Of a DNA stretch of 64,000 bases, positions 1 to 64,000 are shown piece after piece. How positions within the stretch are numbered: position 1 is the stretch's first letter; the number at the start of each line of letters is the position of its first letter. The position numbers and the translations under genes are program-made. The DNA lies in the NCBI RefSeq assembly GCF_000012985.1, contig NC_007645.1, positions 2,882,501 through 2,946,500 on the forward strand. Reading direction: 5' to 3'. This DNA comes from Hahella chejuensis KCTC 2396. GTDB taxonomy: Bacteria > Pseudomonadota > Gammaproteobacteria > Pseudomonadales > Oleiphilaceae. The notes under the pieces were generated by a model. It searched no databases. It had not been told where the DNA came from and worked only from the letters and a program-made list of their open reading frames with translations.

Positions 1-1
1 C

Positions 2-1390
2 AAGACGCAACGTGATGTTACCCTGCGCCAGTACGCCCACAACTGGCAGCGTGAGGTTATCGCCTATCTGACCTCTCTGAAGGGACTGCGTCAGCAAAGC
101 GGAACCGAAACGCTGATGCCGAGGGTGGAAGCCAATCCACTACTGAATATCCCGCTTAAATTCGCCGAAATGGGATCGTTCACCCAGCCCGGCGCGTTCG
201 AAAAGATGCCGGGCATGGCCTTTATGGCCCATGTGCTGGAAGCGATTCTTAAACACCAGTCTCCCGCTGAGCTGATCGCGCAGATTCCTGTTGAGCGTTT
301 CCGCGAAGCCTCCCAGGTCAAATGGTTCGGACGCATTTATCGAGCGGAGCCGACCAGCATCGCCGAGGCCAGATTTATTCTCGATCTGCTGCCCATGGCG
401 GAAGCGCAGCTGGCGGACGAGCGGGAAGAGAAACGGCGTTATAAGCGCGCTTTAATTGAACGAATTATTTTCGGCTCGCTGTGGGCCGCCATGTCCACAG
501 GCTTTATCCTGTTCACCTTGCGCAACCACGTCTCCTACCTGCAGGCGGAAAAAGGGCTGGTGTTCGGCCTGATGTTCAGCGTATTGGTGGGCTGCATTCC
601 GTTCCGCCCGAAATATCTTTTGCTGCACGGACTGAGTCTGAGCGCACTGGTGTGCGGCTTGGCGTTGGTGGAAGGATCGCCCGTGGATCTCTCGTCGGTG
701 GGGGATATGTTGTCCTCCATCAAGCGTTTGGGGACAAATCTTGCCGGACCAATGCAGTATCTTATTACCTTGGCGTTGGGCGGCTTCGTGGCGGGCATCG
801 GCATTCGACAGGTGTTCGCCAAAGCGCCGGACGGGCGCATGGGGCAACGTCTGGCGAGAGTGGCCGGGTTAGCTTCGGCGGGAGGAATTTTAGCTGTAAT
901 AGTGCTAATTCCTTCTCCAATCGCTACAATAACCGGCCTTGGCGGCCCGGCGCCCGCCAACGGAACAGTAACGCAGGACCTCGGTCCCAGCCACAGTCTG
1001 TTCCTTTACCAGCATTACAGTAGTTGGGTGAAGGCCGAAAGCAATACATTCACTCTGCAAAAACGCCTCAAAGTGAACGAAGATTTACGCGAGCGTTTTG
1101 GTAGCCGTTACGAGCAGGATGTTCAGAAGACGCGTGCGCAGCTCAATGTTGCGCAGGATCAGGCGGCGCAGAGTTTAGGGGAATACAAAACAGCTTTGGC
1201 GAACGCGTGCGATCAGAATCTGAGCGCAGAGAAGTTTACCCGTCATTTAAAGGACAACGGAGTGACAACCGCAAATCTATCCGATCAGCCTGTTACCCGC
1301 CTGCTGCTGGATCATCTCGGCCAATGCATTTCTGCTGCGGAGGCTGGAGACGACGAGCTGAAAGATCAATTAAACGCAATCTTGAATTAA
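2..1390 (+). CDS. Multi-pass membrane protein with C-terminal soluble region (5' end outside window)
   Basis: The reading frame is open to the left edge, so the true start lies outside; 462 residues are visible and the in-frame ATG at 116 need not be the start. After about 145 soluble residues come roughly five hydrophobic segments (about 450-950 in the DNA, e.g. around IIFGSLWAAMSTGFILF and YLITLALGGFVAGIGI), then a hydrophilic helical tail of about 150 residues. I do not recognise a family. It lies 25 nt upstream of a lipoprotein gene on the same strand, and with the next three genes appears to form an envelope-associated operon. Function unknown; an inner-membrane location is inferred from the hydrophobic segments. 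Confidence 0.75.
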   Translation, partial: KTQRDVTLRQYAHNWQREVIAYLTSLKGLRQQSGTETLMPRVEANPLLNIPLKFAEMGSFTQPGAFEKMPGMAFMAHVLEAILKHQSPAELIAQIPVERFREASQVKWFGRIYRAEPTSIAEARFILDLLPMAEAQLADEREEKRRYKRALIERIIFGSLWAAMSTGFILFTLRNHVSYLQAEKGLVFGLMFSVLVGCIPFRPKYLLLHGLSLSALVCGLALVEGSPVDLSSVGDMLSSIKRLGTNLAGPMQYLITLALGGFVAGIGIRQVFAKAPDGRMGQRLARVAGLASAGGILAVIVLIPSPIATITGLGGPAPANGTVTQDLGPSHSLFLYQHYSSWVKAESNTFTLQKRLKVNEDLRERFGSRYEQDVQKTRAQLNVAQDQAAQSLGEYKTALANACDQNLSAEKFTRHLKDNGVTTANLSDQPVTRLLLDHLGQCISAAEAGDDELKDQLNAILN

Positions 1391-1415
1391 ACGACTAGCT
1401 ATAAGGATTAGTAAG

Positions 1416-2120
1416 ATGAAGAAATTAAGCCTCCTTATCCTCGCAGGCGCACTGGCCACTACCGGTTGTCAGCAGCAAAACGCCAAGCCGCAGAATGCGG
1501 ACCAGAAAGCCGATCAGCAATCCGCACAATCCACCAAAGATCAACGCACGCAAACCGTGACCGAAGGCGCGGTTGTCGGCGCCACTCTGGGTGCAGTGAC
1601 CGGCGCACTGGTGGATAAGGACAAACGCGGACGCGGCGCACTGGTCGGCGCAGCGGCGGGCGGCCTGATGGGCGGTCTGTTAGGCAGCCACGTGCAGGAC
1701 AAGCGCGAAGAAGCCATCTCCCAGGAAGACACTCTGGACGTGATGATCGCCAAGTCCACGGCGCAGCGTGAATACGCGCTGGACACCAGAAACAACCTGC
1801 AGAAAGAAATCGAGTCCATCGAAAAAGAAATCGCTCAAGTCAAAAAGACCAAAGTGTCCAACCAGAACAAAAAGCTGGTGTACGCCAAGCAGAATGAGCG
1901 TCTGCAAAAAGTATCCGCAGAAAACGCCGGCCAGATCGAAGTGCTGGAAGACTATCATCAGCACCTGGTGACCAAGTTCGACGCCATGCTGGCGGAAAAC
2001 CCGGCCCCGACTCCTGAAAAGGACGCGCTGCAGAAAGAAATCGTCGCCCTGACTGACGCTATCCGCTCCATGCGCGTGCAGGAAGAGCAGTTGGCGGCCA
2101 TCCAGCAGAACCTGATCTAA
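1416..2120 (+). CDS. Glycine-zipper lipoprotein with coiled-coil C-terminal half
   Basis: 234 residues. The N-terminus is a lipoprotein signal peptide ending in the lipobox-like TTGC at about residues 15-18, so the mature protein should be lipid-anchored. Residues about 50-95 are a glycine-zipper region (GAVVGATLGAVTGALV, then GALVGAAAGGLMGGLLG), the pattern of outer-membrane-associated 2TM glycine-zipper proteins. The remainder is charged and heptad-like, consistent with coiled coil. An AAGGA ribosome site precedes the ATG. It is followed 27 nt later by a second lipoprotein gene. Role inferred as envelope structure or stress; no enzyme motif is visible. Confidence 0.85.
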   Translation: MKKLSLLILAGALATTGCQQQNAKPQNADQKADQQSAQSTKDQRTQTVTEGAVVGATLGAVTGALVDKDKRGRGALVGAAAGGLMGGLLGSHVQDKREEAISQEDTLDVMIAKSTAQREYALDTRNNLQKEIESIEKEIAQVKKTKVSNQNKKLVYAKQNERLQKVSAENAGQIEVLEDYHQHLVTKFDAMLAENPAPTPEKDALQKEIVALTDAIRSMRVQEEQLAAIQQNLI

Positions 2121-2147
2121 TCTCAGGCCGTACAAGGAGAAGCGCGT

Positions 2148-2699
2148 ATGACTTTGCGAACTCTGTCAGCCGGCCTGATCGCCGCGTCCTTCCTGTTGGG
2201 AGGATGCGCGCATCAGCCGAATACGGACAACAATCCCCGCAAAGGCGGCTTCTTTGAAGGCCTGTACGGGGTCTACGGCGGCGACTATGAAGCGCGTAAG
2301 GTCGGCAAGGAACGTGAGCTGGGCGAGGTGAATGCGGAGACGGCGGAAGTCGAAGCCGGCAACCGTAAACTTGAAATGACCAAAGCCGAGCGCACGGCGG
2401 CGCTTAAGATTCAGCGCGCAGAGTTGAACAAACTGAGAAAGCAATTGGACAAGGCTTCCAACAACCTGTCCGCGCTCAAGCAAAAGGTGAACGCGCAGGA
2501 ATCCAGCAAGCAGGAGCTGCAGGACAAAGTCGCCGAGCTGGAGTACGCCATGAACAACCTGAAGGTGAAGCTTGGCCGCGCCGAAGTCGGCAGCGAAGTG
2601 ATGTCGGCGGAGGACATGGGCGCGTTGGAGAGACAGCGCGACAATCTGCTGGATGAATATCAGCTGCTGCAGGAACGCGCGGACCTTCAATTGCAATGA
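2148..2699 (+). CDS. Small coiled-coil lipoprotein
   Basis: 183 residues with a signal peptide and lipobox LLGGC near residue 20. Residues about 60-180 are rich in Lys, Glu, Gln and Leu in heptad spacing (for example the block around KIQRAELNKLRKQLDKA), which indicates a long coiled coil. AAGGAGAA precedes the start. The stop codon overlaps the ATG of the downstream protease-like gene (ATGA), implying translational coupling and a shared function in the envelope. No known family assigned; a scaffold or tether for the neighbouring protease is a guess. Confidence 0.8.
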   Translation: MTLRTLSAGLIAASFLLGGCAHQPNTDNNPRKGGFFEGLYGVYGGDYEARKVGKERELGEVNAETAEVEAGNRKLEMTKAERTAALKIQRAELNKLRKQLDKASNNLSALKQKVNAQESSKQELQDKVAELEYAMNNLKVKLGRAEVGSEVMSAEDMGALERQRDNLLDEYQLLQERADLQLQ

Positions 2700-3691
2700 T
2701 CCCGGGAAGACGCACTGCGCTTCCATGCCTGATGTTAGCGGCCGCCTGCGCTTCTGCGGCGGCCGCTTCTCTCGACACTATCGTCAAAGAAAACTGGTAT
2801 GCAAGCGACGCCGCTAAGGCGCTCTTATTACAGGAGCGCAAAGACCTGGCGCGGCTGCTGCCATTGCTGGACCCCTATGGACTGGTGATTCCCCCGGAGC
2901 GGGCGCGACGCGGACTGGGCGGCGTGGAATTCGCCCTCGGACGCCAGCGTCTGGTGTATCCGCTTCCTGGCGGCGGACTGGAACAGGCGGGCGTTGAACA
3001 ACCTTTTTTTTTGCTTAACCCTGACGCCGCCAGGTCTGACAGCAAAGTTGTCACGGTCGAAGGGCGCTGGCCCGACAGCTCCGAGAGCTGGACGCGTCAA
3101 GTGCGGGTAGAGCCAATCACCGCGCCGGATATGATCCTGGACGCCGGGCAAAGAACTCTAACCCTGTTTCGCATTGACGCACGCTCCACCCGAGCGGTGA
3201 TCAATCGCCTCAGCGCCAGACTGGCGGACGGGTTCACTCTGGACTTGCGTTATTGTCAGGGCGGCGATTTATACGAGACCATCGACATCCTGTCTGATTG
3301 GCTGCCTGAAGATAACAAAGTGGCGGAGTTGATCGCCGCCAATGGCGAAGAGTACGAGTACTTCACGCAAAAAACCGGAAACAGACTTCCCGCTCCCGGC
3401 GTTATTCTGCAAAGCGAATTGACCGCCAGCGCATGCGAAGTCCTGGCCGGAGCGCTGACCGCCTATCTTGAGGTTCCAGTCGCCGGCGCGCCTTCCTATG
3501 GCAAATGCTGGTCCCAGCAGGAATTCATGCTGGATGACGGCAACCGTTTGCATTTGACCACCCACTATTACTCCTACGCGCCGGACTTTGAATGTCGCGG
3601 CGCGGGAATCCCGGTAAACAAGATCATTCCTGCATCACAACGTTTTCTTCCTGCTGCGGCGCTCAAGGAATTGCCGCAGCGGGAAGACTGA
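2696..3691 (+). CDS. Secreted S41-like (C-terminal processing protease-type) protein
   Basis: 331 residues with a hydrophobic alanine-rich signal peptide over about residues 8-25. Residues about 155-300 align by eye with the peptidase S41 fold: FTLDLRYCQGGDLYETIDI corresponds to the conserved DLRxNxGG strand, TASACE (243-248) to the catalytic SASASE segment with Ser245 kept, and PSYGKCW to the catalytic Lys segment with Lys270 kept. The Asp found near this Ser in E. coli Tsp is Ala here, so a Ser-Lys dyad would act. No PDZ domain is evident and the protein is shorter than Tsp. It begins inside the previous gene's stop (ATGA). Activity is inferred, the fold is fairly clear. Confidence 0.75.
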   Translation: MIPGRRTALPCLMLAAACASAAAASLDTIVKENWYASDAAKALLLQERKDLARLLPLLDPYGLVIPPERARRGLGGVEFALGRQRLVYPLPGGGLEQAGVEQPFFLLNPDAARSDSKVVTVEGRWPDSSESWTRQVRVEPITAPDMILDAGQRTLTLFRIDARSTRAVINRLSARLADGFTLDLRYCQGGDLYETIDILSDWLPEDNKVAELIAANGEEYEYFTQKTGNRLPAPGVILQSELTASACEVLAGALTAYLEVPVAGAPSYGKCWSQQEFMLDDGNRLHLTTHYYSYAPDFECRGAGIPVNKIIPASQRFLPAAALKELPQRED

Positions 3692-3694
3692 CGC

Positions 3695-5215
3695 TCAGTT
3701 TTCAGCCAGGGTTCGAAATTGTTGCTGAGGCAGGGGCGTTTTCAGCGCGTCCTGGCCTGCAAATGAGCGTTTCTGCCGATAGTGCAATCCGGCGGCTCGC
3801 CAACGTCGCAGGAATTCGTCAATGATGTCGGGATGACTTCCCAGGTGAAGTCGCACATAAGGAGCCGGGGCCTGTTGATTGAATAGCGACGCGCATAACA
3901 TCGTGCCGGTGGCGTAGAACAGGTCGTCGCGGAAACGATCAATGCCGTCGGCTTCCTTTTGGTAGACCTCCGGCACGGCGAATATCATGTAAGAGGTGGA
4001 CGGACCGATGCAGACCTCATCTTGCGGCCAGCCCAAATGCGTCGTCAGATACTGTTTTACGCGCTCTTTCTGTCGTGCGTACTGCAGCCCGGTCTCTACG
4101 GTCCAATCGGCGGCGTCTTGCGTCGCCAACCAGGCGCACATGACTTCCGCGTTGTGGGTGTTGCAGTGATAGCGATTGATCCAGGATTCGCGGGCCAACT
4201 GACGCAGTAGCAGAGGAGAGGTGGTGATCGCCGCCACGCCCATGGTGTTGCAGCTGAATTGCTTGCCGAAGGGGCGGGTGGCGACCCAGCGTTCGAACAT
4301 GCCGGAGCGGACCAGTGCATTTTCTCCTCCCTTGAAATCAAAAGCTTTCAGTAGCGACTTCAAGTGATTCACTACAGGCGTTCTGGGGTCGTGTACGTTG
4401 AAGTAGGCGTCGTCCAGCAGCAGGTAAGCGGATTCCTCTGCGCACACTTGCAACAGATGTTCCGTCACATCTGTCGGCCACTGCATGCCGGTAGGGTTGT
4501 GTTGCGGGTTGCTCACGATGAGCGAGATGCGTCGGCTTTGCCGTCCGCGCAGGTCGCTGATAATGTCTTTCCACTCTGACAGATCAGGCAGCCAACCATG
4601 TTGTGGCCGGATGGGCAGATAAACCACCTCAAAACCCACGTCTTTGAAAATCCCCCTGTAGTCCCAGCTGGGAGTGGGGACCAGCGCTACTGGCGTCGCT
4701 TCGGGCCAGCGGGATTTGAATTGCCGATGCGCGACTTTCGCCAGATCGTACATGGCCATGCGTGTCGTCATCGCCAGACAGCCTACATCGATACGTCCCG
4801 CAAAGCCGTGTTGCAGCGAATGCAGATCATGCTCCGCGACAATCAGGCGATGCAGAAAGTCGCGGTGCCGTTGAATGCCGTAACCGCACTCTGCATAGCC
4901 CATATCCTCCGGCCTGAAGGTGAATTGATTAATAAAATCCAGGAAGGCCGGGCAGACCCCGTTCCAATGCTCTCCCTTCACGGCGTACAGCGGCGGGCCG
5001 TGAGGCTCTCCGGCGTCAAGATACCGGTGATACAGCTGTTGCTCAGGAGAGCATTGCCGTAATTGCACGGAATCATTGCGCAGGTGATCCGCCGCAGCGC
5101 GAATGTGCCGGCGCATAAACGGCGTGTGTAAGGGGGGAGCGGGAATTTCGGAATGGTCGGAAGTAGAATGATCGGACGTGAAAGGGGTGTCTTGCCGCTC
5201 AAATGTGCGTGACAT
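3695..5215 (-). CDS. Large class I/II fold PLP-dependent aminotransferase-like enzyme
   Basis: 506 residues, longer than the usual 400 because of an N-terminal extension of about 100 residues. Fold-type I landmarks are present: SNPQHNPTG (the NPxNPTG loop), LLLDDAYFNV (Asp and Tyr that contact the cofactor), a Lys in RPFGKQFSCNTMG where the Schiff-base lysine is expected, and a late Arg in YVRLHLGSHPD where the substrate carboxylate is bound. The Lys context departs from ordinary aspartate-type transaminases, so the reaction could be transamination or another PLP chemistry on an amino acid. GGAGG lies 6 nt before the ATG. It is divergent from the threonyl-tRNA synthetase paralogue, which hints at an amino-acid-related or analogue-related pathway. 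Substrate unknown. Confidence 0.75.
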   Translation of the reverse strand: MSRTFERQDTPFTSDHSTSDHSEIPAPPLHTPFMRRHIRAAADHLRNDSVQLRQCSPEQQLYHRYLDAGEPHGPPLYAVKGEHWNGVCPAFLDFINQFTFRPEDMGYAECGYGIQRHRDFLHRLIVAEHDLHSLQHGFAGRIDVGCLAMTTRMAMYDLAKVAHRQFKSRWPEATPVALVPTPSWDYRGIFKDVGFEVVYLPIRPQHGWLPDLSEWKDIISDLRGRQSRRISLIVSNPQHNPTGMQWPTDVTEHLLQVCAEESAYLLLDDAYFNVHDPRTPVVNHLKSLLKAFDFKGGENALVRSGMFERWVATRPFGKQFSCNTMGVAAITTSPLLLRQLARESWINRYHCNTHNAEVMCAWLATQDAADWTVETGLQYARQKERVKQYLTTHLGWPQDEVCIGPSTSYMIFAVPEVYQKEADGIDRFRDDLFYATGTMLCASLFNQQAPAPYVRLHLGSHPDIIDEFLRRWRAAGLHYRQKRSFAGQDALKTPLPQQQFRTLAEN

Positions 5216-5342
5216 ATCGAACCTCCATTTCTAACAACTGCATAGTAAAGTTTAGTTTTTCGCCGCAGGGCGTCCATTGGGCGGTCAAATTATTCCTCAT
5301 TGGAATTGCCGCTGCATTGATTTCAGTGTTATGTTTTCCCCC

Positions 5343-5402
5343 ATGAACCACATCAATCTTTTTTCGACCACCCGCACCACCACCAACTGGCTTGGAGGGT
5401 AG
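5343..5402 (+). CDS. Threonine-rich leader peptide of an attenuator
   Basis: A 19-codon ORF encodes MNHINLFSTTRTTTNWLGG. Five of the six residues 9-14 are threonine, all ACC codons, the pattern of amino-acid-sensing leader peptides such as E. coli ThrL. It ends 20 nt before the first arm of a rho-independent terminator and its last codons contain the antiterminator arm. The gene downstream is a threonyl-tRNA synthetase paralogue, so sensing of charged tRNA-Thr is the natural reading. Weak point: no clear Shine-Dalgarno sequence precedes the ATG. Confidence 0.7.
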   Translation: MNHINLFSTTRTTTNWLGG

Positions 5403-5454
5403 TGCGCGTCTAAAGAAAAAGGACCCTCCGAGCGAGAGCCGGAGGGTTTTTTTT
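5394..5454 (+). promoter_or_regulatory. Transcription attenuator (antiterminator/terminator switch)
   Basis: The terminator is ACCCTCCG (5423-5430), a 9-nt loop, CGGAGGGT (5440-5447) and a run of eight T (5447-5454). The segment GGAGGGT at 5394-5400, inside the end of the leader peptide, is perfectly complementary to ACCCTCC at 5423-5429, so it can form a mutually exclusive antiterminator. A ribosome stalled on the first Thr codons leaves 5394-5400 free (read-through), while one that reaches the stop codon covers it (termination). This is the classical amino-acid attenuation arrangement, inferred from sequence complementarity only. Confidence 0.75.
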
Positions 5455-5518
5455 CGCCTTCTTGTTTTCGTTTCGGGGCCTGAATCTGTACTGAAAACGA
5501 AGCCGTAGGAGGCGACAC

Positions 5519-6766
5519 ATGAAAAACCATCGCGATATCGCAGAAGAACTCGACTTATTTCATTCAGAAGCGCAGGGGCCAGGCATGGCGTTCTGGCATC
5601 CCCGGGGCTGGCGCATGTTCCGTACTGTAAAAAACCATATTCGCGCCGCTTATGAAGCCGAAAGCTTTCAGGAAGTGGCCACGCCGCAGTTTCTGAAAAG
5701 GGAGTTGTGGGAAACTTCCGGGCATTGGGAAAAATACGCCGATGACATGTTCGTCGGCGCCGGGTTTGGCGAAGAGCCGGAGTACGCGCTAAAGCCCATG
5801 TCCTGTCCGGCGCATATTCTGCTCTATAAACGGGGCGTGCGCAGTTACAAGTCTCTGCCATTGCGTTTGTTCGAATTTGGCTTGGTGCACCGTAATGAAC
5901 GCTCCGGCGCGTTGAACGGTTTGATGCGTCTGCGTCAATTCACTCAGGATGACGCTCACGTTTTCTGTCGCTGGGATCAAGTAAGTCAGGAAATTCAGGC
6001 GTTCTTGCGCAGAGCGGAGCGCGTGTATGCGGATTACGGATATGGACGCCCTCAAGTGTTCATATCCACGCGTCCGCAGCGGGACTATTTCGGCGCGCCT
6101 GAAGACTGGGAGCGGGCGGAACTCATGCTGGCGGAAGCGTGCGCGGCGGCCAGCGCGGAGTTTGTCCGGCAGGAAGGCGAGGGCGCATTCTACGGTCCCA
6201 AAATTGAGCTGGCGCTGAAAGACGGGCAGGGGCGTCAATGGCAGATGGGCACTATCCAGCTGGACTTCAATATGCCGGAGCGCTTTGATCTGCATTATAT
6301 CGACGCAGCAGGCGAGCGGCGCAGGCCGGTGATTCTGCATCAGGCGGTGTATGGCTCCATTGAGCGCTGGATCGGTGTGCTGCTGGAGACTTATCAGGCG
6401 GCCCTGCCGGCCTGGGTGCATCCGCAGCCGGTGGTATTAGCCTCAGTGGGGCAAGACGCTGTCGCCTATTGCGAAAGCGTTGGCGAATTATTAAGGCGTC
6501 ACGGCGTTCCAGTGGAGATGGATCTGGCCAATGACTCTCTGGCGAAAAAAATGAAAGTGCTGAGACGTTATAAAACGCCTCTGGTGCTGATCGCCGGCGC
6601 ACAGGAAATGGCGAACGACTCCATTGTGGTGCGTCGACGTGGCGGTGAGCAGGCGCTGGCGTCTCGGGATGAGCTCGTTGCAATAGTGAGGGAGGCGCTG
6701 TCAGTCGCTGACTGTGGGGATGTTTCTGTAAGCGAGTCCACTATAGAGGCTGCGTATGCAGAGTAG
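5519..6766 (+). CDS. Threonyl-tRNA synthetase paralogue lacking TGS and editing domains
   Basis: 415 residues against about 640 for ordinary ThrRS. The catalytic core starts almost at once (FWHPRGWRMFRTV) and keeps motif 2 (HRNERSGALNGLMRLRQFTQ) and motif 3 (GSIERW, 279-284). The three zinc ligands that recognise threonine are in place: Cys96 in MSCPAH, His147 in DDAHVF, His274 in ILHQAV. Residues from about 305 form the anticodon-binding domain. The N1/N2 editing half is absent, so it cannot clear Ser-tRNA-Thr itself. GTAGGAGG precedes the ATG and the Thr attenuator lies upstream. A housekeeping thrS probably exists elsewhere (inference); this copy could serve starvation or resistance to a ThrRS inhibitor. 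Confidence 0.9.
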   Translation: MKNHRDIAEELDLFHSEAQGPGMAFWHPRGWRMFRTVKNHIRAAYEAESFQEVATPQFLKRELWETSGHWEKYADDMFVGAGFGEEPEYALKPMSCPAHILLYKRGVRSYKSLPLRLFEFGLVHRNERSGALNGLMRLRQFTQDDAHVFCRWDQVSQEIQAFLRRAERVYADYGYGRPQVFISTRPQRDYFGAPEDWERAELMLAEACAAASAEFVRQEGEGAFYGPKIELALKDGQGRQWQMGTIQLDFNMPERFDLHYIDAAGERRRPVILHQAVYGSIERWIGVLLETYQAALPAWVHPQPVVLASVGQDAVAYCESVGELLRRHGVPVEMDLANDSLAKKMKVLRRYKTPLVLIAGAQEMANDSIVVRRRGGEQALASRDELVAIVREALSVADCGDVSVSESTIEAAYAE

Positions 6767-6827
6767 TGAGAGAATGAGACGGCTCACGCCGTCCCATTAC
6801 TTTGAGGTATAGCGTCTGGACTCTGGA

Positions 6828-8546
6828 CTACTGTGGGACGCCGAATACGCGGAACTCCAGCAAACTGGTCCAGTCGCCCTCATAGACATTGGCGTCGTTG
6901 ACGCGGATGCGCACATAGCGCCCCTCTGCATCGACTTCATCGCGGTTGGGCGCGTCGATGCTTCCCGGCGTGACGTTATCGTTGCGGTCCACGATTTGCG
7001 TCCAGGGCCCCGCCGCGGCGTTGCTGACTTCCACGACATAGTGGTAAGCGCGATCTTTGTAGGCGACCAGTTCTAACGCGTCGATTCGCGCGTCAGAACC
7101 CAGGTCCACGGTCAGCGTCTGTGGAAAATACTTCGCTGACCAACGTGTTTCCACATCGCCGTCTACGGCGCGGCTGCAGCCGTTGCCGTCTTCCTGATCG
7201 GTGCAGGAAACCGGCTTGCCCTGGGCGAGGTTAATCGCGGTTGTCGCGCCGCCGTCGGTAGGCGGTTCGCCCCCGGCGGGCGCGCCGAATTCAATTTTAT
7301 CCAGATCCGGCGCCCAGGCGCTGGCGTTATAGAAGCGTATGACATTGTCCCCCGCGTTGAGGAACAGGCTGTCCTCGTAGGTCTTGATCTTACTCCAGCC
7401 GCCGGAATTCAGGGCGGCGGAATCCTCTCCTGCATGATTGACGCTCCAATATAAAGTCCGGGTATCGCCGGAGGTGAAGTGCAGCGTCATAGGATAGTAA
7501 TCGGCGCTTTTGGCGTTGATATTGAACTCCGCCCAGTTGTCGCCGTTACCGATGTAGCCCAGGCCTTTACCGCCGGACATAAAGGATTTCGACAGGACTT
7601 TGGTCTGGCCATGCAGCCCGGCGGTCTCCGCTTCTATGGCGGTGACGTCGGGCTCGCCGTCGCCAGGTCCATCCCCTGGGCATTGGTCGTCGCCCTCGGC
7701 GATGCAGAAGTCGTTAAACAGCACCTTCTCGTCACGCAGGGAGGACTTGTTGGTGAGGCTGCGATAAATGCCCCACTTGGGGCGGACGAAAGGTTTGTCG
7801 TTGAGCCACATATCGATGTCATTGGAACTCCAGGACATCAGCTCAAGACCATCGCGCAGGCGCGTGATGCGGATATTGTATGTTCCATGATCGTCGAAGC
7901 GGGAGGTTTCGATGACCTCCACCCATTCGCCCATAAAAGGCTCCAGGTCCACGGTTTTAACCTTGCCAAGACTGACGCTGTCCGAGTTATGTATGAGCTC
8001 CATTTTATTGGGGCTGCCGGCGCGGGGCGTGAGCGTCATCAACGGCATGCCGCCGCCGTCCCCTTTGATCTGGTGAACGTGAGTGAAACTTTTAGACGGC
8101 TGAAAGCCTGAGTCCAGCTTGAAATTCCATCTGTAAGTATGTGTTTCTCCTAGAGTTCCTTTGAGATTGTCAGGCGAAGAGGAAGCGGTTTTCACCTCTG
8201 TGCGCTGACGGTCGCTGTTGATGCAGCGATCGTCGTCTTCGTCGACATGAGCCAGAAAGGCGAAGACGTGGGTGTTCAGCTCGGCATTCCACTCCTCTGC
8301 GATATGCCTGCCGGCATGGCCGCAGTCCGGGGTTTCAGGATCGGCGCCGAGTTGTTCGGAGAAGAGTTCATAAGTATCGCCGGGACCGTTCGCGGATACC
8401 GTGACGGAGGCCTCGGCGATGGATACGGCGCTGGCCAGAGCCGTCAAGGCGAAGGACGCCGCCAGGGCGGAGGCGGATGAGCGCCACGGTTTGCGAACGA
8501 CGGCGCAGGGCGGCGTCGGGATAGGGGGGACGGTGGAGGTGTTCAT
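6828..8546 (-). CDS. Secreted modular polysaccharide lyase-like protein with CBM6/35-like and F5/8C-like domains
   Basis: 572 residues. A long N-terminal region carries a hydrophobic stretch (ASALAASFALTALASAV) that looks like a signal peptide. Residues about 55-290 resemble beta-jelly-roll polysaccharide lyases, with QRTEVK, THVHQIKGDGG and RPKWGIYRS as the recognisable strands. After a linker rich in Asp, Gly and Pro comes a carbohydrate-binding module of CBM6/35 type (about 300-425, AEFNINAKSADYYPMTLHF), then a second linker and a discoidin-type F5/8C domain (about 435-570, NLAQGKPVSC and ending LLEFRVFGV). It should be exported and act on an acidic polysaccharide; the substrate cannot be told. 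Single transcription unit. Confidence 0.75.
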   Translation of the reverse strand: MNTSTVPPIPTPPCAVVRKPWRSSASALAASFALTALASAVSIAEASVTVSANGPGDTYELFSEQLGADPETPDCGHAGRHIAEEWNAELNTHVFAFLAHVDEDDDRCINSDRQRTEVKTASSSPDNLKGTLGETHTYRWNFKLDSGFQPSKSFTHVHQIKGDGGGMPLMTLTPRAGSPNKMELIHNSDSVSLGKVKTVDLEPFMGEWVEVIETSRFDDHGTYNIRITRLRDGLELMSWSSNDIDMWLNDKPFVRPKWGIYRSLTNKSSLRDEKVLFNDFCIAEGDDQCPGDGPGDGEPDVTAIEAETAGLHGQTKVLSKSFMSGGKGLGYIGNGDNWAEFNINAKSADYYPMTLHFTSGDTRTLYWSVNHAGEDSAALNSGGWSKIKTYEDSLFLNAGDNVIRFYNASAWAPDLDKIEFGAPAGGEPPTDGGATTAINLAQGKPVSCTDQEDGNGCSRAVDGDVETRWSAKYFPQTLTVDLGSDARIDALELVAYKDRAYHYVVEVSNAAAGPWTQIVDRNDNVTPGSIDAPNRDEVDAEGRYVRIRVNDANVYEGDWTSLLEFRVFGVPQ

Positions 8547-8792
8547 AGGTAGTTCCTTCCTGCTGTTCTTATATCCGGGCGGTTTAGGCGGCAGTACGGA
8601 TGAGTTCCGTCATCAATGAAAATCATGGCGCACTGCGGCGAAACAACAAGAGTGTAAAAAGATGACGGCTGCTCCAATACCCTGGATGGCCTAAGGAGTA
8701 GGTGATACTTCGTTTGGAATAAGCCTTATCTGTTTGCTTAATATATTTTAAAACAATCTATTACGATTGTTTCTTAATGTGATTTGGTGAAG

Positions 8793-8818
8793 TTGGGAGG
8801 GCTATCGTCCTCTCCCAA
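8793..8818 (-). terminator. Possible hairpin terminator downstream of the Lrp-type gene
   Basis: TTGGGAG (8793-8799) pairs with CTCCCAA (8812-8818) around a 12-nt loop, about 45 nt past the stop of the minus-strand regulator. There is no strong T-tract, so this is tentative. The rest of the 8547-8863 gap is AT-rich with no recognisable gene; it presumably holds the promoter of the lyase gene. Confidence 0.35.
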
Positions 8819-8863
8819 AGTGTTCCCAAATGCAAGTCGGCGGATCAGGGCGCTGACCTGAAT

Positions 8864-9331
8864 TCAGTCGATGGGCAGAGGTCCATGTTCTTTCACCGAG
8901 CGAATGGCGAAACTGCTGTCGATGTTGTTGACAGCGGGCAAGCTTTGCAGCCGGCGCACCCAGCGTTCGTAACCCGGCAGATCGGCGCTGACCACTTGCA
9001 GCAAATAGTCGAAAGGGCCTGATACGGTATGGCAATTCACCACCTCGTCCATGTTGCGCACCTTTTCTTCGAAATCGGCTACTACGGACTCAGTATGCCG
9101 GCTCAAACGGACATGCACGAAGATGGTGACGCCCAGGCCCAATTTGATCCTGTCTAACTGCGCCCGATAGGTTTGTATCAGGCCGCTTTCCTCCAGGTGT
9201 CTCACGCGTCGGGCGCAAGGGGAGGCGGACAGGCCGACTTTATCCGCCAGTTGCGCGGTGGTCAGGCGGGCGTCCTGTTGCAGCAGGTCCAATAACTGTC
9301 GGTCTATCCGGTCAAGATTTGCTCTTTGCAT
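8864..9331 (-). CDS. Lrp/AsnC-family transcriptional regulator
   Basis: 155 residues, full family length. The N-terminal winged helix-turn-helix is clear (DRIDRQLLDLLQQDARLT, then LADKVGLSASPCARRVRHLE), followed by the RAM ligand-binding domain (about 75-150, with VVNCHTVSGPFDYLLQVV). It is divergent from an EamA-type exporter followed by an aromatic aminotransferase, so it most likely senses an amino acid and controls that pair. A perfect palindrome lies in the intergenic region (see 9368-9384). The effector amino acid is unknown. Confidence 0.92.
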   Translation of the reverse strand: MQRANLDRIDRQLLDLLQQDARLTTAQLADKVGLSASPCARRVRHLEESGLIQTYRAQLDRIKLGLGVTIFVHVRLSRHTESVVADFEEKVRNMDEVVNCHTVSGPFDYLLQVVSADLPGYERWVRRLQSLPAVNNIDSSFAIRSVKEHGPLPID

Positions 9332-9367
9332 GAAAAATGGCTCTAAACGCTAAGAAATGAATATATA

Positions 9368-9384
9368 TTAGCTGAATCAGCTAA
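9368..9384. promoter_or_regulatory. Candidate Lrp-type operator palindrome
   Basis: TTAGCTGA-A-TCAGCTAA is a perfect 17-bp inverted repeat, 36 nt upstream of the regulator's start and about 85 nt upstream of the exporter's. Position and symmetry suit autoregulation plus control of the divergent exporter; binding is inferred. Confidence 0.45.
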
Positions 9385-9469
9385 ATGTGCGCTATCTGCC
9401 CGTGAAAGTTGCCAGTTTTCGCCTCTTAATTTCAATGATAATGGGGAAAACAACTAACGAGGCATCCCT

Positions 9470-10429
9470 ATGTCCGCCAGTGCGTCCATTAACGCTCACT
9501 CAGAAGCGTCCCTGACCCGAGTCACCCCGATACTGTCCGATTCGAAGCAAAAATTGCTGGGTTATGGAGCCGCTTGTCTTACTGTGTTGATCTGGTCCAG
9601 TTATTTCCTGTCCCTGAAGTTTGGCGCGCTGTCGCCCCTGGGCATTTTCGATCTCGCCTTATTCCGCTTCTGTATTCCCGGTCTTATCCTGACGCCTTTG
9701 TTGATCAAGCGCCGACATCGCATTCTGGCGGCGCCCAAACTTTATCTGCTGGGCGTCATGTTGGGGGCGGGGCTGCCGTTCTTTCTGTTGAGCGCCGCCG
9801 CCATGGGCTGGGCCCCGGTGGCGGACGGCAGCACATTGATTCCGGGCGCTGCGCCGCTGTTCGTGACCGGTATGGCGGTGTTGATCTTCAAAGAGCCTCT
9901 GTCTGTCTGGCGCCGCTATGGGCTGCTGGCGGTGGCGGTGGGCGCCTCCTGTTTTCTCTATTCCTCTTTATCCAATCCTTCCGGCGACCTGTGGCGCGGC
10001 CATGTTCTGTTCTTATTCTGTAGCGCCATGTGGGCGGTATTTACGATTTCCGTACGTCAAAGCGGCTTGAAGCCCTTGGAGGCGGCGGCGGTGGTAACGA
10101 CGCCGAATGCGGCGCTGCTGTTGATCTGGGCGCTGTGGAGCCAGCCGGAGTTGGCCTGGAGCAGCTTGCCCGTCATGGAGTTAACGGCGCAGATGCTGGT
10201 GCAAGGCATTGGAGTAGGGCTGGGAGCGGGCTTTCTGTATAGCTTTGCGATCTCGCGACTGGGCGCTGAAATTACCTCCGCCATTGGCTCTATGACCCCT
10301 GTTTGCGCCACGTTGCTGGCCGCGGTTTTGTTACAGGAAAGCGTCGAATTTGCTTCCCTGTTGGGACTGGGCTTGGTAACCTCAGGCGTCATTTGCGCCA
10401 GCGGCCTGCTGAACCGGGAGAAAGCCTGA
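9470..10429 (+). CDS. EamA-family (DMT) amino acid/metabolite exporter
   Basis: 319 residues with about ten hydrophobic segments after a hydrophilic N-terminus of about 30 residues. The duplicated five-helix EamA layout is visible: the first half includes LTVLIWSSYFLSLKFG and APLFVTGMAVLIFKEPLSVWRR; the second half includes FCSAMWAVFTISVRQ and SIGSMTPVCATLLAAVLLQE-like segments. The EP and QE pairs near each half's end are typical of the family. It should export a small metabolite across the inner membrane. The context of an Lrp-type regulator upstream and an aromatic aminotransferase 72 nt downstream favours an amino acid. Confidence 0.87.
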   Translation: MSASASINAHSEASLTRVTPILSDSKQKLLGYGAACLTVLIWSSYFLSLKFGALSPLGIFDLALFRFCIPGLILTPLLIKRRHRILAAPKLYLLGVMLGAGLPFFLLSAAAMGWAPVADGSTLIPGAAPLFVTGMAVLIFKEPLSVWRRYGLLAVAVGASCFLYSSLSNPSGDLWRGHVLFLFCSAMWAVFTISVRQSGLKPLEAAAVVTTPNAALLLIWALWSQPELAWSSLPVMELTAQMLVQGIGVGLGAGFLYSFAISRLGAEITSAIGSMTPVCATLLAAVLLQESVEFASLLGLGLVTSGVICASGLLNREKA

Positions 10430-10501
10430 GCAGGCTAAGCGGCGGCGCCGAAAATCACTGGATTTCCAACGTCAATCACTCTGTCAGATGGAGTAAAAAA
10501 C

Positions 10502-11686
10502 ATGTTCGAGCGTTTAAGCGCCCCCAAACAGGACCCGATCCTGTCCATCAGCGTTGCATTCAAGGAAGACCCCCGACCCAACAAGATCGATCTGGGCATC
10601 GGCGTATACCGCAACAGCGAGGGGCAAACGCCGATCATGGCCGCCGTGCGCGAAGCGCAACTGGTGTTGGCGAACACGCAACAATCGAAGAGCTACGTCG
10701 GTCTGGCGGGGGACGAAGTCTTTAACAAGGCGATGGTCGACCTGCTGTTGCAGGGAACCAAATTGCACAGCCGCGCTGCGGGCGTGCAGACGCCAGGCGC
10801 CAGCGGCGCGTTGCGTATGCTGGCGGATCTGCTGAAACAGGCGCGCCCGGACGCCACCGTGTGGATCAGCTCGCCCAGTTACGTGAATCACCGCCCGGTG
10901 ATGGAAGCGGCGGGTCTGACTGTCAAAGAGTACCCGTACTTTATCGCCGAAACCAAAGCGGTGGACGAAGCCGCTATGCTGGCCCAGGTCGAGCAACTGG
11001 GCGAAAGCGATGTGTTGCTGCTGCATGGTTGCTGTCACAACCCCACCGGCGCGGATATTTCCCTGGACGCCTGGAAACGCATTGCGGAACTGGCCAACTC
11101 AAAAGGATTCCTGCCGTTTGTGGATATCGCCTATCAGGGCTTCGGCGACGGCCTGATGGAAGACGCCGCTGGTTTGCGCATATTGGCGGACAGCGTGGAA
11201 GAGATGATTATCGCCACCTCCTGCTCGAAAAACTTCGGCCTCTATCGCGAGCGCACCGGCGCGGCCATCGTTATCGGCAAAACCATGGAAGAAACCATGA
11301 AGGCGCGGGGACGCATTCTGGAGATGGCGCGTTCCACTTACACGATGCCGCCGGATCACGGCGCGGCGATTGTGGCCATGATTTTGAATAATCCGCAGTT
11401 GAAGGAAACCTGGCTGACCGAACTGCAGGACATGAACGCGCGCATCAAGCGTCTGCGTGAGCAGTTGGCGTCAGCATTCCAGGCCGCCACCGGCAGTGAT
11501 CGGTTCGACTATTTCAAACGCCATAAAGGCATGTTCTCCGTCACCAGTCTCAGCGATGAGCAGATCGCTACGCTGCGCCAGGAACATGGCGTGTATCTGG
11601 TCGGCGGTGGTCGCTTGAATGTGGCGGGGCTGAAAGAAAGCGACATCGACGCGGTGGTGAAAGCCTTTATCGCCGTCGGCGCTTGA
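10502..11686 (+). CDS. Aromatic amino acid aminotransferase (class I, TyrB/AspC type)
   Basis: 394 residues, full length for the family. Features include NKIDLGIGVYRNSEG at the N-terminus, HGCCHNPTG (Asn180), FVDIAYQGFGDG (Asp208, Tyr211), and the Schiff-base Lys243 in TSCSKNFGLYRERTG, the signature of class I aspartate/aromatic transaminases. It should transfer the amino group between aromatic or dicarboxylic amino acids and 2-oxoglutarate in the cytoplasm. GGAG precedes the ATG. It follows the EamA exporter on the same strand and ends before a strong terminator, so the two probably form one unit under the Lrp-type regulator. Confidence 0.88.
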   Translation: MFERLSAPKQDPILSISVAFKEDPRPNKIDLGIGVYRNSEGQTPIMAAVREAQLVLANTQQSKSYVGLAGDEVFNKAMVDLLLQGTKLHSRAAGVQTPGASGALRMLADLLKQARPDATVWISSPSYVNHRPVMEAAGLTVKEYPYFIAETKAVDEAAMLAQVEQLGESDVLLLHGCCHNPTGADISLDAWKRIAELANSKGFLPFVDIAYQGFGDGLMEDAAGLRILADSVEEMIIATSCSKNFGLYRERTGAAIVIGKTMEETMKARGRILEMARSTYTMPPDHGAAIVAMILNNPQLKETWLTELQDMNARIKRLREQLASAFQAATGSDRFDYFKRHKGMFSVTSLSDEQIATLRQEHGVYLVGGGRLNVAGLKESDIDAVVKAFIAVGA

Positions 11687-11733
11687 GAGTCAGACTTAGC
11701 GTCACTTCATAAAACTTAGCGTTACTTCCTGAA

Positions 11734-11765
11734 AAAGCCCCGCGTGGATGGGCGCGCGGGGCTTT
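11734..11765 (+). terminator. Rho-independent terminator
   Basis: AAAGCCCCGCG (11734-11744) pairs perfectly with CGCGGGGCTTT (11755-11765) around a 10-nt loop. It lies about 50 nt after the aminotransferase stop. Just before it, a roughly 20-nt unit beginning ACTTAGCGT and followed by ACTTC occurs twice in tandem (about 11694-11733). Confidence 0.8.
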
Positions 11766-11822
11766 AAGGCATCCTGCCGGTCTAACGTAGTTAAGGCCGC
11801 CTTTGATCGGCTGATCCTGTCA

Positions 11823-13040
11823 CTACGCCGATTCCCTTTCATCTTGAAACGAACGCCAGATCGGGAGCGGGTCAGGGTAGTTCACCCAGACTTTTTCCCC
11901 TTGCGCCAGTTCCTCATCCGTCAGCAGACAAGCATCGAGTTCGCTGCGCAGTCGGTCCCAGTCGATTCCCTGACCGATAAACACCAGTTCCTGGCGGCGA
12001 TCGCCATAAGGCTCCAGCCAGTTGTTGCGAATCAGGCGCAGAGACTCTTCATCCTGTGGCCAGTACTCTTGCGGCGCGCCCGCCCAAAACAGACCTGCAT
12101 AGCTGTAGCGCATCACGCCGCCGGCTTGAGACCAGCCGCCTGCTTCATAAGGGCGACTGGCGAGCCAGAAGTATCCTTTGGAACGCAACAGGCGGCCATT
12201 ATTCCACTCCCGCTCCAAAAACTGATGGAAGCGCTGGGGATGGAAAGGACGGCGCGCCCGATAACTGATGCTGCCGATACCGTACTCTTCGGTTTCCGGC
12301 GTATGCTCGCCGCGCAGTTCCTGCAGCCAGCCCGGCGCGCGGGCGGCTCTTTCGAAATCGAATCTGCCAGTGTTTAAAACTTTAGACAGCGGCGTCTGTC
12401 CCATCAAGGCGGGAACGATATCCGCTTCGGGATTGAGCTTGCGCAGTACGGAAAACAGCTCTTCCCGCTCCGCCTGACTGATCAGGTCAAGCTTGCTTAC
12501 TACCAGCACGTCGCTGAACTCGATCTGGTCCACCAGCAGTTCGGCGACATTGCGTTCGTCCTCGGCGCCCAGGGACTCGCCGACTTCCTGCAATGTCTCG
12601 GCGTTTTCATAGTCACGCATGAAATTGACGCCATCCACTACCGTAACCAGAGTGTCCAGACGGGCGATGTCCGCCAGGCTCACGCCATGCTCATCCCGAA
12701 ACGTAAATGTCTCGGCCACCGGCAGAGGTTCAGATACGCCTGTGGATTCGATGACCAGGTAATCGAAACGGTTTTCCCTGGCCAGGCGGGAAACCTCCTG
12801 CAACAAATCTTCACGCAGAGTGCAGCAGATACAGCCATTGCTCATTTCCACCAGTTTCTCCTCCGCGCGATTCAGATTCACTTCGCGATTGACCTGGCTG
12901 GCGTCAATGTTGATTTCACTCATGTCGTTAACGATGACCGCGACTTTGAGGCCGTCCCGGTTTTGCAGAATATGGTTGAGCAGGGTGGTTTTTCCTGCGC
13001 CGAGAAATCCCGACAGCACGGTCACAGGCAATTTACGCAT
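11823..13040 (-). CDS. COG0523 (CobW/ZigA-type) GTPase, probable zinc metallochaperone
   Basis: 405 residues. The N-terminal G domain has the P-loop GFLGAGKTT (residues 11-19) and the metal motif CxCC as GCICC (Cys70, 72, 73), the family hallmark; SKLD is the guanine-binding motif. The CobW C-terminal domain covers about 240-395. Family members deliver zinc or cobalt to client enzymes using GTP. A near-canonical Zur palindrome sits about 40 nt upstream of the start, which points to induction by zinc starvation and thus the zinc-allocation subgroup. Transcribed alone. Confidence 0.9.
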
Positions 13041-13080
13041 GGTATGGCTCCTAGAAGAATGAATGGCGTATTTTTTAAAA

Positions 13081-13095
13081 TGTTATAACATAACA
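13081..13095. promoter_or_regulatory. Putative Zur box
   Basis: TGTTATAACATAACA is a perfect inverted repeat (TGTTAT-AAC-ATAACA) close to the gammaproteobacterial Zur consensus TGTTATAATATAACA. It lies between the COG0523 gene and the divergent binding-protein gene. Zur control is inferred from the match. Confidence 0.7.
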
Positions 13096-13262
13096 AAACG
13101 GCTAGTTTGTCAACAAAGATAAAACTCACAAAGAGAAACAAGAATGTCGGTCAAAATTTGTGCTTGTGTTTTATAATTATCAGCAGGACTGGCGTTATGA
13201 GAGGAACGCCTCTCCTGCAATCCAGCCCACCTTCTCTCCATGGCTATGTCGGAGCTTCAACA

Positions 13263-14129
13263 ATGTCCCCTGTGAAAGTTTTCAAGCTCGTTGCGGCGCT
13301 TATGTTGAGCCTGCTGTTTTTGGCTGCGCCTGCTCATTCCGCTTGCTCCAAGTCGCTCGTCATCAATCAGGCGAATTGGAAGCCTTATATGTACGTGAAG
13401 GAAAACGGAGAACTTGCCGGTTTGGACTATGAACTGGTCAAAGCCATATTGGATCTCGCCGGCTGCGAATATACGTTCGTGCGCATCCCCTCCAAGCGGG
13501 CGTTGCTGGAGCTGGAGAAGGGGCGCGTGGACATGGTGGCGGGCGCTTCCATTACGCCGGAAAGGGAGATGTATGGGCGTTTCACCGTCAGCTACCGGGA
13601 TGAAACCATGGTGATATTCGTCCGCAAGGAACAGCAGAATTACTTTCCCGCCTCTACCCTGAATGATTTGCTGAATAATCATCAACTGATCTTCGGCGCG
13701 GTGATCGGCGCCTATTATGGGGCGGAGTACGAGCTGCTGGATCACGCCTCGCTGGCGAAGAACAACCGCCTGATTCTGATGAAAGACAACGAACGGCTGC
13801 TGGATTTACTGGTGTTGAACCGCCTTGACGCAATCGCCGGAGACCGGGTCAGCTTAAGCGTGATGGCGAAAGCGCTGGGGATAGCGGATAAGGTAGCCAT
13901 CCATGATCATCTGTTGAATCAGGATTTCGTACACTTTCTGCTCAGCAAAAAATCCACCACGCCTCAGGATCGGGAGGTGGTCAATACCGCGATTCAGACC
14001 TTTGTGAAGTCAGACGAGTACAAGTACATTCTCAGCCGCTACGGGCTGGAGCCATACACCCGTCCTGGCTCGGATAAAGTACTGCACGAGTTTTATCTGG
14101 ATCAGCTAGAGAAGGTCGAACAGAACTAA
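13263..14129 (+). CDS. Periplasmic amino-acid-type solute-binding protein (SBP family 3)
   Basis: 288 residues from the ATG at 13263. That start is preferred over an upstream in-frame ATG at 13107 because it gives a clean signal peptide (KVFKLVAALMLSLLFLAAPAHS) and has GGAG 10 nt upstream. The mature part shows the family 3 pattern: GELAGLDYELVKAILDLAG, RALLELEKGRVDMVAGASIT and late RLDAIAGDR. There is no adjacent permease or ATPase, so it may be an orphan receptor-type binding protein rather than part of an importer. Ligand unknown. Confidence 0.82.
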   Translation: MSPVKVFKLVAALMLSLLFLAAPAHSACSKSLVINQANWKPYMYVKENGELAGLDYELVKAILDLAGCEYTFVRIPSKRALLELEKGRVDMVAGASITPEREMYGRFTVSYRDETMVIFVRKEQQNYFPASTLNDLLNNHQLIFGAVIGAYYGAEYELLDHASLAKNNRLILMKDNERLLDLLVLNRLDAIAGDRVSLSVMAKALGIADKVAIHDHLLNQDFVHFLLSKKSTTPQDREVVNTAIQTFVKSDEYKYILSRYGLEPYTRPGSDKVLHEFYLDQLEKVEQN

Positions 14130-14143
14130 AGCGGCGTTGCGGC

Positions 14144-14167
14144 GACTCCGCGCAGAGACGCGGAGTC
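14144..14167 (+). terminator. Hairpin terminator after the binding-protein gene
   Basis: GACTCCGCG (14144-14152), loop CAGAGA, CGCGGAGTC (14159-14167). It lies 15 nt after the stop; the following T-tract is weak (TGTCGTTT). Confidence 0.55.
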
Positions 14168-14343
14168 TGTCGTTTCAGGCGGCGATGCGAATTTGACGAC
14201 TTCTTCGCCGCGCTTATCAACGCCGGCGGTTTATGCGTAAATTGTTCCAGAACTGAGAGGCTGGGAGCGAGTAAAATCCGCTATAATTTTCTCGTCATCC
14301 GCGCCATTATGGCGGACAAAAAAGGATATCCCGGACAGGAAAT

Positions 14344-15594
14344 ATGAAAAAACATGGAACGCTTTTTTTCTTAGTCGTCTTTACCGCCATCATGGCCTTA
14401 ATGGTTGGCGTTTACTGGCAGGAAATCGAACGCGGCGTCGACGCCAACGATACGCTCGCCCTGGGCGGCACCAAGATGAAATACAGGGAAACCCTGAAGG
14501 TGCTGCTGTGGAGAGGCTATATCCCAGACTCCGTGCATAAGAAAATTCAGCAGGATCTGAATATCAACATTGAGGTCACCACCTTTGATTCCGATGCGGA
14601 GTTCAAGAAGCATCTGAATCTTCACGGCAATGACGATAAGAACCCCAGCGATCCGGAAATTCCTTTCGATATCATCATGCCCACCGACTACATGGTGTTA
14701 AGTCTGGCGGAGAAAGGGCTGATTGAGAAAATCAACTATGACGAGATTCCCAACTACCGCAATATTGCGATGAATCTGCGACGGCAGGACTTCGCCAGAA
14801 GTTTGTTCGATTACTCGGTGCCTTATATCTACGGCAGTCTGGGCATTGGCTACAACTACTGGGAAATCGGCAATATTGTGTTTAACTGGAAGATGCTGTT
14901 CGAACCAAAGTCGAATACGTCCCTGAAAGGGTTGATTTCGATTTCCCCGGACGCCCGCATCAGTCTCGGCATCGCGTTGCTGGCGATGGGCAAGTCGCCC
15001 AACTCCCGCGATGAGGACGACGTAAAACAGGCGGGAGAGTATCTGAAAGAAGCCATCGCCAAGTATGACATCCGCATGATGAACTCCGGGATGGGGGATA
15101 TGCTGGCGAGTCAGGATTTATTGCTGACCATGGCCTGGAGCGGCGAGATTGCGGAAGCCCTCAACGAAGATCCTGACGCGAGCGGCGTTAACAGTCTGGC
15201 GGCGAAGATTGTACGCTTTTCTTTGCCGGATGAAGGCGCACTGGTGTATTTCGACGCGCTGGCGATTCCCAATACCTCCACCAAGCAAGCGTTGGCGTTG
15301 AAATATATCAACAGCCTGCTTGATCCTTTTATATCGGCGGACGTCACCAATCATTCTTACTTCGCCACCGTCAATGAGCAGGCGGAGCCTTATGTGAAGA
15401 CTGAAATCGTCAATGGCCCGGCTTATTTCCTGCCCACTAGCAGCGGCCCGGTGTTTATCCGGCAGTATCTGGGAGATGATGAAAAAATCTACGACACGGT
15501 ATGGCGGGACGTCACGCGCTTTTACTTCGAGCATCTGCGCAAACAGAATTACTACAAGACCGAACGCAGTCAGCATCAACTCTGGAAATTCTGA
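14344..15594 (+). CDS. Polyamine-type (PotD/PotF-like) extracellular solute-binding protein
   Basis: 416 residues. An uncleaved-looking hydrophobic N-terminus (TLFFLVVFTAIMALMVGVYW) should anchor or export it. The body follows the spermidine/putrescine-binding layout: TLKVLLWRGYIPDSV, then IPFDIIMPTDYMVLSLAEKGLIEKI, SLGIGYNYW, and YFDALAIPNTSTKQALALKYINSL-like C-terminal segments. ATPase and permease genes are missing nearby. AGGAAAT precedes the ATG. A polyamine or similar cationic ligand is inferred from family resemblance only. Confidence 0.75.
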   Translation: MKKHGTLFFLVVFTAIMALMVGVYWQEIERGVDANDTLALGGTKMKYRETLKVLLWRGYIPDSVHKKIQQDLNINIEVTTFDSDAEFKKHLNLHGNDDKNPSDPEIPFDIIMPTDYMVLSLAEKGLIEKINYDEIPNYRNIAMNLRRQDFARSLFDYSVPYIYGSLGIGYNYWEIGNIVFNWKMLFEPKSNTSLKGLISISPDARISLGIALLAMGKSPNSRDEDDVKQAGEYLKEAIAKYDIRMMNSGMGDMLASQDLLLTMAWSGEIAEALNEDPDASGVNSLAAKIVRFSLPDEGALVYFDALAIPNTSTKQALALKYINSLLDPFISADVTNHSYFATVNEQAEPYVKTEIVNGPAYFLPTSSGPVFIRQYLGDDEKIYDTVWRDVTRFYFEHLRKQNYYKTERSQHQLWKF

Positions 15595-15609
15595 AGCGGC
15601 GGGCGACCG

Positions 15610-16779
15610 TCAGTCGACGGCCACCCCGATCGCTTCCTGGCGCTGTTCTATGCCTTCCCCGAGATTCTTGGCGCTGGGCTTGGCGGATGAGGTAGAAGAC
15701 AGGATCGCATTGGTGGGCGCGGACGGATCGCTGGTTCTGGTTTTGGGCGCAGGCGTTGTAAGAGGCGTCGAAATGTCTGACTGATCGACGCCAGCCCCTA
15801 CCGATTTCACACTGGAGGCGAATACGGACGACAGATTCGAAATACCTACGGGTGCGTTTGTCGCCGCGGCGGTGGAGGCTTCGCCGCCGGTGTTTAGAAT
15901 CAATGGCAGGCCGTCGGTGCCGCTGCCGCCTATCACCACCAGCTTGGCGTTGTTGGACTTGGCCAGCTCCAAGGTGGCGCGAATGCCCTGATAGCGCAGA
16001 TATTCCGGCGTCAGACCTTCGTTGACGTTTTTCTGAAACTGCTGAATTCCCAGTGACTCAAACTGTTTACGCTGAATCTCCAACTGCTCGCGTTCCAGAA
16101 TATAGGTGTACGCCAGGGCTTTTTGCTCTTCTTCCAGTTTGGTTTCTATGGCGGAGGCGACAGTATCCGGCAGATGAATTTCCTTGATCAGCAGGTCGTC
16201 CAGCACGATATGCCTTTGCTGCAGCTCGGTCAGCGCCATCAGCACAATGTTCTGAATGATGTTGCCCTGGGTGGCGTAAATGTCGTCCGGTTCATACTCG
16301 CCCAGCACGCGCCGGATAATCGCCTGGGTTTCCGGAATCACCACCCGGTCGATGTATTCCGGCCCCACGTATTCATGCAGCAGATACAGCGTCTTGCGAT
16401 TGGGGGAGAAACGCACCGAGGCGCGCACCCGGATCAACAGGCCGTTTTTGCTGAGCACGGTGAAGATGGTTTCCCGCTGCTGCACCCGCACTTCGTATTT
16501 GTACATGATGTTGAACGGGTTGATGATATGCAGGCCGCCGCCGTAGACCCGCTGCTCCACGCCGTCATCGAAGCGCTTCCAGAGCACGCCTGCCTCACCG
16601 GGATAAATGTTGATGAAGATGCGGTGAAACAAATAGGCGACAAGAAACAGGATGATAAAAAACAACACGATGAGGGGGACCTTGGCGCGCCGCCAGAATG
16701 GCCGCCAGCGCGTCATAAATCTCTCTCTCCAGCGTTTATTTCCCTTACTGCTCATGGATGCCGTCGCATTCATACCCAA
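15610..16779 (-). CDS. SPFH/band 7 (prohibitin-like) membrane protein
   Basis: 389 residues. A single strong transmembrane segment (VPLIVLFFIILFLVAYLF, about 34-52) is followed by a band 7 domain (about 55-240: INIYPGEAGVLWKRF, GGGLHIINPFNIMY, VRASVRFSPNRK), then a charged helical stretch (KLEEEQKALAYTYILERE) and a low-complexity Ala/Ser/Pro tail. Such proteins assemble into membrane microdomain scaffolds and often regulate proteases. Met at about residue 10 is an alternative start. The gene lies 47 nt downstream of the ABC exporter gene on the same strand, so the two may be co-transcribed. Confidence 0.85.
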   Translation of the reverse strand: MGMNATASMSSKGNKRWRERFMTRWRPFWRRAKVPLIVLFFIILFLVAYLFHRIFINIYPGEAGVLWKRFDDGVEQRVYGGGLHIINPFNIMYKYEVRVQQRETIFTVLSKNGLLIRVRASVRFSPNRKTLYLLHEYVGPEYIDRVVIPETQAIIRRVLGEYEPDDIYATQGNIIQNIVLMALTELQQRHIVLDDLLIKEIHLPDTVASAIETKLEEEQKALAYTYILEREQLEIQRKQFESLGIQQFQKNVNEGLTPEYLRYQGIRATLELAKSNNAKLVVIGGSGTDGLPLILNTGGEASTAAATNAPVGISNLSSVFASSVKSVGAGVDQSDISTPLTTPAPKTRTSDPSAPTNAILSSTSSAKPSAKNLGEGIEQRQEAIGVAVD

Positions 16780-16826
16780 AAGTCCCTTCTTGAACCAAAC
16801 GTCCGCTCTCTCCTGACGCTGGAGAG

Positions 16827-18503
16827 TTAGATGTGCAGACCAGGATTTGTGATTATTTTGCCCGCGTCGAGTTTGATCACCCGGTCGGCGACATCGAAAT
16901 AATGATCGTCGTGGGTGGCCGCAATAATGGTTTTACCCTGCGCCTTCATCTCTGGAAGGATGGTCTCATAGAAATAGCGGCGGAAATCCGGGTCCTGGTC
17001 CGCCGCCCATTCATCGAAAACATAGATTTGCTTGTCTTCCAGCAGGGACACAATCAGCGCCATACGCTTTTTCTGCCCGGTGGACAGCTTGATGTCGCTG
17101 ATTTCGTTATCCTTGATCTGACAACGCTCCGACAGCTTCATCAGCTCCAGCAGACGGCTCACCTTGCTGCGGTCTTTTACGTCCACGCCGTACAGATGTT
17201 TGAACAAATGGAAGTCGGAAAAGATAACGGAATACAGACTGCGGTACTGCAGCATGTTGTTGGCGTGCAGAGGCTGACCGTCCATCTGAATGCCGCCTTC
17301 GTCCGGTTTATACAGCGCTGTCAGCAACTTGAGGAAAGTGGACTTGCCGCTGCCGTTGCCGCCGACCATGAAGATGATCTCGCCGCGTTTGATCGTAAGA
17401 TCGATAGGTCCGACGGTAAAGCCTTTGGCCTGTCCCGGACCAGGTAGTCCGTTTTCGTTGTAGCTGAACTTAAGGTGGTCGCAGCGGATTTCCTGGAACG
17501 GCGCTTCCTGATTCTGTGCGAGGGACTCCGCGTCGGAGAAGTGCTCCAGTTGGTCCGATTCGATGCTGCGCAAACCATCCAGTTCCGTTTCCAGACGTTG
17601 AATATTGACGATGGCCACGTTGCTTTTGGCGATCAGCGGCGCCACGCCGACGATTTCGCTCAAGGGACCAATGACGAACAACATGATGGCGGCCAGCTTG
17701 GGAATGCTCTCCGTGGAAGAGGCGCTGATCATCGGAATCAGAAAGATGACGGACGCCATCAGAATAAAAGTGAAGCTCTGAGTAAATACGTTGAGATTGT
17801 TGTACGCCAGGCCGGTTTCTATTTTCAGCGTTTCCATACTGTTGGAGAGCGGCAGTAAACGCTCCTGATAGAAACAGTTGCTTTTGGACGGGTTGATTTT
17901 CAGCTCCTTGAAGCCATCCAACAGTTCGCCGAGGGCGTCGAAATATTCATTCTGCTTTTCTGACGCCATATGCAGCTTGCGGTTCAGTACGCGCTGGCGG
18001 GCGAAGAAGTAAAACAGACAGAGCGAGGTGGTCAGCACGGTGAGGAGCAGGGCGGTGGTGGATACGTAGGCGATGAACATCAACGCAAATATCACCATTA
18101 CAAAAGAGCCGATGGCGTTGATGATGAAAGGCGTATATTGGGATAGCGTCAGTGTCTCTGTATTCAGCACCGAATACATACGACCGCGGCCGACTTTTTC
18201 AAACGCGCGCAGATCCGTTTTGCGGATCTTATCGGCGATGCGGGTGCGGATGCGCTCCAGGACATGCTCCACCTGGGTGGTGTTGTAATTGAGGGTATAG
18301 CGCTTGCTGAGCCAGAATGCGGCCAGGGCCACGGCGAACATCAGCAGGTAGCGGAAGTTCAGTTCATGGGGGGCGGCGTGTTGTGCGGCGTGGATGACAA
18401 TGACGGCGATGACGCCGTTGAGCATACCGCTGACCACCACCATCGCCAGCGCATAATAATTAAAGTCCGCGTGTTCCCGTTTAATAAAGTTCAAAAATTC
18501 CAT
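16827..18503 (-). CDS. Cyclic-peptide/siderophore-type ABC exporter (fused membrane and ATPase)
   Basis: 558 residues in the SyrD/PvdE architecture. Six hydrophobic segments occupy about 1-300 (e.g. YYALAMVVVSGMLNGVIAVI, FVMVIFALMFIAYVSTTALLL). The nucleotide-binding domain has Walker A GGNGSGKST, signature LSTGQKKRMA and Walker B QIYVFDEWAADQD. The family exports modified peptides, typically from NRPS or ribosomal pathways, to the periplasm. It is divergent from two JmjC-like oxygenases and a carbamoyltransferase, suggesting export of the product they tailor. No NRPS is visible in the window. Confidence 0.88.
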   Translation of the reverse strand: MEFLNFIKREHADFNYYALAMVVVSGMLNGVIAVIVIHAAQHAAPHELNFRYLLMFAVALAAFWLSKRYTLNYNTTQVEHVLERIRTRIADKIRKTDLRAFEKVGRGRMYSVLNTETLTLSQYTPFIINAIGSFVMVIFALMFIAYVSTTALLLTVLTTSLCLFYFFARQRVLNRKLHMASEKQNEYFDALGELLDGFKELKINPSKSNCFYQERLLPLSNSMETLKIETGLAYNNLNVFTQSFTFILMASVIFLIPMISASSTESIPKLAAIMLFVIGPLSEIVGVAPLIAKSNVAIVNIQRLETELDGLRSIESDQLEHFSDAESLAQNQEAPFQEIRCDHLKFSYNENGLPGPGQAKGFTVGPIDLTIKRGEIIFMVGGNGSGKSTFLKLLTALYKPDEGGIQMDGQPLHANNMLQYRSLYSVIFSDFHLFKHLYGVDVKDRSKVSRLLELMKLSERCQIKDNEISDIKLSTGQKKRMALIVSLLEDKQIYVFDEWAADQDPDFRRYFYETILPEMKAQGKTIIAATHDDHYFDVADRVIKLDAGKIITNPGLHI

Positions 18504-18812
18504 ATAACGCAGCGACCGCCCATGTCCGGGTGATAAGGGATTCTTTTTTTATTTCTGTCAGGCGGGTGCGGGGGGAAGAATAGATAGAGAGCGGACAAAG
18601 CCCTGTAAATACAGCATTTTTCCTGTTTATCGTTCACCCTTCCGTAGTGTGCGAAATCATTCTAGGAGCTTTGCGCCGATATTTCTAATATTTCCTGCAC
18701 TTGCGGGCGCGGAAAAATATTTTATGAGATACCGCTACCGATTTTTTCCCGCTTAACTATACTTATCGCTGCCTTGCTCGCGCAGGGGGGCGTTCCGTCT
18801 GGTCCAAAATTT

Positions 18813-18947
18813 ATGGAATGGACTGATTTACAAGGGGAAATTAATTCCTCCGGGGAAGCCCGTCCAGAGCAAGACGCAGCCCATCAGGGAGTACGACAAG
18901 GGCTGTCGCAGCCGCACGTAAGGGCGCCAAAAAACGTGCGGAGATAA
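18813..18947 (+). CDS. Possible 44-residue small ORF upstream of the oxygenase genes
   Basis: An ATG at 18813 opens a 44-codon frame starting MEWTDLQGEINSSGEARPEQ and ending VRAPKNVRR, 36 nt before the oxygenase start. It is hydrophilic with no Cys and no signal peptide. No good ribosome site precedes it, so it may be spurious. I note it because the exporter and tailoring enzymes imply a substrate that is not otherwise encoded here. The rest of the 18504-18983 gap shows only AT-rich promoter-like DNA. Confidence 0.2.
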   Translation: MEWTDLQGEINSSGEARPEQDAAHQGVRQGLSQPHVRAPKNVRR

Positions 18948-18983
18948 CCTCATATAACAACAAGATAAAAGTTGATAAGCGAC

Positions 18984-19883
18984 ATGGAAAAACTTGCTGA
19001 CGTCGAGGCGTGTCCCGTTGATCGTCTGGATATCTCTCAAATCACCCCCCAACTGTTTCACTCTGAATACCGACGCAAAAGCCGTCCCCTGATCATTACC
19101 GGCGCCTTGAGCGACGCCAAAAACTGGTCCCTGGAGTTTATGTGTCGCGAAGTGGGCGATCGTAAATTTCCCGTGCGCTGCTACGGTCCCGGGCACTTCA
19201 ATAAGCCCAAATCGGAATGGAGCAAGTACTGCGATTATCAGGAGATGAAACTTTCTGATTATGCGTTGCAACTGACCAGCGATTACGCGCGCAAGAACAA
19301 TCATTATATGGGCCAGGTCGCCATCGGCGATACGCCGCTGGCCAATGTGCTGCGAGGGGCGCTGGGCAATATTTCCGAACGTTGCGATATGCAGAAAGCC
19401 ACGGATATGTTCCTCTGGTTAGGCCCCAGCGGTCACACCGAACCGCTGCATTGGGATTGCGGGGAGGGCACGGTGCTGATGCTGCACGGCGCCAAGAAAG
19501 TGGTGCTGTTTCCGCCGGAGCAAAGTGAAAACCTGTATCCCTTTTCTCTCTATGGCAGTCCCGCTGCGCCCTGGTTCAGCAAAGTCTATGTGGCGAAGCC
19601 GGATTACGACGCTTACCCGAAACTGCGGGAAGCCATGAAACACAAAATCGAACTGGTGCTGCGCAAAGGCGAAGTGCTGTTCATTCCTGTGTACTGGTGG
19701 CATGAGCTGTCCAGCATCGGCAAGGATTTCTATACCTGCTCGGTCAATCGCTTCTGGCGGGTCAAGCCGTTCTCCCGTCTGACCAGCAATAAACTGGGAC
19801 TGGCGCTGTACCTGTCCCAATTGGGTTTGATGACGGTCAATGGCGTGATTGACGGTCTGCGCAGACCCGCTGATGTGGTTTAG
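18984..19883 (+). CDS. JmjC/cupin_8-type Fe(II)/2-oxoglutarate-dependent oxygenase (first copy)
   Basis: 299 residues from the ATG at 18984; an in-frame TTG at 18972 is an alternative. Cupin_8 landmarks: RRKSRPLIITGAL at the N-terminus, HWD in TEPLHWDCGEGTVLMLHG supplying the His and Asp metal ligands, KKVVLFPPEQSENLYPF, and VLFIPVYWWHELSS supplying the distal His. The family hydroxylates proteins, peptides or small molecules using iron, O2 and 2-oxoglutarate. It is followed by a second, divergent copy and a carbamoyltransferase on the same strand, consistent with stepwise tailoring (hydroxylate, then O-carbamoylate). Confidence 0.85.
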   Translation: MEKLADVEACPVDRLDISQITPQLFHSEYRRKSRPLIITGALSDAKNWSLEFMCREVGDRKFPVRCYGPGHFNKPKSEWSKYCDYQEMKLSDYALQLTSDYARKNNHYMGQVAIGDTPLANVLRGALGNISERCDMQKATDMFLWLGPSGHTEPLHWDCGEGTVLMLHGAKKVVLFPPEQSENLYPFSLYGSPAAPWFSKVYVAKPDYDAYPKLREAMKHKIELVLRKGEVLFIPVYWWHELSSIGKDFYTCSVNRFWRVKPFSRLTSNKLGLALYLSQLGLMTVNGVIDGLRRPADVV

Positions 19884-19994
19884 AGATAAGAGAGCGACGG
19901 ATTTATCAGGACGATAGCCCCCGCGCATCGTCCCGCTTCGTCATATCTCCCGCCACACCCCCCAATAAAATCTCTTTCCAAGGAGATGCCTGTC

Positions 19995-20909
19995 ATGAAC
20001 AAGGAAAAGAGTTACGGCTTACAGTCCGAGATTGAGCGTCTGGATGCAGGGGACAGTGAAAGGTTCGCCGCGTTATGTCAGGAGTCATCGAAACCGGTGA
20101 TTCTGACCGGAGGCGCGCTGGCGTGGCCGGCGTTGCAGAAATGGTCGCCGGATTACTTCCGACGACGCTTCGCCTCGCAACGAGTGCGTCCCTCCTTGCA
20201 GTTACCCGCATACGGCGCCCCTTATTTCAGCACCGAAAAGCATCACCGTCGGGAGATGTATCTGAGCGAGTTTGTCGACATTCTGGAATCGGGCGACGCC
20301 TGCTATGTCGACCAGACCGACGTACATTCTTTTATCGGTCTGGAGGAGGATTATCGCTATCAACAATTCATCCCGCCGGGGTTGAATTTCATCAGTCTCT
20401 GGATCGGCTCCAAGACTCGCTCGGGTCTGCACTACGACAATATGGACAACCTGTTCGTGCAGGTGTATGGGGAGAAAAAAGCGATCCTGCTGGCCCCCCG
20501 GGAAGCGCGTAACTTATACCCATTCGGCGACTGCATCTCCAAGAGTCGGGTGGACCCGGAACGTCCTGATCTGATGCATTATCCGCGCTTCGCCAAGGCG
20601 CAGACTCTGACGGCCCGCCTGCAGCCCGGCGATATTCTGTTTTTCCCCCGCGGCTGGTGGCATCACTTTTCGTCCGCCGGGCCGTCGATTTCATTGTCGT
20701 GCTGGTATGGCGCGCCGCTCACCATTGCAGAGCAGGCGCGGGGCGTGAATCTGGCGGGACGGCATTTATGGTTTCGCATCCTGCGCGATTTCCTCTGGCA
20801 CGGCGTGTTAGGCCGCGCCTATAACCAGCGATTATTCAGTACGCCTCCTACCGGCAAGTTGTTGTATGACCTGCTGTTCGCACCCAAACGACTGACAAAA
20901 ACCGAATAA
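19995..20909 (+). CDS. JmjC/cupin_8-type oxygenase (second copy)
   Basis: 304 residues starting at MNKEKSYG. AAGGAG at 19980-19985 is 9 nt before this ATG but abuts the in-frame ATG at 19986, so 19995 is chosen. Metal ligands are HYD in SGLHYDNMDNLFVQVYG and the His of RGWWHHFSSAG; EKKAILLAPREARNLYPFGD is the family's central strand pair. It shares fold but limited sequence with the upstream copy, so the two probably act at different positions or substrates. Fifteen nucleotides separate its stop from the ATG at 20925 region of the next gene, supporting one operon. Confidence 0.85.
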   Translation: MNKEKSYGLQSEIERLDAGDSERFAALCQESSKPVILTGGALAWPALQKWSPDYFRRRFASQRVRPSLQLPAYGAPYFSTEKHHRREMYLSEFVDILESGDACYVDQTDVHSFIGLEEDYRYQQFIPPGLNFISLWIGSKTRSGLHYDNMDNLFVQVYGEKKAILLAPREARNLYPFGDCISKSRVDPERPDLMHYPRFAKAQTLTARLQPGDILFFPRGWWHHFSSAGPSISLSCWYGAPLTIAEQARGVNLAGRHLWFRILRDFLWHGVLGRAYNQRLFSTPPTGKLLYDLLFAPKRLTKTE

Positions 20910-20930
20910 AAACCGAATAAAGGAATGCTT

Positions 20931-22715
20931 ATGTCTAAACCTATTTATGTGCTGGGAACCGGACTCTCCCATGACGGTTCAGCGTGCCTGTTGAAAGATG
21001 GCGAGGTGTGCGTGGCCATTGAGAAAGAGCGGATCACCCGCATCAAGCATGACGGTTTTTGCGACAGCGAGGCGATGCAATATTGTCTGGATGCCGAAGG
21101 CATCGGCTTCGACGATGTGGCGGTGGTGGTGCAGAACGCCAATTTCAGTAACTTTGATCGCGGTAACAAGATCTTTCACGGGCAGCCGCGAATCATCCCG
21201 GATCATGTCAAAACCGTCACCATTTCTCATCACATGGCGCATGCCTACAGTGTGGTGGGAACCAGCCCCTTTGACGACATGGCGGTACTGGTGATCGATG
21301 GTTGCGGCAGCAGTTGGGACGACTGTCTGGATCTCGACGGCGCCCAGGTGCCTGAGGTTCAACCCGGTGCTGATTTTAATCATCTGTTTTTCGAAAAGGA
21401 CAGTTATTACCTGTATGAAAAGGGAAAACTGCGTCCGGTTTATAAAGATTTTTCTCCTTTTGGTTACTTTCTCAAGGGCTATTCCATGTGCCCGCCGACC
21501 ACCAAACACTCCATCGGCGGGTTGTACTCCGGGGTAAGTCAGTATGTGTTTCAGGGCATGGAGGACCCGGGCAAACTGATGGGACTGGCGCCCTATGGAC
21601 GTCCCGACGTCTATGATTTTCAGGCGTTCGACTGTCGCAACGGACGCGTGTTCGTCAACTATGACTGGATGAAGCATTTCGACCGGCCGCGGGTGCGCTA
21701 TGAAGATCTGGCGGAGAATTTCGATTATTACGCGGATATCGCCTATTGGATGCAGCGGGAGATTGAACGCGCGCTCTTGTATCTGGTAAATCACCGCTTC
21801 GAACATCAACCCCACAAAAACCTGGGGTACGCTGGCGGCGTGGCGTTGAATGCGGTCGCCAACGCCAAGCTTCTGAAGCAAACAGGTTTTGAGGATTTCT
21901 ATTTTCAACCGGCGGCGGCGGACAATGGACTGGCCATTGGCTGCGCCTATTACGGCTGGCTGGAAGTGTTGGGGCAGGAGCGGATCAAACACGACGCCTC
22001 GCCTTATTTCGGTAAGTCGTACGATGCGGAGCAACTGTATCCTGCGATGCAGGCGTATGCCGGAAAAATCAGCTATCGACGCCTGCCGGAGGACGAAGCA
22101 ATCAACCGCACCGCGGAATTGCTGGCCGCCGGCAAAGTGGTCGCCTGGTTTGAAAAAGGCTCCGAATTCGGCCCGCGCGCTCTAGGGCATCGCAGTATCC
22201 TGGCGGACCCGCGCAATCCAGACATTCGCGAACACATTAATCGCAACGTTAAATTCCGCGAGGACTTCCGGCCGTTTGCGCCTTCCGTGCCGCTGGAAAA
22301 AGCCGGCGTCTATTTCGACTGCGACTATCCCAGCCCCTACATGATTCTGGTGGCGCCGACCCGGGAAGAGTGGAAAAAAGAAATCCCCGCCGTCGTCCAC
22401 GCGGACGGCTCCGCCAGAGTGCAGACGGTGACTGAATCTGTATCCCCCAACTACTATCGACTGTTAAACAAATTTGGCGAACTGACCGGCGTCTCCGTCC
22501 TGCTCAACACCTCGTTCAACAAGAAAGGCATGCCCATCGTAGAAACCCCCAAAGAAGCCCTCGACTTCTTCATGGAATGCGCCCTCGACGCACTAGTCAT
22601 CGACGGCTGCCTGATCGAAAAAACCGCCGTCGCCCAACAGACCCGCAAAGTGGACGAGAAAAAAGAGTGGGAAAAAGGCCTGGGCAGCCTGTACCCGGAA
22701 AATGTGGGGATTTGA
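20931..22715 (+). CDS. NodU/CmcH/TobZ-family O-carbamoyltransferase
   Basis: 594 residues from the ATG at 20931; AAAGGA is 6 nt upstream, whereas it would abut the ATG at 20925. The N-terminal Kae1-like domain has LSHDGSACLLKDG, the metal-binding SHHMAHAYS, VLVIDGCGSSWDD and YAGGVALNAVANAKL. The C-terminal YrdC-like domain has GSEFGPRALGHRSILADPRN and FREDFRPFAPSV. The enzyme makes carbamoyl-adenylate from carbamoyl phosphate and ATP and transfers the carbamoyl group to a hydroxyl. With two oxygenases directly upstream, the acceptor may be a hydroxyl they install (inference). Confidence 0.92.
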   Translation: MSKPIYVLGTGLSHDGSACLLKDGEVCVAIEKERITRIKHDGFCDSEAMQYCLDAEGIGFDDVAVVVQNANFSNFDRGNKIFHGQPRIIPDHVKTVTISHHMAHAYSVVGTSPFDDMAVLVIDGCGSSWDDCLDLDGAQVPEVQPGADFNHLFFEKDSYYLYEKGKLRPVYKDFSPFGYFLKGYSMCPPTTKHSIGGLYSGVSQYVFQGMEDPGKLMGLAPYGRPDVYDFQAFDCRNGRVFVNYDWMKHFDRPRVRYEDLAENFDYYADIAYWMQREIERALLYLVNHRFEHQPHKNLGYAGGVALNAVANAKLLKQTGFEDFYFQPAAADNGLAIGCAYYGWLEVLGQERIKHDASPYFGKSYDAEQLYPAMQAYAGKISYRRLPEDEAINRTAELLAAGKVVAWFEKGSEFGPRALGHRSILADPRNPDIREHINRNVKFREDFRPFAPSVPLEKAGVYFDCDYPSPYMILVAPTREEWKKEIPAVVHADGSARVQTVTESVSPNYYRLLNKFGELTGVSVLLNTSFNKKGMPIVETPKEALDFFMECALDALVIDGCLIEKTAVAQQTRKVDEKKEWEKGLGSLYPENVGI

Positions 22716-22745
22716 TCTAATAAACCGCTATTGAGCCTCGACAAA

Positions 22746-22769
22746 AATCCCCTGCGTAAGCGGGGGATT
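22746..22769 (+). terminator. Possible terminator after the carbamoyltransferase gene
   Basis: AATCCCC (22746-22752) pairs with GGGGATT (22763-22769) about 30 nt after the stop codon. No T-tract of note follows, so confidence is moderate. Confidence 0.45.
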
Positions 22770-22838
22770 GCTATCTATGCTGTTAAGCTATTTCCCCACA
22801 AGCGCAGACTCATTTCTTTCCTATACTTAAACCACACA

Positions 22839-23014
22839 GCGCTAACCTCAGGCTCCCATAAAATCCCTGGGAGGTTAGCGATCATGCAACACACTGAAAA
22901 GAAAAAGCTTTTCACCGCAGTCAGAAAAAAGCCGCTCTTTAACATCACAAAACCCCCCAGGTTAGCGCAAACACGCCATTAACACCTTTGGAATCATTGG
23001 ATTATAGTTAGACA
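22839..23014 (+). promoter_or_regulatory. CRISPR array 1 leader
   Basis: The leader opens with a 42-bp block (22839-22880) whose ends CGCTAACCTC and GAGGTTAGCG are a perfect inverted repeat. It ends exactly 135 nt before the first repeat. A second conserved patch, CAGGTTAGCGCAAA followed by ATTAACAC, lies near the repeat. The same block, patch and 135-nt spacing recur before array 2, which marks this as the functional leader and sets transcription left to right. Confidence 0.8.
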
Positions 23015-25163
23015 GTCGCCTCCCACGCGGAGGCGTGGATTGAAACCACCGTACAAGCAACATGCCGTGGACTGAGCACAGGTCGCCTCCCACGCGGAGG
23101 CGTGGATTGAAACGTCGCCCCACCACGGCCAGCCGAAAAGGTTAGCCGGTCGCCTCCCACGCGGAGGCGTGGATTGAAACTTCAACGTCTCGCTGGTTAG
23201 CGCAATGAATACGGTCGCCTCCCACGCGGAGGCGTGGATTGAAACGACCGATATCACACAAATCACTGCACCTAACGTAGTCGCCTCCCACGCGGAGGCG
23301 TGGATTGAAACGGGCGACTCGCATGTGTGGTACTACAGAGGCAAGGGTCGCCTCCCACGCGGAGGCGTGGATTGAAACTCGATAACCTATAGCGGAGTGT
23401 GCGATGAGCGCAGGTCGCCTCCCACGCGGAGGCGTGGATTGAAACTGAACGTGATATGCGGACTCAGAGATGATCCGTGTCGCCTCCCACGCGGAGGCGT
23501 GGATTGAAACCAGCTTTGCGTTGTGGTATTTGATGATATTTTCAGGTCGCCTCCCACGCGGAGGCGTGGATTGAAACTTGCTACAACAGCTGGCTGGTCC
23601 ATTCTTGTTGGGTCGCCTCCCACGCGGAGGCGTGGATTGAAACGTGAGGATAGACAACCTGATAGACGGTTTTTTACGTCGCCTCCCACGCGGAGGCGTG
23701 GATTGAAACGCGAAAAAATACCGGCGATACTTGGGGCCGGCCGTCGCCTCCCACGCGGAGGCGTGGATTGAAACTCATCCGGCGACAGCTCCCACACCGA
23801 GAACGGCATGTCGCCTCCCACGCGGAGGCGTGGATTGAAACTGGTCGCCGCTGTTGACGTTCAGGGTGGGGACTAGTCGCCTCCCACGCGGAGGCGTGGA
23901 TTGAAACTTAGGTCGCCACCCTTGCGCTTACCCCACGGACAGTCGCCTCCCACGCGGAGGCGTGGATTGAAACCAAATCAGCGCGGCGGCACCATCAGGG
24001 CGAAAATGTCGCCTCCCACGCGGAGGCGTGGATTGAAACTCCGTCCAGCGCTGATTCTCGTTTCCATTTTGGCGTCGCCTCCCACGCGGAGGCGTGGATT
24101 GAAACTCGGTAGACAACATCCCCAAACTATCCAATACGCGTCGCCTCCCACGCGGAGGCGTGGATTGAAACTGCTATCGGGTTGTTGATAATCCTGATGT
24201 TATGAGTCGCCTCCCACGCGGAGGCGTGGATTGAAACATACAAACTCTCCGCTTGTTGCTGTAGCGCTGCCGTCGCCTCCCACGCGGAGGCGTGGATTGA
24301 AACAACATGGCTTATGGCCAAGGCCTGGATGATTATTGTCGCCTCCCACGCGGAGGCGTGGATTGAAACAGATTCCCCGTTGGCTTTGGACAAATAACCC
24401 GCCGTCGCCTCCCACGCGGAGGCGTGGATTGAAACGGTAGTGTAAACGTCCTTGCCACCTTTCTAGGTATGTCGCCTCCCACGCGGAGGCGTGGATTGAA
24501 ACACTGAGAGCGACATAGCGGACATGCTCGGTTACAGTCGCCTCCCACGCGGAGGCGTGGATTGAAACACGGTTACGGATGTAAGCTCACCTGCAATTCT
24601 CGTCGCCTCCCACGCGGAGGCGTGGATTGAAACATATCGCCGGACTGCTCGCCCAGCGTCAGGTGCGTCGCCTCCCACGCGGAGGCGTGGATTGAAACAA
24701 TAAATGACGCGTAAAGTTTGTCAGGCACCTGAGTCGCCTCCCACGCGGAGGCGTGGATTGAAACGTAACCTGTCATCGTCACCGATCCGTCACAGCGAGT
24801 CGCCTCCCACGCGGAGGCGTGGATTGAAACGCCGCGCAAGTAGTTCCCATATTGGCCCGTCATGGGTCGCCTCCCACGCGGAGGCGTGGATTGAAACTCG
24901 GCCTCGCTCATGTCAGGCGGGAAATAGTCCGTCGCCTCCCACGCGGAGGCGTGGATTGAAACGGCAAGTTTTCGTCTATCCAGTCCTGATCAAACTGTCG
25001 CCTCCCACGCGGAGGCGTGGATTGAAACCGGCCTTCCGGAGGATTACGAGGGGCGAGGATGATGTCGCCTCCCACGCGGAGGCGTGGATTGAAACGTAAC
25101 GTAAGCCCGCACCCATAGAGCTAGGCAACGGGTCGCCTCACACGCGGAGGCGGGGATTGAAAC
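23015..25163 (+). CRISPR. CRISPR array 1, type I-C, 33 repeats
   Basis: 33 direct repeats of 32 bp and 32 spacers of 33-36 bp. The repeat begins GTCGCCTCCCACGCGG and ends AGGCGTGGATTGAAAC; the CGCCTCC...GGAGGCG arms form the stem with loop CACG. The 3' ATTGAAAC tag is typical of type I-C. The last repeat (25132-25163) has two substitutions (CTCAC for CTCCC and GGGGATT for GTGGATT), marking the leader-distal end. The array lies 2 kb upstream of cas3, on the same strand as the cas operon. Confidence 0.98.
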
Positions 25164-25178
25164 CCAGAGGGTAGTGCA

Positions 25179-25501
25179 ATGAAATACGAATTCGATGGTT
25201 CAAGCGCGCTGAAAATGCTTTTACAAAAGCAGGAATGACCATAGACGAAATCAGACGGGATCACCCCGATGATTTCGTGCCCAACCTTTTAGGTTTTAAC
25301 GATCTGTCTCCGGGTTCGTTTATTCGTTGCATTCGTAGCGCGAGACTGGTAACGGGTGACAAGCGTCCTGTTGAAGCCAGCCCGCATACATTACCCTACA
25401 TCAGTAGAGAGTCAGCTATACGTCACTTGCAGATGAATGGTTATCACAAGAAAGCGGAGAGGCTCGCCAAGCTAACCATGAAGGAATTTGACTTATTATG
25501 A
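25179..25501 (+). pseudogene. Frameshifted hypothetical gene beside array 1
   Basis: A 19-codon ORF from the ATG at 25179 (ending MLLQKQE, then TGA) overlaps by ATGA a second ORF from 25235 (88 residues, MTIDEIRRDHPDDFVPN at its start). Adding one A to the CAAAAG run near 25226 would fuse them as ...LLQKAGMTIDEIRRD, a natural-looking helix-loop join, so this is probably one gene of about 107 residues split by a 1-nt deletion. Alternatively the 88-residue ORF is translated by coupling. Its stop overlaps the next gene's ATG. Family not recognised. It starts only 16 nt past the last CRISPR repeat. Confidence 0.5.
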
Positions 25502-26265
25502 TCAAACAATTGGTGAGGCCAGTATTAACAGGCAAAGGACCGAACTTTTCTGATCTGACCGCAAAGGAATGCGGTATTGGTGACTTCAGGTTGCAGTATA
25601 AGCTACCAGGCAACTCTATTTATACAGGGAGACCTAGGAAGCCCACGCCTGAGAGAGTTAACTTGCAGCGCGACCTGTTTGACACATATAGAGTTCAGCA
25701 GAAATTTAACCGTACTTTTGTTCAAATGGAATTCGAATGGTGGGCTTATCGGGGATTATTTTTGCAAGGCTATTTTGGCAAGCTTAGCGAATTGATTATG
25801 GACATAGACGTAAATCGCGGGGAGTCCCATACGCCATTCGTTGCGGGTGACCTCGACAGTCTGGAATCGTATCTGAAAAAGGACTATTGGGAATACTACG
25901 AAACCGAGAAAAACAGGGATGGAGAGCCAGGGGCTAACTGGCAGGCGCGATACAACTTTGATAACCCCGATGAAGTTAGAGCTAAGGGATATATTCCTTT
26001 TGACACATTGGTTCTGGTTCGCTTACCTGAAAATTACGACAGAGTTTCTATCAATGGCGAAGAGTGGCTTCACTATGCCATTCGAGGTGAGGGAATTCCG
26101 GGACCGAGAATTACCTACTATTGGGCTTATCCGTTGACCGAAAGCTACTACTTAACATTCAGCTTTTGGTTAACAACAGAAATCGGCAACAGAGACATGA
26201 GAGCCCAGCGTATGTACGAAGACGCCAAACGCATCATGTCCATGGTTGAGCTTATGAAGGGATAG
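25498..26265 (+). CDS. Hypothetical protein between array 1 and cas3
   Basis: 255 residues, no signal peptide or membrane segment. It is rich in aromatic residues (EFEWWAYRGLFLQGYFG, YYWAYPLTESYYLTFSFW). Its ATG overlaps the previous stop (ATGA), so the pair behaves as a unit resembling two-gene toxin/immunity or accessory modules, but I recognise no family. The lower GC compared with flanking core genes suggests acquisition. It is not a known Cas accessory protein by anything I can see. Confidence 0.7.
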   Translation: MIKQLVRPVLTGKGPNFSDLTAKECGIGDFRLQYKLPGNSIYTGRPRKPTPERVNLQRDLFDTYRVQQKFNRTFVQMEFEWWAYRGLFLQGYFGKLSELIMDIDVNRGESHTPFVAGDLDSLESYLKKDYWEYYETEKNRDGEPGANWQARYNFDNPDEVRAKGYIPFDTLVLVRLPENYDRVSINGEEWLHYAIRGEGIPGPRITYYWAYPLTESYYLTFSFWLTTEIGNRDMRAQRMYEDAKRIMSMVELMKG

Positions 26266-26492
26266 GAGTTTTAATTTTCATTGCTTCTATTTGGTGTAAT
26301 AACGGCGTTCACTTTTGTTCCATCGTCTAGTCATCCCCACATACTACGAGTCGAATGGGAGGGGAGCCGCAGATCCATAGGTAAGTCAAAACGACCGTGG
26401 CGTTAAAACTGGATCAAGGTTCCCCGATCGCTTTTTGAGCCATATATCCCCACTTATTCAAAGCAATATGAAACACAATACCAAGGAAACCA

Positions 26493-26960
26493 ATGAACGA
26501 GCGTCAGTTTGAGGAGCTGAATGAGCATCTGCAGCGGGTGATGCCTTGTATGGATCGGTTCTGTGAGATTGCCGGGTATGAGTATGTTAATCGCCGCGCG
26601 CTGGGACGCTATCCGCGGATCAGGATTCAGCAGCCAGGGGAGATCTGTCGTTGGATTGAGTTGTGGATGGAGCTTGATGAAAACGGGGATCGCTACGAAC
26701 GCTTCTTTGAAGACATTCCTTACGAGCTTTCCGCTGGCGCTAAAGTCGAGATTACAGATGGAACTCCCTATGGACATCGGTATTTTAAAACCTTCGTGTT
26801 GTTCTCGCGTAAGCCATTCAGAGAGGTTCCCCTGGCGCTTGAAGCGCAGTTGCGAAAGGCGCATGTGTTATTAAGCGGTTGGGACAAAGCCTTCGTCATG
26901 GCTCAGGGCCGGAAAGTGGTGCTGGGCGGAGCCCCGGGGAGCAATGTGTCGCAGTTTTGA
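26493..26960 (+). CDS. Hypothetical protein upstream of the cas operon
   Basis: 155 residues, soluble, mixed alpha/beta by eye (ICRWIELWMELDENGDRYERF, RYFKTFVLFSRKPF). AAGGAAACCA precedes the ATG. There is no recognised domain and no overlap with neighbours: 227 nt separate it from the gene before and about 240 nt from the next small ORF. It may be a passenger gene between the array and the cas operon. The gap 26266-26492 shows nothing recognisable. Confidence 0.65.
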   Translation: MNERQFEELNEHLQRVMPCMDRFCEIAGYEYVNRRALGRYPRIRIQQPGEICRWIELWMELDENGDRYERFFEDIPYELSAGAKVEITDGTPYGHRYFKTFVLFSRKPFREVPLALEAQLRKAHVLLSGWDKAFVMAQGRKVVLGGAPGSNVSQF

Positions 26961-27197
26961 TTGCTCAATGCGGAATGACTGATCCAAATAGAATTCTCTT
27001 GTCTGGGTTGATGTAGATCATCAAGAAACGAAGCGGAAGCGGTTAATTTTTTCTACAGGAAGCAGACAGATTTTAAAAACTCATTACACGCCGTAAAGGC
27101 ATTCTCTGCATGCTCTCCTATACTTCTTAGTCGTTGCTGTTGTCCGTCGGAGCCACATGTCGCCTGACGGTGCAATTATTGTTGCGAAGGAATCAGG

Positions 27198-27290
27198 ATG
27201 ATAAAGCCGACTCTTCAGCTAATGACATACGCCACTGCGATACATATCGGAATGCGTCGCGGCGTTAATGCTGTTCACACGGGCGCATGA
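27198..27290 (+). CDS. 30-codon ORF translationally coupled to cas3
   Basis: ATG at 27198 is preceded by AAGGAATCAGG and opens a 30-residue frame (begins MIKPTLQLMTYATAIHIG, ends VNAVHTGA). Its stop TGA overlaps the cas3 ATG as GCATGA. cas3 itself has no good ribosome site, so this ORF may act as a coupling leader that delivers ribosomes to cas3. It could also be chance; the peptide has no recognised family. Confidence 0.4.
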   Translation: MIKPTLQLMTYATAIHIGMRRGVNAVHTGA

Positions 27291-29518
27291 AAATGTTCTA
27301 TGCGCACTCCACTCCGGATACGAGTAAACAAGACTGGCAACTGCTATCAGAGCACCTTTCCGAGGTTGGACGTCTGGCGAAAAAGTTCGCCGCCGTCTTT
27401 GGTTGTGGTGTTGAAAATCTGGCGGACATATCCGGGCTGTTGCATGACCTGGGCAAGTATACGGATGAATTTCAGCGTCGCTTAACTGGCGAAACGCTGC
27501 GTGTCGATCACGCTACAGCCGGGGCCAAGCTGGTTGTCGAAAAATACCAGAGTTTGGGATATCTGCTCGCTTACGCCATTGCAGGGCATCATGCTGGCCT
27601 GGCTAACGGCGTCAATGGCGTTAATCGAACGTCATTGGAAGATCGCTTGAAATCGGAGACCTATAAACTATCGGAGGTCTGGCGCTCTGAGCTGAACATA
27701 CCAGAGCAACTACCGCTGCCCACTCGATTTCACGCCAGACAGAATCGTAACTTTTTCCAGTTGGCGTTTCTGACCCGTATGTTGTTTTCCTGTCTGGTGG
27801 ATGCGGACTTTCTCGATACGGAAGCCTTTTATCTTCAAGCAGAAGGAGAATCAAACTCTCGGGGGGAATATCCTTCTCTCGCTGACCTTAAGCCTGAATT
27901 GGATAGCTTTCTCAGCGGGTTTAAAGATGAGGGCAAGCCCGTCAATCGGAGGCGGAGAGAGATTCTGCAAACGGTTCGCTGCAATGCGGAGCTTGATCCA
28001 GGATTGTTTTCACTGACCGTACCCACTGGCGGCGGCAAGACCCTGGCGTCACTCGCTTTCGCGCTGGACCACGCCCTGATGCACAAGCTGGAGCGTGTCA
28101 TCTATGTCATTCCGTTCACCAGTATCGTGGAGCAGAACGCAGCAGTATTTCGTCAGGCGTTGGGGAAACGGGGCGAAGGCGCAGTATTGGAACACCATAG
28201 TGCGTTTATTGAGGATAGAAGTAAGGACCCGGAAGCCCGTGAAAAACTCAAGTTGGCGATGGAAAACTGGGACGCGCCGATCGTTGTGACCACCGCCGTT
28301 CAATTCTTTGAAAGCCTGTTTGCCGACCGGCCGTCGCGATGCCGGAAGCTGCACAACATCGCTAATAGCGCCGTCATTCTGGATGAAGCGCAAACGTTGC
28401 CGCTCAAGCTGCTTAAACCCTGTGTGGCGGCGCTGGATGAACTGGCTCTGAACTATCGAACCAGCATCGTGCTCTGTACTGCGACTCAGCCTGCCTTGCA
28501 TGAGTGCGATAACGTTGAGGATTCATTTGTTGGCGGTTTTCGTAATGTGAGAGAGCTGGCTCCGAACCCAGAGCAACTTTACCGGGATTTCAAACGCGTC
28601 TCGGTTCGCCACATTGGTGTGCTGGATGATGAGGCGCTGACCAGCATGCTGTTGGAGCGGAAGCAAGCGCTATGCATCGTCAATAATCGGCGACATGCTA
28701 AAGCAGTATTCGAAAGCATTCGCAGCGAACCTGGCGCCAGACATTTATCCACCTTGATGTGTGCGAAGCACCGTAGCCAAGTGCTGGCGCAAATTCGTAA
28801 GGATTTAAAGCAGGGAAAACCTTGTCGTTTGGTGTCTACGTCACTGATTGAAGCTGGCGTCGATATCGACTTCCCAACAGTATTGAGGGCGGAAGCGGGG
28901 CTGGACTCCATCGCGCAGGCGGCGGGGCGGTGTAATAGAGAAGGCATGCTGCCTGCGGATGAATGTGAAGTTCTGGTGTTTAATCCCGCTAATGAAGACT
29001 GGGCGCCTCCGGTAGAGCTTGAGCAATTCGCCAGCGTCAGTCGCGGCGTTATGCGCCATCATGCAGATCCCCTCAGCCTGGCCGCCATTGAAGATTATTT
29101 TCAACACTTATATTGGCGCAAAGAAAAGGAGCTGGACGCTCATGACTTGCTTGGGTTGATCGCGTCGGCAGGGATAAAAGGGCTGCCTTTTGAAACCTTG
29201 TCCAGTAAGTTTCGCTTGATAGAAAGCCAGCAAATGCCGGTGATTATCCCCTTTGATGATATTGCCCGGAAAGGGCTGGACGCCTTGGATTATGCCGAAG
29301 GCTGCGTGGGCATATCCCGGTGTTTACAGCCATATATCGTGCAAATCCCCCAAGTCGCGTATCAAGCGCTTTTTGATGCGGGAGCTATCGTGGCCAAGGC
29401 GGAAGAGCGCTTCGAGCAGCAGTTCGTTTACTTGGCGAATATGGACTTATACGACAAGGAGTGCGGACTGAGTTGGGACAATCCCACGTTTATTCGTGCG
29501 GAGAAACAGGTTTGGTAG
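27287..29518 (+). CDS. cas3: Cas3 helicase-nuclease, type I-C
   Basis: 743 residues, full length. The N-terminal HD nuclease shows YAHST, GLLHDLGKYTDEF, VDHATAGAKL and AIAGHHAG. The SF2 helicase has Walker A VPTGGGKTLASLAFALDHAL, motif II as VILDEAQTLP and a late RCNR-type motif VI in QAAGRCNREG. It is recruited by Cascade to target DNA, unwinds and degrades the non-target strand. First cas gene of the operon. The start at 27287 overlaps the upstream small ORF; a second in-frame ATG lies two codons later. Confidence 0.97.
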   Translation: MKMFYAHSTPDTSKQDWQLLSEHLSEVGRLAKKFAAVFGCGVENLADISGLLHDLGKYTDEFQRRLTGETLRVDHATAGAKLVVEKYQSLGYLLAYAIAGHHAGLANGVNGVNRTSLEDRLKSETYKLSEVWRSELNIPEQLPLPTRFHARQNRNFFQLAFLTRMLFSCLVDADFLDTEAFYLQAEGESNSRGEYPSLADLKPELDSFLSGFKDEGKPVNRRRREILQTVRCNAELDPGLFSLTVPTGGGKTLASLAFALDHALMHKLERVIYVIPFTSIVEQNAAVFRQALGKRGEGAVLEHHSAFIEDRSKDPEAREKLKLAMENWDAPIVVTTAVQFFESLFADRPSRCRKLHNIANSAVILDEAQTLPLKLLKPCVAALDELALNYRTSIVLCTATQPALHECDNVEDSFVGGFRNVRELAPNPEQLYRDFKRVSVRHIGVLDDEALTSMLLERKQALCIVNNRRHAKAVFESIRSEPGARHLSTLMCAKHRSQVLAQIRKDLKQGKPCRLVSTSLIEAGVDIDFPTVLRAEAGLDSIAQAAGRCNREGMLPADECEVLVFNPANEDWAPPVELEQFASVSRGVMRHHADPLSLAAIEDYFQHLYWRKEKELDAHDLLGLIASAGIKGLPFETLSSKFRLIESQQMPVIIPFDDIARKGLDALDYAEGCVGISRCLQPYIVQIPQVAYQALFDAGAIVAKAEERFEQQFVYLANMDLYDKECGLSWDNPTFIRAEKQVW

Positions 29519-29553
29519 GTGTTATCGCCACCTCATAGGCATTGAGGAGATAG

Positions 29554-31996
<2,443 letters not shown>

Positions 31997-32000
<4 letters not shown>

Positions 32001-32890
32001 CAGCGATCGCCAATCGATATGAGTTTGTATTTCTGTTTGATGTAACCAATGGCAACCCGAATGGCGATCCTGACGCCGGAAACCTACCAAGACTTGATCC
32101 AGAAACTAACCATGGGCTAGTTACTGACGTTTGTCTGAAACGCAAGGTGCGAAACTTTGTGGCGCTTGAGAAGAGCGATATGAATGGTAGTGCGCCGGGA
32201 TTTAACATCTATGTACAAGAAAAGTCAGTTTTAAATAACCAACATAAGCAGGCATGGGAAGCTTTAGGTATTCCACCAGATGCAAAAGATAAATATAAAA
32301 AGCTTCCTAAAGATGAAGCGAAAGCGCGAGAGCTAACAGCGTGGATGTGCAATAACTTCTTTGACATCAGAGCTTTTGGCGCGGTTATGACAATGGAAGT
32401 CAATTGTGGTCAAGTGCGCGGACCGGTTCAATTTGCGTTTGCAACCTCGGTTGACCCAGTGACTCCGCTTGAAATCTCTATCACGCGTATGGCGGTTACC
32501 AATGAGAGAGACTTGGAAAGTGAGCGCACCATGGGGCGCAAGCACATAGTTCCCTATGGTTTATATCGCGCCCATGGCTTTATATCCGCGAAGCTTGCGG
32601 AGCGCACGGGCTTTTCCGAGGAGGATCTGCAACTGCTGTGGCGTGCGCTGATCAACATGTTTGAGCATGATCGCTCCGCTGCCAGAGGCGAAATGGCCGC
32701 CCGCAAATTAATCGTATTCAAGCATGAGCATCCCATGGGGGATGCGCCGTCTCATGTTCTGTTCGACAAGGTCAAGGTTGAGCGGTCGGAAGGCGAAGCA
32801 GATACGCCAGCCCGCAGTTATAACGACTATCGGGTTACTGTAGACAGTGAATCGATTCCTGTTGGCGTCTGCGTGCAGGAGCTGTTGTGA
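31997..32890 (+). CDS. cas7c: Cas7c Cascade backbone subunit
   Basis: 297 residues. The Csd2/Cas7 family start is clear ([20 protein letters not shown]), and [20 protein letters not shown] and [20 protein letters not shown] are typical central blocks. Several copies form the crRNA-binding filament of type I-C Cascade. The ATG overlaps the cas8c stop (ATGA), and cas4 follows 9 nt after its stop. Confidence 0.96.
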
Positions 32891-32899
32891 CGTAGCGCT

Positions 32900-33514
32900 A
32901 TGGAAGAAGAACGGCTGATCCCATTATCTGCTTTGCAACACTACGTCTACTGCCCACGTCAATGCGCGCTCATTCATATTGAGCGGTTTTGGGCGGAGAA
33001 CTATTGGACGGCGCAGGGCAGGGTGTTGCATCAGCGTACGGATGAGGGGAAGCCGGAGCAGCGCGCGAATACCCGTATTGAGCGTAGTGTGGAGGTGATC
33101 AGTCATGAGCTTGGCGTTCAGGGGGTGTTGGACGTTTTGGAGATCGACCTTCGAGACATGACTTTTACGCCAGTAGAGTACAAGCGCGGCAAGCCCAAAG
33201 TCACTAACTGCGACCGAGTGCAATTATGCGCGCAGGCGCTCTGTCTGGAGGAGATGCGAGGCGTCAAAATAGATCGGGCGGCGCTTTGGTATTGGGAGGT
33301 GCGTCAGCGTGAGTGGGTTGAGCTGGACGCCGCGCTGCGCGCAGAGACTTTGGATGTCATTAGTCAGGTCCAGGCATTGTTTTCAAGTCAACGAACGCCG
33401 CGCGCTGTGTATGGAAAGCATTGTCTGGCTTGCTCGCTGAGGGATGAGTGTCAGCCCAAAGCCATGCAGGAAGACCGGGTGGATCAATATCTGAGGGGCA
33501 TGCTGGAACCATGA
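32900..33514 (+). CDS. cas4: Cas4 iron-sulfur exonuclease of adaptation module
   Basis: 204 residues. One cysteine lies in YCPRQC at the N-terminus and three in CLACSLRDEC at the C-terminus, the four that ligate the Fe-S cluster. The RecB-type nuclease core includes GVQGVLDVLEI and FTPVEYKRGKPK with the active-site Asp/Glu-x-Lys. Cas4 trims prespacers and selects PAM-bearing ends before Cas1-Cas2 integration. Its stop overlaps the cas1 ATG (ATGA). Confidence 0.95.
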   Translation: MEEERLIPLSALQHYVYCPRQCALIHIERFWAENYWTAQGRVLHQRTDEGKPEQRANTRIERSVEVISHELGVQGVLDVLEIDLRDMTFTPVEYKRGKPKVTNCDRVQLCAQALCLEEMRGVKIDRAALWYWEVRQREWVELDAALRAETLDVISQVQALFSSQRTPRAVYGKHCLACSLRDECQPKAMQEDRVDQYLRGMLEP

Positions 33515-34527
33515 AGAAATTGCAGAACAGCCTTTATGTCACCCGGCAGGAAAGTTATCTGCATAAAGAGCGTGAAACGATCGTCATCAAGCAAGGCAAG
33601 GATAAGCTGGCGCAATTTCCAGCGCATGCGGTGGCGAATATTTTCTGTTTTGGGCAAATCTCGGTCTCACCGTTTTTAATGGGGTATTGTGGCGAGCAGG
33701 GTATTGGTTTGGTGTTCTTCACGGAATACGGGAAGTTTCTGGCGCGCATCCAGGGCCGGCAAAGTGGCAATGTCTTGCTGCGCCGTGAGCAATACCGCGT
33801 CAGCGATAAAGATACGCCGCGACTGGATATCGCCCGCAGCATTGTGCTGGCGAAAATCGCCAACAGTCGGCGGGTGCTGCAAAGGGAAGTGCGGAACAAG
33901 GGGGCTCACCCATCTTTGGACGAAGCCATCGCCAGATTGGCCAACTGTCTGCGCAGATGCGAGCGCCCGGATAATCTGGACATACTTCGCGGACTCGAAG
34001 GCGAGGCGGCCGCCATCTATTTTGGCGTCTTCAACCAACTACTCAAGCAAGACGGATTTGACTTCAAGGGCAGAGTGAGACGGCCTCCAACAGACCCAGT
34101 GAACGCGCTGCTTTCTTTCCTGTATACCCTGGTGGCGCAGGAAATATCCTCTGCATTACAAGGCGTCGGTTTGGACCCCTATGTGGGCTATCTGCACGTT
34201 GACCGGCCGGGACGAGTAGGGCTGGCGCTGGATATTCTGGAGGAATTTCGGGCGTGGTGGTGCGATCGTTTGGTGCTGACGTTGATTAACCGAAAGGAAG
34301 TCAAAGCCAGCGACTTTGATATTGAAGCCAGCGGGGCGGTGCGTTTGAAAGAGGACGCCCGACGTAAGGTGCTGGTCGCATATCAGGAGAAGAAGCAGGA
34401 AGAAATTTCCCATCCGTTTTTAAATGAAAAAGTTCAGGTCGGATTATTGCCGCATTGTCAGGCGCTGCTCTTGGCTCGCCATTTACGCGGCGATCTCCAG
34501 CACTATCCTCCGTTCTCCACAAGGTGA
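33511..34527 (+). CDS. cas1: Cas1 integrase
   Basis: 338 residues from the ATG at 33511, which overlaps the cas4 stop; the longer frame from 33448 would lie inside cas4 and is not credible. The start MKKLQNSLYVTRQESYLHKE is typical. Metal ligands are the Glu in GLEGEAAAIYF, the His in GYLHVDRPGR and the Asp in ALDILEEFR. With Cas2 it inserts new spacers at the leader end. cas2 follows after 4 nt. Confidence 0.97.
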   Translation: MKKLQNSLYVTRQESYLHKERETIVIKQGKDKLAQFPAHAVANIFCFGQISVSPFLMGYCGEQGIGLVFFTEYGKFLARIQGRQSGNVLLRREQYRVSDKDTPRLDIARSIVLAKIANSRRVLQREVRNKGAHPSLDEAIARLANCLRRCERPDNLDILRGLEGEAAAIYFGVFNQLLKQDGFDFKGRVRRPPTDPVNALLSFLYTLVAQEISSALQGVGLDPYVGYLHVDRPGRVGLALDILEEFRAWWCDRLVLTLINRKEVKASDFDIEASGAVRLKEDARRKVLVAYQEKKQEEISHPFLNEKVQVGLLPHCQALLLARHLRGDLQHYPPFSTR

Positions 34528-34531
34528 GGCC

Positions 34532-34825
34532 ATGTTGGTGTTGATAACCTATGACGTCAGTGTAATAACCTCAGAAGGACAACGGCGGTTGCGCCATATC
34601 GCCAAGGTATGTGTGGATTACGGCATGAGAGTGCAAAACTCCGTATTCGAATGCGAAGTCGACCCGGCGCAATTCACCTTTCTCAAGCAGAAACTGCTGG
34701 ATATCTATCACCCAGACGAAGACAGCCTGCGGTTTTATTTCCTCGGCAAAAAAGGCCGCCAGAAAGTCGAACACTACGGCGCCAAACCCACCCCGGACAT
34801 TTTCAGAGACTCCCTGATCATCTAG
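34532..34825 (+). CDS. cas2: Cas2
   Basis: 97 residues beginning MLVLITYDVSVITSEGQRRL, the ferredoxin-fold Cas2 start; the body includes DYGMRVQNSVFECEVD and LRFYFLGKKGRQK. GGTGAGG precedes the ATG at 34532; a longer in-frame start at 34424 lies inside cas1. It scaffolds the Cas1 integrase. Its TAG stop (34823-34825) touches the first base of the array 2 leader's conserved inverted-repeat block. Confidence 0.96.
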   Translation: MLVLITYDVSVITSEGQRRLRHIAKVCVDYGMRVQNSVFECEVDPAQFTFLKQKLLDIYHPDEDSLRFYFLGKKGRQKVEHYGAKPTPDIFRDSLII

Positions 34826-35000
34826 CGCTAACCCCAGGCTCCCATAAAATCCCTGGGAGGTTAGCGCAGTTATAGGTATATGAAAAATAAACAGTTTAAT
34901 CCCCAGAGTTAAAACCAACGCTCTTTAACAACCAGGAAACGCACAGGTTAGCGCAAAAGCGCTATTAACACGCCTGAAAACATCGAGTTATAGTAAGGCA
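34825..35000 (+). promoter_or_regulatory. CRISPR array 2 leader
   Basis: The 42-bp block at 34825-34866 nearly repeats that of leader 1, with CGCTAACC and GGGAGGTTAGCG as pairing ends. It again ends 135 nt before the first repeat. The CAGGTTAGCGCAAA patch and ATTAACAC recur close to the repeat. The block starts on the last base of cas2, so it may double as the cas operon's terminator hairpin. Between block and patch the two leaders diverge. Confidence 0.8.
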
Positions 35001-38000
35001 GTCGCCTCCCATGCGGAGGCGTGGATTGAAACATGTGCGGATCTGAAGCACCGTATCGCCGTGCTGGGTCGCCTCCCATGCGGAGGCGTGGATTGAAACC
35101 AGCGAAAGTCGATCTCGGATACAATCAATGAAGGTCGCCTCCCATGCGGAGGCGTGGATTGAAACACTAATAAACTTGATGATTGGGAAACTTACACAAG
35201 GTCGCCTCCCATGCGGAGGCGTGGATTGAAACACTAGAGCACGGCTTCACTAGAGCACGGCTTCACTGTCGCCTCCCATGCGGAGGCGTGGATTGAAACC
35301 TGAGAAGCCGGTCAAGAAATCCGCCAAGAAAGAGTCGCCTCCCATGCGGAGGCGTGGATTGAAACTTCATGTACAAGCGCGGTCCGCTAGTCACCCCGAC
35401 GTCGCCTCCCATGCGGAGGCGTGGATTGAAACTGGTCCATCTGTGCGGCCATGGCGAGCATCTCAGGTCGCCTCCCATGCGGAGGCGTGGATTGAAACTT
35501 CAGCTCCAAAGCCGTATTCGTTTCTCATTTATCGTCGCCTCCCATGCGGAGGCGTGGATTGAAACCGGTATTTGCGCAGAATACCAAGTCACCAACTTAG
35601 GTCGCCTCCCATGCGGAGGCGTGGATTGAAACGTGTCAGCCTGGGCAGGTCAACGCGGTGCCAGCTGTCGCCTCCCATGCGGAGGCGTGGATTGAAACAT
35701 TTACAGGCCCTTTTGATACTGGGTGCGAAAAAGTCGCCTCCCATGCGGAGGCGTGGATTGAAACAGTCAGGCCGGCCCGCGATGGATGATGCTTTAAGTC
35801 GCCTCCCATGCGGAGGCGTGGATTGAAACTTGACGGCGCTATCCTGTGCGCGGCGGGCAAGGCGTCGCCTCCCATGCGGAGGCGTGGATTGAAACATCAT
35901 GAAAAAGAAGATGGTAGAGGATCTCTATGTCGCCTCCCATGCGGAGGCGTGGATTGAAACAGCGAATAACCATGCAGGTCAGAGTCCTTAAGCGAGTCGC
36001 CTCCCATGCGGAGGCGTGGATTGAAACTGTGTCCGCATGAGCGAGACAGTATTCATAGACCAGGTCGCCTCCCATGCGGAGGCGTGGATTGAAACACCGC
36101 CAACCAAAGTATTAGTCGACGACATAACCGTCGCCTCCCATGCGGAGGCGTGGATTGAAACTTCTAACTTTATTTACAACAGACGTAAATTGATCGTCGC
36201 CTCCCATGCGGAGGCGTGGATTGAAACACCGCAAGCAAGCTATCAACTTTAGAAAATGTCGCCTCCCATGCGGAGGCGTGGATTGAAACCGGTGAGCCTG
36301 TCACAGATACCTTGGTTATTGCCGTCGCCTCCCATGCGGAGGCGTGGATTGAAACGCGAATGTTTATTTCGAGGCGGGAGAGATCCCTGGTCGCCTCCCA
36401 TGCGGAGGCGTGGATTGAAACTAACAATCAGGGTTGTTGACAAAGTGAACAAAATGTCGCCTCCCATGCGGAGGCGTGGATTGAAACCCCTTGGCAACAA
36501 GTGGAGACGAATTACCATAACGTCGCCTCCCATGCGGAGGCGTGGATTGAAACGATCCAGCGGCGGGGAGATACACAATTGTCTCGCGTCGCCTCCCATG
36601 CGGAGGCGTGGATTGAAACAATCGTAATAGCGGCGGGTTTGGCCGCTTATATAAGTCGCCTCCCATGCGGAGGCGTGGATTGAAACGGCGACAGTGTGTG
36701 TAAGGTGGGCGTTTTGTTGTGTCGCCTCCCATGCGGAGGCGTGGATTGAAACCTTTTGGGGGTGGGAATGATCGCGCTCCCGTATGCGTCGCCTCCCATG
36801 CGGAGGCGTGGATTGAAACGACTGGTCTGCGACCATTGGCGGCATTAAGTTTGGTCGCCTCCCATGCGGAGGCGTGGATTGAAACGACTGGTCTGCGACC
36901 ATTGGCGGCATTAAGTTTGGTCGCCTCCCATGCGGAGGCGTGGATTGAAACTCCGATCTTGCGATCAGTTATATGGATTAGCTCGTCGCCTCCCATGCGG
37001 AGGCGTGGATTGAAACCTGCGATTAAAGAAGGCCGGACCGTTGTTACTAAGTCGCCTCCCATGCGGAGGCGTGGATTGAAACATGATGATCCACAACCCG
37101 TCAACCATTGCGTGGGGCGTCGCCTCCCATGCGGAGGCGTGGATTGAAACCGAAGCTGGCGCGGGAGCTGATTACGGCCCATGGTCGCCTCCCATGCGGA
37201 GGCGTGGATTGAAACAGGATTTCAGGCATAAGGAAAATTCCCCCTCTCGTCGCCTCCCATGCGGAGGCGTGGATTGAAACCAAACACTGAGAAAAGCCCT
37301 AACGCAGCTAAATCGTCGCCTCCCATGCGGAGGCGTGGATTGAAACTGACCCTGATCCTTGTATTGCCGTTATCAACGAAAGGTCGCCTCCCATGCGGAG
37401 GCGTGGATTGAAACGAAGGCTCAATACGTAACCCTAGGTCAATCGTTCGTCGCCTCCCATGCGGAGGCGTGGATTGAAACAGGGGAAAAAGAAAAAACAA
37501 ACAGCGGTGAAAAGTCGCCTCCCATGCGGAGGCGTGGATTGAAACATGAGACCACCTCTATCTTCGAGCCGTAGAATTTGTCGCCTCCCATGCGGAGGCG
37601 TGGATTGAAACGCCCCTTAGCTCTACACCGGGGCGATCAATCACGTCGCCTCCCATGCGGAGGCGTGGATTGAAACGAATGAAAGCTATTGACGGACTGG
37701 GTAGAGCATTGTCGCCTCCCATGCGGAGGCGTGGATTGAAACACTGCTCTGCGACCCCGGCATCAATGGATATCGGAGTCGCCTCCCATGCGGAGGCGTG
37801 GATTGAAACGACTCAGGAGGTCATAAAGACAATGCAAAAAAAGGTCGCCTCCCATGCGGAGGCGTGGATTGAAACCTGCTCTTTGTCTGTTAGTCGAACG
37901 GTAGATGGCGTCGCCTCCCATGCGGAGGCGTGGATTGAAACTTAAGCATCGAGCGAAGCGAGCTGCCGAAGCGCAGGTCGCCTCCCATGCGGAGGCGTGG

Positions 38001-38671
38001 ATTGAAACGCGTCCGTCGATCTGGATCTACCTAACACCGAGCGTCGCCTCCCATGCGGAGGCGTGGATTGAAACTGCAAGCGCCGGAAGAGAAAACCGTC
38101 GCAGCCGGGGTCGCCTCCCATGCGGAGGCGTGGATTGAAACAGGAATTTGAACCGCGTGAAAAATGGGAACCGTAGTCGCCTCCCATGCGGAGGCGTGGA
38201 TTGAAACTGCAATTGCATTAACAGCTGTTGAAAGCATTTGGTCGCCTCCCATGCGGAGGCGTGGATTGAAACCATGCATGGCATTGCGCCTCAGACGGTC
38301 CACCAGGTCGCCTCCCATGCGGAGGCGTGGATTGAAACATCCATTTAGATACGGTTGTGGTGTGAACACCCAAGTCGCCTCCCATGCGGAGGCGTGGATT
38401 GAAACGGCTCAGCGCCCTTAACCCTTTTTATTACAAGTGAGTCGCCTCCCATGCGGAGGCGTGGATTGAAACAGCATAAATTCCACCGGCATTAACATGA
38501 GTCCAGGTCGCCTCCCATGCGGAGGCGTGGATTGAAACGTAAAGTCTAATGATTTGGTCGCTTTTATTCGGGGGTCGCCTCCCATGCGGAGGCGTGGATT
38601 GAAACCATGCCAAGGATACCTCCAACATTGTCCCGATGAGTCGCCTCCCATGCGGAGATATGGGTTGAAAC
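35001..38671 (+). CRISPR. CRISPR array 2, type I-C, 56 repeats
   Basis: 56 repeats of 32 bp and 55 spacers. The repeat matches array 1 except for one base in the stem loop (CATG for CACG), and this difference holds across the array. The last repeat (38640-38671) is decayed in its second half (GGAGATATGGG for GGAGGCGTGGA). Spacers at 36820-36853 and 36886-36919 are identical. The spacer 35233-35267 is itself a 16-bp tandem duplication. It directly follows cas2, on the same strand. Confidence 0.98.
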
Positions 38672-38717
38672 TGAGCCTCCCCTAAAAAATCCAAGCATTT
38701 TAAAGAGAGGCATTAAT

Positions 38718-38936
38718 ATGAAATGGCAAAAACGCCGAGAGAAGCGGCGCGGTACTTAGTAGTTATTCTCTTATAAGAATGGCGCAGAAACGTTTGAATG
38801 TGCGGACTGTTGGGAGGTGTTGAAGGATGGCAACATCATTGCCATATTTATAAATGACTTTGTTGAACATACCCGACGTCGCGAACTCAATCTTAATCAA
38901 GGAAACGGGCAGGTATCGCCCGTCATTCATTATTAA
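38718..38936 (+). pseudogene. Small decayed ORF with tandem amber stops
   Basis: ATG at 38718 follows AGAGAGG by 7 nt and encodes MKWQKRREKRRGT, then TAG TAG. The same frame continues open for about 57 codons with coding-like content (ETFECADCWEVLKDGNII, two Cys in CADC) to a TAA at 38934-38936. The final TAA lies at the edge of the multi-hairpin repeat. It reads as a gene inactivated by nearby stops; a protein family is not recognised. Confidence 0.4.
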
Positions 38937-39078
38937 CATGGCAATGATACTGGCATGTTAATAACCAGGCGCATGGACGCGCCTGCGCGGCGACAAGCCG
39001 CGGGAGACAGGGTCTGACATGTGCAGGCCCTGTCGTTGCAGACAAATAGAAGGAAGCTATTTGTCTGCCGGATTAATA
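38929..39078 (+). repeat. Multi-hairpin dispersed repeat, copy A
   Basis: About 150 bp made of successive stem-loops: TTAACATG...CATGTTAA; CAGGCGcatggaCGCGCCTG; GCGGCgacaaGCCGC; ACAGGG...GGCCCTGT; and CAGACAAATAG...CTATTTGTCTG, closing with CCGGATTAAT. Copies B (46964-47099, inverted) and C (54934-55060) share order and sequence with compensatory changes in some stems. The pattern suggests a non-autonomous mobile or REP-like structural element. No ORF inside. Confidence 0.8.
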
Positions 39079-39092
39079 GTAGCGAGAGAAGT

Positions 39093-39323
39093 TTATTCGT
39101 CATCATCCCAAGGATATGGTAAAGCGCTCACGGCATCTTCAAGCTTCATATAAGCGAAGATGGTTTCATTGGGGTCCTTATGAGACCATCCGTTGATGAC
39201 GGAATATTCGTAACACATTATTGCCCCCATGCCTAACACCGAGTCGACAGCAACCAAATACTGTCCAGACTCGTCTGGTTTTGAGGACCTTATCCATTGC
39301 GGGTTATACTTTCGTTTAGGCAT
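39093..39323 (-). CDS. Small hypothetical acidic-tailed protein
   Basis: 76 residues starting MPKRKYNPQWIRSSKPDESG and ending LPYPWDDDE. The body, GQYLVAVDSVLGMGAIMCYEY, looks like a small beta-sheet protein of the kind seen in phage or mobile-region genes. Its ATG overlaps the stop of a short upstream ORF (TAATG), suggesting coupling. No family assigned. Confidence 0.5.
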   Translation of the reverse strand: MPKRKYNPQWIRSSKPDESGQYLVAVDSVLGMGAIMCYEYSVINGWSHKDPNETIFAYMKLEDAVSALPYPWDDDE

Positions 39324-39403
39324 TAGTTGCTATTCCTGAAGTCTTCAGCCTCTTTGCCATATGCTCGTAATATCTCAATACTGTTGCAAGCAACATCTGC
39401 CAT
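39323..39403 (-). CDS. Possible 26-residue ORF coupled to the small hypothetical gene
   Basis: ATG at 39403 encodes 26 residues (MADVACNSIEILRAYGKE at the start, ending DFRNSN), and its TAA overlaps the ATG of the following gene. A TGA lies two codons upstream in frame and the frame before it also looks coding, so this may be the 3' remnant of a longer decayed gene. Confidence 0.3.
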   Translation of the reverse strand: MADVACNSIEILRAYGKEAEDFRNSN

Positions 39404-39492
39404 TGGTCATGCTACAGGATATTCCGTGAATATTGACTGTTTTGACCTGCTGATTCTGGTTTATGACGGGCTTTCTAGTGTTATTTGCTACT

Positions 39493-39517
39493 GTCGCCCT
39501 CCCGCGCGGAGGTATGT
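39493..39517 (+). other. Possible relic CRISPR repeat fragment
   Basis: GTCGCCCTCCCGCGCGGAGG resembles the first 19 bases of the array repeat with one insertion and a loop change, but the 3' half is lost. A weaker match, CCTCCCACGCG, occurs near 39599. The remainder of the 39404-39689 gap shows no gene. Chance similarity of a GC-rich palindrome is possible. Confidence 0.3.
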
Positions 39518-39689
39518 TTCTATGCAAGTACTGCATAAGCGACAATAAAAAAAACAGCAAGTTCTAGCGTTATTCAAAGCAGCTTTCGCTAACCGATATC
39601 CTCCCACGCGCATTTGCGATTTCCCCTCAAACAAGCAATAGTCATAAGTGAATCTTTGATGCTTTTCAAACTGTTAAGGATGGGGGGAC

Positions 39690-40436
39690 ATGGATATTCA
39701 GAAGCTTTTTGACGATAAGGCGGAGATATACGCCAAGGCGCGGCCGCATTATCCCAAGGCGTTGTATCAGTGGTTGGCGGATGCGTGCGATGGGCATGAG
39801 CGGGTGTGGGATGCGGGGTGTGGCAACGGGCAGGCGGCGGCGCATTTGCGGGAGTATTTTTCCGTGGTGGAGGCCAGTGACGTCAGCGCGGCGCAGATTG
39901 AAAACGCGCCGACTTACCATGGGGTGCATTATTCTGTGCGACCCAGTGAAGACACCGGTTATCCCGATGATTATTTCGACCCCGTCTGCGTCGCTCTGGC
40001 CTTGCACTGGTTCGATTACGAGAAGTTCTGGCCGGAAGTGAAACGAGTATTGCGTCCAGGCGGGTTGTTTGCCGCTTGGGGTTATAGTTGGCCGCATCTG
40101 GGCATGGAGCTGGACGGCGTTCTGGAGCAGAGTCTGTTGCAGGTGATCGAGCCCTATTGGGCGCCGCAAAATCTATTGCTTTGGAACGAGTATAAAGATG
40201 TGCCGTTTCCTCTCGAACCCATTCGCACGCCGCGGTTTGAATTGATCATGCCCTGGACTCTGGACGAATTCTTCTCCTATCTGCACAGCTGGTCGGCGAC
40301 TCGGCGCTGTATGGAAGATCGCGGCGACAGCTTCTTCGCGGATAGTTACGCCCGAATGAAGGAAGCCTGGGGCGGGATGAAAACCCGCCCGGTGACGATG
40401 GATGTGTTTATCCTCGCCGGCCGCCACGGGGGCTAA
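39690..40436 (+). CDS. Class I SAM-dependent methyltransferase
   Basis: 248 residues. Motif I is VWDAGCGNGQAAAHL, the acidic loop is VEASDVSAAQIENA, motif IV is FDPVCVALALHWFD and the following RVLRPGGLFAAWG is the family's post-I strand. It is closest in style to methyltransferase_11-type small-molecule enzymes. AAGGATGGGGG lies upstream of the ATG. The stop overlaps the convergent PEBP gene by 4 nt. Substrate unknown. Confidence 0.88.
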   Translation: MDIQKLFDDKAEIYAKARPHYPKALYQWLADACDGHERVWDAGCGNGQAAAHLREYFSVVEASDVSAAQIENAPTYHGVHYSVRPSEDTGYPDDYFDPVCVALALHWFDYEKFWPEVKRVLRPGGLFAAWGYSWPHLGMELDGVLEQSLLQVIEPYWAPQNLLLWNEYKDVPFPLEPIRTPRFELIMPWTLDEFFSYLHSWSATRRCMEDRGDSFFADSYARMKEAWGGMKTRPVTMDVFILAGRHGG

Positions 40437-40912
40437 CTGCGGCTGTACACGCCAACCAACCGATTCATGCCGATGACATGGGGCTCCACTTTCTCCAGCA
40501 ATTGCCAGAGCGTGAGCCCTTCCGGCAGATCCAATTGGGCGTTGAGCGCCAGAATCCAGAAATAATAGCGATGAGTCCCGTGTCCCGGCGGCGGCATGGG
40601 GCCGCCGTAGCCGGTTTTGCCGAAATCCGTTCTGCCGGTGGCGTAAGCGTTGACGCCCTCCGGCAAACTGTGCACATCGGCGGGAATGTTATACAACGCC
40701 CAATGCACGAATCCATAAGTTCCCTGGGCGCCGATCAAGGGCGCGTCCGGATCGTGACAGATGACAGCGAAGCTCTGCGTTCCCGCCGGTTCTCCCGACC
40801 AGGACAACGCAGGCGAGACATCTTCGCCTTCGCCGGTATGTTTGCTGGGGATGCGGCCGTCATTGCTGAACGCCGCGCTGGTAAGCTGCATATTGGATAA
40901 AGCAAATCCCAT
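40433..40912 (-). CDS. YbhB/YbcL-family PEBP (Raf kinase inhibitor-like) protein
   Basis: 159 residues, typical length. Family motifs: FSNDGRIPSKHTGEGEDVSP, ALSWSGEPAGTQSFAVICHD (the DPDAP loop follows at once) and PPPGHGTHRYYFWILALN. The fold binds anionic ligands; the bacterial role is not settled. No signal peptide, so cytoplasmic. Monocistronic, 40 nt from the neighbouring dienelactone hydrolase gene on the same strand. Confidence 0.92.
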   Translation of the reverse strand: MGFALSNMQLTSAAFSNDGRIPSKHTGEGEDVSPALSWSGEPAGTQSFAVICHDPDAPLIGAQGTYGFVHWALYNIPADVHSLPEGVNAYATGRTDFGKTGYGGPMPPPGHGTHRYYFWILALNAQLDLPEGLTLWQLLEKVEPHVIGMNRLVGVYSRS

Positions 40913-40952
40913 GAATCCTCTCCCTAAAAAGCCTGTTCCTTATTGCTCGGAT

Positions 40953-41690
40953 TTATTGCGTCACGCTGGCGAGAAACTCGCCGAAGCGGCGCCAGGATTT
41001 TTTGTCCGCATCTTCTCTGTATCGATCCGACCCAAATACAGTAAAAGCATGAGGCGCGCCGCTATAAGTAATCATTTCGTGGCTGACGCCGCTTTTTTCA
41101 AGTTCGTTGGCCAAGGCCGCGAACTGCTCCATGGTGATGGCGGAATCGGCGCTGCCGTGCAGGACCAGGAGCTGGCCCTGAGCTTTGCTGTAGTCCTGTC
41201 CATCCGGCGTTTGCAGTCCGCCATGGAAAGACGCGAAGCCTTTCAGATCGGCGCCGGAGCGGGCCATCTCCAATACCGCCGCGCCGCCGAAGCAGTATCC
41301 CATGGCGACAGCGTTGTTGACGTTTCCGCCCTCTGACTTGGCTGTATCCAAAGACGCCTGCAACAGTTTGCGCATTTTGTTACGGTCTTTATAGAGTTCG
41401 CCGGTATGCTGGCGTTTGTCTTCGTCTTTGGTGGGGCGCACGCCGGCGCCGAACAGGTCGACGGCGAATACGGCGTAGCCCATGTCAGATAACATTTCCG
41501 CGCGTTTGACTTCATAGTCGGTCAAGCCGTCCCAATCGTGCACCAGCAGCACCAGAGGCGCGTCTTTGCCGGGGCTGACGTAATAACCTTCATAGGCGTC
41601 GCCGTCGACTTTATAAGTGACTGTTTTGCCCGCGGCGAGAGCGCCACAGGAAAAGACAAGGCTCAGCAGGGTGAGTAGTGGTTTTCTCAT
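40953..41690 (-). CDS. Exported dienelactone hydrolase-family protein
   Basis: 245 residues. An N-terminal signal peptide (LLTLLSLVFSCGALAAG) directs export. The alpha/beta hydrolase core has the nucleophile Cys in AMGYCFGGAAVLEMA (the dienelactone hydrolase GYCxGG elbow), a His late in YSGAPHAFTVFGSDRY, and LVLLVHDWDGLTDYEVKRA around the oxyanion strand. GGAG precedes the ATG. It probably hydrolyses an ester or lactone in the periplasm; substrate unknown. Confidence 0.88.
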   Translation of the reverse strand: MRKPLLTLLSLVFSCGALAAGKTVTYKVDGDAYEGYYVSPGKDAPLVLLVHDWDGLTDYEVKRAEMLSDMGYAVFAVDLFGAGVRPTKDEDKRQHTGELYKDRNKMRKLLQASLDTAKSEGGNVNNAVAMGYCFGGAAVLEMARSGADLKGFASFHGGLQTPDGQDYSKAQGQLLVLHGSADSAITMEQFAALANELEKSGVSHEMITYSGAPHAFTVFGSDRYREDADKKSWRRFGEFLASVTQ

Positions 41691-41817
41691 AACCGGTCTC
41701 CGTGTTAGTGAGTCGCTGTTTTTATTGTAGGGGCGTCGGTGTTGGACAGGCCGCCTCCGACAGTACTCAGTCTAGTACGAAGTACGTAAGAATCAGGTTT
41801 AGCGAGCAGAATCAGTT

Positions 41818-43029
41818 TCAGAAATAGGCGAACAGAGCGCCTGCAAGGGTGGTGGCGACAACGACTTTCCACGGCGCCAGTTTCCAGATCGTCAACAAGG
41901 TGAATGCGGTCAGGGCGATGGCGAAGTCCTGCGCAGACAGCACGGAGCTGGTCCACACCGGATGATAAAGCGCTGAGCCCAGCAGACCCACTACCGCCGC
42001 GTTGGCGCCCGCCATGGCGGCCTGGGCGCGGGCTTGTTTGCGGAAGCGGTCCCAATGAGGAAGCACGGCGATCACCAACAGCATGCCGGGCAGGAAAATG
42101 GCGATAAGACTGATGGCCGCGCCCAGCAGGCCGTTCGGCGATGAAGAGACGGACGCGCCGAGATATGCGGCGAACGTAAACAAGGGGCCGGGAACCGCCT
42201 GCGCGGCGCCATAGCCGGCGATAAAACTGTCGGCACTGATCCAGCCCGGGTCCACCACGCTGGCCTCCAATAAGGGCAGCACCACATGCCCGCCGCCAAA
42301 CACCAGCGCGCCGGTGCGATAAAAGGCTTCAAACAATGCTAATGCCTGTGAGCCTGTGGCAAGGGTGAGCGCGGGCAGAATGAGCAGCAAAAGAAAGAAC
42401 GTCGCCAGGGCGACATATGACTTGCCGTGGGGAAACTCGACCGGTCGGTGCTCTTCCACTTTGCGTTGCGCATGACCGCAAAGAAGCAAACCCGCCCCGG
42501 CGCCAAGCGCAATAACGCCTATTTGTCCGAAGGCTGAGGGAAGGGCGGCGGTCAGAATCACCGCGCCCACTGCGATGCCGGCGCGCTGGCGATCCGGGCA
42601 CAGGCTGCGCGCCATACCCCACACCGCCTGCGCCACAACAGCGACTGCAACCAGTTTCAGTCCGTGAATGAGGCTTTGCCCGACATCTCCGGCAAATACG
42701 TCAGCGCTAAGCGCGAAGAGCAACAGAAACAACGCGGATGGCAAGGTAAAAGCAGTCCAGGCGGCCAGTGCGCCTTGCAGGCCGCCACGACGCATCCCCA
42801 ACGCAAACCCCACCTGACTGCTTGCCGGCCCCGGCAGGAATTGACATAACGCCACCAGATCGGCGTAACTTTCTTCGCTCAACCAGCGCCGCCGGGTGAC
42901 GAATTCATCGCGGAAATACCCCAAATGCGCCACCGGTCCGCCAAAAGACGTCAGACCCAGTTTTAAAAACGCGCGAAAGATATCGCCGGTCGTGGAGGTT
43001 TGAGCGGGAGTGTCAGTGAGGTCGTTCAT
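41818..43029 (-). CDS. chrA: Chromate transporter, CHR family (ChrA)
   Basis: 403 residues, long-chain CHR type with two homologous halves. FLKLGLTSFGGPVAHLGYFRDEFV and LCQFLPGPASSQVGFALG mark the first half; YRTGALVFGGGHVVLPLLE and GAAQAVPGPLFTFAAYLG mark the second. About ten membrane segments. The family exports chromate from the cytoplasm. No chrB regulator is adjacent. The gap 41691-41817 before it shows nothing recognisable. Confidence 0.92.
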   Translation of the reverse strand: MNDLTDTPAQTSTTGDIFRAFLKLGLTSFGGPVAHLGYFRDEFVTRRRWLSEESYADLVALCQFLPGPASSQVGFALGMRRGGLQGALAAWTAFTLPSALFLLLFALSADVFAGDVGQSLIHGLKLVAVAVVAQAVWGMARSLCPDRQRAGIAVGAVILTAALPSAFGQIGVIALGAGAGLLLCGHAQRKVEEHRPVEFPHGKSYVALATFFLLLLILPALTLATGSQALALFEAFYRTGALVFGGGHVVLPLLEASVVDPGWISADSFIAGYGAAQAVPGPLFTFAAYLGASVSSSPNGLLGAAISLIAIFLPGMLLVIAVLPHWDRFRKQARAQAAMAGANAAVVGLLGSALYHPVWTSSVLSAQDFAIALTAFTLLTIWKLAPWKVVVATTLAGALFAYF

Positions 43030-43122
43030 AGCGGCGTTTGTGAATCAAAAAGTGCGAAATGCTAAGTCTGTTATATTGCGCTTTGATGACAAAAAAGAGT
43101 CTCTTTCAGATTAAGTGAAAAA

Positions 43123-43863
43123 TTACTCCAAGCCTCTTTCCTGCAGGAGCTTTTGCAGAGCAGGGTATTCGCTGTAACTGCGAATGCTGGGGTCGCCATT
43201 AACTAATAAGGCCAGCTCCCGCCAGCGCTCATGGGCCGCCACATCTGGGTGAACAACGGCATCTACCATCATTCTGTAACTTGTAAGTGGCTCCACCCAT
43301 TGCATTAAATCCGGGTGCGACAGGACTTGGGGCAGAGGCAGCAGGTCTCCAATAAATGTATGTGCGTCAAACTCAAGCACATGAGGGATTAACTGATCCC
43401 ATTGCGGATAGTTATCCAGAATAGCCGGCAATATGGTTTCTTCGACGACTGGCGCTTGATGCTCGGAACAATCGCTAAAGTCCATCAGCGCGAGGACCAG
43501 GTCAAACCACTGTGGGTGGGCGCGGGTGGTTTTCTCGCCAAGCAGCAGGGCGACGCTGTAGGTTGTGCTGTATCCATCGAACCCCTGACATAATCCGCCT
43601 TCGTCATCTTCGAAAGAAATGCGTTCGCCGTAGACTTCCTCCGCTACGTCCTCGAAGTCGCGGGAGGCGTTGATCGCGGCCTCCACCAGTTCGGGCCAGC
43701 GTGGATGCGCGATGGCGTCGGGATGGGCGAGTATGGCGCTGCAGGCTTCATTCGCCGCCTCGACAGCGTCGTCGTCATCGGTGGTCATGTGAGCAAGTAA
43801 ATCCGACGCCCAGTTGGCGTCTTGAATGGCGGAAGCGGTTAAAAGTTGCTCCAGTTCTTTCAC
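43123..43863 (-). CDS. Hypothetical protein with repeated His-Pro/Trp motifs
   Basis: 246 residues from a GTG at 43863, chosen because AGAGGA lies about 9 nt upstream; a TTG at 43905 would extend it by 14 residues. A short motif of the type HP(x)nW(x)L recurs about five times (AHPRWPELVEA, AHPQWFDLVLA, NYPQWDQLIP, SHPDLMQWVEP, HERWRELALL), suggesting a helical repeat protein. Acidic overall. No family recognised, and no signal peptide or membrane span. Confidence 0.65.
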   Translation of the reverse strand: MKELEQLLTASAIQDANWASDLLAHMTTDDDDAVEAANEACSAILAHPDAIAHPRWPELVEAAINASRDFEDVAEEVYGERISFEDDEGGLCQGFDGYSTTYSVALLLGEKTTRAHPQWFDLVLALMDFSDCSEHQAPVVEETILPAILDNYPQWDQLIPHVLEFDAHTFIGDLLPLPQVLSHPDLMQWVEPLTSYRMMVDAVVHPDVAAHERWRELALLVNGDPSIRSYSEYPALQKLLQERGLE

Positions 43864-44133
43864 GACGGAATATCCTCTTGGATCTCTTTGTAAATACACG
43901 GACAAATGGCCGATTCACCGTCCGCTCTACGGGTGTTATACCTTAATACGGCCGCCAACGCTAACCGGTATACGGAGTGTGCAGCGGCCTGTCGCGCCAG
44001 TGACGGCGCAGCTTCGAAAGGGTATTCGACGTATTGATTAAGGTCGCCGTTGAGACGACCTGCGCAATATGAGCCAGCAATCCGGTTTAGTCGCCTGGCG
44101 ACGCCTATTCTTTTCAATCAGACAGAAGTATTC

Positions 44134-44499
44134 ATGGTCAGAATTATTGGTCCGGCAACCCCCCGATATCGTTTTGAGAAATGTCCCGTACAGGATAAAT
44201 ACATCCTGGTTGAGAACGCGCCGTTCGAAACCGCCGCCGCCACCTTGGGCGAGGCCCTGACGCAATACGCCAACGCCTTCAGCGCCAGCATCCGGCCTTT
44301 TGACGGCGACGACAACATCCCATTGCCGGAAGGGGAGTCCAAGTATTTCTATTATCTGGACAAAAACTCCGTGCACGGCGAAGCTATCGTTGATATTCAC
44401 ATACATCGTCACAACGGCGAACACCTGTGTCCCGGCCAGGACATGAACTTTCAACTATGTTCCGGCGATGCGGTGACCATCGGCGCACTGGCGTGTTAG
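44134..44499 (+). CDS. Hypothetical protein
   Basis: 121 residues from the ATG at 44134 (MVRIIGPATPRYRFEKCP); a longer in-frame start at 44050 lacks support. KYFYYLDKNSVHGEAIVDIH and HRHNGEHLCPGQDMN are the notable segments, with His/Cys that might bind metal. It may be paired with the next gene, 29 nt downstream. No family recognised. Confidence 0.6.
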   Translation: MVRIIGPATPRYRFEKCPVQDKYILVENAPFETAAATLGEALTQYANAFSASIRPFDGDDNIPLPEGESKYFYYLDKNSVHGEAIVDIHIHRHNGEHLCPGQDMNFQLCSGDAVTIGALAC

Positions 44500-44528
44500 G
44501 GTGACCTGCATTCACTAGGGAGAGTCCG

Positions 44529-45071
44529 TTGTTCACCGACCAGCAAATCCACCTACTGCATAATCAGCAGCCGATCACTGACGAGCCGCCTTGGAGCGGT
44601 GGCGATGAACGCGCCATCGACGGATTCTATAAGTTTATTTTCGCCAGAGTTTCCCAGTTAACCATGGCTAAAGTTCATGCTGAGTGGGAACATTATGGCT
44701 CCGGCTACGCGTCATTTATTGACGCTTGTTTCCATAAAGACAAGGCGCACCTGCACGGACAAATAGAGCCGGAGCAACGGCGATTGCAAGTGCTGTTCAG
44801 CCGCTTGTCGCCTTACTTCGTCATGCTGGAAACCGAAGCGCCTCTATCAGGTTTCAAATTGTTGCCGTCCTTCAGCGGCCTGGATCAACTTAGTGGGCCG
44901 GACATATTGAATCTGGCGCAAGCGGTTCAACCGGTGTTGGAAGACTTTGGTTTGGTGCGTCTCTATCAGTCGGATTTGGAAACAACCTTATCTCGTAAGG
45001 TCAAAGTTCCCACTGTGCTGAACGAGGGCGCATGTAGAGAGTTCGATGCGCTGTTTTATTGGGAGGATTAG
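44529..45071 (+). CDS. Hypothetical protein starting with TTG
   Basis: 180 residues. AGGGAGAG lies 4 nt before a TTG at 44529, which supports that start. Mainly helical (RAIDGFYKFIFARVSQLTMA) and ends EFDALFYWED. No recognised domain. Together with the preceding gene it forms the left edge of a stretch of small orphan genes. Confidence 0.6.
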   Translation: MFTDQQIHLLHNQQPITDEPPWSGGDERAIDGFYKFIFARVSQLTMAKVHAEWEHYGSGYASFIDACFHKDKAHLHGQIEPEQRRLQVLFSRLSPYFVMLETEAPLSGFKLLPSFSGLDQLSGPDILNLAQAVQPVLEDFGLVRLYQSDLETTLSRKVKVPTVLNEGACREFDALFYWED

Positions 45072-45207
45072 GGTGATGCTGTCCTGAAAAGTACTTCGAT
45101 TCAATATATTGGGATTTTTACACTGGAATCGGTGGACTAGAGGAACTATCTTCAAAGTGTTGCAATAGGAAAATGCGCATTCTCAATATGTCTTGAGAAC
45201 GTAAATT

Positions 45208-45486
45208 GTGAAAAATAATAAAGTACCTCTATCAGAAAAAGAAAAGTCTGATATCGCTTATTTGAAAAATCTTGTGCGGGAGCTCAGGAGCGAAAACGCG
45301 AAACTGAGCAAAAAGACGGCGCGCCTTGAAGCAAAGTGCGAAACCCTTGGAAATAGAGTTTCAGTGCTGGAAAAGTTAAAGGTTCCGAAACAAGCAAGAC
45401 AATTGTCAGATTATGAATTCGCTAGACGTATTGCTTTTTTACTAAACAAAGTTGGAGTAAATATTAACGGGGAGAAGGGGGTGTAA
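45208..45486 (+). CDS. Small coiled-coil protein
   Basis: 92 residues from a GTG at 45208. Residues about 15-60 are a clear heptad region (KNLVRELRSENAKLSKKTAR, then LEAKCETLGNRVSVLEKL). AT-rich compared with genes to the left. The stop is 7 nt before an attC-like palindrome, as in an integron gene cassette. Function unknown. Confidence 0.55.
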   Translation: MKNNKVPLSEKEKSDIAYLKNLVRELRSENAKLSKKTARLEAKCETLGNRVSVLEKLKVPKQARQLSDYEFARRIAFLLNKVGVNINGEKGV

Positions 45487-45492
45487 AGCCCG

Positions 45493-45552
45493 CCTTAACA
45501 AGCCGTTCAAGTTGACTGCATTGCGTGTGGCGGATTAGCTGAAACGTTAAAT
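45493..45552. repeat. attC-like recombination site 1
   Basis: Begins CCTTAACAAGCCGTTCAAG, close to TAACAATTCGTTCAAG of known attC sites, and ends AACGTTAAAT, where GTTAAAT fits the GTTRRRY core. About 60 bp with imperfect internal symmetry. The next gene's ATG overlaps the core, as in cassettes. Inferred by pattern only. Confidence 0.55.
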
Positions 45553-46078
45553 GAAAGAGGCTCGAAAAATCTTGAAAAAATTCTATGGTTTTATTTATTT
45601 TCTATTTTTATTTCAGGGTTGTGCTTTATCTGGACTTACTCAGATGGAGATGCTGGAAGCTGAAACATCAGATATGCTGAGTGACGAGATTGCAATAGAA
45701 TTTTATTGTGGACCAAAAACATACAGCGTTATGGCTTCATTGATTGTTCCTCTTCCACCAATAATTCCCGTTTTTATTGATTCAGATCCACAAATTTTCC
45801 TTACTCATCCGAGTTGGGTTACAGTTGAGTCGATGTCCCTGCAAAATCAAGATGGAAAGCAGATAGAACTCCAGTTTGTTGAGGATCGTCCTAAGCTCAA
45901 AAGCGACGATAGAATAGTAAGCTTATATATAGCGAAAGGGGGCTGCGATTGTTTAGGTGACTCGAATCTTGAATTCAAGGCTATAAATAGAGAAACTGGT
46001 GTAATCACTCATATAAAAGTAAAGATAATATACAGTGCAGGGGAGCTGACATTCGAATGGGACTATCTGAGTGCTTAA
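45551..46078 (+). CDS. Putative lipoprotein in a cassette-like position
   Basis: 175 residues. A hydrophobic N-terminus (FYGFIYFLFLFQGC) ends in a lipobox-type Cys near residue 24. The rest is beta-rich (EIAIEFYCGPKTYSVMASLI) with two closely spaced Cys (GGCDCLG). AT-rich codon use. Starts within the core of the upstream attC-like site. No family recognised. Confidence 0.55.
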   Translation: MKEARKILKKFYGFIYFLFLFQGCALSGLTQMEMLEAETSDMLSDEIAIEFYCGPKTYSVMASLIVPLPPIIPVFIDSDPQIFLTHPSWVTVESMSLQNQDGKQIELQFVEDRPKLKSDDRIVSLYIAKGGCDCLGDSNLEFKAINRETGVITHIKVKIIYSAGELTFEWDYLSA

Positions 46079-46166
46079 AATATTTTGACAGGGGTTGAAA
46101 CCGACCGGAGCTCGGCTGCACTCAGTGCCAGAAGCTATCTCCGGCGCTAGGATTTAATGGACAGGT

Positions 46167-46841
46167 ATGGATTTAGAAGCAGGTTTTTGGGCTAGAGATT
46201 ACGAGATTGATAAACAAGATTCGGAAATCGTTCCAAAGTCAGGTGAAAATCGAATAGTTTATGTTTCTTTAGGTACTGAACTTCGGAAAGATGAAAAGTT
46301 TTATGTCCTTTGGTTTCCGCCTTATTCAGAATTCAATGGGTGGAATGATAACCCAAATGAAATTAGAGGAACTCATGTAGTTGAATGTACATTAACTTAT
46401 CTTGAGAGTTATCCGTATATGGATGATCGGATCAATAACTTTGTAGCAAAGAGTATCGTCCCTAAAGCTGCAAGTAAGTATGAAGCTAGTGTCTTGATGG
46501 TTAAGCCTTTTCTAGAATTCTGCGAAAACTATAGGGGTAATGATGAGTTTTACTTTCAGCGGTGTGGTTATCCTGATGGTAGCTCCAAAATGATATGGGA
46601 AGAGTCAAAGGAATATAGAAAGGCTCAACTTGGAAATGACCTCATATACATAACCGGTAGTGTCCCTGAGCAGAGTTTCGGTGCTGTAATTGAAGTTAGT
46701 GTTAATGGTAGTTACTGCGTCAAGTTCCATGAGCATTATGACCCTGGTATAGAACAGTGCGTAGCCATCAACTATGAACTAAAGGGAAACGAACTTCAGT
46801 TTTTTAAAGAGGCAATAGAGAGTGCTATTGAGCTCGACTAG
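46167..46841 (+). CDS. Hypothetical protein
   Basis: 224 residues, acidic and soluble, with many aromatic residues (KFYVLWFPPYSEFNGWNDNP). AT-rich codon use differs from the flanking core genes. No motif recognised. It is followed 6 nt after its stop by a TAACAAG palindrome. AGGTATGG is the only purine stretch before the ATG. Confidence 0.6.
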   Translation: MDLEAGFWARDYEIDKQDSEIVPKSGENRIVYVSLGTELRKDEKFYVLWFPPYSEFNGWNDNPNEIRGTHVVECTLTYLESYPYMDDRINNFVAKSIVPKAASKYEASVLMVKPFLEFCENYRGNDEFYFQRCGYPDGSSKMIWEESKEYRKAQLGNDLIYITGSVPEQSFGAVIEVSVNGSYCVKFHEHYDPGIEQCVAINYELKGNELQFFKEAIESAIELD

Positions 46842-46847
46842 CAAAAA

Positions 46848-46911
46848 GTCCTAACAAGTCAATACGGCGTTGCCCTTCGCGCTGGACGCTCTCTGCTGCG
46901 AAGCATTAGGC
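46848..46911. repeat. attC-like site 2
   Basis: GTCCTAACAAGTC at the left and GCATTAGGC at the right are complementary at their outer ends (CCTAA/TTAGG), with CTTCGCGC and GCTGCGAAG inside. The right core is ATTAGGC rather than GTTRRRY, so it is degenerate. Confidence 0.45.
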
Positions 46912-46963
46912 GAAAAAGAAGTGTGTTTGCGGTGCTGTAGAAGCTGAAAGCTCGGACAGCTTC

Positions 46964-47099
46964 TACTATTAATCAGGCAGACAAATAGCTTCCTTCTATT
47001 TGTCTGCAACGACAGGCCCTGCCTCCCGCGGCTAGCCGCCGCGCAGGCGCATCCATGCGCCTGATTATTAACATGCCAATATCATTGCCATATTAATAA
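46964..47099 (-). repeat. Multi-hairpin dispersed repeat, copy B (inverted)
   Basis: Reverse-orientation copy of the element at 38929-39078: CAGACAAATAG/CTATTTGTCTG, ACAGGCCCTG, the GCGGC/GCCGC stem, CAGGCGCAT/ATGCGCCTG, and the outer TTAACATG stem with GGCAATGATA. It has inserted into the cassette-like region between two orphan genes. Confidence 0.75.
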
Positions 47100-47138
47100 T
47101 CACAAATGGTTGATGGAGTAATTAATCGTAATAGTTGA

Positions 47139-47313
47139 ATAGATGGCGATCTTGAGGCTGCAGCGCTACACGAAGAGAAGGATGAATAGTCTGACTTCAC
47201 AGATCCGCCAGAATTAACCGATGAAAACCTAAAATGCGGCAAAGAACATCTTGATGCAAAACAGATTACGCAAAATGAGTTTGAAGATTTATGGGGCTCT
47301 ACACGAAACTAGC
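47139..47313 (+). pseudogene. Remnant ORF with internal amber codon
   Basis: One frame reads IDGDLEAAALHEEKDE, then TAG, then SDFTDPPELTDENLKCGKEH and on to NEFEDLWGSTRN before a TAG. There is no start codon. The acidic coding-like composition on both sides of the stop indicates a decayed gene, probably truncated at its 5' end by the adjacent repeat element. Confidence 0.4.
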
Positions 47314-47324
47314 AGTAGTATCAC

Positions 47325-47407
47325 CTGACAAGGCGCTGTTGTCGCCGCTTTCGCGTCTGAGACAACTGTCACGTTGCACTGGCTACCCGAAAGCTAGCGG
47401 TAGCCGA
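47325..47407. repeat. attC-like site 3
   Basis: CCTGACAAGGCGCTGTTGTC at the left edge closely matches site 4 (CCTAACAAGGCGCTAATGTC). It sits between a decayed ORF and the next gene. Right boundary about GGTAGCCG; no perfect GTTRRRY core. Confidence 0.4.
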
Positions 47408-47409
47408 TT

Positions 47410-47919
47410 ATGAAAAGACGACGCCCCACAGTTCCAATTTCCGAATGGAAATTGGCTACTCACTTAGAGGCAACCCATGAAATTCAGAATCAAAAGGGTG
47501 TGCCAGCATATGGCTGTGATTGTGAGTGGTGCTTTATCTGGAAACACTGCTTAAAGGATGTGCTTCCAGAAGAGTTACAGGGGCAACTCACAAGGGTTGG
47601 AGTGGAGCTAGAGCACCCTACCGACGTATACAAATTTAGCGATAACGAAAATGGGTCTAGCATAAGGGTGGTCTATCATTCTGTGGGCAAGATTCTAGAA
47701 GGCCCTAATCACTGGAAAAGGACTGATATTGGGGCGATGCTTATGTATTCCACAATCAGGGAGAACCCATACTTATCTCTGGTCGTGTTTCCCCAAAGTC
47801 AGTCCCTTGATGAAGCGCCGGTTCTTAAAAATACATCTGCTGGTGAGCTGGTGCGGATTGATTTCCGCCTTGCAATACCAAATGAAGTGACAAAAAGTAA
47901 TGTGCCAGATCTTGCCTAA
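47410..47919 (+). CDS. Hypothetical cassette protein
   Basis: 169 residues starting MKRRRPTVPISEWKLATHLE. Cys residues cluster in GCDCEWCFIWKHC, which may form a metal site. No recognised family, no signal peptide. The TAA stop is part of the following TAACAAG palindrome (GCCTAAC), the arrangement seen in integron cassettes. AT-rich. Confidence 0.55.
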   Translation: MKRRRPTVPISEWKLATHLEATHEIQNQKGVPAYGCDCEWCFIWKHCLKDVLPEELQGQLTRVGVELEHPTDVYKFSDNENGSSIRVVYHSVGKILEGPNHWKRTDIGAMLMYSTIRENPYLSLVVFPQSQSLDEAPVLKNTSAGELVRIDFRLAIPNEVTKSNVPDLA

Positions 47920-47994
47920 CAAGGCGCTAATGTCGCCATTATCGTGGCTGGGATACGCTACGCTTCAGTCGCCCCAATGCTTTGCGGTACGCGC
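47914..47994. repeat. attC-like site 4
   Basis: Starts with GCCTAAC, a perfect RYYYAAC box, then AAGGCGCTAATGTCGCC; ends near TTTGCGGTACGCG. The right core is degenerate. A similar right end, TTTGCGGTACGTCGC, recurs near 48508, after the next gene. Confidence 0.5.
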
Positions 47995-48017
47995 ATATTT
48001 GTTTATTGAACGTTTTC

Positions 48018-48434
48018 ATGAAAATTGAATATTTGAACATAAAGCCAAACGCAGAGAATTTATCGGTTTTGTCTTCTGAACCATTTCGCGCCATAGTTGT
48101 GGTCGAAGAACCGGTTTCTCCCGAGTGGCGACATAACCTTAGCAGAAGCTTGGTCAAAGCTGGCTGCCTATACATGATGGCATGGGGTATCGAAGCAAGT
48201 AGTTGGGATGATTCAGTTGATCACGCTAATCTTGAAGCATTCAGCTACGGTGATATTCCAAAAGAGAAGTGTGTGATGACTACGTGGCACGATAATGAGC
48301 CCCTTGAAGCGGTTTTCACTTATTCGAAAAGGCTCGCTCATCATCCTGTTTTAGATCTGGAAAAAACGGTAATAGTCCATATTGCATCTACGAGCAAAGA
48401 GAGTGATTATTTATCGATGTATATAGACATTTAG
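48018..48434 (+). CDS. Hypothetical cassette protein
   Basis: 138 residues from the ATG at 48018 (MKIEYLNIKPNAENLSVLSS). Soluble alpha/beta look: PFRAIVVVEEPVSPEWR and YMMAWGIEASSWDDSVDH. No family assigned. It lies between two attC-like right ends, with no close partner gene. Confidence 0.55.
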   Translation: MKIEYLNIKPNAENLSVLSSEPFRAIVVVEEPVSPEWRHNLSRSLVKAGCLYMMAWGIEASSWDDSVDHANLEAFSYGDIPKEKCVMTTWHDNEPLEAVFTYSKRLAHHPVLDLEKTVIVHIASTSKESDYLSMYIDI

Positions 48435-48580
48435 CGTCGAGGCTGAAGTGCCTTGCACGCACAACAACCTCATACAATGGAGCAACTTGAGCTTCGCCAT
48501 GTTTGCGGTACGTCGCTTTGCTCCTTTTTACTTCAAATATGTCTTCACCACGGTTTCCCTCTAATGCGGGCGATATGCTC

Positions 48581-48946
48581 ATGAATAAAATTAATCTACT
48601 GTTAATACTTACTGTTTGCGTATTGTTAGCAGGTTGCCCTCCTGTTTATAAGGTGAATTTACGAAATGAAGCGCCGACAGATATAGCCATTTTTTATCAT
48701 CACAATGATTCTGAACTTTTGCGTATTCCTGCTAATGGTGAAGGACGTGAGCATTGGAGTCATTATTGTTTTGCTATCAGTGATAATGGTTTTATTTATT
48801 ATTTCGATGGTACTGAGTTGCCAAGCAGTGTTTATGAAACTCACATGTTTAGCACATCTCTAAACGCGATCTACAATCATGGTAAGTTAAGCTACCTGGA
48901 TTCCAATGGTCAGGTTGCAGCTTCAGTAGAGGGGGTAAGTACCTAA
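48581..48946 (+). CDS. Small lipoprotein, 3' end at the IS630 boundary
   Basis: 121 residues from the ATG at 48581; ATG at 48575 adds two residues. The signal peptide INLLLILTVCVLLAGC ends in a canonical lipobox. Mature part is small and beta-rich (VNLRNEAPTDIAIFYHHNDS). Its stop overlaps by 4 nt the convergent transposase stop, so the IS may have changed its C-terminus. No family recognised. Confidence 0.55.
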   Translation: MNKINLLLILTVCVLLAGCPPVYKVNLRNEAPTDIAIFYHHNDSELLRIPANGEGREHWSHYCFAISDNGFIYYFDGTELPSSVYETHMFSTSLNAIYNHGKLSYLDSNGQVAASVEGVST

Positions 48947-49879
48947 ACGAAATTAATCTTATATTCCTGTCCAAACTTTGACAGGATGTCGTTCACTGAC
49001 TCTCTCAGCCTGTCGAAAGTCTCATACGAATCCAAAGGCAGCCAGCTGTACTTCACCTTTCGCCACAAGATCTCTATCAGGTTTAGCTCCGGTGAATATT
49101 TCGGCAAATAGATCGGCCAGATGCCTTTATCCATCCAATCCAACCTATGTCGGCGAAACTCCGCAGAGCGATGCATGGAGGCGTTGTCCAGAAGCACCAC
49201 GGCAGGCTTAAGCGGATCTTTACTCTCCGCCAGCTTATTAAAAAGCGCTACGACTTTGGCGGAGTCCACCCGCTCCTCTGTGGCATGGAATATCAGCTTC
49301 TGGCGGCGACTCATAAACCCCAGAACGTTCAGTCTCTTATTGTGTGGATAGGATTTCATTTGCGTCGGCTTCCCCACAGGGCTCCAGCCATAAGGTAAGT
49401 TAGAACGTTGACTAAAGCCTGATTCATCAAAGTAGTAAAGCTCGATTTCGCCTGCATCCTCCCAGGATTGAAGATCTTTCACAAAGCCCTGAAACTGGCG
49501 GAAGGCGTCTTCATCCCGAAGCGCGCGCAGCGAAAAGCGGAATCGCTTGAAGCTATACTTTGATTTTTTTTAAGTTCCGTTTAACGGTCTCCAGACTAGC
49601 GCTTTTTCCAGTTTCTTTCTCCAGACGTATCTGGACGTCTCGTAGTTGTTGGGGCTGCTCGTCAATCCACTTACAAACCTTTTCTTGTTCCTGCTCCGTG
49701 TAAATGGGCGGTCTTCCCGGGGAGGCGTCGCTAATGTCGGCAATTTTATCGATTTTATACCCCTTATTGCTGAGCAGTATGGCGTGACAGCGAATACGGA
49801 AGCGGGAGCTCGGGCTGTAGCGAAATCCATCGGTAAGAGTCTTTATTTCAGCGGGCTTAAGATGATTGACGTACTTCAC
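48943..49879 (-). mobile_element. IS630-family transposase in two frames
   Basis: The 5' frame (49879-49553) encodes an HTH region and linker (GFRYSPSSRFRIRCHAILLS, GRPPIYTEQEQEKV). The 3' frame, open to 48943, encodes the DDE_3 catalytic part (ELYYFDESGFSQRSNLPYGW, VVLLDNASMHRSAEF, LPKYSPELNLIEILWRKVK). They join at a run of eight A on the coding strand (T8 at 49564-49571): dropping one A restores ...LKKSKYSFKRFRFSLR. This may be transcriptional slippage or +1 frameshifting, or a disabling mutation. Terminal inverted repeats were not defined. Confidence 0.8.
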
Positions 49880-49967
49880 GGTGCAAAATATGATCAGATT
49901 GAGTGGTCGTAAGTCGCCTATTTTATTAGAAAATTTTTATTTGGCTACTTATCAGAGTGCAAATAGA

Positions 49968-50027
49968 GCATAACAAGCGCGTTAACTCGGCTTCTTCGTC
50001 GCTACATGCGGGTATTCCGTGTTATCA
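49968..50027. repeat. attC-like site 5
   Basis: GCATAACAAGCGCGTTAAC at the left and CCGTGTTATCA at the right; ATAACA and TGTTAT are complementary. Both cores depart from consensus, so it is a weak candidate. Confidence 0.35.
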
Positions 50028-50062
50028 GGGGTATAGTAAAATTGCAGTATTATAAAAATCAT

Positions 50063-50431
50063 ATGCATGCAGATATCAAGAGTTGGTGGAACGGTCTATC
50101 GTCGGAGGAAAGATTGTTTCTTGACGAAAGTTGGACCAATGATTACAAGAAAGCTCCTATAGATAAAATGGTTGAGGCTTTAATTGAAGTGTACTCTCAA
50201 TACACAAGTGCCGAACAGCTAGACTCTGCGTCAGATGATGAAGTTGATATATATGAGCACTCTGTATCTCATGAGAGGTTTGATATGGAAATTCAATGTT
50301 GGTTCGGGGCGGGAATTGGTTATTTTTGTATTTCTAACCATTATGGTATGCAGTACCATGTTTCAGTAAAAACTGACGGCAGATTGGAATTTGAATCATT
50401 CTCAGGCGGAGCGCATAAGTTCTGTACATAA
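50063..50431 (+). CDS. Hypothetical cassette protein
   Basis: 122 residues from the ATG at 50063 (MHADIKSWWNGLSSEERLFL); an upstream in-frame ATG at 50006 lies inside the attC-like site. Acidic with a C-terminal beta region (GIGYFCISNHYGMQYHVSVK). The stop is embedded in CATAACAAAGG, another TAACAA motif. No family assigned. Confidence 0.5.
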   Translation: MHADIKSWWNGLSSEERLFLDESWTNDYKKAPIDKMVEALIEVYSQYTSAEQLDSASDDEVDIYEHSVSHERFDMEIQCWFGAGIGYFCISNHYGMQYHVSVKTDGRLEFESFSGGAHKFCT

Positions 50432-50453
50432 CAAAGGTATCAACCTGACACCC

Positions 50454-50705
50454 TGCGGCGAAGACTGTCCAGGTATTAAATTTAACCGATATGAAAGAAT
50501 ATATCTCGAACAAGCCACGGATGAGGATTTAGCTACTTAGCATAAAGGAATATTCGAAAAAATGAGCAAGAAATACGATAAGTTCGAACTTAAGAATGAA
50601 AATGAGATCTGGATCAATGGCTGTCCATTTCTAGAATGAGGCTGCAAATCTATAGGTCTAGAGGAACGATGTGAATTCTATAACCAACAAATACAAGACC
50701 GTTAA
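50454..50705 (+). pseudogene. Decayed cysteine-containing gene with two in-frame stops
   Basis: One frame reads CGEDCPGIKFNRYERIYLEQ..., TAG at 50538, then HKGIFEKMSKKYDKFELKN... WINGCPFLE, TGA at 50637, then GCKSIGLEERCEFYNQQIQ and a TAA that is part of the next attC-like box. No start codon. Coding-like content across both stops indicates decay in place. Confidence 0.4.
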
Positions 50706-50780
50706 CAAGGCTAAGCAGCATCGCGCAGTACTACGTGCGCTGGATCTCGCTGCGCTCGGCCTTTGTTGGCGGCGTTAAGT
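50700..50780. repeat. attC-like site 6
   Basis: CGTTAACAAGGCTAAGC at the left; GGCCTTTGTTGGCGGCGTTAAGT at the right, where GTTAAGT is a perfect GTTRRRY core. About 81 bp, with GCGCAG/CTGCGC internal symmetry. One of the two best attC candidates here. Confidence 0.55.
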
Positions 50781-50795
50781 GCTTTTGAGAATGTG

Positions 50796-51071
50796 ATGGG
50801 TAATGGAGAATTTGAGGATCTTGAAGGAAACGAGATTCCTAAGCATAAATCAAAAACAGACAAATTGGCTTTGCATAAAGATCCAAGGCGTTGTCCTGTT
50901 TGTACCGCTAAGCTCGAAAAAATTGGTAAGGGTACACGACGGAAGAATCAGTGTGTGTCTTGTAACGCAGTATTGGCCAAAGAACTAAAATGCCAGCGTT
51001 GTAGCGCCAGTCGAGTTTGGCGCGGCCCAAAAGGCATGTGTTGTCATAGGTGTGGTCATGCACAGTCTTAG
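50796..51071 (+). CDS. Small zinc-ribbon protein with four CxxC motifs
   Basis: 91 residues from the ATG at 50796, chosen because it is the first start outside the upstream palindrome; GTG at 50793 is also possible. Four CxxC pairs occur: CPVC, CVSC, CQRC and CHRC, giving two treble-clef or ribbon-like zinc sites in about 55 residues. Basic C-terminal half (SRVWRGPKGMCCHRCGH) could bind nucleic acid. Located 15 nt after a perfect attC core. Family unknown. Confidence 0.6.
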   Translation: MGNGEFEDLEGNEIPKHKSKTDKLALHKDPRRCPVCTAKLEKIGKGTRRKNQCVSCNAVLAKELKCQRCSASRVWRGPKGMCCHRCGHAQS

Positions 51072-51238
51072 TCAGCACTTAGCAATTAGCTGCAACGGAC
51101 AGTCGATAGTCTCATACCTTATGCGCCCAAAGTCGCGCCACTTTTGACAGCCGCTGTGTTAGTCGCTATTGACCTGCCCCCCACTTTTTTAATCCACTCT
51201 GAACTTAGTAATGTTCATCACCAGAGAGGAACTGCAAT

Positions 51239-51668
51239 ATGGATCTCATTTTTGAACCCTTCGTTGGCTTGGGGCCACTAAAATTTGGTATGTCAAAGTC
51301 GGAGGTAGAATGAATCTCTACAGGCAGAGATTTGTGGCATTGGAGATTGTGATTATCAAGACGGCAAACTTAGCGCATTTTCGATCTATCCAGCTGATGT
51401 TGAACACCTGGTTATTGTTGGCGAAGATGTTCAAAAAATGGATAAGCTTTCGGCTGCACTTCATCTGGCTAACCTGAGCGCCGATTATGGGCAAGCCCAG
51501 GGCGGATCGCTCTACTTTATGGATTTAGGTTGCGCTATTCTCCAGTTTGAATCGCCTTCGCGTGAGTTCTTATTCTTCGCTCGCGAGTACGATACTGGAG
51601 AGCTATTGAGGGAAATGACGTTATCTTCCATCGAGTCTTACTACGAAGATCACACTTGGGACGCCTGA
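51239..51668 (+). pseudogene. Frameshifted small gene
   Basis: ATG at 51239 with AGAGGA upstream encodes MDLIFEPFVGLGPLKFGMSK and stops at TGA 51311-51313. Removing one T near 51311 restores a single frame (...SEVEESLQAEICGIGDCDYQ...) running to 51668 with good coding character (DLGCAILQFESPSREFLFFA). So one gene of about 142 codons is broken by a 1-nt insertion. The start LGPLKFGMSKSEVE is a segment common in small orphan proteins; function unknown. Confidence 0.55.
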
Positions 51669-51920
51669 TAGTTATTTGTTAAAGGGTGGCAACTATCTAA
51701 CAAATGTAGCATGCTGCCTGTTCAGGGCACTGTACCCAAAACTTACAGCATTCGTTTTTCGCCAGAGCACAAGAGTGTTAAGCACACACAGATGGTCTCA
51801 ACCAAGTAGCAACACCAACCCAATCCAGAATATCGTTTTTTTGCCCCACAGTCTGATTAGATACCCACTTTGGTAAGCTGTGCGCCTATATCTATCCGAA
51901 TCTCAAAAGGAATCCCTGTT

Positions 51921-52403
51921 TTGTCTCAAAAAGGTACCCCGTCTATCGCAAAGAAAGTCGTTATTTTGGTAGTACTGACGGCTATCTCCCTTGGCGCTTT
52001 GGTGTGGTTTGGTTTTGCGGTGGCGTCAACGGTCCGGCAGGTGGCGGCGTTGCCGCCCAGTTTGTATGTTGAGCCGGCGTTATTCGGCATGCTGGGGATA
52101 GGCTTGAGTCTGCTTTCCATTTGCGTGATGGGGGGATTGGAGCTGCTGGAGAAAATAAAAAAGCCATTACGTAAAAAGACTGAAAACCGCATCTTTAAAC
52201 TATTGCAGCCCGTCATGCTGGGAGGGTTGGCGATGATCTTCGTGCTCCCTGTGATGATCCATTTTCCGCTGTCGATCTATCTGAATGAGCAAGGGTATAG
52301 CGACTGTGAGGAAGCGTCTTCTTCCGGCTTGCGTTACCAGTACATTGTTTACGCCAAGTCGGAAGAAGCATGCAGACGCGCGGCTGAGCTAGAGGCGAAA
52401 TAG
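51921..52403 (+). CDS. Small membrane protein
   Basis: 160 residues from a TTG at 51921, with AAAGGAA about 8 nt upstream; a TTG at 51870 would lengthen it. Three hydrophobic segments: VVILVVLTAISLGALVWFGF, ALFGMLGIGLSLLSICVMGG and VMLGGLAMIFVLPVMIHFPL. The C-terminal tail has two Cys (YSDCEEA, EEACRRA) and is probably outside the cytoplasm. The GC content returns to that of the core genome here. Function unknown. Confidence 0.6.
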   Translation: MSQKGTPSIAKKVVILVVLTAISLGALVWFGFAVASTVRQVAALPPSLYVEPALFGMLGIGLSLLSICVMGGLELLEKIKKPLRKKTENRIFKLLQPVMLGGLAMIFVLPVMIHFPLSIYLNEQGYSDCEEASSSGLRYQYIVYAKSEEACRRAAELEAK

Positions 52404-52457
52404 AGCGCCTGGCTATCCTGCCTTGGCGGGTGAGACGTCCTTGTCAGGATTCCCTTT

Positions 52458-54371
52458 CTAAAAGCTCGCGGACAACCCTATCTGCGCCCAGCGTCCCGGC
52501 ATGGGATAGCCTGGGCGATAGGCGTATTCACGGTCGAATAGATTCTCCACGGCGACAAAGACTTCGCCGTCCTGACCCAATGGGGACAGAGGATAGGACA
52601 CGCGCATATTGGCCACGGTGAAGCCGCTGACTTTCTCCGCATTGACATCACTGGAATTCCGCCCGCGGGTCAGCGCCCAGACTTCGGACTGATGTTGGGC
52701 GTCCAGGGCGAGGCGGAAAGGGCCAATTTGGCCGTTCAGGCCTGCGGTAACCGCCCGTTCCGGGGTGTAGGGTAGATTGTCGATATCTGGATCGAGCAGG
52801 GTCAACCCGCCGAACAGGGACCATCCCGCCGGCAACGTCTGGCTGACTGATAGTTCGACGCCGCGCATACTGTAGTCGCCGAAGTTAATGAACTGTGGGC
52901 TGGAGACCTGCGGAGGAAAAGCGAAGACGTAGCGGTTTTTCACCTTGTCTTTGAAGACGCTGAAGTCGACCTGGGTAGTGGCTGTTAACGAGAACTTGGC
53001 GCCGGCTTCCAAATGATCCAGCTCTTCCGCTTCCAGTTGTTTCCAGCTATCGCTTAGAAATGGCATTGCGGCTGCCAGGGTTGGCGCTTCCAGACCCGGA
53101 TAATTGACTCCCTGGGAGGCGTTGACGAACAGCGTCAATGAGTCCGACATCAGCGACAGGCCCGCGTATGGCGCGGTCTGGGCGTCAAACTCACTGTGAT
53201 CGTAATAACGCACGCCGATGGACGGTGACAGCATCCATTCATCGTTGAGCATGAACAGATGACTCAGCCCAACGTAGGGCGACCACAGTTTGAACGTCGG
53301 CGCATCCAGGTGCGCGCGCCGGGCGGGATCGTCGCGATTGAAATGCGCTTCGCCGGAGACGCGATCGTAGTCCAGACCGGCAACCAGGGTTCCGTCCATC
53401 CAGGGCGAAAACTGCTCGCGCCAGCGCAAACCGCTCATGGTGAAATCCGACAGCGTATCGCCATCGTCGCCGCTCTGGTGATACCAGTTTCCTTCGCCGG
53501 AGCTGTGATGCAGGCTGAACTCACCGGACCAGTCGCCATGTTCATGGGACAGCGTGGTCGCCAGCATGAAGGCCTGGGTGTTGTACTCCGGCGCCACATC
53601 TGGTTCGGGGTCTCCTTCTTTGCCCGGATCGGTGCTTTCATTGTCCACGTACAGCCCGTTGAAAGAGGCAGCCCAGTGCTCATTCAGTTGCGCGCCAACC
53701 CGGCCGAAGAGATTTTTCAATTCGCCGTCGGCGTTTTTGCGGTGGCCGTCAGAAGTGGCGTAGCCTTGCGCCAGCGTAAAGTCCAGATCGCCATTGCGGC
53801 TGGTCAATTCCGCTTGCTGCACCAGGGTGTGATACGTACCGGCGGAGATACGCGCGGCGCCGTGAGTTCCGTCTTCTGTCGCCCGCTTGGTATGCAGATC
53901 GATGGACGCGAAGTTATTGCCGTTGATCTGCGGCTGCGGGCTTTTATATACGGTCATGGATTGCATGGCGTTGACGGGCAGGAGGTCCAACAGTGGGTGT
54001 CCCCATAAGCCCATGTACAGGGGCAGGCCGTCGATGTAGGTCTTTATCTCACTGCCGGGACGGGTGACGCCCATACCGCGGATGAACACCGCGCCGCCCT
54101 GATCGCCGCCAAACGCGCCGACCGGATTGTAACGGGAAATCTGTACGCCGGGCGTCCGGCGCAGGGCGGCGGTGAGGTCCACCGCGTTTTGATCGCGAAT
54201 CTGCTCTTCAGTGACAACCGCGGACGTGCTGGAGAACATATCCACTTCGACTTCTTCGATGACCGGCTTAGCGGTCACCACCAATGGCTCCAGAACGGTG
54301 GTCTGCGCATGCGCGCCGCCAGCGGCGGTCAACGCGACCGCCACGGCTAGTTTCTTGGGTGAAAATTTCAT
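52458..54371 (-). CDS. TonB-dependent outer-membrane receptor, possibly for copper
   Basis: 637 residues with a signal peptide (LAVAVALTAAGGAHA). The TonB box region is LEPLVVTAKP, the plug domain follows (about 45-170: LRRTPGVQISRYNPVG, GGAVFIRGMGVTRPGSEIKT), then a 22-strand-type barrel ending in the aromatic RWAQIGLSASF. It takes up a ligand with TonB energy. The downstream partner is encoded 39 nt upstream in the same direction and resembles copper-uptake-associated proteins, so a metal ligand is favoured. Siderophore or cobalamin uptake remains possible. Confidence 0.88.
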   Translation of the reverse strand: MKFSPKKLAVAVALTAAGGAHAQTTVLEPLVVTAKPVIEEVEVDMFSSTSAVVTEEQIRDQNAVDLTAALRRTPGVQISRYNPVGAFGGDQGGAVFIRGMGVTRPGSEIKTYIDGLPLYMGLWGHPLLDLLPVNAMQSMTVYKSPQPQINGNNFASIDLHTKRATEDGTHGAARISAGTYHTLVQQAELTSRNGDLDFTLAQGYATSDGHRKNADGELKNLFGRVGAQLNEHWAASFNGLYVDNESTDPGKEGDPEPDVAPEYNTQAFMLATTLSHEHGDWSGEFSLHHSSGEGNWYHQSGDDGDTLSDFTMSGLRWREQFSPWMDGTLVAGLDYDRVSGEAHFNRDDPARRAHLDAPTFKLWSPYVGLSHLFMLNDEWMLSPSIGVRYYDHSEFDAQTAPYAGLSLMSDSLTLFVNASQGVNYPGLEAPTLAAAMPFLSDSWKQLEAEELDHLEAGAKFSLTATTQVDFSVFKDKVKNRYVFAFPPQVSSPQFINFGDYSMRGVELSVSQTLPAGWSLFGGLTLLDPDIDNLPYTPERAVTAGLNGQIGPFRLALDAQHQSEVWALTRGRNSSDVNAEKVSGFTVANMRVSYPLSPLGQDGEVFVAVENLFDREYAYRPGYPMPGRWAQIGLSASF

Positions 54372-54410
54372 AGTACTGACTTGCTTAACTGCTTATTGGG
54401 CCTGATCGGA

Positions 54411-54902
54411 TCAGTTTTGTGGATGGTTTTGGTGGTGTGCGGACATGCCCGGATCATTCGGCGTGCCGAAAAGACCGAACTGCGCCAGCTTTTTCGGGCT
54501 AATGGACTGTTCCGCTTCAGTCAGCTCAGAAATGAGCTGGGAGGCGGTGTCCTGAGGAATCCCGGCTTTGTGCAGCAGATCCGTTTTTTTGAACTCATCG
54601 CCGCCGCAGGCCAGCACCATCCACTTATCGCCGTCCCGGCGCAGCAGGGCGCGTCCACCCCGTTCGCCCTGAATCCAGTCGGCGATGGCGTAGTTGTCCA
54701 CCACGATGACGGGCGCTGTCTCCACCTTGTGGTCAGGCTGGTCATAGGTCTCGGAGATGAGTTTGACCACTTGCTGCTGTTCCTGGGTCAGACTGTCGTT
54801 TGCGAAAGCGGGCGCGGCCAGCGCCGAACTCAGCGTCACGGCGGCGAGCAGGGTGCGGAAAGGGATGGGCGGTGAATACATCTTGTTATGCCTGTTTTTC
54901 AT
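54411..54902 (-). CDS. Periplasmic protein resembling copper uptake system-associated proteins
   Basis: 163 residues with a signal peptide (TLLAAVTLSSALAAPAFA). The core VVDNYAIADWIQGERGGRAL followed by WMVLACGGDEFKKTDLL matches my recollection of the copper uptake system-associated family. The C-terminus is rich in Met and His (GMSAHHQNH), fitting metal binding. It precedes the TonB receptor in transcription order, separated by 39 nt. Assignment by memory of the family pattern, so moderate confidence. Confidence 0.65.
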   Translation of the reverse strand: MKNRHNKMYSPPIPFRTLLAAVTLSSALAAPAFANDSLTQEQQQVVKLISETYDQPDHKVETAPVIVVDNYAIADWIQGERGGRALLRRDGDKWMVLACGGDEFKKTDLLHKAGIPQDTASQLISELTEAEQSISPKKLAQFGLFGTPNDPGMSAHHQNHPQN

Positions 54903-54933
54903 GTTATTTCCTCAGAGGTAGTTGGCGGTGTTC

Positions 54934-55060
54934 TTAACATGTTAATAATCAGGCGCATGGATACGCCTGCGTGGTGATAAGCCACGGCGGACAGGGCCTG
55001 ACATCCGCCGGTCCTGTCGTTGCGGACAAATAGACGAATGCTATTTGTCCGCCGGATTAA
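54934..55060 (+). repeat. Multi-hairpin dispersed repeat, copy C
   Basis: Same orientation as copy A: TTAACATGTTAATAATCAGG, then CAGGCGcatggatACGCCTG, GTGGtgataaGCCAC, ACAGGGCC...GGTCCTGT and GGACAAATAG...CTATTTGTCC with CCGGATTAA. Stem changes are often paired (e.g. GTGG/CCAC for GCGG/CCGC). Its right end overlaps the 3' end of the GH88-like gene. Confidence 0.8.
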
Positions 55061-56204
55061 CAGAACGCAACTGGGTTCCTTGTTCCGTTCCATCAATAAG
55101 GCCGGCAAGCATGCACAATGCTTGCAGCAGGAAAAAACTGCTCCAGGGCGACTCCACCAGTTCGCATCCGGCGGGGCCGGTGCGGTAACAGGCGCCTTTG
55201 AATGCGCCGGGGTGTGCGGCGCCATCGCGGCGCACGAAGTATGAACTGCGTACAAGCGCGGCGATTTGCTGCGCCGCATAGGCGCGCCAACTGTCGCCGT
55301 CGTCCAGTAACTCGGAGAGTGACAGTATGGCGATAGCGGCGATCAGCGTGGCGGACGGGTCGGACAAACTGTCGCTACGCTCCGGCCGGTCAGCGGGAAA
55401 TGGCGTGCGGCGGGAGCGACGCCAATACACACAGGCCGCTCTGGCGTAATCGAGATAGGGCGAGCCCCAGTGAATGGCGGCATGGCTCAGCCCCAACATC
55501 GCCCAGGCTTGCCCACGGGACCAGCCGCCGGGACGGTCCAGCGCTTGCAAAATAGATTGCCGTGGCTCTTGTTGCAGCGTGGATTGCGCTTCCGCGCTGC
55601 AGGCGCCGCTGGCGGTGAAACAGGCGGCGACCAGGGCGTCGGTATGGGCGCGGGCCGCTTTGTCCAGAGCCTCGTCGTCGTTCACTTGCATTAGCTGAAT
55701 CGTCGCCGCCAGAGAGTCCACGGACAGGCGTTGGCGTCCGTCCACGCCGCCGCCCATGTCGCAACCCAATGGCATGTAACCGAGTTCAGGATCGAAACTG
55801 GAAGCGACGGCGGTCGCGGCCTGGGAGGCGAGATGCTGGGCGTCCGGATCACTGAACCAGCGTCCACAGAGAGCAGGTCCGTACCAGAAAATCAGGCTGC
55901 GATTGAGCGTGTCCGCCTGCAATTTGTCTGAGAGCGCGGCGCATAGAGTCAGTGCTTTGTCGCGGTCTTTGGCGGATTCTGAAACAAGCGCCCGCAGTCC
56001 CCAGCAACCGGCCCAAAAGCCGCCCATCCAGGAGCCGCCGGAAGAAACTTTCCAGTGCGCGCCATCAGGGCTGAACAGGGGGAATCCAGCGCCGCATTGT
56101 GCGTCTATGACGTCCAGGCGTCGCGTCAGCAACGCAATGGCTTTGCTGATTTCCTGTTGGGAGAGCGCCGCTGCGTCCCAGTGGGAAGTTGGCAATTTGC
56201 TCAT
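55041..56204 (-). CDS. GH88/GH105-like unsaturated glucuronyl hydrolase-type protein
   Basis: 387 residues from the ATG at 56204, which overlaps the MFS stop (ATGA); a longer upstream frame lies inside the MFS gene. GGSWMGGFWAGCWGLRAL and GGWSRGQAWAMLGLSHAA are the (alpha/alpha)6-barrel landmarks of GH88-type enzymes. No signal peptide, so cytoplasmic. Known members hydrate unsaturated uronic acid disaccharides. Its place at the end of a sulfur-carrier/acyl-ligase operon is odd. The last codons (NPADK and stop) derive from the overlapping repeat element. Confidence 0.75.
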   Translation of the reverse strand: MSKLPTSHWDAAALSQQEISKAIALLTRRLDVIDAQCGAGFPLFSPDGAHWKVSSGGSWMGGFWAGCWGLRALVSESAKDRDKALTLCAALSDKLQADTLNRSLIFWYGPALCGRWFSDPDAQHLASQAATAVASSFDPELGYMPLGCDMGGGVDGRQRLSVDSLAATIQLMQVNDDEALDKAARAHTDALVAACFTASGACSAEAQSTLQQEPRQSILQALDRPGGWSRGQAWAMLGLSHAAIHWGSPYLDYARAACVYWRRSRRTPFPADRPERSDSLSDPSATLIAAIAILSLSELLDDGDSWRAYAAQQIAALVRSSYFVRRDGAAHPGAFKGACYRTGPAGCELVESPWSSFFLLQALCMLAGLIDGTEQGTQLRSVNPADK

Positions 56205-57397
56205 GAGGCGCTCCTGCGTCGCAGCAAGGCCAGGCCCAGCGCTGCGACAGAACCGGCTAAGGCGACCACAACCAGGGCGCTCCAGGCGCCGCTGAAGCCG
56301 TATGAAGACCCCGAGACGGCGCCAAACAGGGGCGCGCCCGCAGCGAATCCGCCGAAGAACGCGGCGGACAACAAACCTGACGCTGTCGCTGGCGTTCCGA
56401 AAACGCTGTCCCGTAGCAACATGCCCATGGCCACGGCGTTGGTGGCTACGGCGGTGAGCCCCACCACTAATACTCCGGCCCACAGACGCCAATGGCTGTC
56501 CGGGTCCGCCTGTTGGGTGACTCCAATGGCTATGGCGGTGAGCGCCATCAGCCCCAGTAACATCCAGGATTCATCCTGAAGCCTGGCGGAGAGGGAGGTG
56601 AGTGTCAGGCGCGACATGACGCCCATCAAGCCGAATGCGGCCACCATCAGTCCTGCGTCCTGTTGACTGACGCCCTGCTGGGTGGCGAACACGGGCAGAA
56701 AGGTCACGAATGCGGACAGCGTGACGCCTGCGCAAGCCTGCACGGCCATTAAGTTGAGCAACAATCCTCCCGGACGCGCAGGCAGCCAGGAACGACGCGA
56801 ACCGGAAGCAGGCGTCGGCGGCGCCAGAGCCGGGGCGGTGACAGCCAAAAGCAGCGCTACAGGGATGATGGTCGCTATAGCGGCGCGCCAGCCGAAAGGA
56901 ACGGCGATCAGCGGCAGTAAACCGCCGGCGATCAAGGCGCCGAGCTGCACGCCGGATTGCTTCAGCCCAACGGCGAATGCTTTGCGCGGCGGTGCGATTC
57001 GCTGAGCGATCAACAAGTTGGTGACGGGATTCGACAATGCCTGGGCGACACCGCACACCGCCACGGCGGCGATAATGCCGGCAAAACCGGGCAGGGTGAT
57101 CATCAGGCCGTAGGCCAGCGCCACGCTCACAAACAACAGAAGCAAACCGCGCCGCGACCCCAGACGCTCCACCAGCGGCCCGGCCGCCAGGGACAGCACC
57201 GCCGCTACGCCGAAGGCGCTCAGGGTGACGTAACCGAGCCAGCCGGGCTCAATGCCCAGGTCCTGAATCAGCAGCGGGCCCAGGGCGCCAATGGCGTACA
57301 GGATCAGCATCGGCAGCGTCATGGACAGCAGCAACACGGCATGCAGGCTCAGGCTGTGCAAGGACGACTGACGCAACGAAGGCGCAACGGCGTTCAT
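56201..57397 (-). CDS. MFS transporter, probable product exporter
   Basis: 398 residues with about twelve hydrophobic segments. The conserved loop between helices 2 and 3 is GPLVERLGSRRGLLL, and QALSNPVTNLLIAQRIAPPR marks the fourth-fifth helix region typical of CynX/NimT-like and other anion-handling MFS proteins. Its ATG overlaps the acyl-CoA dehydrogenase stop and its stop overlaps the GH88-like ATG, so it is coupled in the operon. It probably moves the pathway's product or precursor across the inner membrane. Confidence 0.85.
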   Translation of the reverse strand: MNAVAPSLRQSSLHSLSLHAVLLLSMTLPMLILYAIGALGPLLIQDLGIEPGWLGYVTLSAFGVAAVLSLAAGPLVERLGSRRGLLLLFVSVALAYGLMITLPGFAGIIAAVAVCGVAQALSNPVTNLLIAQRIAPPRKAFAVGLKQSGVQLGALIAGGLLPLIAVPFGWRAAIATIIPVALLLAVTAPALAPPTPASGSRRSWLPARPGGLLLNLMAVQACAGVTLSAFVTFLPVFATQQGVSQQDAGLMVAAFGLMGVMSRLTLTSLSARLQDESWMLLGLMALTAIAIGVTQQADPDSHWRLWAGVLVVGLTAVATNAVAMGMLLRDSVFGTPATASGLLSAAFFGGFAAGAPLFGAVSGSSYGFSGAWSALVVVALAGSVAALGLALLRRRSAS

Positions 57398-58629
57398 GAT
57401 AGCGTTGTCTCCCGCCCAGCCAGGGCGTCCTGTGGCGCGGGTTGCTCCGCACTGGCGCCATAGCCGTCCAGAATGCGGCGTCCCACGGTGTTGATCAGCA
57501 CTTCGTCGGCGCCGTCGAGAATACGGGTGGCGCGGGCGTAGCGAAAAATATTGGAAAGCGGCGTGGCGTCGCATAACCCCTCCGCGCCGAACACCTGAAT
57601 AGCGTTGTCCGCAGCCTGATTGAGCGCGTGAGACGCGGCGATTTTCGCCATGTTGACCTCCATATCGCCGTCCAGACCCGCGTCCAGTCTGGCGGCGGCC
57701 AACTGCAATTGCCCGCGTGCGCTGACGATGCCTTGATGAGTGATAAACGCCAGGCGTCGGATAAGCTGCTTGTCCGGCAGTCGCGCCAGGCGACCGCGTT
57801 CGCTGTTGACGCGTTCGCCGAGCAGGTCCAGGCAGCGCTGCGCCAGACCGATCCAATGGGCGGCGTTGATGGATCTGCCCAGGCGTAGCCGCTGTTTCAT
57901 CAACGCCATGCCGCCGTGCAGCTCGCCCAACAGATGGTCTTGAGGAAGCCGGACATTATCGAACAGCAGCTCGTGTTGGCCATTGCGGCGGCCCAGTATG
58001 TCGAGATCGCGCAGGATGCTGAATCCGGGTGCGTCCGTGGGCATGACCAGCATGGATAAAGCCTGTTGCGGCGGCGCGTCCGCCAGGGTGCGCGCCACCA
58101 CTGTGATGAAATCCGCCCGTCGCGCTCTGGAGATAAACCACTTACGGCCATTCAGACGCCAGCCGTCGCCCTCCCGCTGCGCCTGCAGGTTAATGGTGGC
58201 GGGAATGGAGCCGATGCTGTCCGGTTCCGACATGCCATAGGCGGACACCGCATCACCCGCCGCCAAGGGGTGCAGGAAGCGAGAAGCGATGGCGTCGCTT
58301 CCATGCAATGAAAGCATGCGCACATCCAGCGCAGCGCGACCTCCGAAGATCTCCGGCCCGAACTCAGAGCGCCCTTCCTGTTCCGCAATGGGCAAATAGT
58401 CGCTTAACCTGGCGACTTTGCCTCCCAGGGCGGCGGGATAATACAGGCCCCACAGGCCCAGGGAGCGGGCCTCCGCGGCGAGCGCGGACTGCAGCGTCAG
58501 CGCGGCGTCATCGTCTCTGGCCAGCGTGCTTTCATGGGGAATCACCCGTTCATTGACAAAGGCGCGGATGCGTTGCGCCAGCTCGCTATGTGATGGGCTG
58601 GCGGAGGAAGCGTTGTCGTTCATGATCAT
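57394..58629 (-). CDS. Acyl-CoA dehydrogenase-family flavoenzyme
   Basis: 411 residues from the ATG at 58629. Helical N-domain (ELAQRIRAFVNERVIPHE, LGLWGLYYPAALGG), the FAD/substrate strand AYGMSEPDSIGSIP, GRKWFISRARRADFITVVA and the C-terminal VFGAEGLCDATPLSNIFRYA then RILDGADEVLINT are typical of ACAD10/11-like members. It should oxidise an acyl thioester with FAD. The operon also supplies an acyl ligase and a CoA-transferase that could make its substrate. Start chosen downstream of the ligase stop at 58650. Confidence 0.87.
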   Translation of the reverse strand: MIMNDNASSASPSHSELAQRIRAFVNERVIPHESTLARDDDAALTLQSALAAEARSLGLWGLYYPAALGGKVARLSDYLPIAEQEGRSEFGPEIFGGRAALDVRMLSLHGSDAIASRFLHPLAAGDAVSAYGMSEPDSIGSIPATINLQAQREGDGWRLNGRKWFISRARRADFITVVARTLADAPPQQALSMLVMPTDAPGFSILRDLDILGRRNGQHELLFDNVRLPQDHLLGELHGGMALMKQRLRLGRSINAAHWIGLAQRCLDLLGERVNSERGRLARLPDKQLIRRLAFITHQGIVSARGQLQLAAARLDAGLDGDMEVNMAKIAASHALNQAADNAIQVFGAEGLCDATPLSNIFRYARATRILDGADEVLINTVGRRILDGYGASAEQPAPQDALAGRETTLS

Positions 58630-58649
58630 GTGTGCGGCCATTCCTGTGG

Positions 58650-60299
58650 CTAAACTGCGCAAGCGCTGCGTTCCAGAAAAGCGACTTCAGCGGTGAGCCG
58701 CTTCTTGTCGACCTTGCCCGCCGGGGTGAGCGGAAAGTGGCGTATGAAACGCAGGTACTCCGGCAACTTGTTCACTTCCAGTCCCTGATCCCGCAGGAAG
58801 CTGGTGATTTCGGTAAGGGAAGGACGATCGGCTCCGCTGCGCATACTGAGGCACAGGCACACGCGCTGTCCCAGGTCCGGATCAGGGACCGGCACACAGG
58901 CGGCGCTGATCACGTCTGGAAAACAGGTGACCAGATTCTCGATCTGCACGGTGCTGATATTGGCGCCGCCGCGCACGATGACGTCTTTCTTGCGCCCGGA
59001 GAGGCGTAAGTAACCCTCGGGGTCCAGCAAGCCCAGGTCGCCGGTGTACACCCAGCCTTCAGCATCGCGATATCGGGCGTCCAGCTCTGGGGCGTTAACA
59101 TATTGCATCGGGCTGATCGGGCCGCGGGCGAGAATTTCACCCACCTCGCCAGGACCGACTTCCTTGCCGGCGTCGTCGACGATGCGAATTGCGCAAACGT
59201 CAGGGTTGGGACGGCCGACGCTGTGGAACACCACATCCAGGGCTTCATCCAGCGTGTTATGGCAGTTCACGCCGTCCGCGGAGCCATACAGACTGATAAA
59301 ACCGCAACCGAAGGCGTCCACACAGCGTTGAATGCTGGCGGGATCAATCACAGAGCCGCCGCTGACGATGGCCACCAGACTGGACTTGTCGATGTCCGCC
59401 AACAGGGGCTCGGCGGCCATGCGCTGAATCATGGTAGGCACACCGAGAATGTGGGTGGGGCGCAGGGTCGCAATGGCGCGAATAGCCTCTTCCGCATCGA
59501 AACGAGGCAGCACCGCGAGGGAGCCGCCCAGCCAGGACAATACGCCAAAGGTGGCGGTGGAGCCGAAAGACGAGCCCAGCGGCACCAGATACATGCCGCG
59601 GAAGCTGGCGCCGTCGGGATGCAGACGCTGCAAAAAACGGCCGCGACCGCCTAACAACGCGTTATGGGAATACGCCACCAGCTTGGGCTCGGATTCGGTG
59701 CCGGAGGAAACCAGCAGACGCACGGGAGAGTCCGGGCAAACATATGGCAGTTGCTCAACCGGCATGGGCTCAGCCTGAAACAGCTGCTGCAGCCGGAGCC
59801 AGTTGTCCGGCGCTTCGTCGCCGTCCGCTATCAGCAGTCGCAAGGACAGGGTGGTGGGACGCAGAGATTCGATCAGCTCGCACATGTCCACGCCGCCATA
59901 TTCCGGCGTCGCGATGATGGCGCGGGCGTCGCAACGCTTCAGCAGGGACTGGATATCCAGACGGCCCCGCCCCGGTGGAAAGGGGGCGACGACCGCTCCT
60001 ATCGCCGCAGCGGCCAGATCCACTGCGCAACAGCGCCAACTATTGGGCAGCTGATAGGCGATCACGTCGCCGGCGACGATGCCCATTTCACGCAAACGGG
60101 TCGCCAGTCGCAGGGCTTTATCCAGAAGATCGCCGTACGTGATGGCGGAGTCGGATGAGAGCACAGCGGCTTTCTCTGGCGACTGCTCCGCATACATTTG
60201 AAACATCTGGAACACGGTGCGGTTGGGATACAGGCCTTGCTCGGCCCATTGTTGACGCAACTCTGCAGGAACCAGGTCGATAATGCCGGAATGGTTCAT
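58650..60299 (-). CDS. AMP-dependent acyl-CoA/acyl-adenylate ligase
   Basis: 549 residues from the ATG at 60299, which overlaps the CoA-transferase stop (ATGA). Adenylation motifs: VSSGTESEPKLVAYSHNAL (P-loop-like), SLYGSADG, WVYTGDLGLL, LSGRKKDVIVRGGANIS and the catalytic Lys in LTPAGKVDKKRL. It activates a carboxylic acid as the adenylate and then probably a thioester. In this operon the adenylate could instead be attacked by a sulfur-carrier thiocarboxylate (inference). Substrate not predictable by eye. Confidence 0.88.
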   Translation of the reverse strand: MNHSGIIDLVPAELRQQWAEQGLYPNRTVFQMFQMYAEQSPEKAAVLSSDSAITYGDLLDKALRLATRLREMGIVAGDVIAYQLPNSWRCCAVDLAAAAIGAVVAPFPPGRGRLDIQSLLKRCDARAIIATPEYGGVDMCELIESLRPTTLSLRLLIADGDEAPDNWLRLQQLFQAEPMPVEQLPYVCPDSPVRLLVSSGTESEPKLVAYSHNALLGGRGRFLQRLHPDGASFRGMYLVPLGSSFGSTATFGVLSWLGGSLAVLPRFDAEEAIRAIATLRPTHILGVPTMIQRMAAEPLLADIDKSSLVAIVSGGSVIDPASIQRCVDAFGCGFISLYGSADGVNCHNTLDEALDVVFHSVGRPNPDVCAIRIVDDAGKEVGPGEVGEILARGPISPMQYVNAPELDARYRDAEGWVYTGDLGLLDPEGYLRLSGRKKDVIVRGGANISTVQIENLVTCFPDVISAACVPVPDPDLGQRVCLCLSMRSGADRPSLTEITSFLRDQGLEVNKLPEYLRFIRHFPLTPAGKVDKKRLTAEVAFLERSACAV

Positions 60300-62215
60300 T
60301 GAAATCTCCATGGTGAATTCACCCGAATATAGGCGTCCTTGTTGAGGGCGGAAGCCAGTCTGGGGTCGTGGCTGATCTCGGTCAGGTCTTCGACGATGGC
60401 TGCGGCGGGCGCGCCGGTTGTTTCGAATAGAGCGGCCCACTCCTGCGCTTTGCGGCGGTTGAGAATGCGCTGCAAGCGTTCCCGGTTCAGGCCGCCGGAC
60501 TCGTTTGCCGCAGGCTCGGCTTCAGCGACGGCGCGCGCCAACCGGGACGCTGCGCGCTCGTCGAGACAGTCGATGGCGAGCAATCCCTGGGCGGTAGCGT
60601 AAACGCCGTTTAAGGAGGTTGGCGCAGAGTGGGATTCTTCTGTCGCCATAGACACGCCTTTGTCGCCTGACGGATTCAGCAGGGCGCCTAAGTCTTCTGC
60701 GCAGAGCAGGCTGGCCGCGCCCAACAGGGAGGAATCCACACGAATCGAGCGGGCGCGGCCGAGGGCGCGAGCCAACAGCGCCGCTGTGACGCCCTGGGCC
60801 GCCACGGCGCCGCCCAGTACATCCAGCACGGTAAATAGCGCGCCTCCCGGCAGCCCTGAAGCGGCGGCGATTTTGGCGGCGACGCCGGAATACGCCTGGG
60901 CCATGAAGTCGGTGCCGGGGAGGTCGTGTTCCGCCGTCTCTCCCCAGCCGCCGGCATAGGCGTAAACGAGGTCTGGATTCACCTGTTTCATATCGTCGTA
61001 ATCCAGCCCCATTTCCGCCGCTTTGCCGGGCGCCCAGTTATGCAGAAAGACCTCCGCGTGTTTGATCAGCGCCATCACCTCCGCTTTGCCGGCGGCGGAC
61101 TTGATGTCAATTTCCAGGATCTTCTTGTCTCGATTCAGGGCGTCAAATCGGGCGGATACGTCCTCCGCCATCGGCGGCATGCCTCTTAATGGGTCGCCTC
61201 CGGGCGGCTCAATGCGGATGACCTCGGCGCCCAGCAATGACAACAGACGCCCCGCTAACGGGCCTTGGATGCGACGACAGGACTCGACGACGGTCAGCCC
61301 GGCCAGTGGCAGGGAAGTATTGGGTGCGCAGGGTTTGATTGGCGTGGCCTGAGCGGCGTCTCCGTCGCATTGAAAACGCCAGGGGCCGTTGCGCCACATC
61401 GTCGAAGCATCCGGGTCCTGGGCGCGTTCCTGCAGCGTGCGCACCTTGCAAATGGCAACGCCGGTCTGACTGGCGATCTGCGCGATCGCTTCGAATGGCA
61501 GGGTGGCGAGCGCGTCGCAGAGCGCGGCGGGGACCGGCGCGATGGCTTTGGCGTAGCGCAGGAGGAAGCCGTTCCAGCCTTTACCGGCGCTGGCGGCGTC
61601 GACGCCCACATGGCTCCAGAACGCACGCCAGGGGCCCGCATCCAGCGTTTCCAGCTCGAACGCCACGCCGTCCGCAGAGACGAACGGCGGGCGTTCTCTC
61701 ACATTGGCCCCCCCAGGAAGCAGGCGCTCAGGCATGTCCGGCGCGGTGGCCCCCGCCAGATACTGGGCGACGCTAAGCAAAGCTGCGGCGGTCATGCTGG
61801 TGGCGGTCGAGCGCATGGACGCGCCGCGCTGACGGCCGATCGCCGCGGCCATAACGCCTTGCAGTGACAGCATGGCAGTGAGGGTGGAAACGTAATCCAC
61901 GCCCAAAGGCTGCGCGCCGCCGCTGGCGCGACCATGCACCGACATCAATCCAGAGGCCGCTTGAGCCAGGTTTTCCGTTATCGGACGATCAACCGCGTCA
62001 GACCAGCCTTCCAGCACACAGTCGATGGCAGTTGCGTCTGCGGTTGCGTCTGAAGAGTGCAACGCAAAGGCGGCGCCGGATTCCGTGTCCACATTTTCCC
62101 AGCCCATCCCGAGGGCGTTGGCTTGATACAGCAGGGAGGCGTACAAGGGAGCGTGAGCCGGCGTTGGGTTGCGCAATGAACCGCTGAGATAGCAGCCTTC
62201 CAGTAAAAACGCCAT
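60296..62215 (-). CDS. Class III (CaiB/BaiF) CoA-transferase with long N-terminal domain
   Basis: 639 residues from the ATG at 62215; a GTG at 62224 overlapping the preceding stop is an alternative. Residues from about 310 are a CaiB domain: LAGLTVVESCRRIQGPLAGR, GAEVIRIEPPGGDPLRG, LEIDIKS, AEVFLHNWAPGKAAEMGLDY and the catalytic Asp region LPGTDFMAQAYSG. The first 300 residues are a diverged second CaiB-like half (YVSTLTAMLSLQGVMAAAIG). Family members move CoA between acids. It is coupled to the acyl ligase by ATGA. Confidence 0.85.
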   Translation of the reverse strand: MAFLLEGCYLSGSLRNPTPAHAPLYASLLYQANALGMGWENVDTESGAAFALHSSDATADATAIDCVLEGWSDAVDRPITENLAQAASGLMSVHGRASGGAQPLGVDYVSTLTAMLSLQGVMAAAIGRQRGASMRSTATSMTAAALLSVAQYLAGATAPDMPERLLPGGANVRERPPFVSADGVAFELETLDAGPWRAFWSHVGVDAASAGKGWNGFLLRYAKAIAPVPAALCDALATLPFEAIAQIASQTGVAICKVRTLQERAQDPDASTMWRNGPWRFQCDGDAAQATPIKPCAPNTSLPLAGLTVVESCRRIQGPLAGRLLSLLGAEVIRIEPPGGDPLRGMPPMAEDVSARFDALNRDKKILEIDIKSAAGKAEVMALIKHAEVFLHNWAPGKAAEMGLDYDDMKQVNPDLVYAYAGGWGETAEHDLPGTDFMAQAYSGVAAKIAAASGLPGGALFTVLDVLGGAVAAQGVTAALLARALGRARSIRVDSSLLGAASLLCAEDLGALLNPSGDKGVSMATEESHSAPTSLNGVYATAQGLLAIDCLDERAASRLARAVAEAEPAANESGGLNRERLQRILNRRKAQEWAALFETTGAPAAAIVEDLTEISHDPRLASALNKDAYIRVNSPWRFQ

Positions 62216-62220
62216 CGTCG

Positions 62221-62511
62221 TCACCCAAGCCTGTCGCCGCAGCCGCCGGCCACCGCCGGCAGAATGGTGATGGAATCGCCCGTCCGCACTGGCGTATCCA
62301 GGTTGTCGGCGAAGCGAATGTCGTCATCGTTCACGTAGATATTGAGAAAACGATGCACCTTGCCGTCCGCCATCAGACGTTCTTGAATGCCGGGATAGTG
62401 AGATTCCATGTTTTCGATCACTTCCCGCACATTCTCGCCGCCGCCTTCAATACGCTTCTGATCTCCGGTCAGCGGTCGCAGAACGGTTGGAATATGAATG
62501 GTGATTGACAT
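62221..62511 (-). CDS. ThiS/MoaD-type sulfur-carrier protein with C-terminal tail after Gly-Gly
   Basis: 96 residues. AGGAG is 5 nt before the ATG at 62511. Beta-grasp pattern: MSITIHIPTVLRPLTGDQK, HRFLNIYVNDDDIRF, then RTGDSITILPAVAGG. The Gly-Gly that becomes a thiocarboxylate is at 89-90, but six more residues (CGDRLG) follow. In thioquinolobactin synthesis QbsE likewise ends GG plus extra residues that a JAMM protease removes; a JAMM gene overlaps this one by 65 nt. The tail therefore probably needs trimming before activation by the MoeB-type enzyme. Confidence 0.85.
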   Translation of the reverse strand: MSITIHIPTVLRPLTGDQKRIEGGGENVREVIENMESHYPGIQERLMADGKVHRFLNIYVNDDDIRFADNLDTPVRTGDSITILPAVAGGCGDRLG

Positions 62512-62965
62512 GGGAACTCCTGTCTTCAGAAAGTGGTAAAGGTTTTTCTCCGGAATAGTGCTCGACGGCTTTGATGGTTTCTTCCACCACGGCGCCGTTG
62601 ACGATGCGGAAGCTGCGGATGTCGCTGCCGTGTTCCGGGTCAGTGGGAATAATGACGTAATGGGCGTGCGGTTCCGCCGCGCAAAGAATGTCGTCTTTGC
62701 TGGGGTAGGCGCGGGAAGCGGTGTGAGAGTGATAAATAACCACCGGCTCTTCACCGTTGGCGTCCATTTCCCGCCATATCTGCAGCTGCTCTCGCGCATC
62801 GAACATGAACATATCAGAGGAGGCTGCGGCGTTACGCATGGGGATCAGTCGCAGCGGGCGGTCCGAGCCCTCGCGCCCGGCGATGACGCCGCAGGTTTCA
62901 ATGGGATGTTCTGCTTGCGCCTGGCGGACCATGGCGTCTACGAGTTCGGAAAGAATCGTTAACAT
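62447..62965 (-). CDS. JAMM/Mov34-type zinc metalloprotease (QbsD/Mec+-like)
   Basis: 172 residues with GGAGGAAG before the ATG. JAMM residues are complete: Glu23 in HPIETCGVIAG, His79 and His81 in VIYHSHTASRAYPSKDD, Ser89 and Asp92. Bacterial relatives cut residues off the C-terminus of ThiS/CysO-type sulfur carriers. The last 21 codons overlap the carrier gene in another frame, a tight arrangement that couples protease and substrate. Cytoplasmic. Confidence 0.88.
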   Translation of the reverse strand: MLTILSELVDAMVRQAQAEHPIETCGVIAGREGSDRPLRLIPMRNAAASSDMFMFDAREQLQIWREMDANGEEPVVIYHSHTASRAYPSKDDILCAAEPHAHYVIIPTDPEHGSDIRSFRIVNGAVVEETIKAVEHYSGEKPLPLSEDRSSHVNHHSYSNRSATADRRSEAY

Positions 62966-62983
62966 GTCTGGCTTCCTCCGGGA

Positions 62984-64000
62984 TCAGTAGCTGGGCAAAG
63001 ATGAGTCGACATCCCGAATCCAGGCGAGGATGCCGCCGTCGAGATTGTGGACATTGTCAAAACCGCGTTCGCGCAGGGACTGCAACGCCCGCTGCGAGCG
63101 CGCGCCGGACTTGCAGTGCAAAACGATGGGCGCGTCCCTGTTCAGCGTGACCAGAATCTCTTCGTCAAGGAGGCGGCTTTGCGGGATATGCCGGGCGCCT
63201 GCAATGCGCACGATGTCCCACTCTGTCGTTTCCCGTACGTCGATCAATTGGAAGTCTTTGGCGTTGTCACGCCATTGCTTGAGCTCGTGCGCGTCAATAC
63301 TGGGAACTGAAGGAGCGCTGTCCTGCGTCGTTGCGGTCAGGCCACAGAAAAACTCATAGTCCGCCAGTTCGGTAATCGGCGTGCGTTGCGGGTCGCGACG
63401 CAGCGTGATGAAGCGGTAGTTCATTTCCAGTGCGTCGTACACCGCCAATCGACCCAGCAGCGACTCGCCCAGCCCGGTAATCAGCTTGACGGCTTCCGTG
63501 GCCATGATGGAGCCAATGGACGCGCACAGAATGCCCAGCACGCCGCCTTCCGAGCAGGACGGCGCCAGATGGGGCGGAGGCGGCTCCGGGTAGAGGTCGC
63601 GGTAGTTCAGGCCGGCGTCGCCGGGAGCGTTTTCCCAAAACACGGAGGCCTGGCCTTCAAAGCGATAAATCGAGCCCCACACGTAGGGTTTTCCTGCGAG
63701 TACGCAGGCGTCGTTGACCAGGTAGCGGGTGGCGAAATTGTCGGTTCCATCCACGATCAGATCGTATTGAGCGAAGAGCGACAGAGCGTTGTCCGCATCC
63801 AGCCGTTCGCTATGCAGGCGCACCTCAACATGAGGGTTGATCTCGCGGATGGCGTCTCTGGCGCTTTCGCCCTTGGGGCGACCCACATCGGACACGCCGT
63901 GGATGATCTGACGTTGCAGGTTGGATGCGTCAACCACATCAAACTCCACAACGCCCAGGGTTCCGACCCCGGCGGCGGCTAAATACAGTAAAACAGGCGA
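62984..64000 (-). CDS. MoeB/ThiF-type adenylyltransferase with C-terminal rhodanese domain (5' end outside window)
   Basis: The frame is open to the right window edge (SPVLLYLAAAGVGTLGVVEF is readable upstream of the ATG at 63949), so the start is missing; 338 codons remain. E1-like features: DFDVVD-type strand as EFDVVDASNLQRQ, QYDLIVDGTDNFATRYLVND and GGVLGILCASIGSIMATEA. The rhodanese domain (about the last 110 residues) has LIDVRETTEWDIVRI and the active Cys in IVLHCKSGARS. It adenylates the carrier's Gly-Gly and passes sulfur from the rhodanese Cys, as QbsC, PdtF or MoeZ do. Confidence 0.9.
   Translation of the reverse strand, partial: SPVLLYLAAAGVGTLGVVEFDVVDASNLQRQIIHGVSDVGRPKGESARDAIREINPHVEVRLHSERLDADNALSLFAQYDLIVDGTDNFATRYLVNDACVLAGKPYVWGSIYRFEGQASVFWENAPGDAGLNYRDLYPEPPPPHLAPSCSEGGVLGILCASIGSIMATEAVKLITGLGESLLGRLAVYDALEMNYRFITLRRDPQRTPITELADYEFFCGLTATTQDSAPSVPSIDAHELKQWRDNAKDFQLIDVRETTEWDIVRIAGARHIPQSRLLDEEILVTLNRDAPIVLHCKSGARSQRALQSLRERGFDNVHNLDGGILAWIRDVDSSLPSY

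Follow-up and report, generated by a model that had tools for sequence, protein, structure and literature searches.

A probable threonine-codon attenuator precedes an editing-less threonyl-tRNA synthetase paralogue in Hahella chejuensis

A short leader open reading frame with a run of threonine codons and an intrinsic terminator stand ahead of the gene for a second, editing-less threonyl-tRNA synthetase (ThrRS) in the 64 kb stretch of Hahella chejuensis KCTC 2396 DNA that we analysed as a whole (the window). We consider ribosome-mediated attenuation of this backup enzyme, induced by low Thr-tRNA charging, to be the best explanation of the arrangement, with a probability of about 0.87. The anatomy of the element, its mutually exclusive computed folds, its conservation in four Hahella genomes and in a diverged Photobacterium copy, and its recurrence elsewhere bear on this reading directly, and they support the Thr-codon attenuator that a first-pass annotation had proposed from the sequence.

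Anatomy of the leader, terminator and antiterminator

The leader peptide, MNHINLFSTTRTTTNWLGG followed by a stop codon, is encoded in 19 codons at 5343-5402 on the forward strand, and its putative threonine sensor consists of five ACC codons within six positions (5367-5384, forward strand; codons 9, 10, 12, 13 and 14), just as the first-pass annotation had described. Translation could also begin at an in-frame ATG at 5331. When the forward strand of 5216-5518 was shuffled with dinucleotide composition kept, a short open reading frame with five threonines in six codons appeared in 1 of 20,000 shuffles, and no second frame of this kind was found among the short open reading frames (8 to 50 codons) of the window.

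The strong terminator claimed to follow the leader is present at 5423-5454 (forward strand): its 5' arm (5423-5433) is common to the antiterminator, its 3' arm runs to 5447 and its U tract to 5454, and the fold of 5330-5470 has a z score of -3.29. A 7-nt arm perfectly complementary to the terminator had also been claimed; the complementarity stands, but its extent was understated, as the antiterminator helix joins GCUUGGAGGGU (5390-5400, forward strand) to ACCCUCCGAGC (5423-5433) by 11 consecutive pairs, one of them G-U. The 5' strand of this helix shares bases with the final leader codons and with the stop codon. Folding further predicts a pause-type hairpin (1:2) at 5373-5407 on the forward strand, which would sequester the antiterminator strand when the ribosome is absent.

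Computed response to ribosome position

We masked the ribosome-covered bases, folded the transcript as far as the 3' arm of the terminator and took P(antiterminator) as the probability that the terminator 5' arm pairs upstream. This value was 1.00 with the ribosome at codon 9 or 12, 0.63 at codon 14 and 0.00 at the stop codon; for ribosome-free RNA it was 0.13 or 0.10, by start base of the folded piece, because the 1:2 hairpin forms. The E. coli thrL control gave 1.00, 1.00 and 0.67 at the equivalent positions, 0.05 at the stop codon and 0.72 without a ribosome. The element in the window is built like thrL, and in the computation its antiterminator and terminator are mutually exclusive, the former being freed by a stalled ribosome and masked by a terminating one.

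In the mechanism that we propose, a ribosome supplied with plentiful Thr-tRNA would reach the leader stop codon and cover 5390-5400, so that the terminator would form and the ThrRS gene would be off. When Thr-tRNA is short, the ribosome would stall on the ACC run, and 5390-5400 would pair with 5423-5433 while the 3' arm of the terminator is still to be transcribed; with the antiterminator formed, RNA polymerase would read through into the gene for the editing-less ThrRS, and the paralogue would restore charging, closing a negative feedback loop. We infer the transcription start, the translation of the leader, the induction and the activity of the enzyme in this scheme, and the natural trigger may be any failure of the housekeeping ThrRS, whether through lack of threonine, lack of zinc or an inhibitor.

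Conservation in Hahella and Photobacterium

The leader is kept in loci L033, L074 and L076 and diverged in L069, and its threonine codons and spacing are identical in four Hahella genomes (G000, G745, G750 and G755). The paralogue was without a match at E 1e-121 in three of the seven Hahella genomes (G732, G760 and G764), so the enzyme is dispensable. In Photobacterium sp. GJ3 (L069), where the locus was found through the ThrRS start and not through the leader, a leader MMKMKLMPQLAMPVSQTTTTETSRLFGG stands in the same architecture ahead of a broken ThrRS gene; the threonine run and the final Gly-Gly are retained, and the remaining peptide is divergent. A terminator kept without its leader, the pattern that the first-pass annotation had set against its own reading, is therefore not what these genomes contain. 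The Photobacterium ThrRS gene itself (8007-8789 of L069) is broken by frame changes, a stop codon and the loss of its middle, its attenuator looks intact, and genes with RES and Xre/MbcA-like domains lie downstream.

The stop-to-arm spacing is 20 nt in all five sequences (four Hahella and Photobacterium GJ3). Across these sequences the antiterminator was paired in 55 of 55 cells, with one-sided changes at five pairs, and slid versions paired at 27-58%; the terminator was paired in 40 of 40 cells and held one compensatory change, from C-G to U-A. On their own, the shuffle controls did not demonstrate covariation in the five sequences (antiterminator, 500 of 500; terminator, 102 of 500).

Further copies were sought in 293 genomes of the order (E 1e-100), 369 of the class and 398 of the phylum (both E 1e-121), with an additional class search of 293 genomes using alignment A2. 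The order, class and phylum searches yielded no other intact short ThrRS outside Hahella among the matches listed, the E 1e-121 limit being one that would miss Burkholderia-type copies. Shorter frames near contig starts appeared in the class search with A2 (481 aa in G390 and 434 aa in G556).

The paralogue is an editing-less ThrRS

The paralogue gene occupies 5519-6766 on the forward strand behind a Shine-Dalgarno sequence, AGGAGG, that can be read directly at 5507-5512 (forward strand), and its 415 residues comprise the core and anticodon-binding domains only. Its match to TIGR00418 (428.8 bits, above the curated cut-off of 383.65) begins at model position 171 of 565. Because of this late start, the mere 8 residues of open frame ahead of the start, and the missing D.CRGPH editing motif, which the genome's own 639-aa ThrS retains, the enzyme is editing-less, and the corresponding claim of the first-pass annotation was borne out. 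The catalytic-site stretches MSCP, DDAH and GAFYG and the His of VILHQ are retained, as are the residues at three positions that we take to be zinc ligands, and the best solved-structure relatives are ThrRSs.

The genome, a single contig of 7,215,267 bases, holds one full-length ThrS (open frame of 639 aa). The paralogue is 43% identical to this housekeeping enzyme over the common part, which together with a separate tree position rules out a recent duplication; its closest relative in the named genome collection is that of Hahella sp. HN01 (91%). The housekeeping enzyme could clear any Ser-tRNA-Thr that the paralogue makes, by analogy with Anabaena, in which T1 clears T2 mischarging by trans-editing (PMC4787780).

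Recurrence on plasmids and in other bacteria

Twenty plasmid records were read among the matches listed (at least 103 at E 1e-60). Five of the 20 encode a short ThrRS, and all five of these carry a threonine leader: MNARFVTTTTTTTTTANGGLGGGCTS in Burkholderia arboris, MNSHFFTLTTATTTTTFSGGSSGGRAR in two Caballeronia strains, and two tandem leader-terminator units on each of pREC1 and pREC2 from Acaryochloris marina (L087, 2636-2959; L111, 2633-2959), with ...TSTTTTTTHTGGL and MNTTTTTTTTITPGGT as the pREC2 leaders. The short ThrRSs of these three genera are only distantly related to that of Hahella.

A run of at least five threonines in six codons was found at 10 of 10 cellular short-ThrRS loci (9 distinct) from five genera, which are not independent (four are from Hahella, two from Acaryochloris and two from Caballeronia, identical over 1,600 bases), as against 1 of 168 full-length loci (0 of 159, then 1 of 9 more), many of which are also near relatives of each other. 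The search upstream of short ThrRS paralogues that the first-pass annotation had suggested thus favours its reading. Among the 159 full-length loci, three had four threonines in six codons and three ORFs lay at the locus edge; the nine added loci include L216, which is interrupted. L058 and L068 (broken or cut by a contig end) and L108 were dropped before the count, L108 in G178 being a frameshifted full-length copy and not a short ThrRS. The sole full-length exception lies on a plasmid of Qipengyuania citrea (L209), where the leader MTPMRITTTTTTTPGNRGWSVAA has its stop codon at 1108 and the annotated ThrRS start is at 1248; a rule that the leader goes only with an editing-less ThrRS is ruled out by this locus.

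Stalled and stop-codon values of P(antiterminator) were 1.00/0.00 for the four Hahella elements, 0.99/0.12 for Photobacterium, 0.87/0.01 for Burkholderia and 0.84/0.18 for Caballeronia; in Acaryochloris the first unit discriminated weakly (0.59/0.48 and 0.59/0.41) and the second gave 0.87/0.01. Of 200 segment shuffles, none was equally good for Photobacterium or for any of the four Hahella elements, compared with 9 for Burkholderia and 25 for Caballeronia, where the T tract of the terminator is poor; in Acaryochloris the counts were 70 and 76 for the first unit and 1 for the second. We judge the evidence for an attenuator to be strong in Hahella and Photobacterium; in most of the other elements it is fair, and the first Acaryochloris unit is unproven. 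Ribosome-free values were 0.99 for Photobacterium, 0.83 for Caballeronia, 0.87 for the second Acaryochloris unit and 0.52 for Hahella G755, and elements with a ribosome-free antiterminator therefore depend on leader translation to be off.

Copies in viral records

An IMG/VR scan with the short-ThrRS alignment returned 63 loci, 18 of which encode a short ThrRS (L187 and L188 share sequence): two with an attenuator, two without a clear attenuator and 14 with none. On a 437 kb contig (L198), the leader MHIVKNTTTTTTTQIEAGLVRYCR belongs to an attenuator at 1319-1436 with stalled/stop values of 0.75/0.07 and a ribosome-free value of 0.74. On a 288 kb contig (L173), which matches the 636 kb phage record LR756504 (L215) without a difference over 1,600 bases, the leader MNNNINRTRTTLGLSDKVLSFMKR and a terminator span 1291-1413; its three threonines in four codons fall below the 5-of-6 test, its values were 0.71/0.03 and, without a ribosome, 0.82, and tRNA-Thr genes flank the ThrRS gene on both sides. 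For each of these two elements, 10 of 200 segment shuffles were equally good. L149 and L153, the two without a clear attenuator, have a longer ORF just upstream of the ThrRS gene with a Thr-rich tail (ITTETSTTTAKD and ITTETTTTTASA), and at the other 14 loci, with upstream DNA inspected for five of them, the threonine run did not exceed 3 of 6. At one locus with no leader peptide, L203, three tRNA-Thr genes (1142-1451) lie directly 5' of the viral short ThrRS gene.

In a quick tree with long branches, the Hahella and Acaryochloris enzymes cluster (95) together with the long branch of L198, whose join with Hahella is unsure; the Burkholderia/Caballeronia pair falls among viral short ThrRSs (93), and the Hahella housekeeping ThrS lies elsewhere. 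Editing has probably been lost, or a short ThrRS captured, more than once, a reading that is tentative because of the long branches. In alignment A2, the residue after the His of VILHQ is Arg in the Hahella housekeeping ThrS (HRA), Gln in the short enzymes of Hahella and Acaryochloris, and His in those of Burkholderia and Caballeronia.

Promoter matches and leader translation

The candidate promoter in the window (5306-5335, forward strand) consists of TTGCCG (5306-5311), 18 nt and TATGTT (5330-5335), with 8 of 12 matches, and ends 7 nt before the leader ATG. The match is weak (93 of 300 shuffles were equally good), and a stricter scan of 5100-5600 found no promoter pattern. In all four Hahella genomes the best sigma-70-like sequence stops 7 nt short of the leader ATG and is no better than chance (equalled by 93 to 258 of 300 shuffles); TTGACA-17-TAGATT ends 6 nt before the ATG in Burkholderia (1 of 300), and the Caballeronia match ends 7 nt before it (16 of 300). 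A Shine-Dalgarno sequence before the leader was found in none of the four Hahella, the Burkholderia or the Caballeronia sequences. Promoter matches that end 6-7 nt before the ATG, combined with no Shine-Dalgarno sequence, suggest that translation of the leader may be leaderless in these three genera. Photobacterium is an exception, its best promoter match ending 22 nt before the ATG (205 of 300 shuffles equal, not significant), and in L198 a Shine-Dalgarno-like site is present and the promoter match ends 19 nt upstream. Leaderless transcript starts are described for Streptomyces leader peptides, thrL included (PMC8079986).

Alternative explanations

If the pairing were due to chance, the hairpin would end another transcript and the ThrRS gene would have its own downstream promoter; the weak upstream promoter and the absence of a promoter pattern in 5100-5600 would fit this. 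However, the upstream gene is divergent, the arrangement recurs in five genera with a short ThrRS, in Qipengyuania and in phage-type records, and an 11-bp antiterminator accompanies a threonine run that is a 1 in 20,000 event, which makes a chance pairing very improbable. It is also possible, although we think it rather unlikely, that the paralogue is a zinc-stress ThrRS from a zinc-limitation set, with the attenuator responding to zinc only by way of a failing zinc-dependent housekeeping ThrRS; as to the trigger, this is a special case of the attenuation that we favour. The gene for the zinc chaperone ZigA (11823-13040, reverse strand; NF038288) is found some 5 kb downstream, with synteny preserved in G745, G750 and G755, a Zur-type box (13081-13095) with one mismatch to the consensus stands directly upstream of zigA, and genes for a Fur-family regulator and a metal-binding protein lie near the short ThrRS gene of pREC2, as does cysS on pREC1. 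Against Zur control of the paralogue gene itself, no Zur-type box within 3 mismatches of the consensus was found there, and the paralogue retains the presumed zinc-ligand residues. Eight of the 15 full-length plasmid thrS copies read (L088, L093, L094, L113, L207, L208, L212 and L216) adjoin hisI, folE, dksA, hemB, GTP-binding protein, DUF1826 or Fur-family genes, but none of the eight has a threonine leader or a threonine run of at least 4 of 6, and the genes around the Burkholderia and Caballeronia copies have no relation to zinc. A biosynthetic or zinc cluster common to all copies is ruled out, since the neighbours differ. The published parallel for the zinc reading is Anabaena T2, a low-zinc, editing-impaired second ThrRS (PMC4787780).

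The paralogue might instead protect its host against a ThrRS-targeting antibiotic resembling borrelidin or obafluorin, in which case the attenuator would sense the inhibitor; we regard this as improbable. The attenuated auxiliary TrpRS gene of Streptomyces, reportedly antibiotic-resistant to judge by the title of Vecchione and Sello (2010), counts for this reading. So does the auxiliary ThrRS ObaO, an immunity enzyme of such a type (PMC11252418, PMC10619133), which has Ser in place of Gly463 (PMC11252418). The paralogue, in contrast, keeps Gly at that position (GAFYGPK) and has Met at the Leu489 position; the housekeeping enzyme has the same two residues, so that the Leu489 position does not distinguish the paralogue from it. 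The ObaO-type resistance residue is thus absent from the paralogue, and the eight neighbouring genes examined include no evident biosynthetic cluster.

Relation to known systems

The Hahella element is not a member of the Rfam Thr_leader family (RF00506), scoring 23.8 bits against a cut-off of 55 that L173 (28.6) and L091 (28.0) also do not reach, with E. coli thrL at 122.1 bits; nor is it a T-box, for which Rfam gave no match in 4801-7000 with E up to 10. Like E. coli thrL-thrABC, it has a Thr-codon leader, an antiterminator over the last codons and stop codon and the same constrained-folding behaviour, with a stop-to-arm distance of 24 nt in thrL and 20 nt in Hahella. Unlike the Hahella element, thrL controls biosynthesis, and its leader also has Ile codons. 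Bacillus subtilis thrZ encodes a second ThrRS that is induced at low Thr-tRNA charging, as proposed here, but through a T-box that binds uncharged tRNA, and its enzyme is full-length. The pheST leader, in contrast to that of Hahella, has Phe codons and serves the housekeeping PheRS. Ribosome-mediated attenuation of the Streptomyces auxiliary TrpRS gene was reportedly the subject of Vecchione and Sello (2010).

Attenuators are described before trpS (trpS2) and leuS in Streptomyces and before pheST in gammaproteobacteria (PMC1262725), and His leaders before hisS paralogues in bacilli (PMC2965389). As with trpS2 and leuS, a synthetase gene in Hahella lies under a leader with its own amino-acid codons, and the auxiliary TrpRS gene is likewise a spare; unlike those actinobacterial systems for Trp or Leu, the Hahella one concerns Thr and an enzyme without an editing domain. 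With pheST it shares classical attenuation of a synthetase in gammaproteobacteria (PMC1262725). In Streptomyces lividans TK24, a Thr leader peptide before thrS has been proposed as a threonine sensor; two of its 18 residues are Thr, the single hairpin lacks a U tract and termination is called unclear, and leader peptides also precede alaS, leuS and trpS (PMC8079986). This actinobacterial thrL, like the Hahella leader, stands before a ThrRS gene but has the weaker threonine run. Anabaena T2 is similarly a second, editing-poor ThrRS induced under stress, although its editing domain is present but impaired and its promoter is Zur-controlled (PMC4787780). Attenuated synthetase genes are thus a kind already known, including a two-Thr leader before thrS. 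The first-pass annotation had called synthetase control by a Thr leader in gammaproteobacteria unfamiliar, which holds in part: attenuated synthetases are in print (PMC1262725, PMC8079986), gammaproteobacterial pheST among them. In the accessible, mostly non-subscription literature we found no Thr attenuator before an editing-less ThrRS, nor its spread, tandem or phage forms.

Spread of the element and its genomic setting

New here are a strong thrL-type attenuator before a spare editing-less ThrRS, the repetition of this pairing in hosts distant from each other, the tandem arrangement in a cyanobacterium and the copies in very large viral records. The arrangement offers a candidate answer to why an error-prone spare ThrRS persists in a cell, namely that it would be silent until charging fails. 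Attenuator and ThrRS occur together in Gammaproteobacteria, in Burkholderiales, on cyanobacterial conjugative-type plasmids, on an alphaproteobacterial plasmid and in very large phages. More tentatively, and short of even odds in our judgement, the attenuator and its mostly editing-less ThrRS may form a self-contained charge-rescue cassette that moves horizontally. Such a cassette would be workable in any host because the gene brings with it a sensor of Thr-tRNA charging, and the phage copies would restore charging depleted by the host or by infection; if these copies work, host tRNA charging would be sensed by phage.

The divergent syntenic neighbour of the Hahella element is a class I/II aminotransferase-fold gene (3695-5215, reverse strand), which is retained in two Hahella genomes that are without the ThrRS paralogue. 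Its product weakly resembles GntC-type cyclodehydratases, scoring 53.8 bits where the cut-off is 415.
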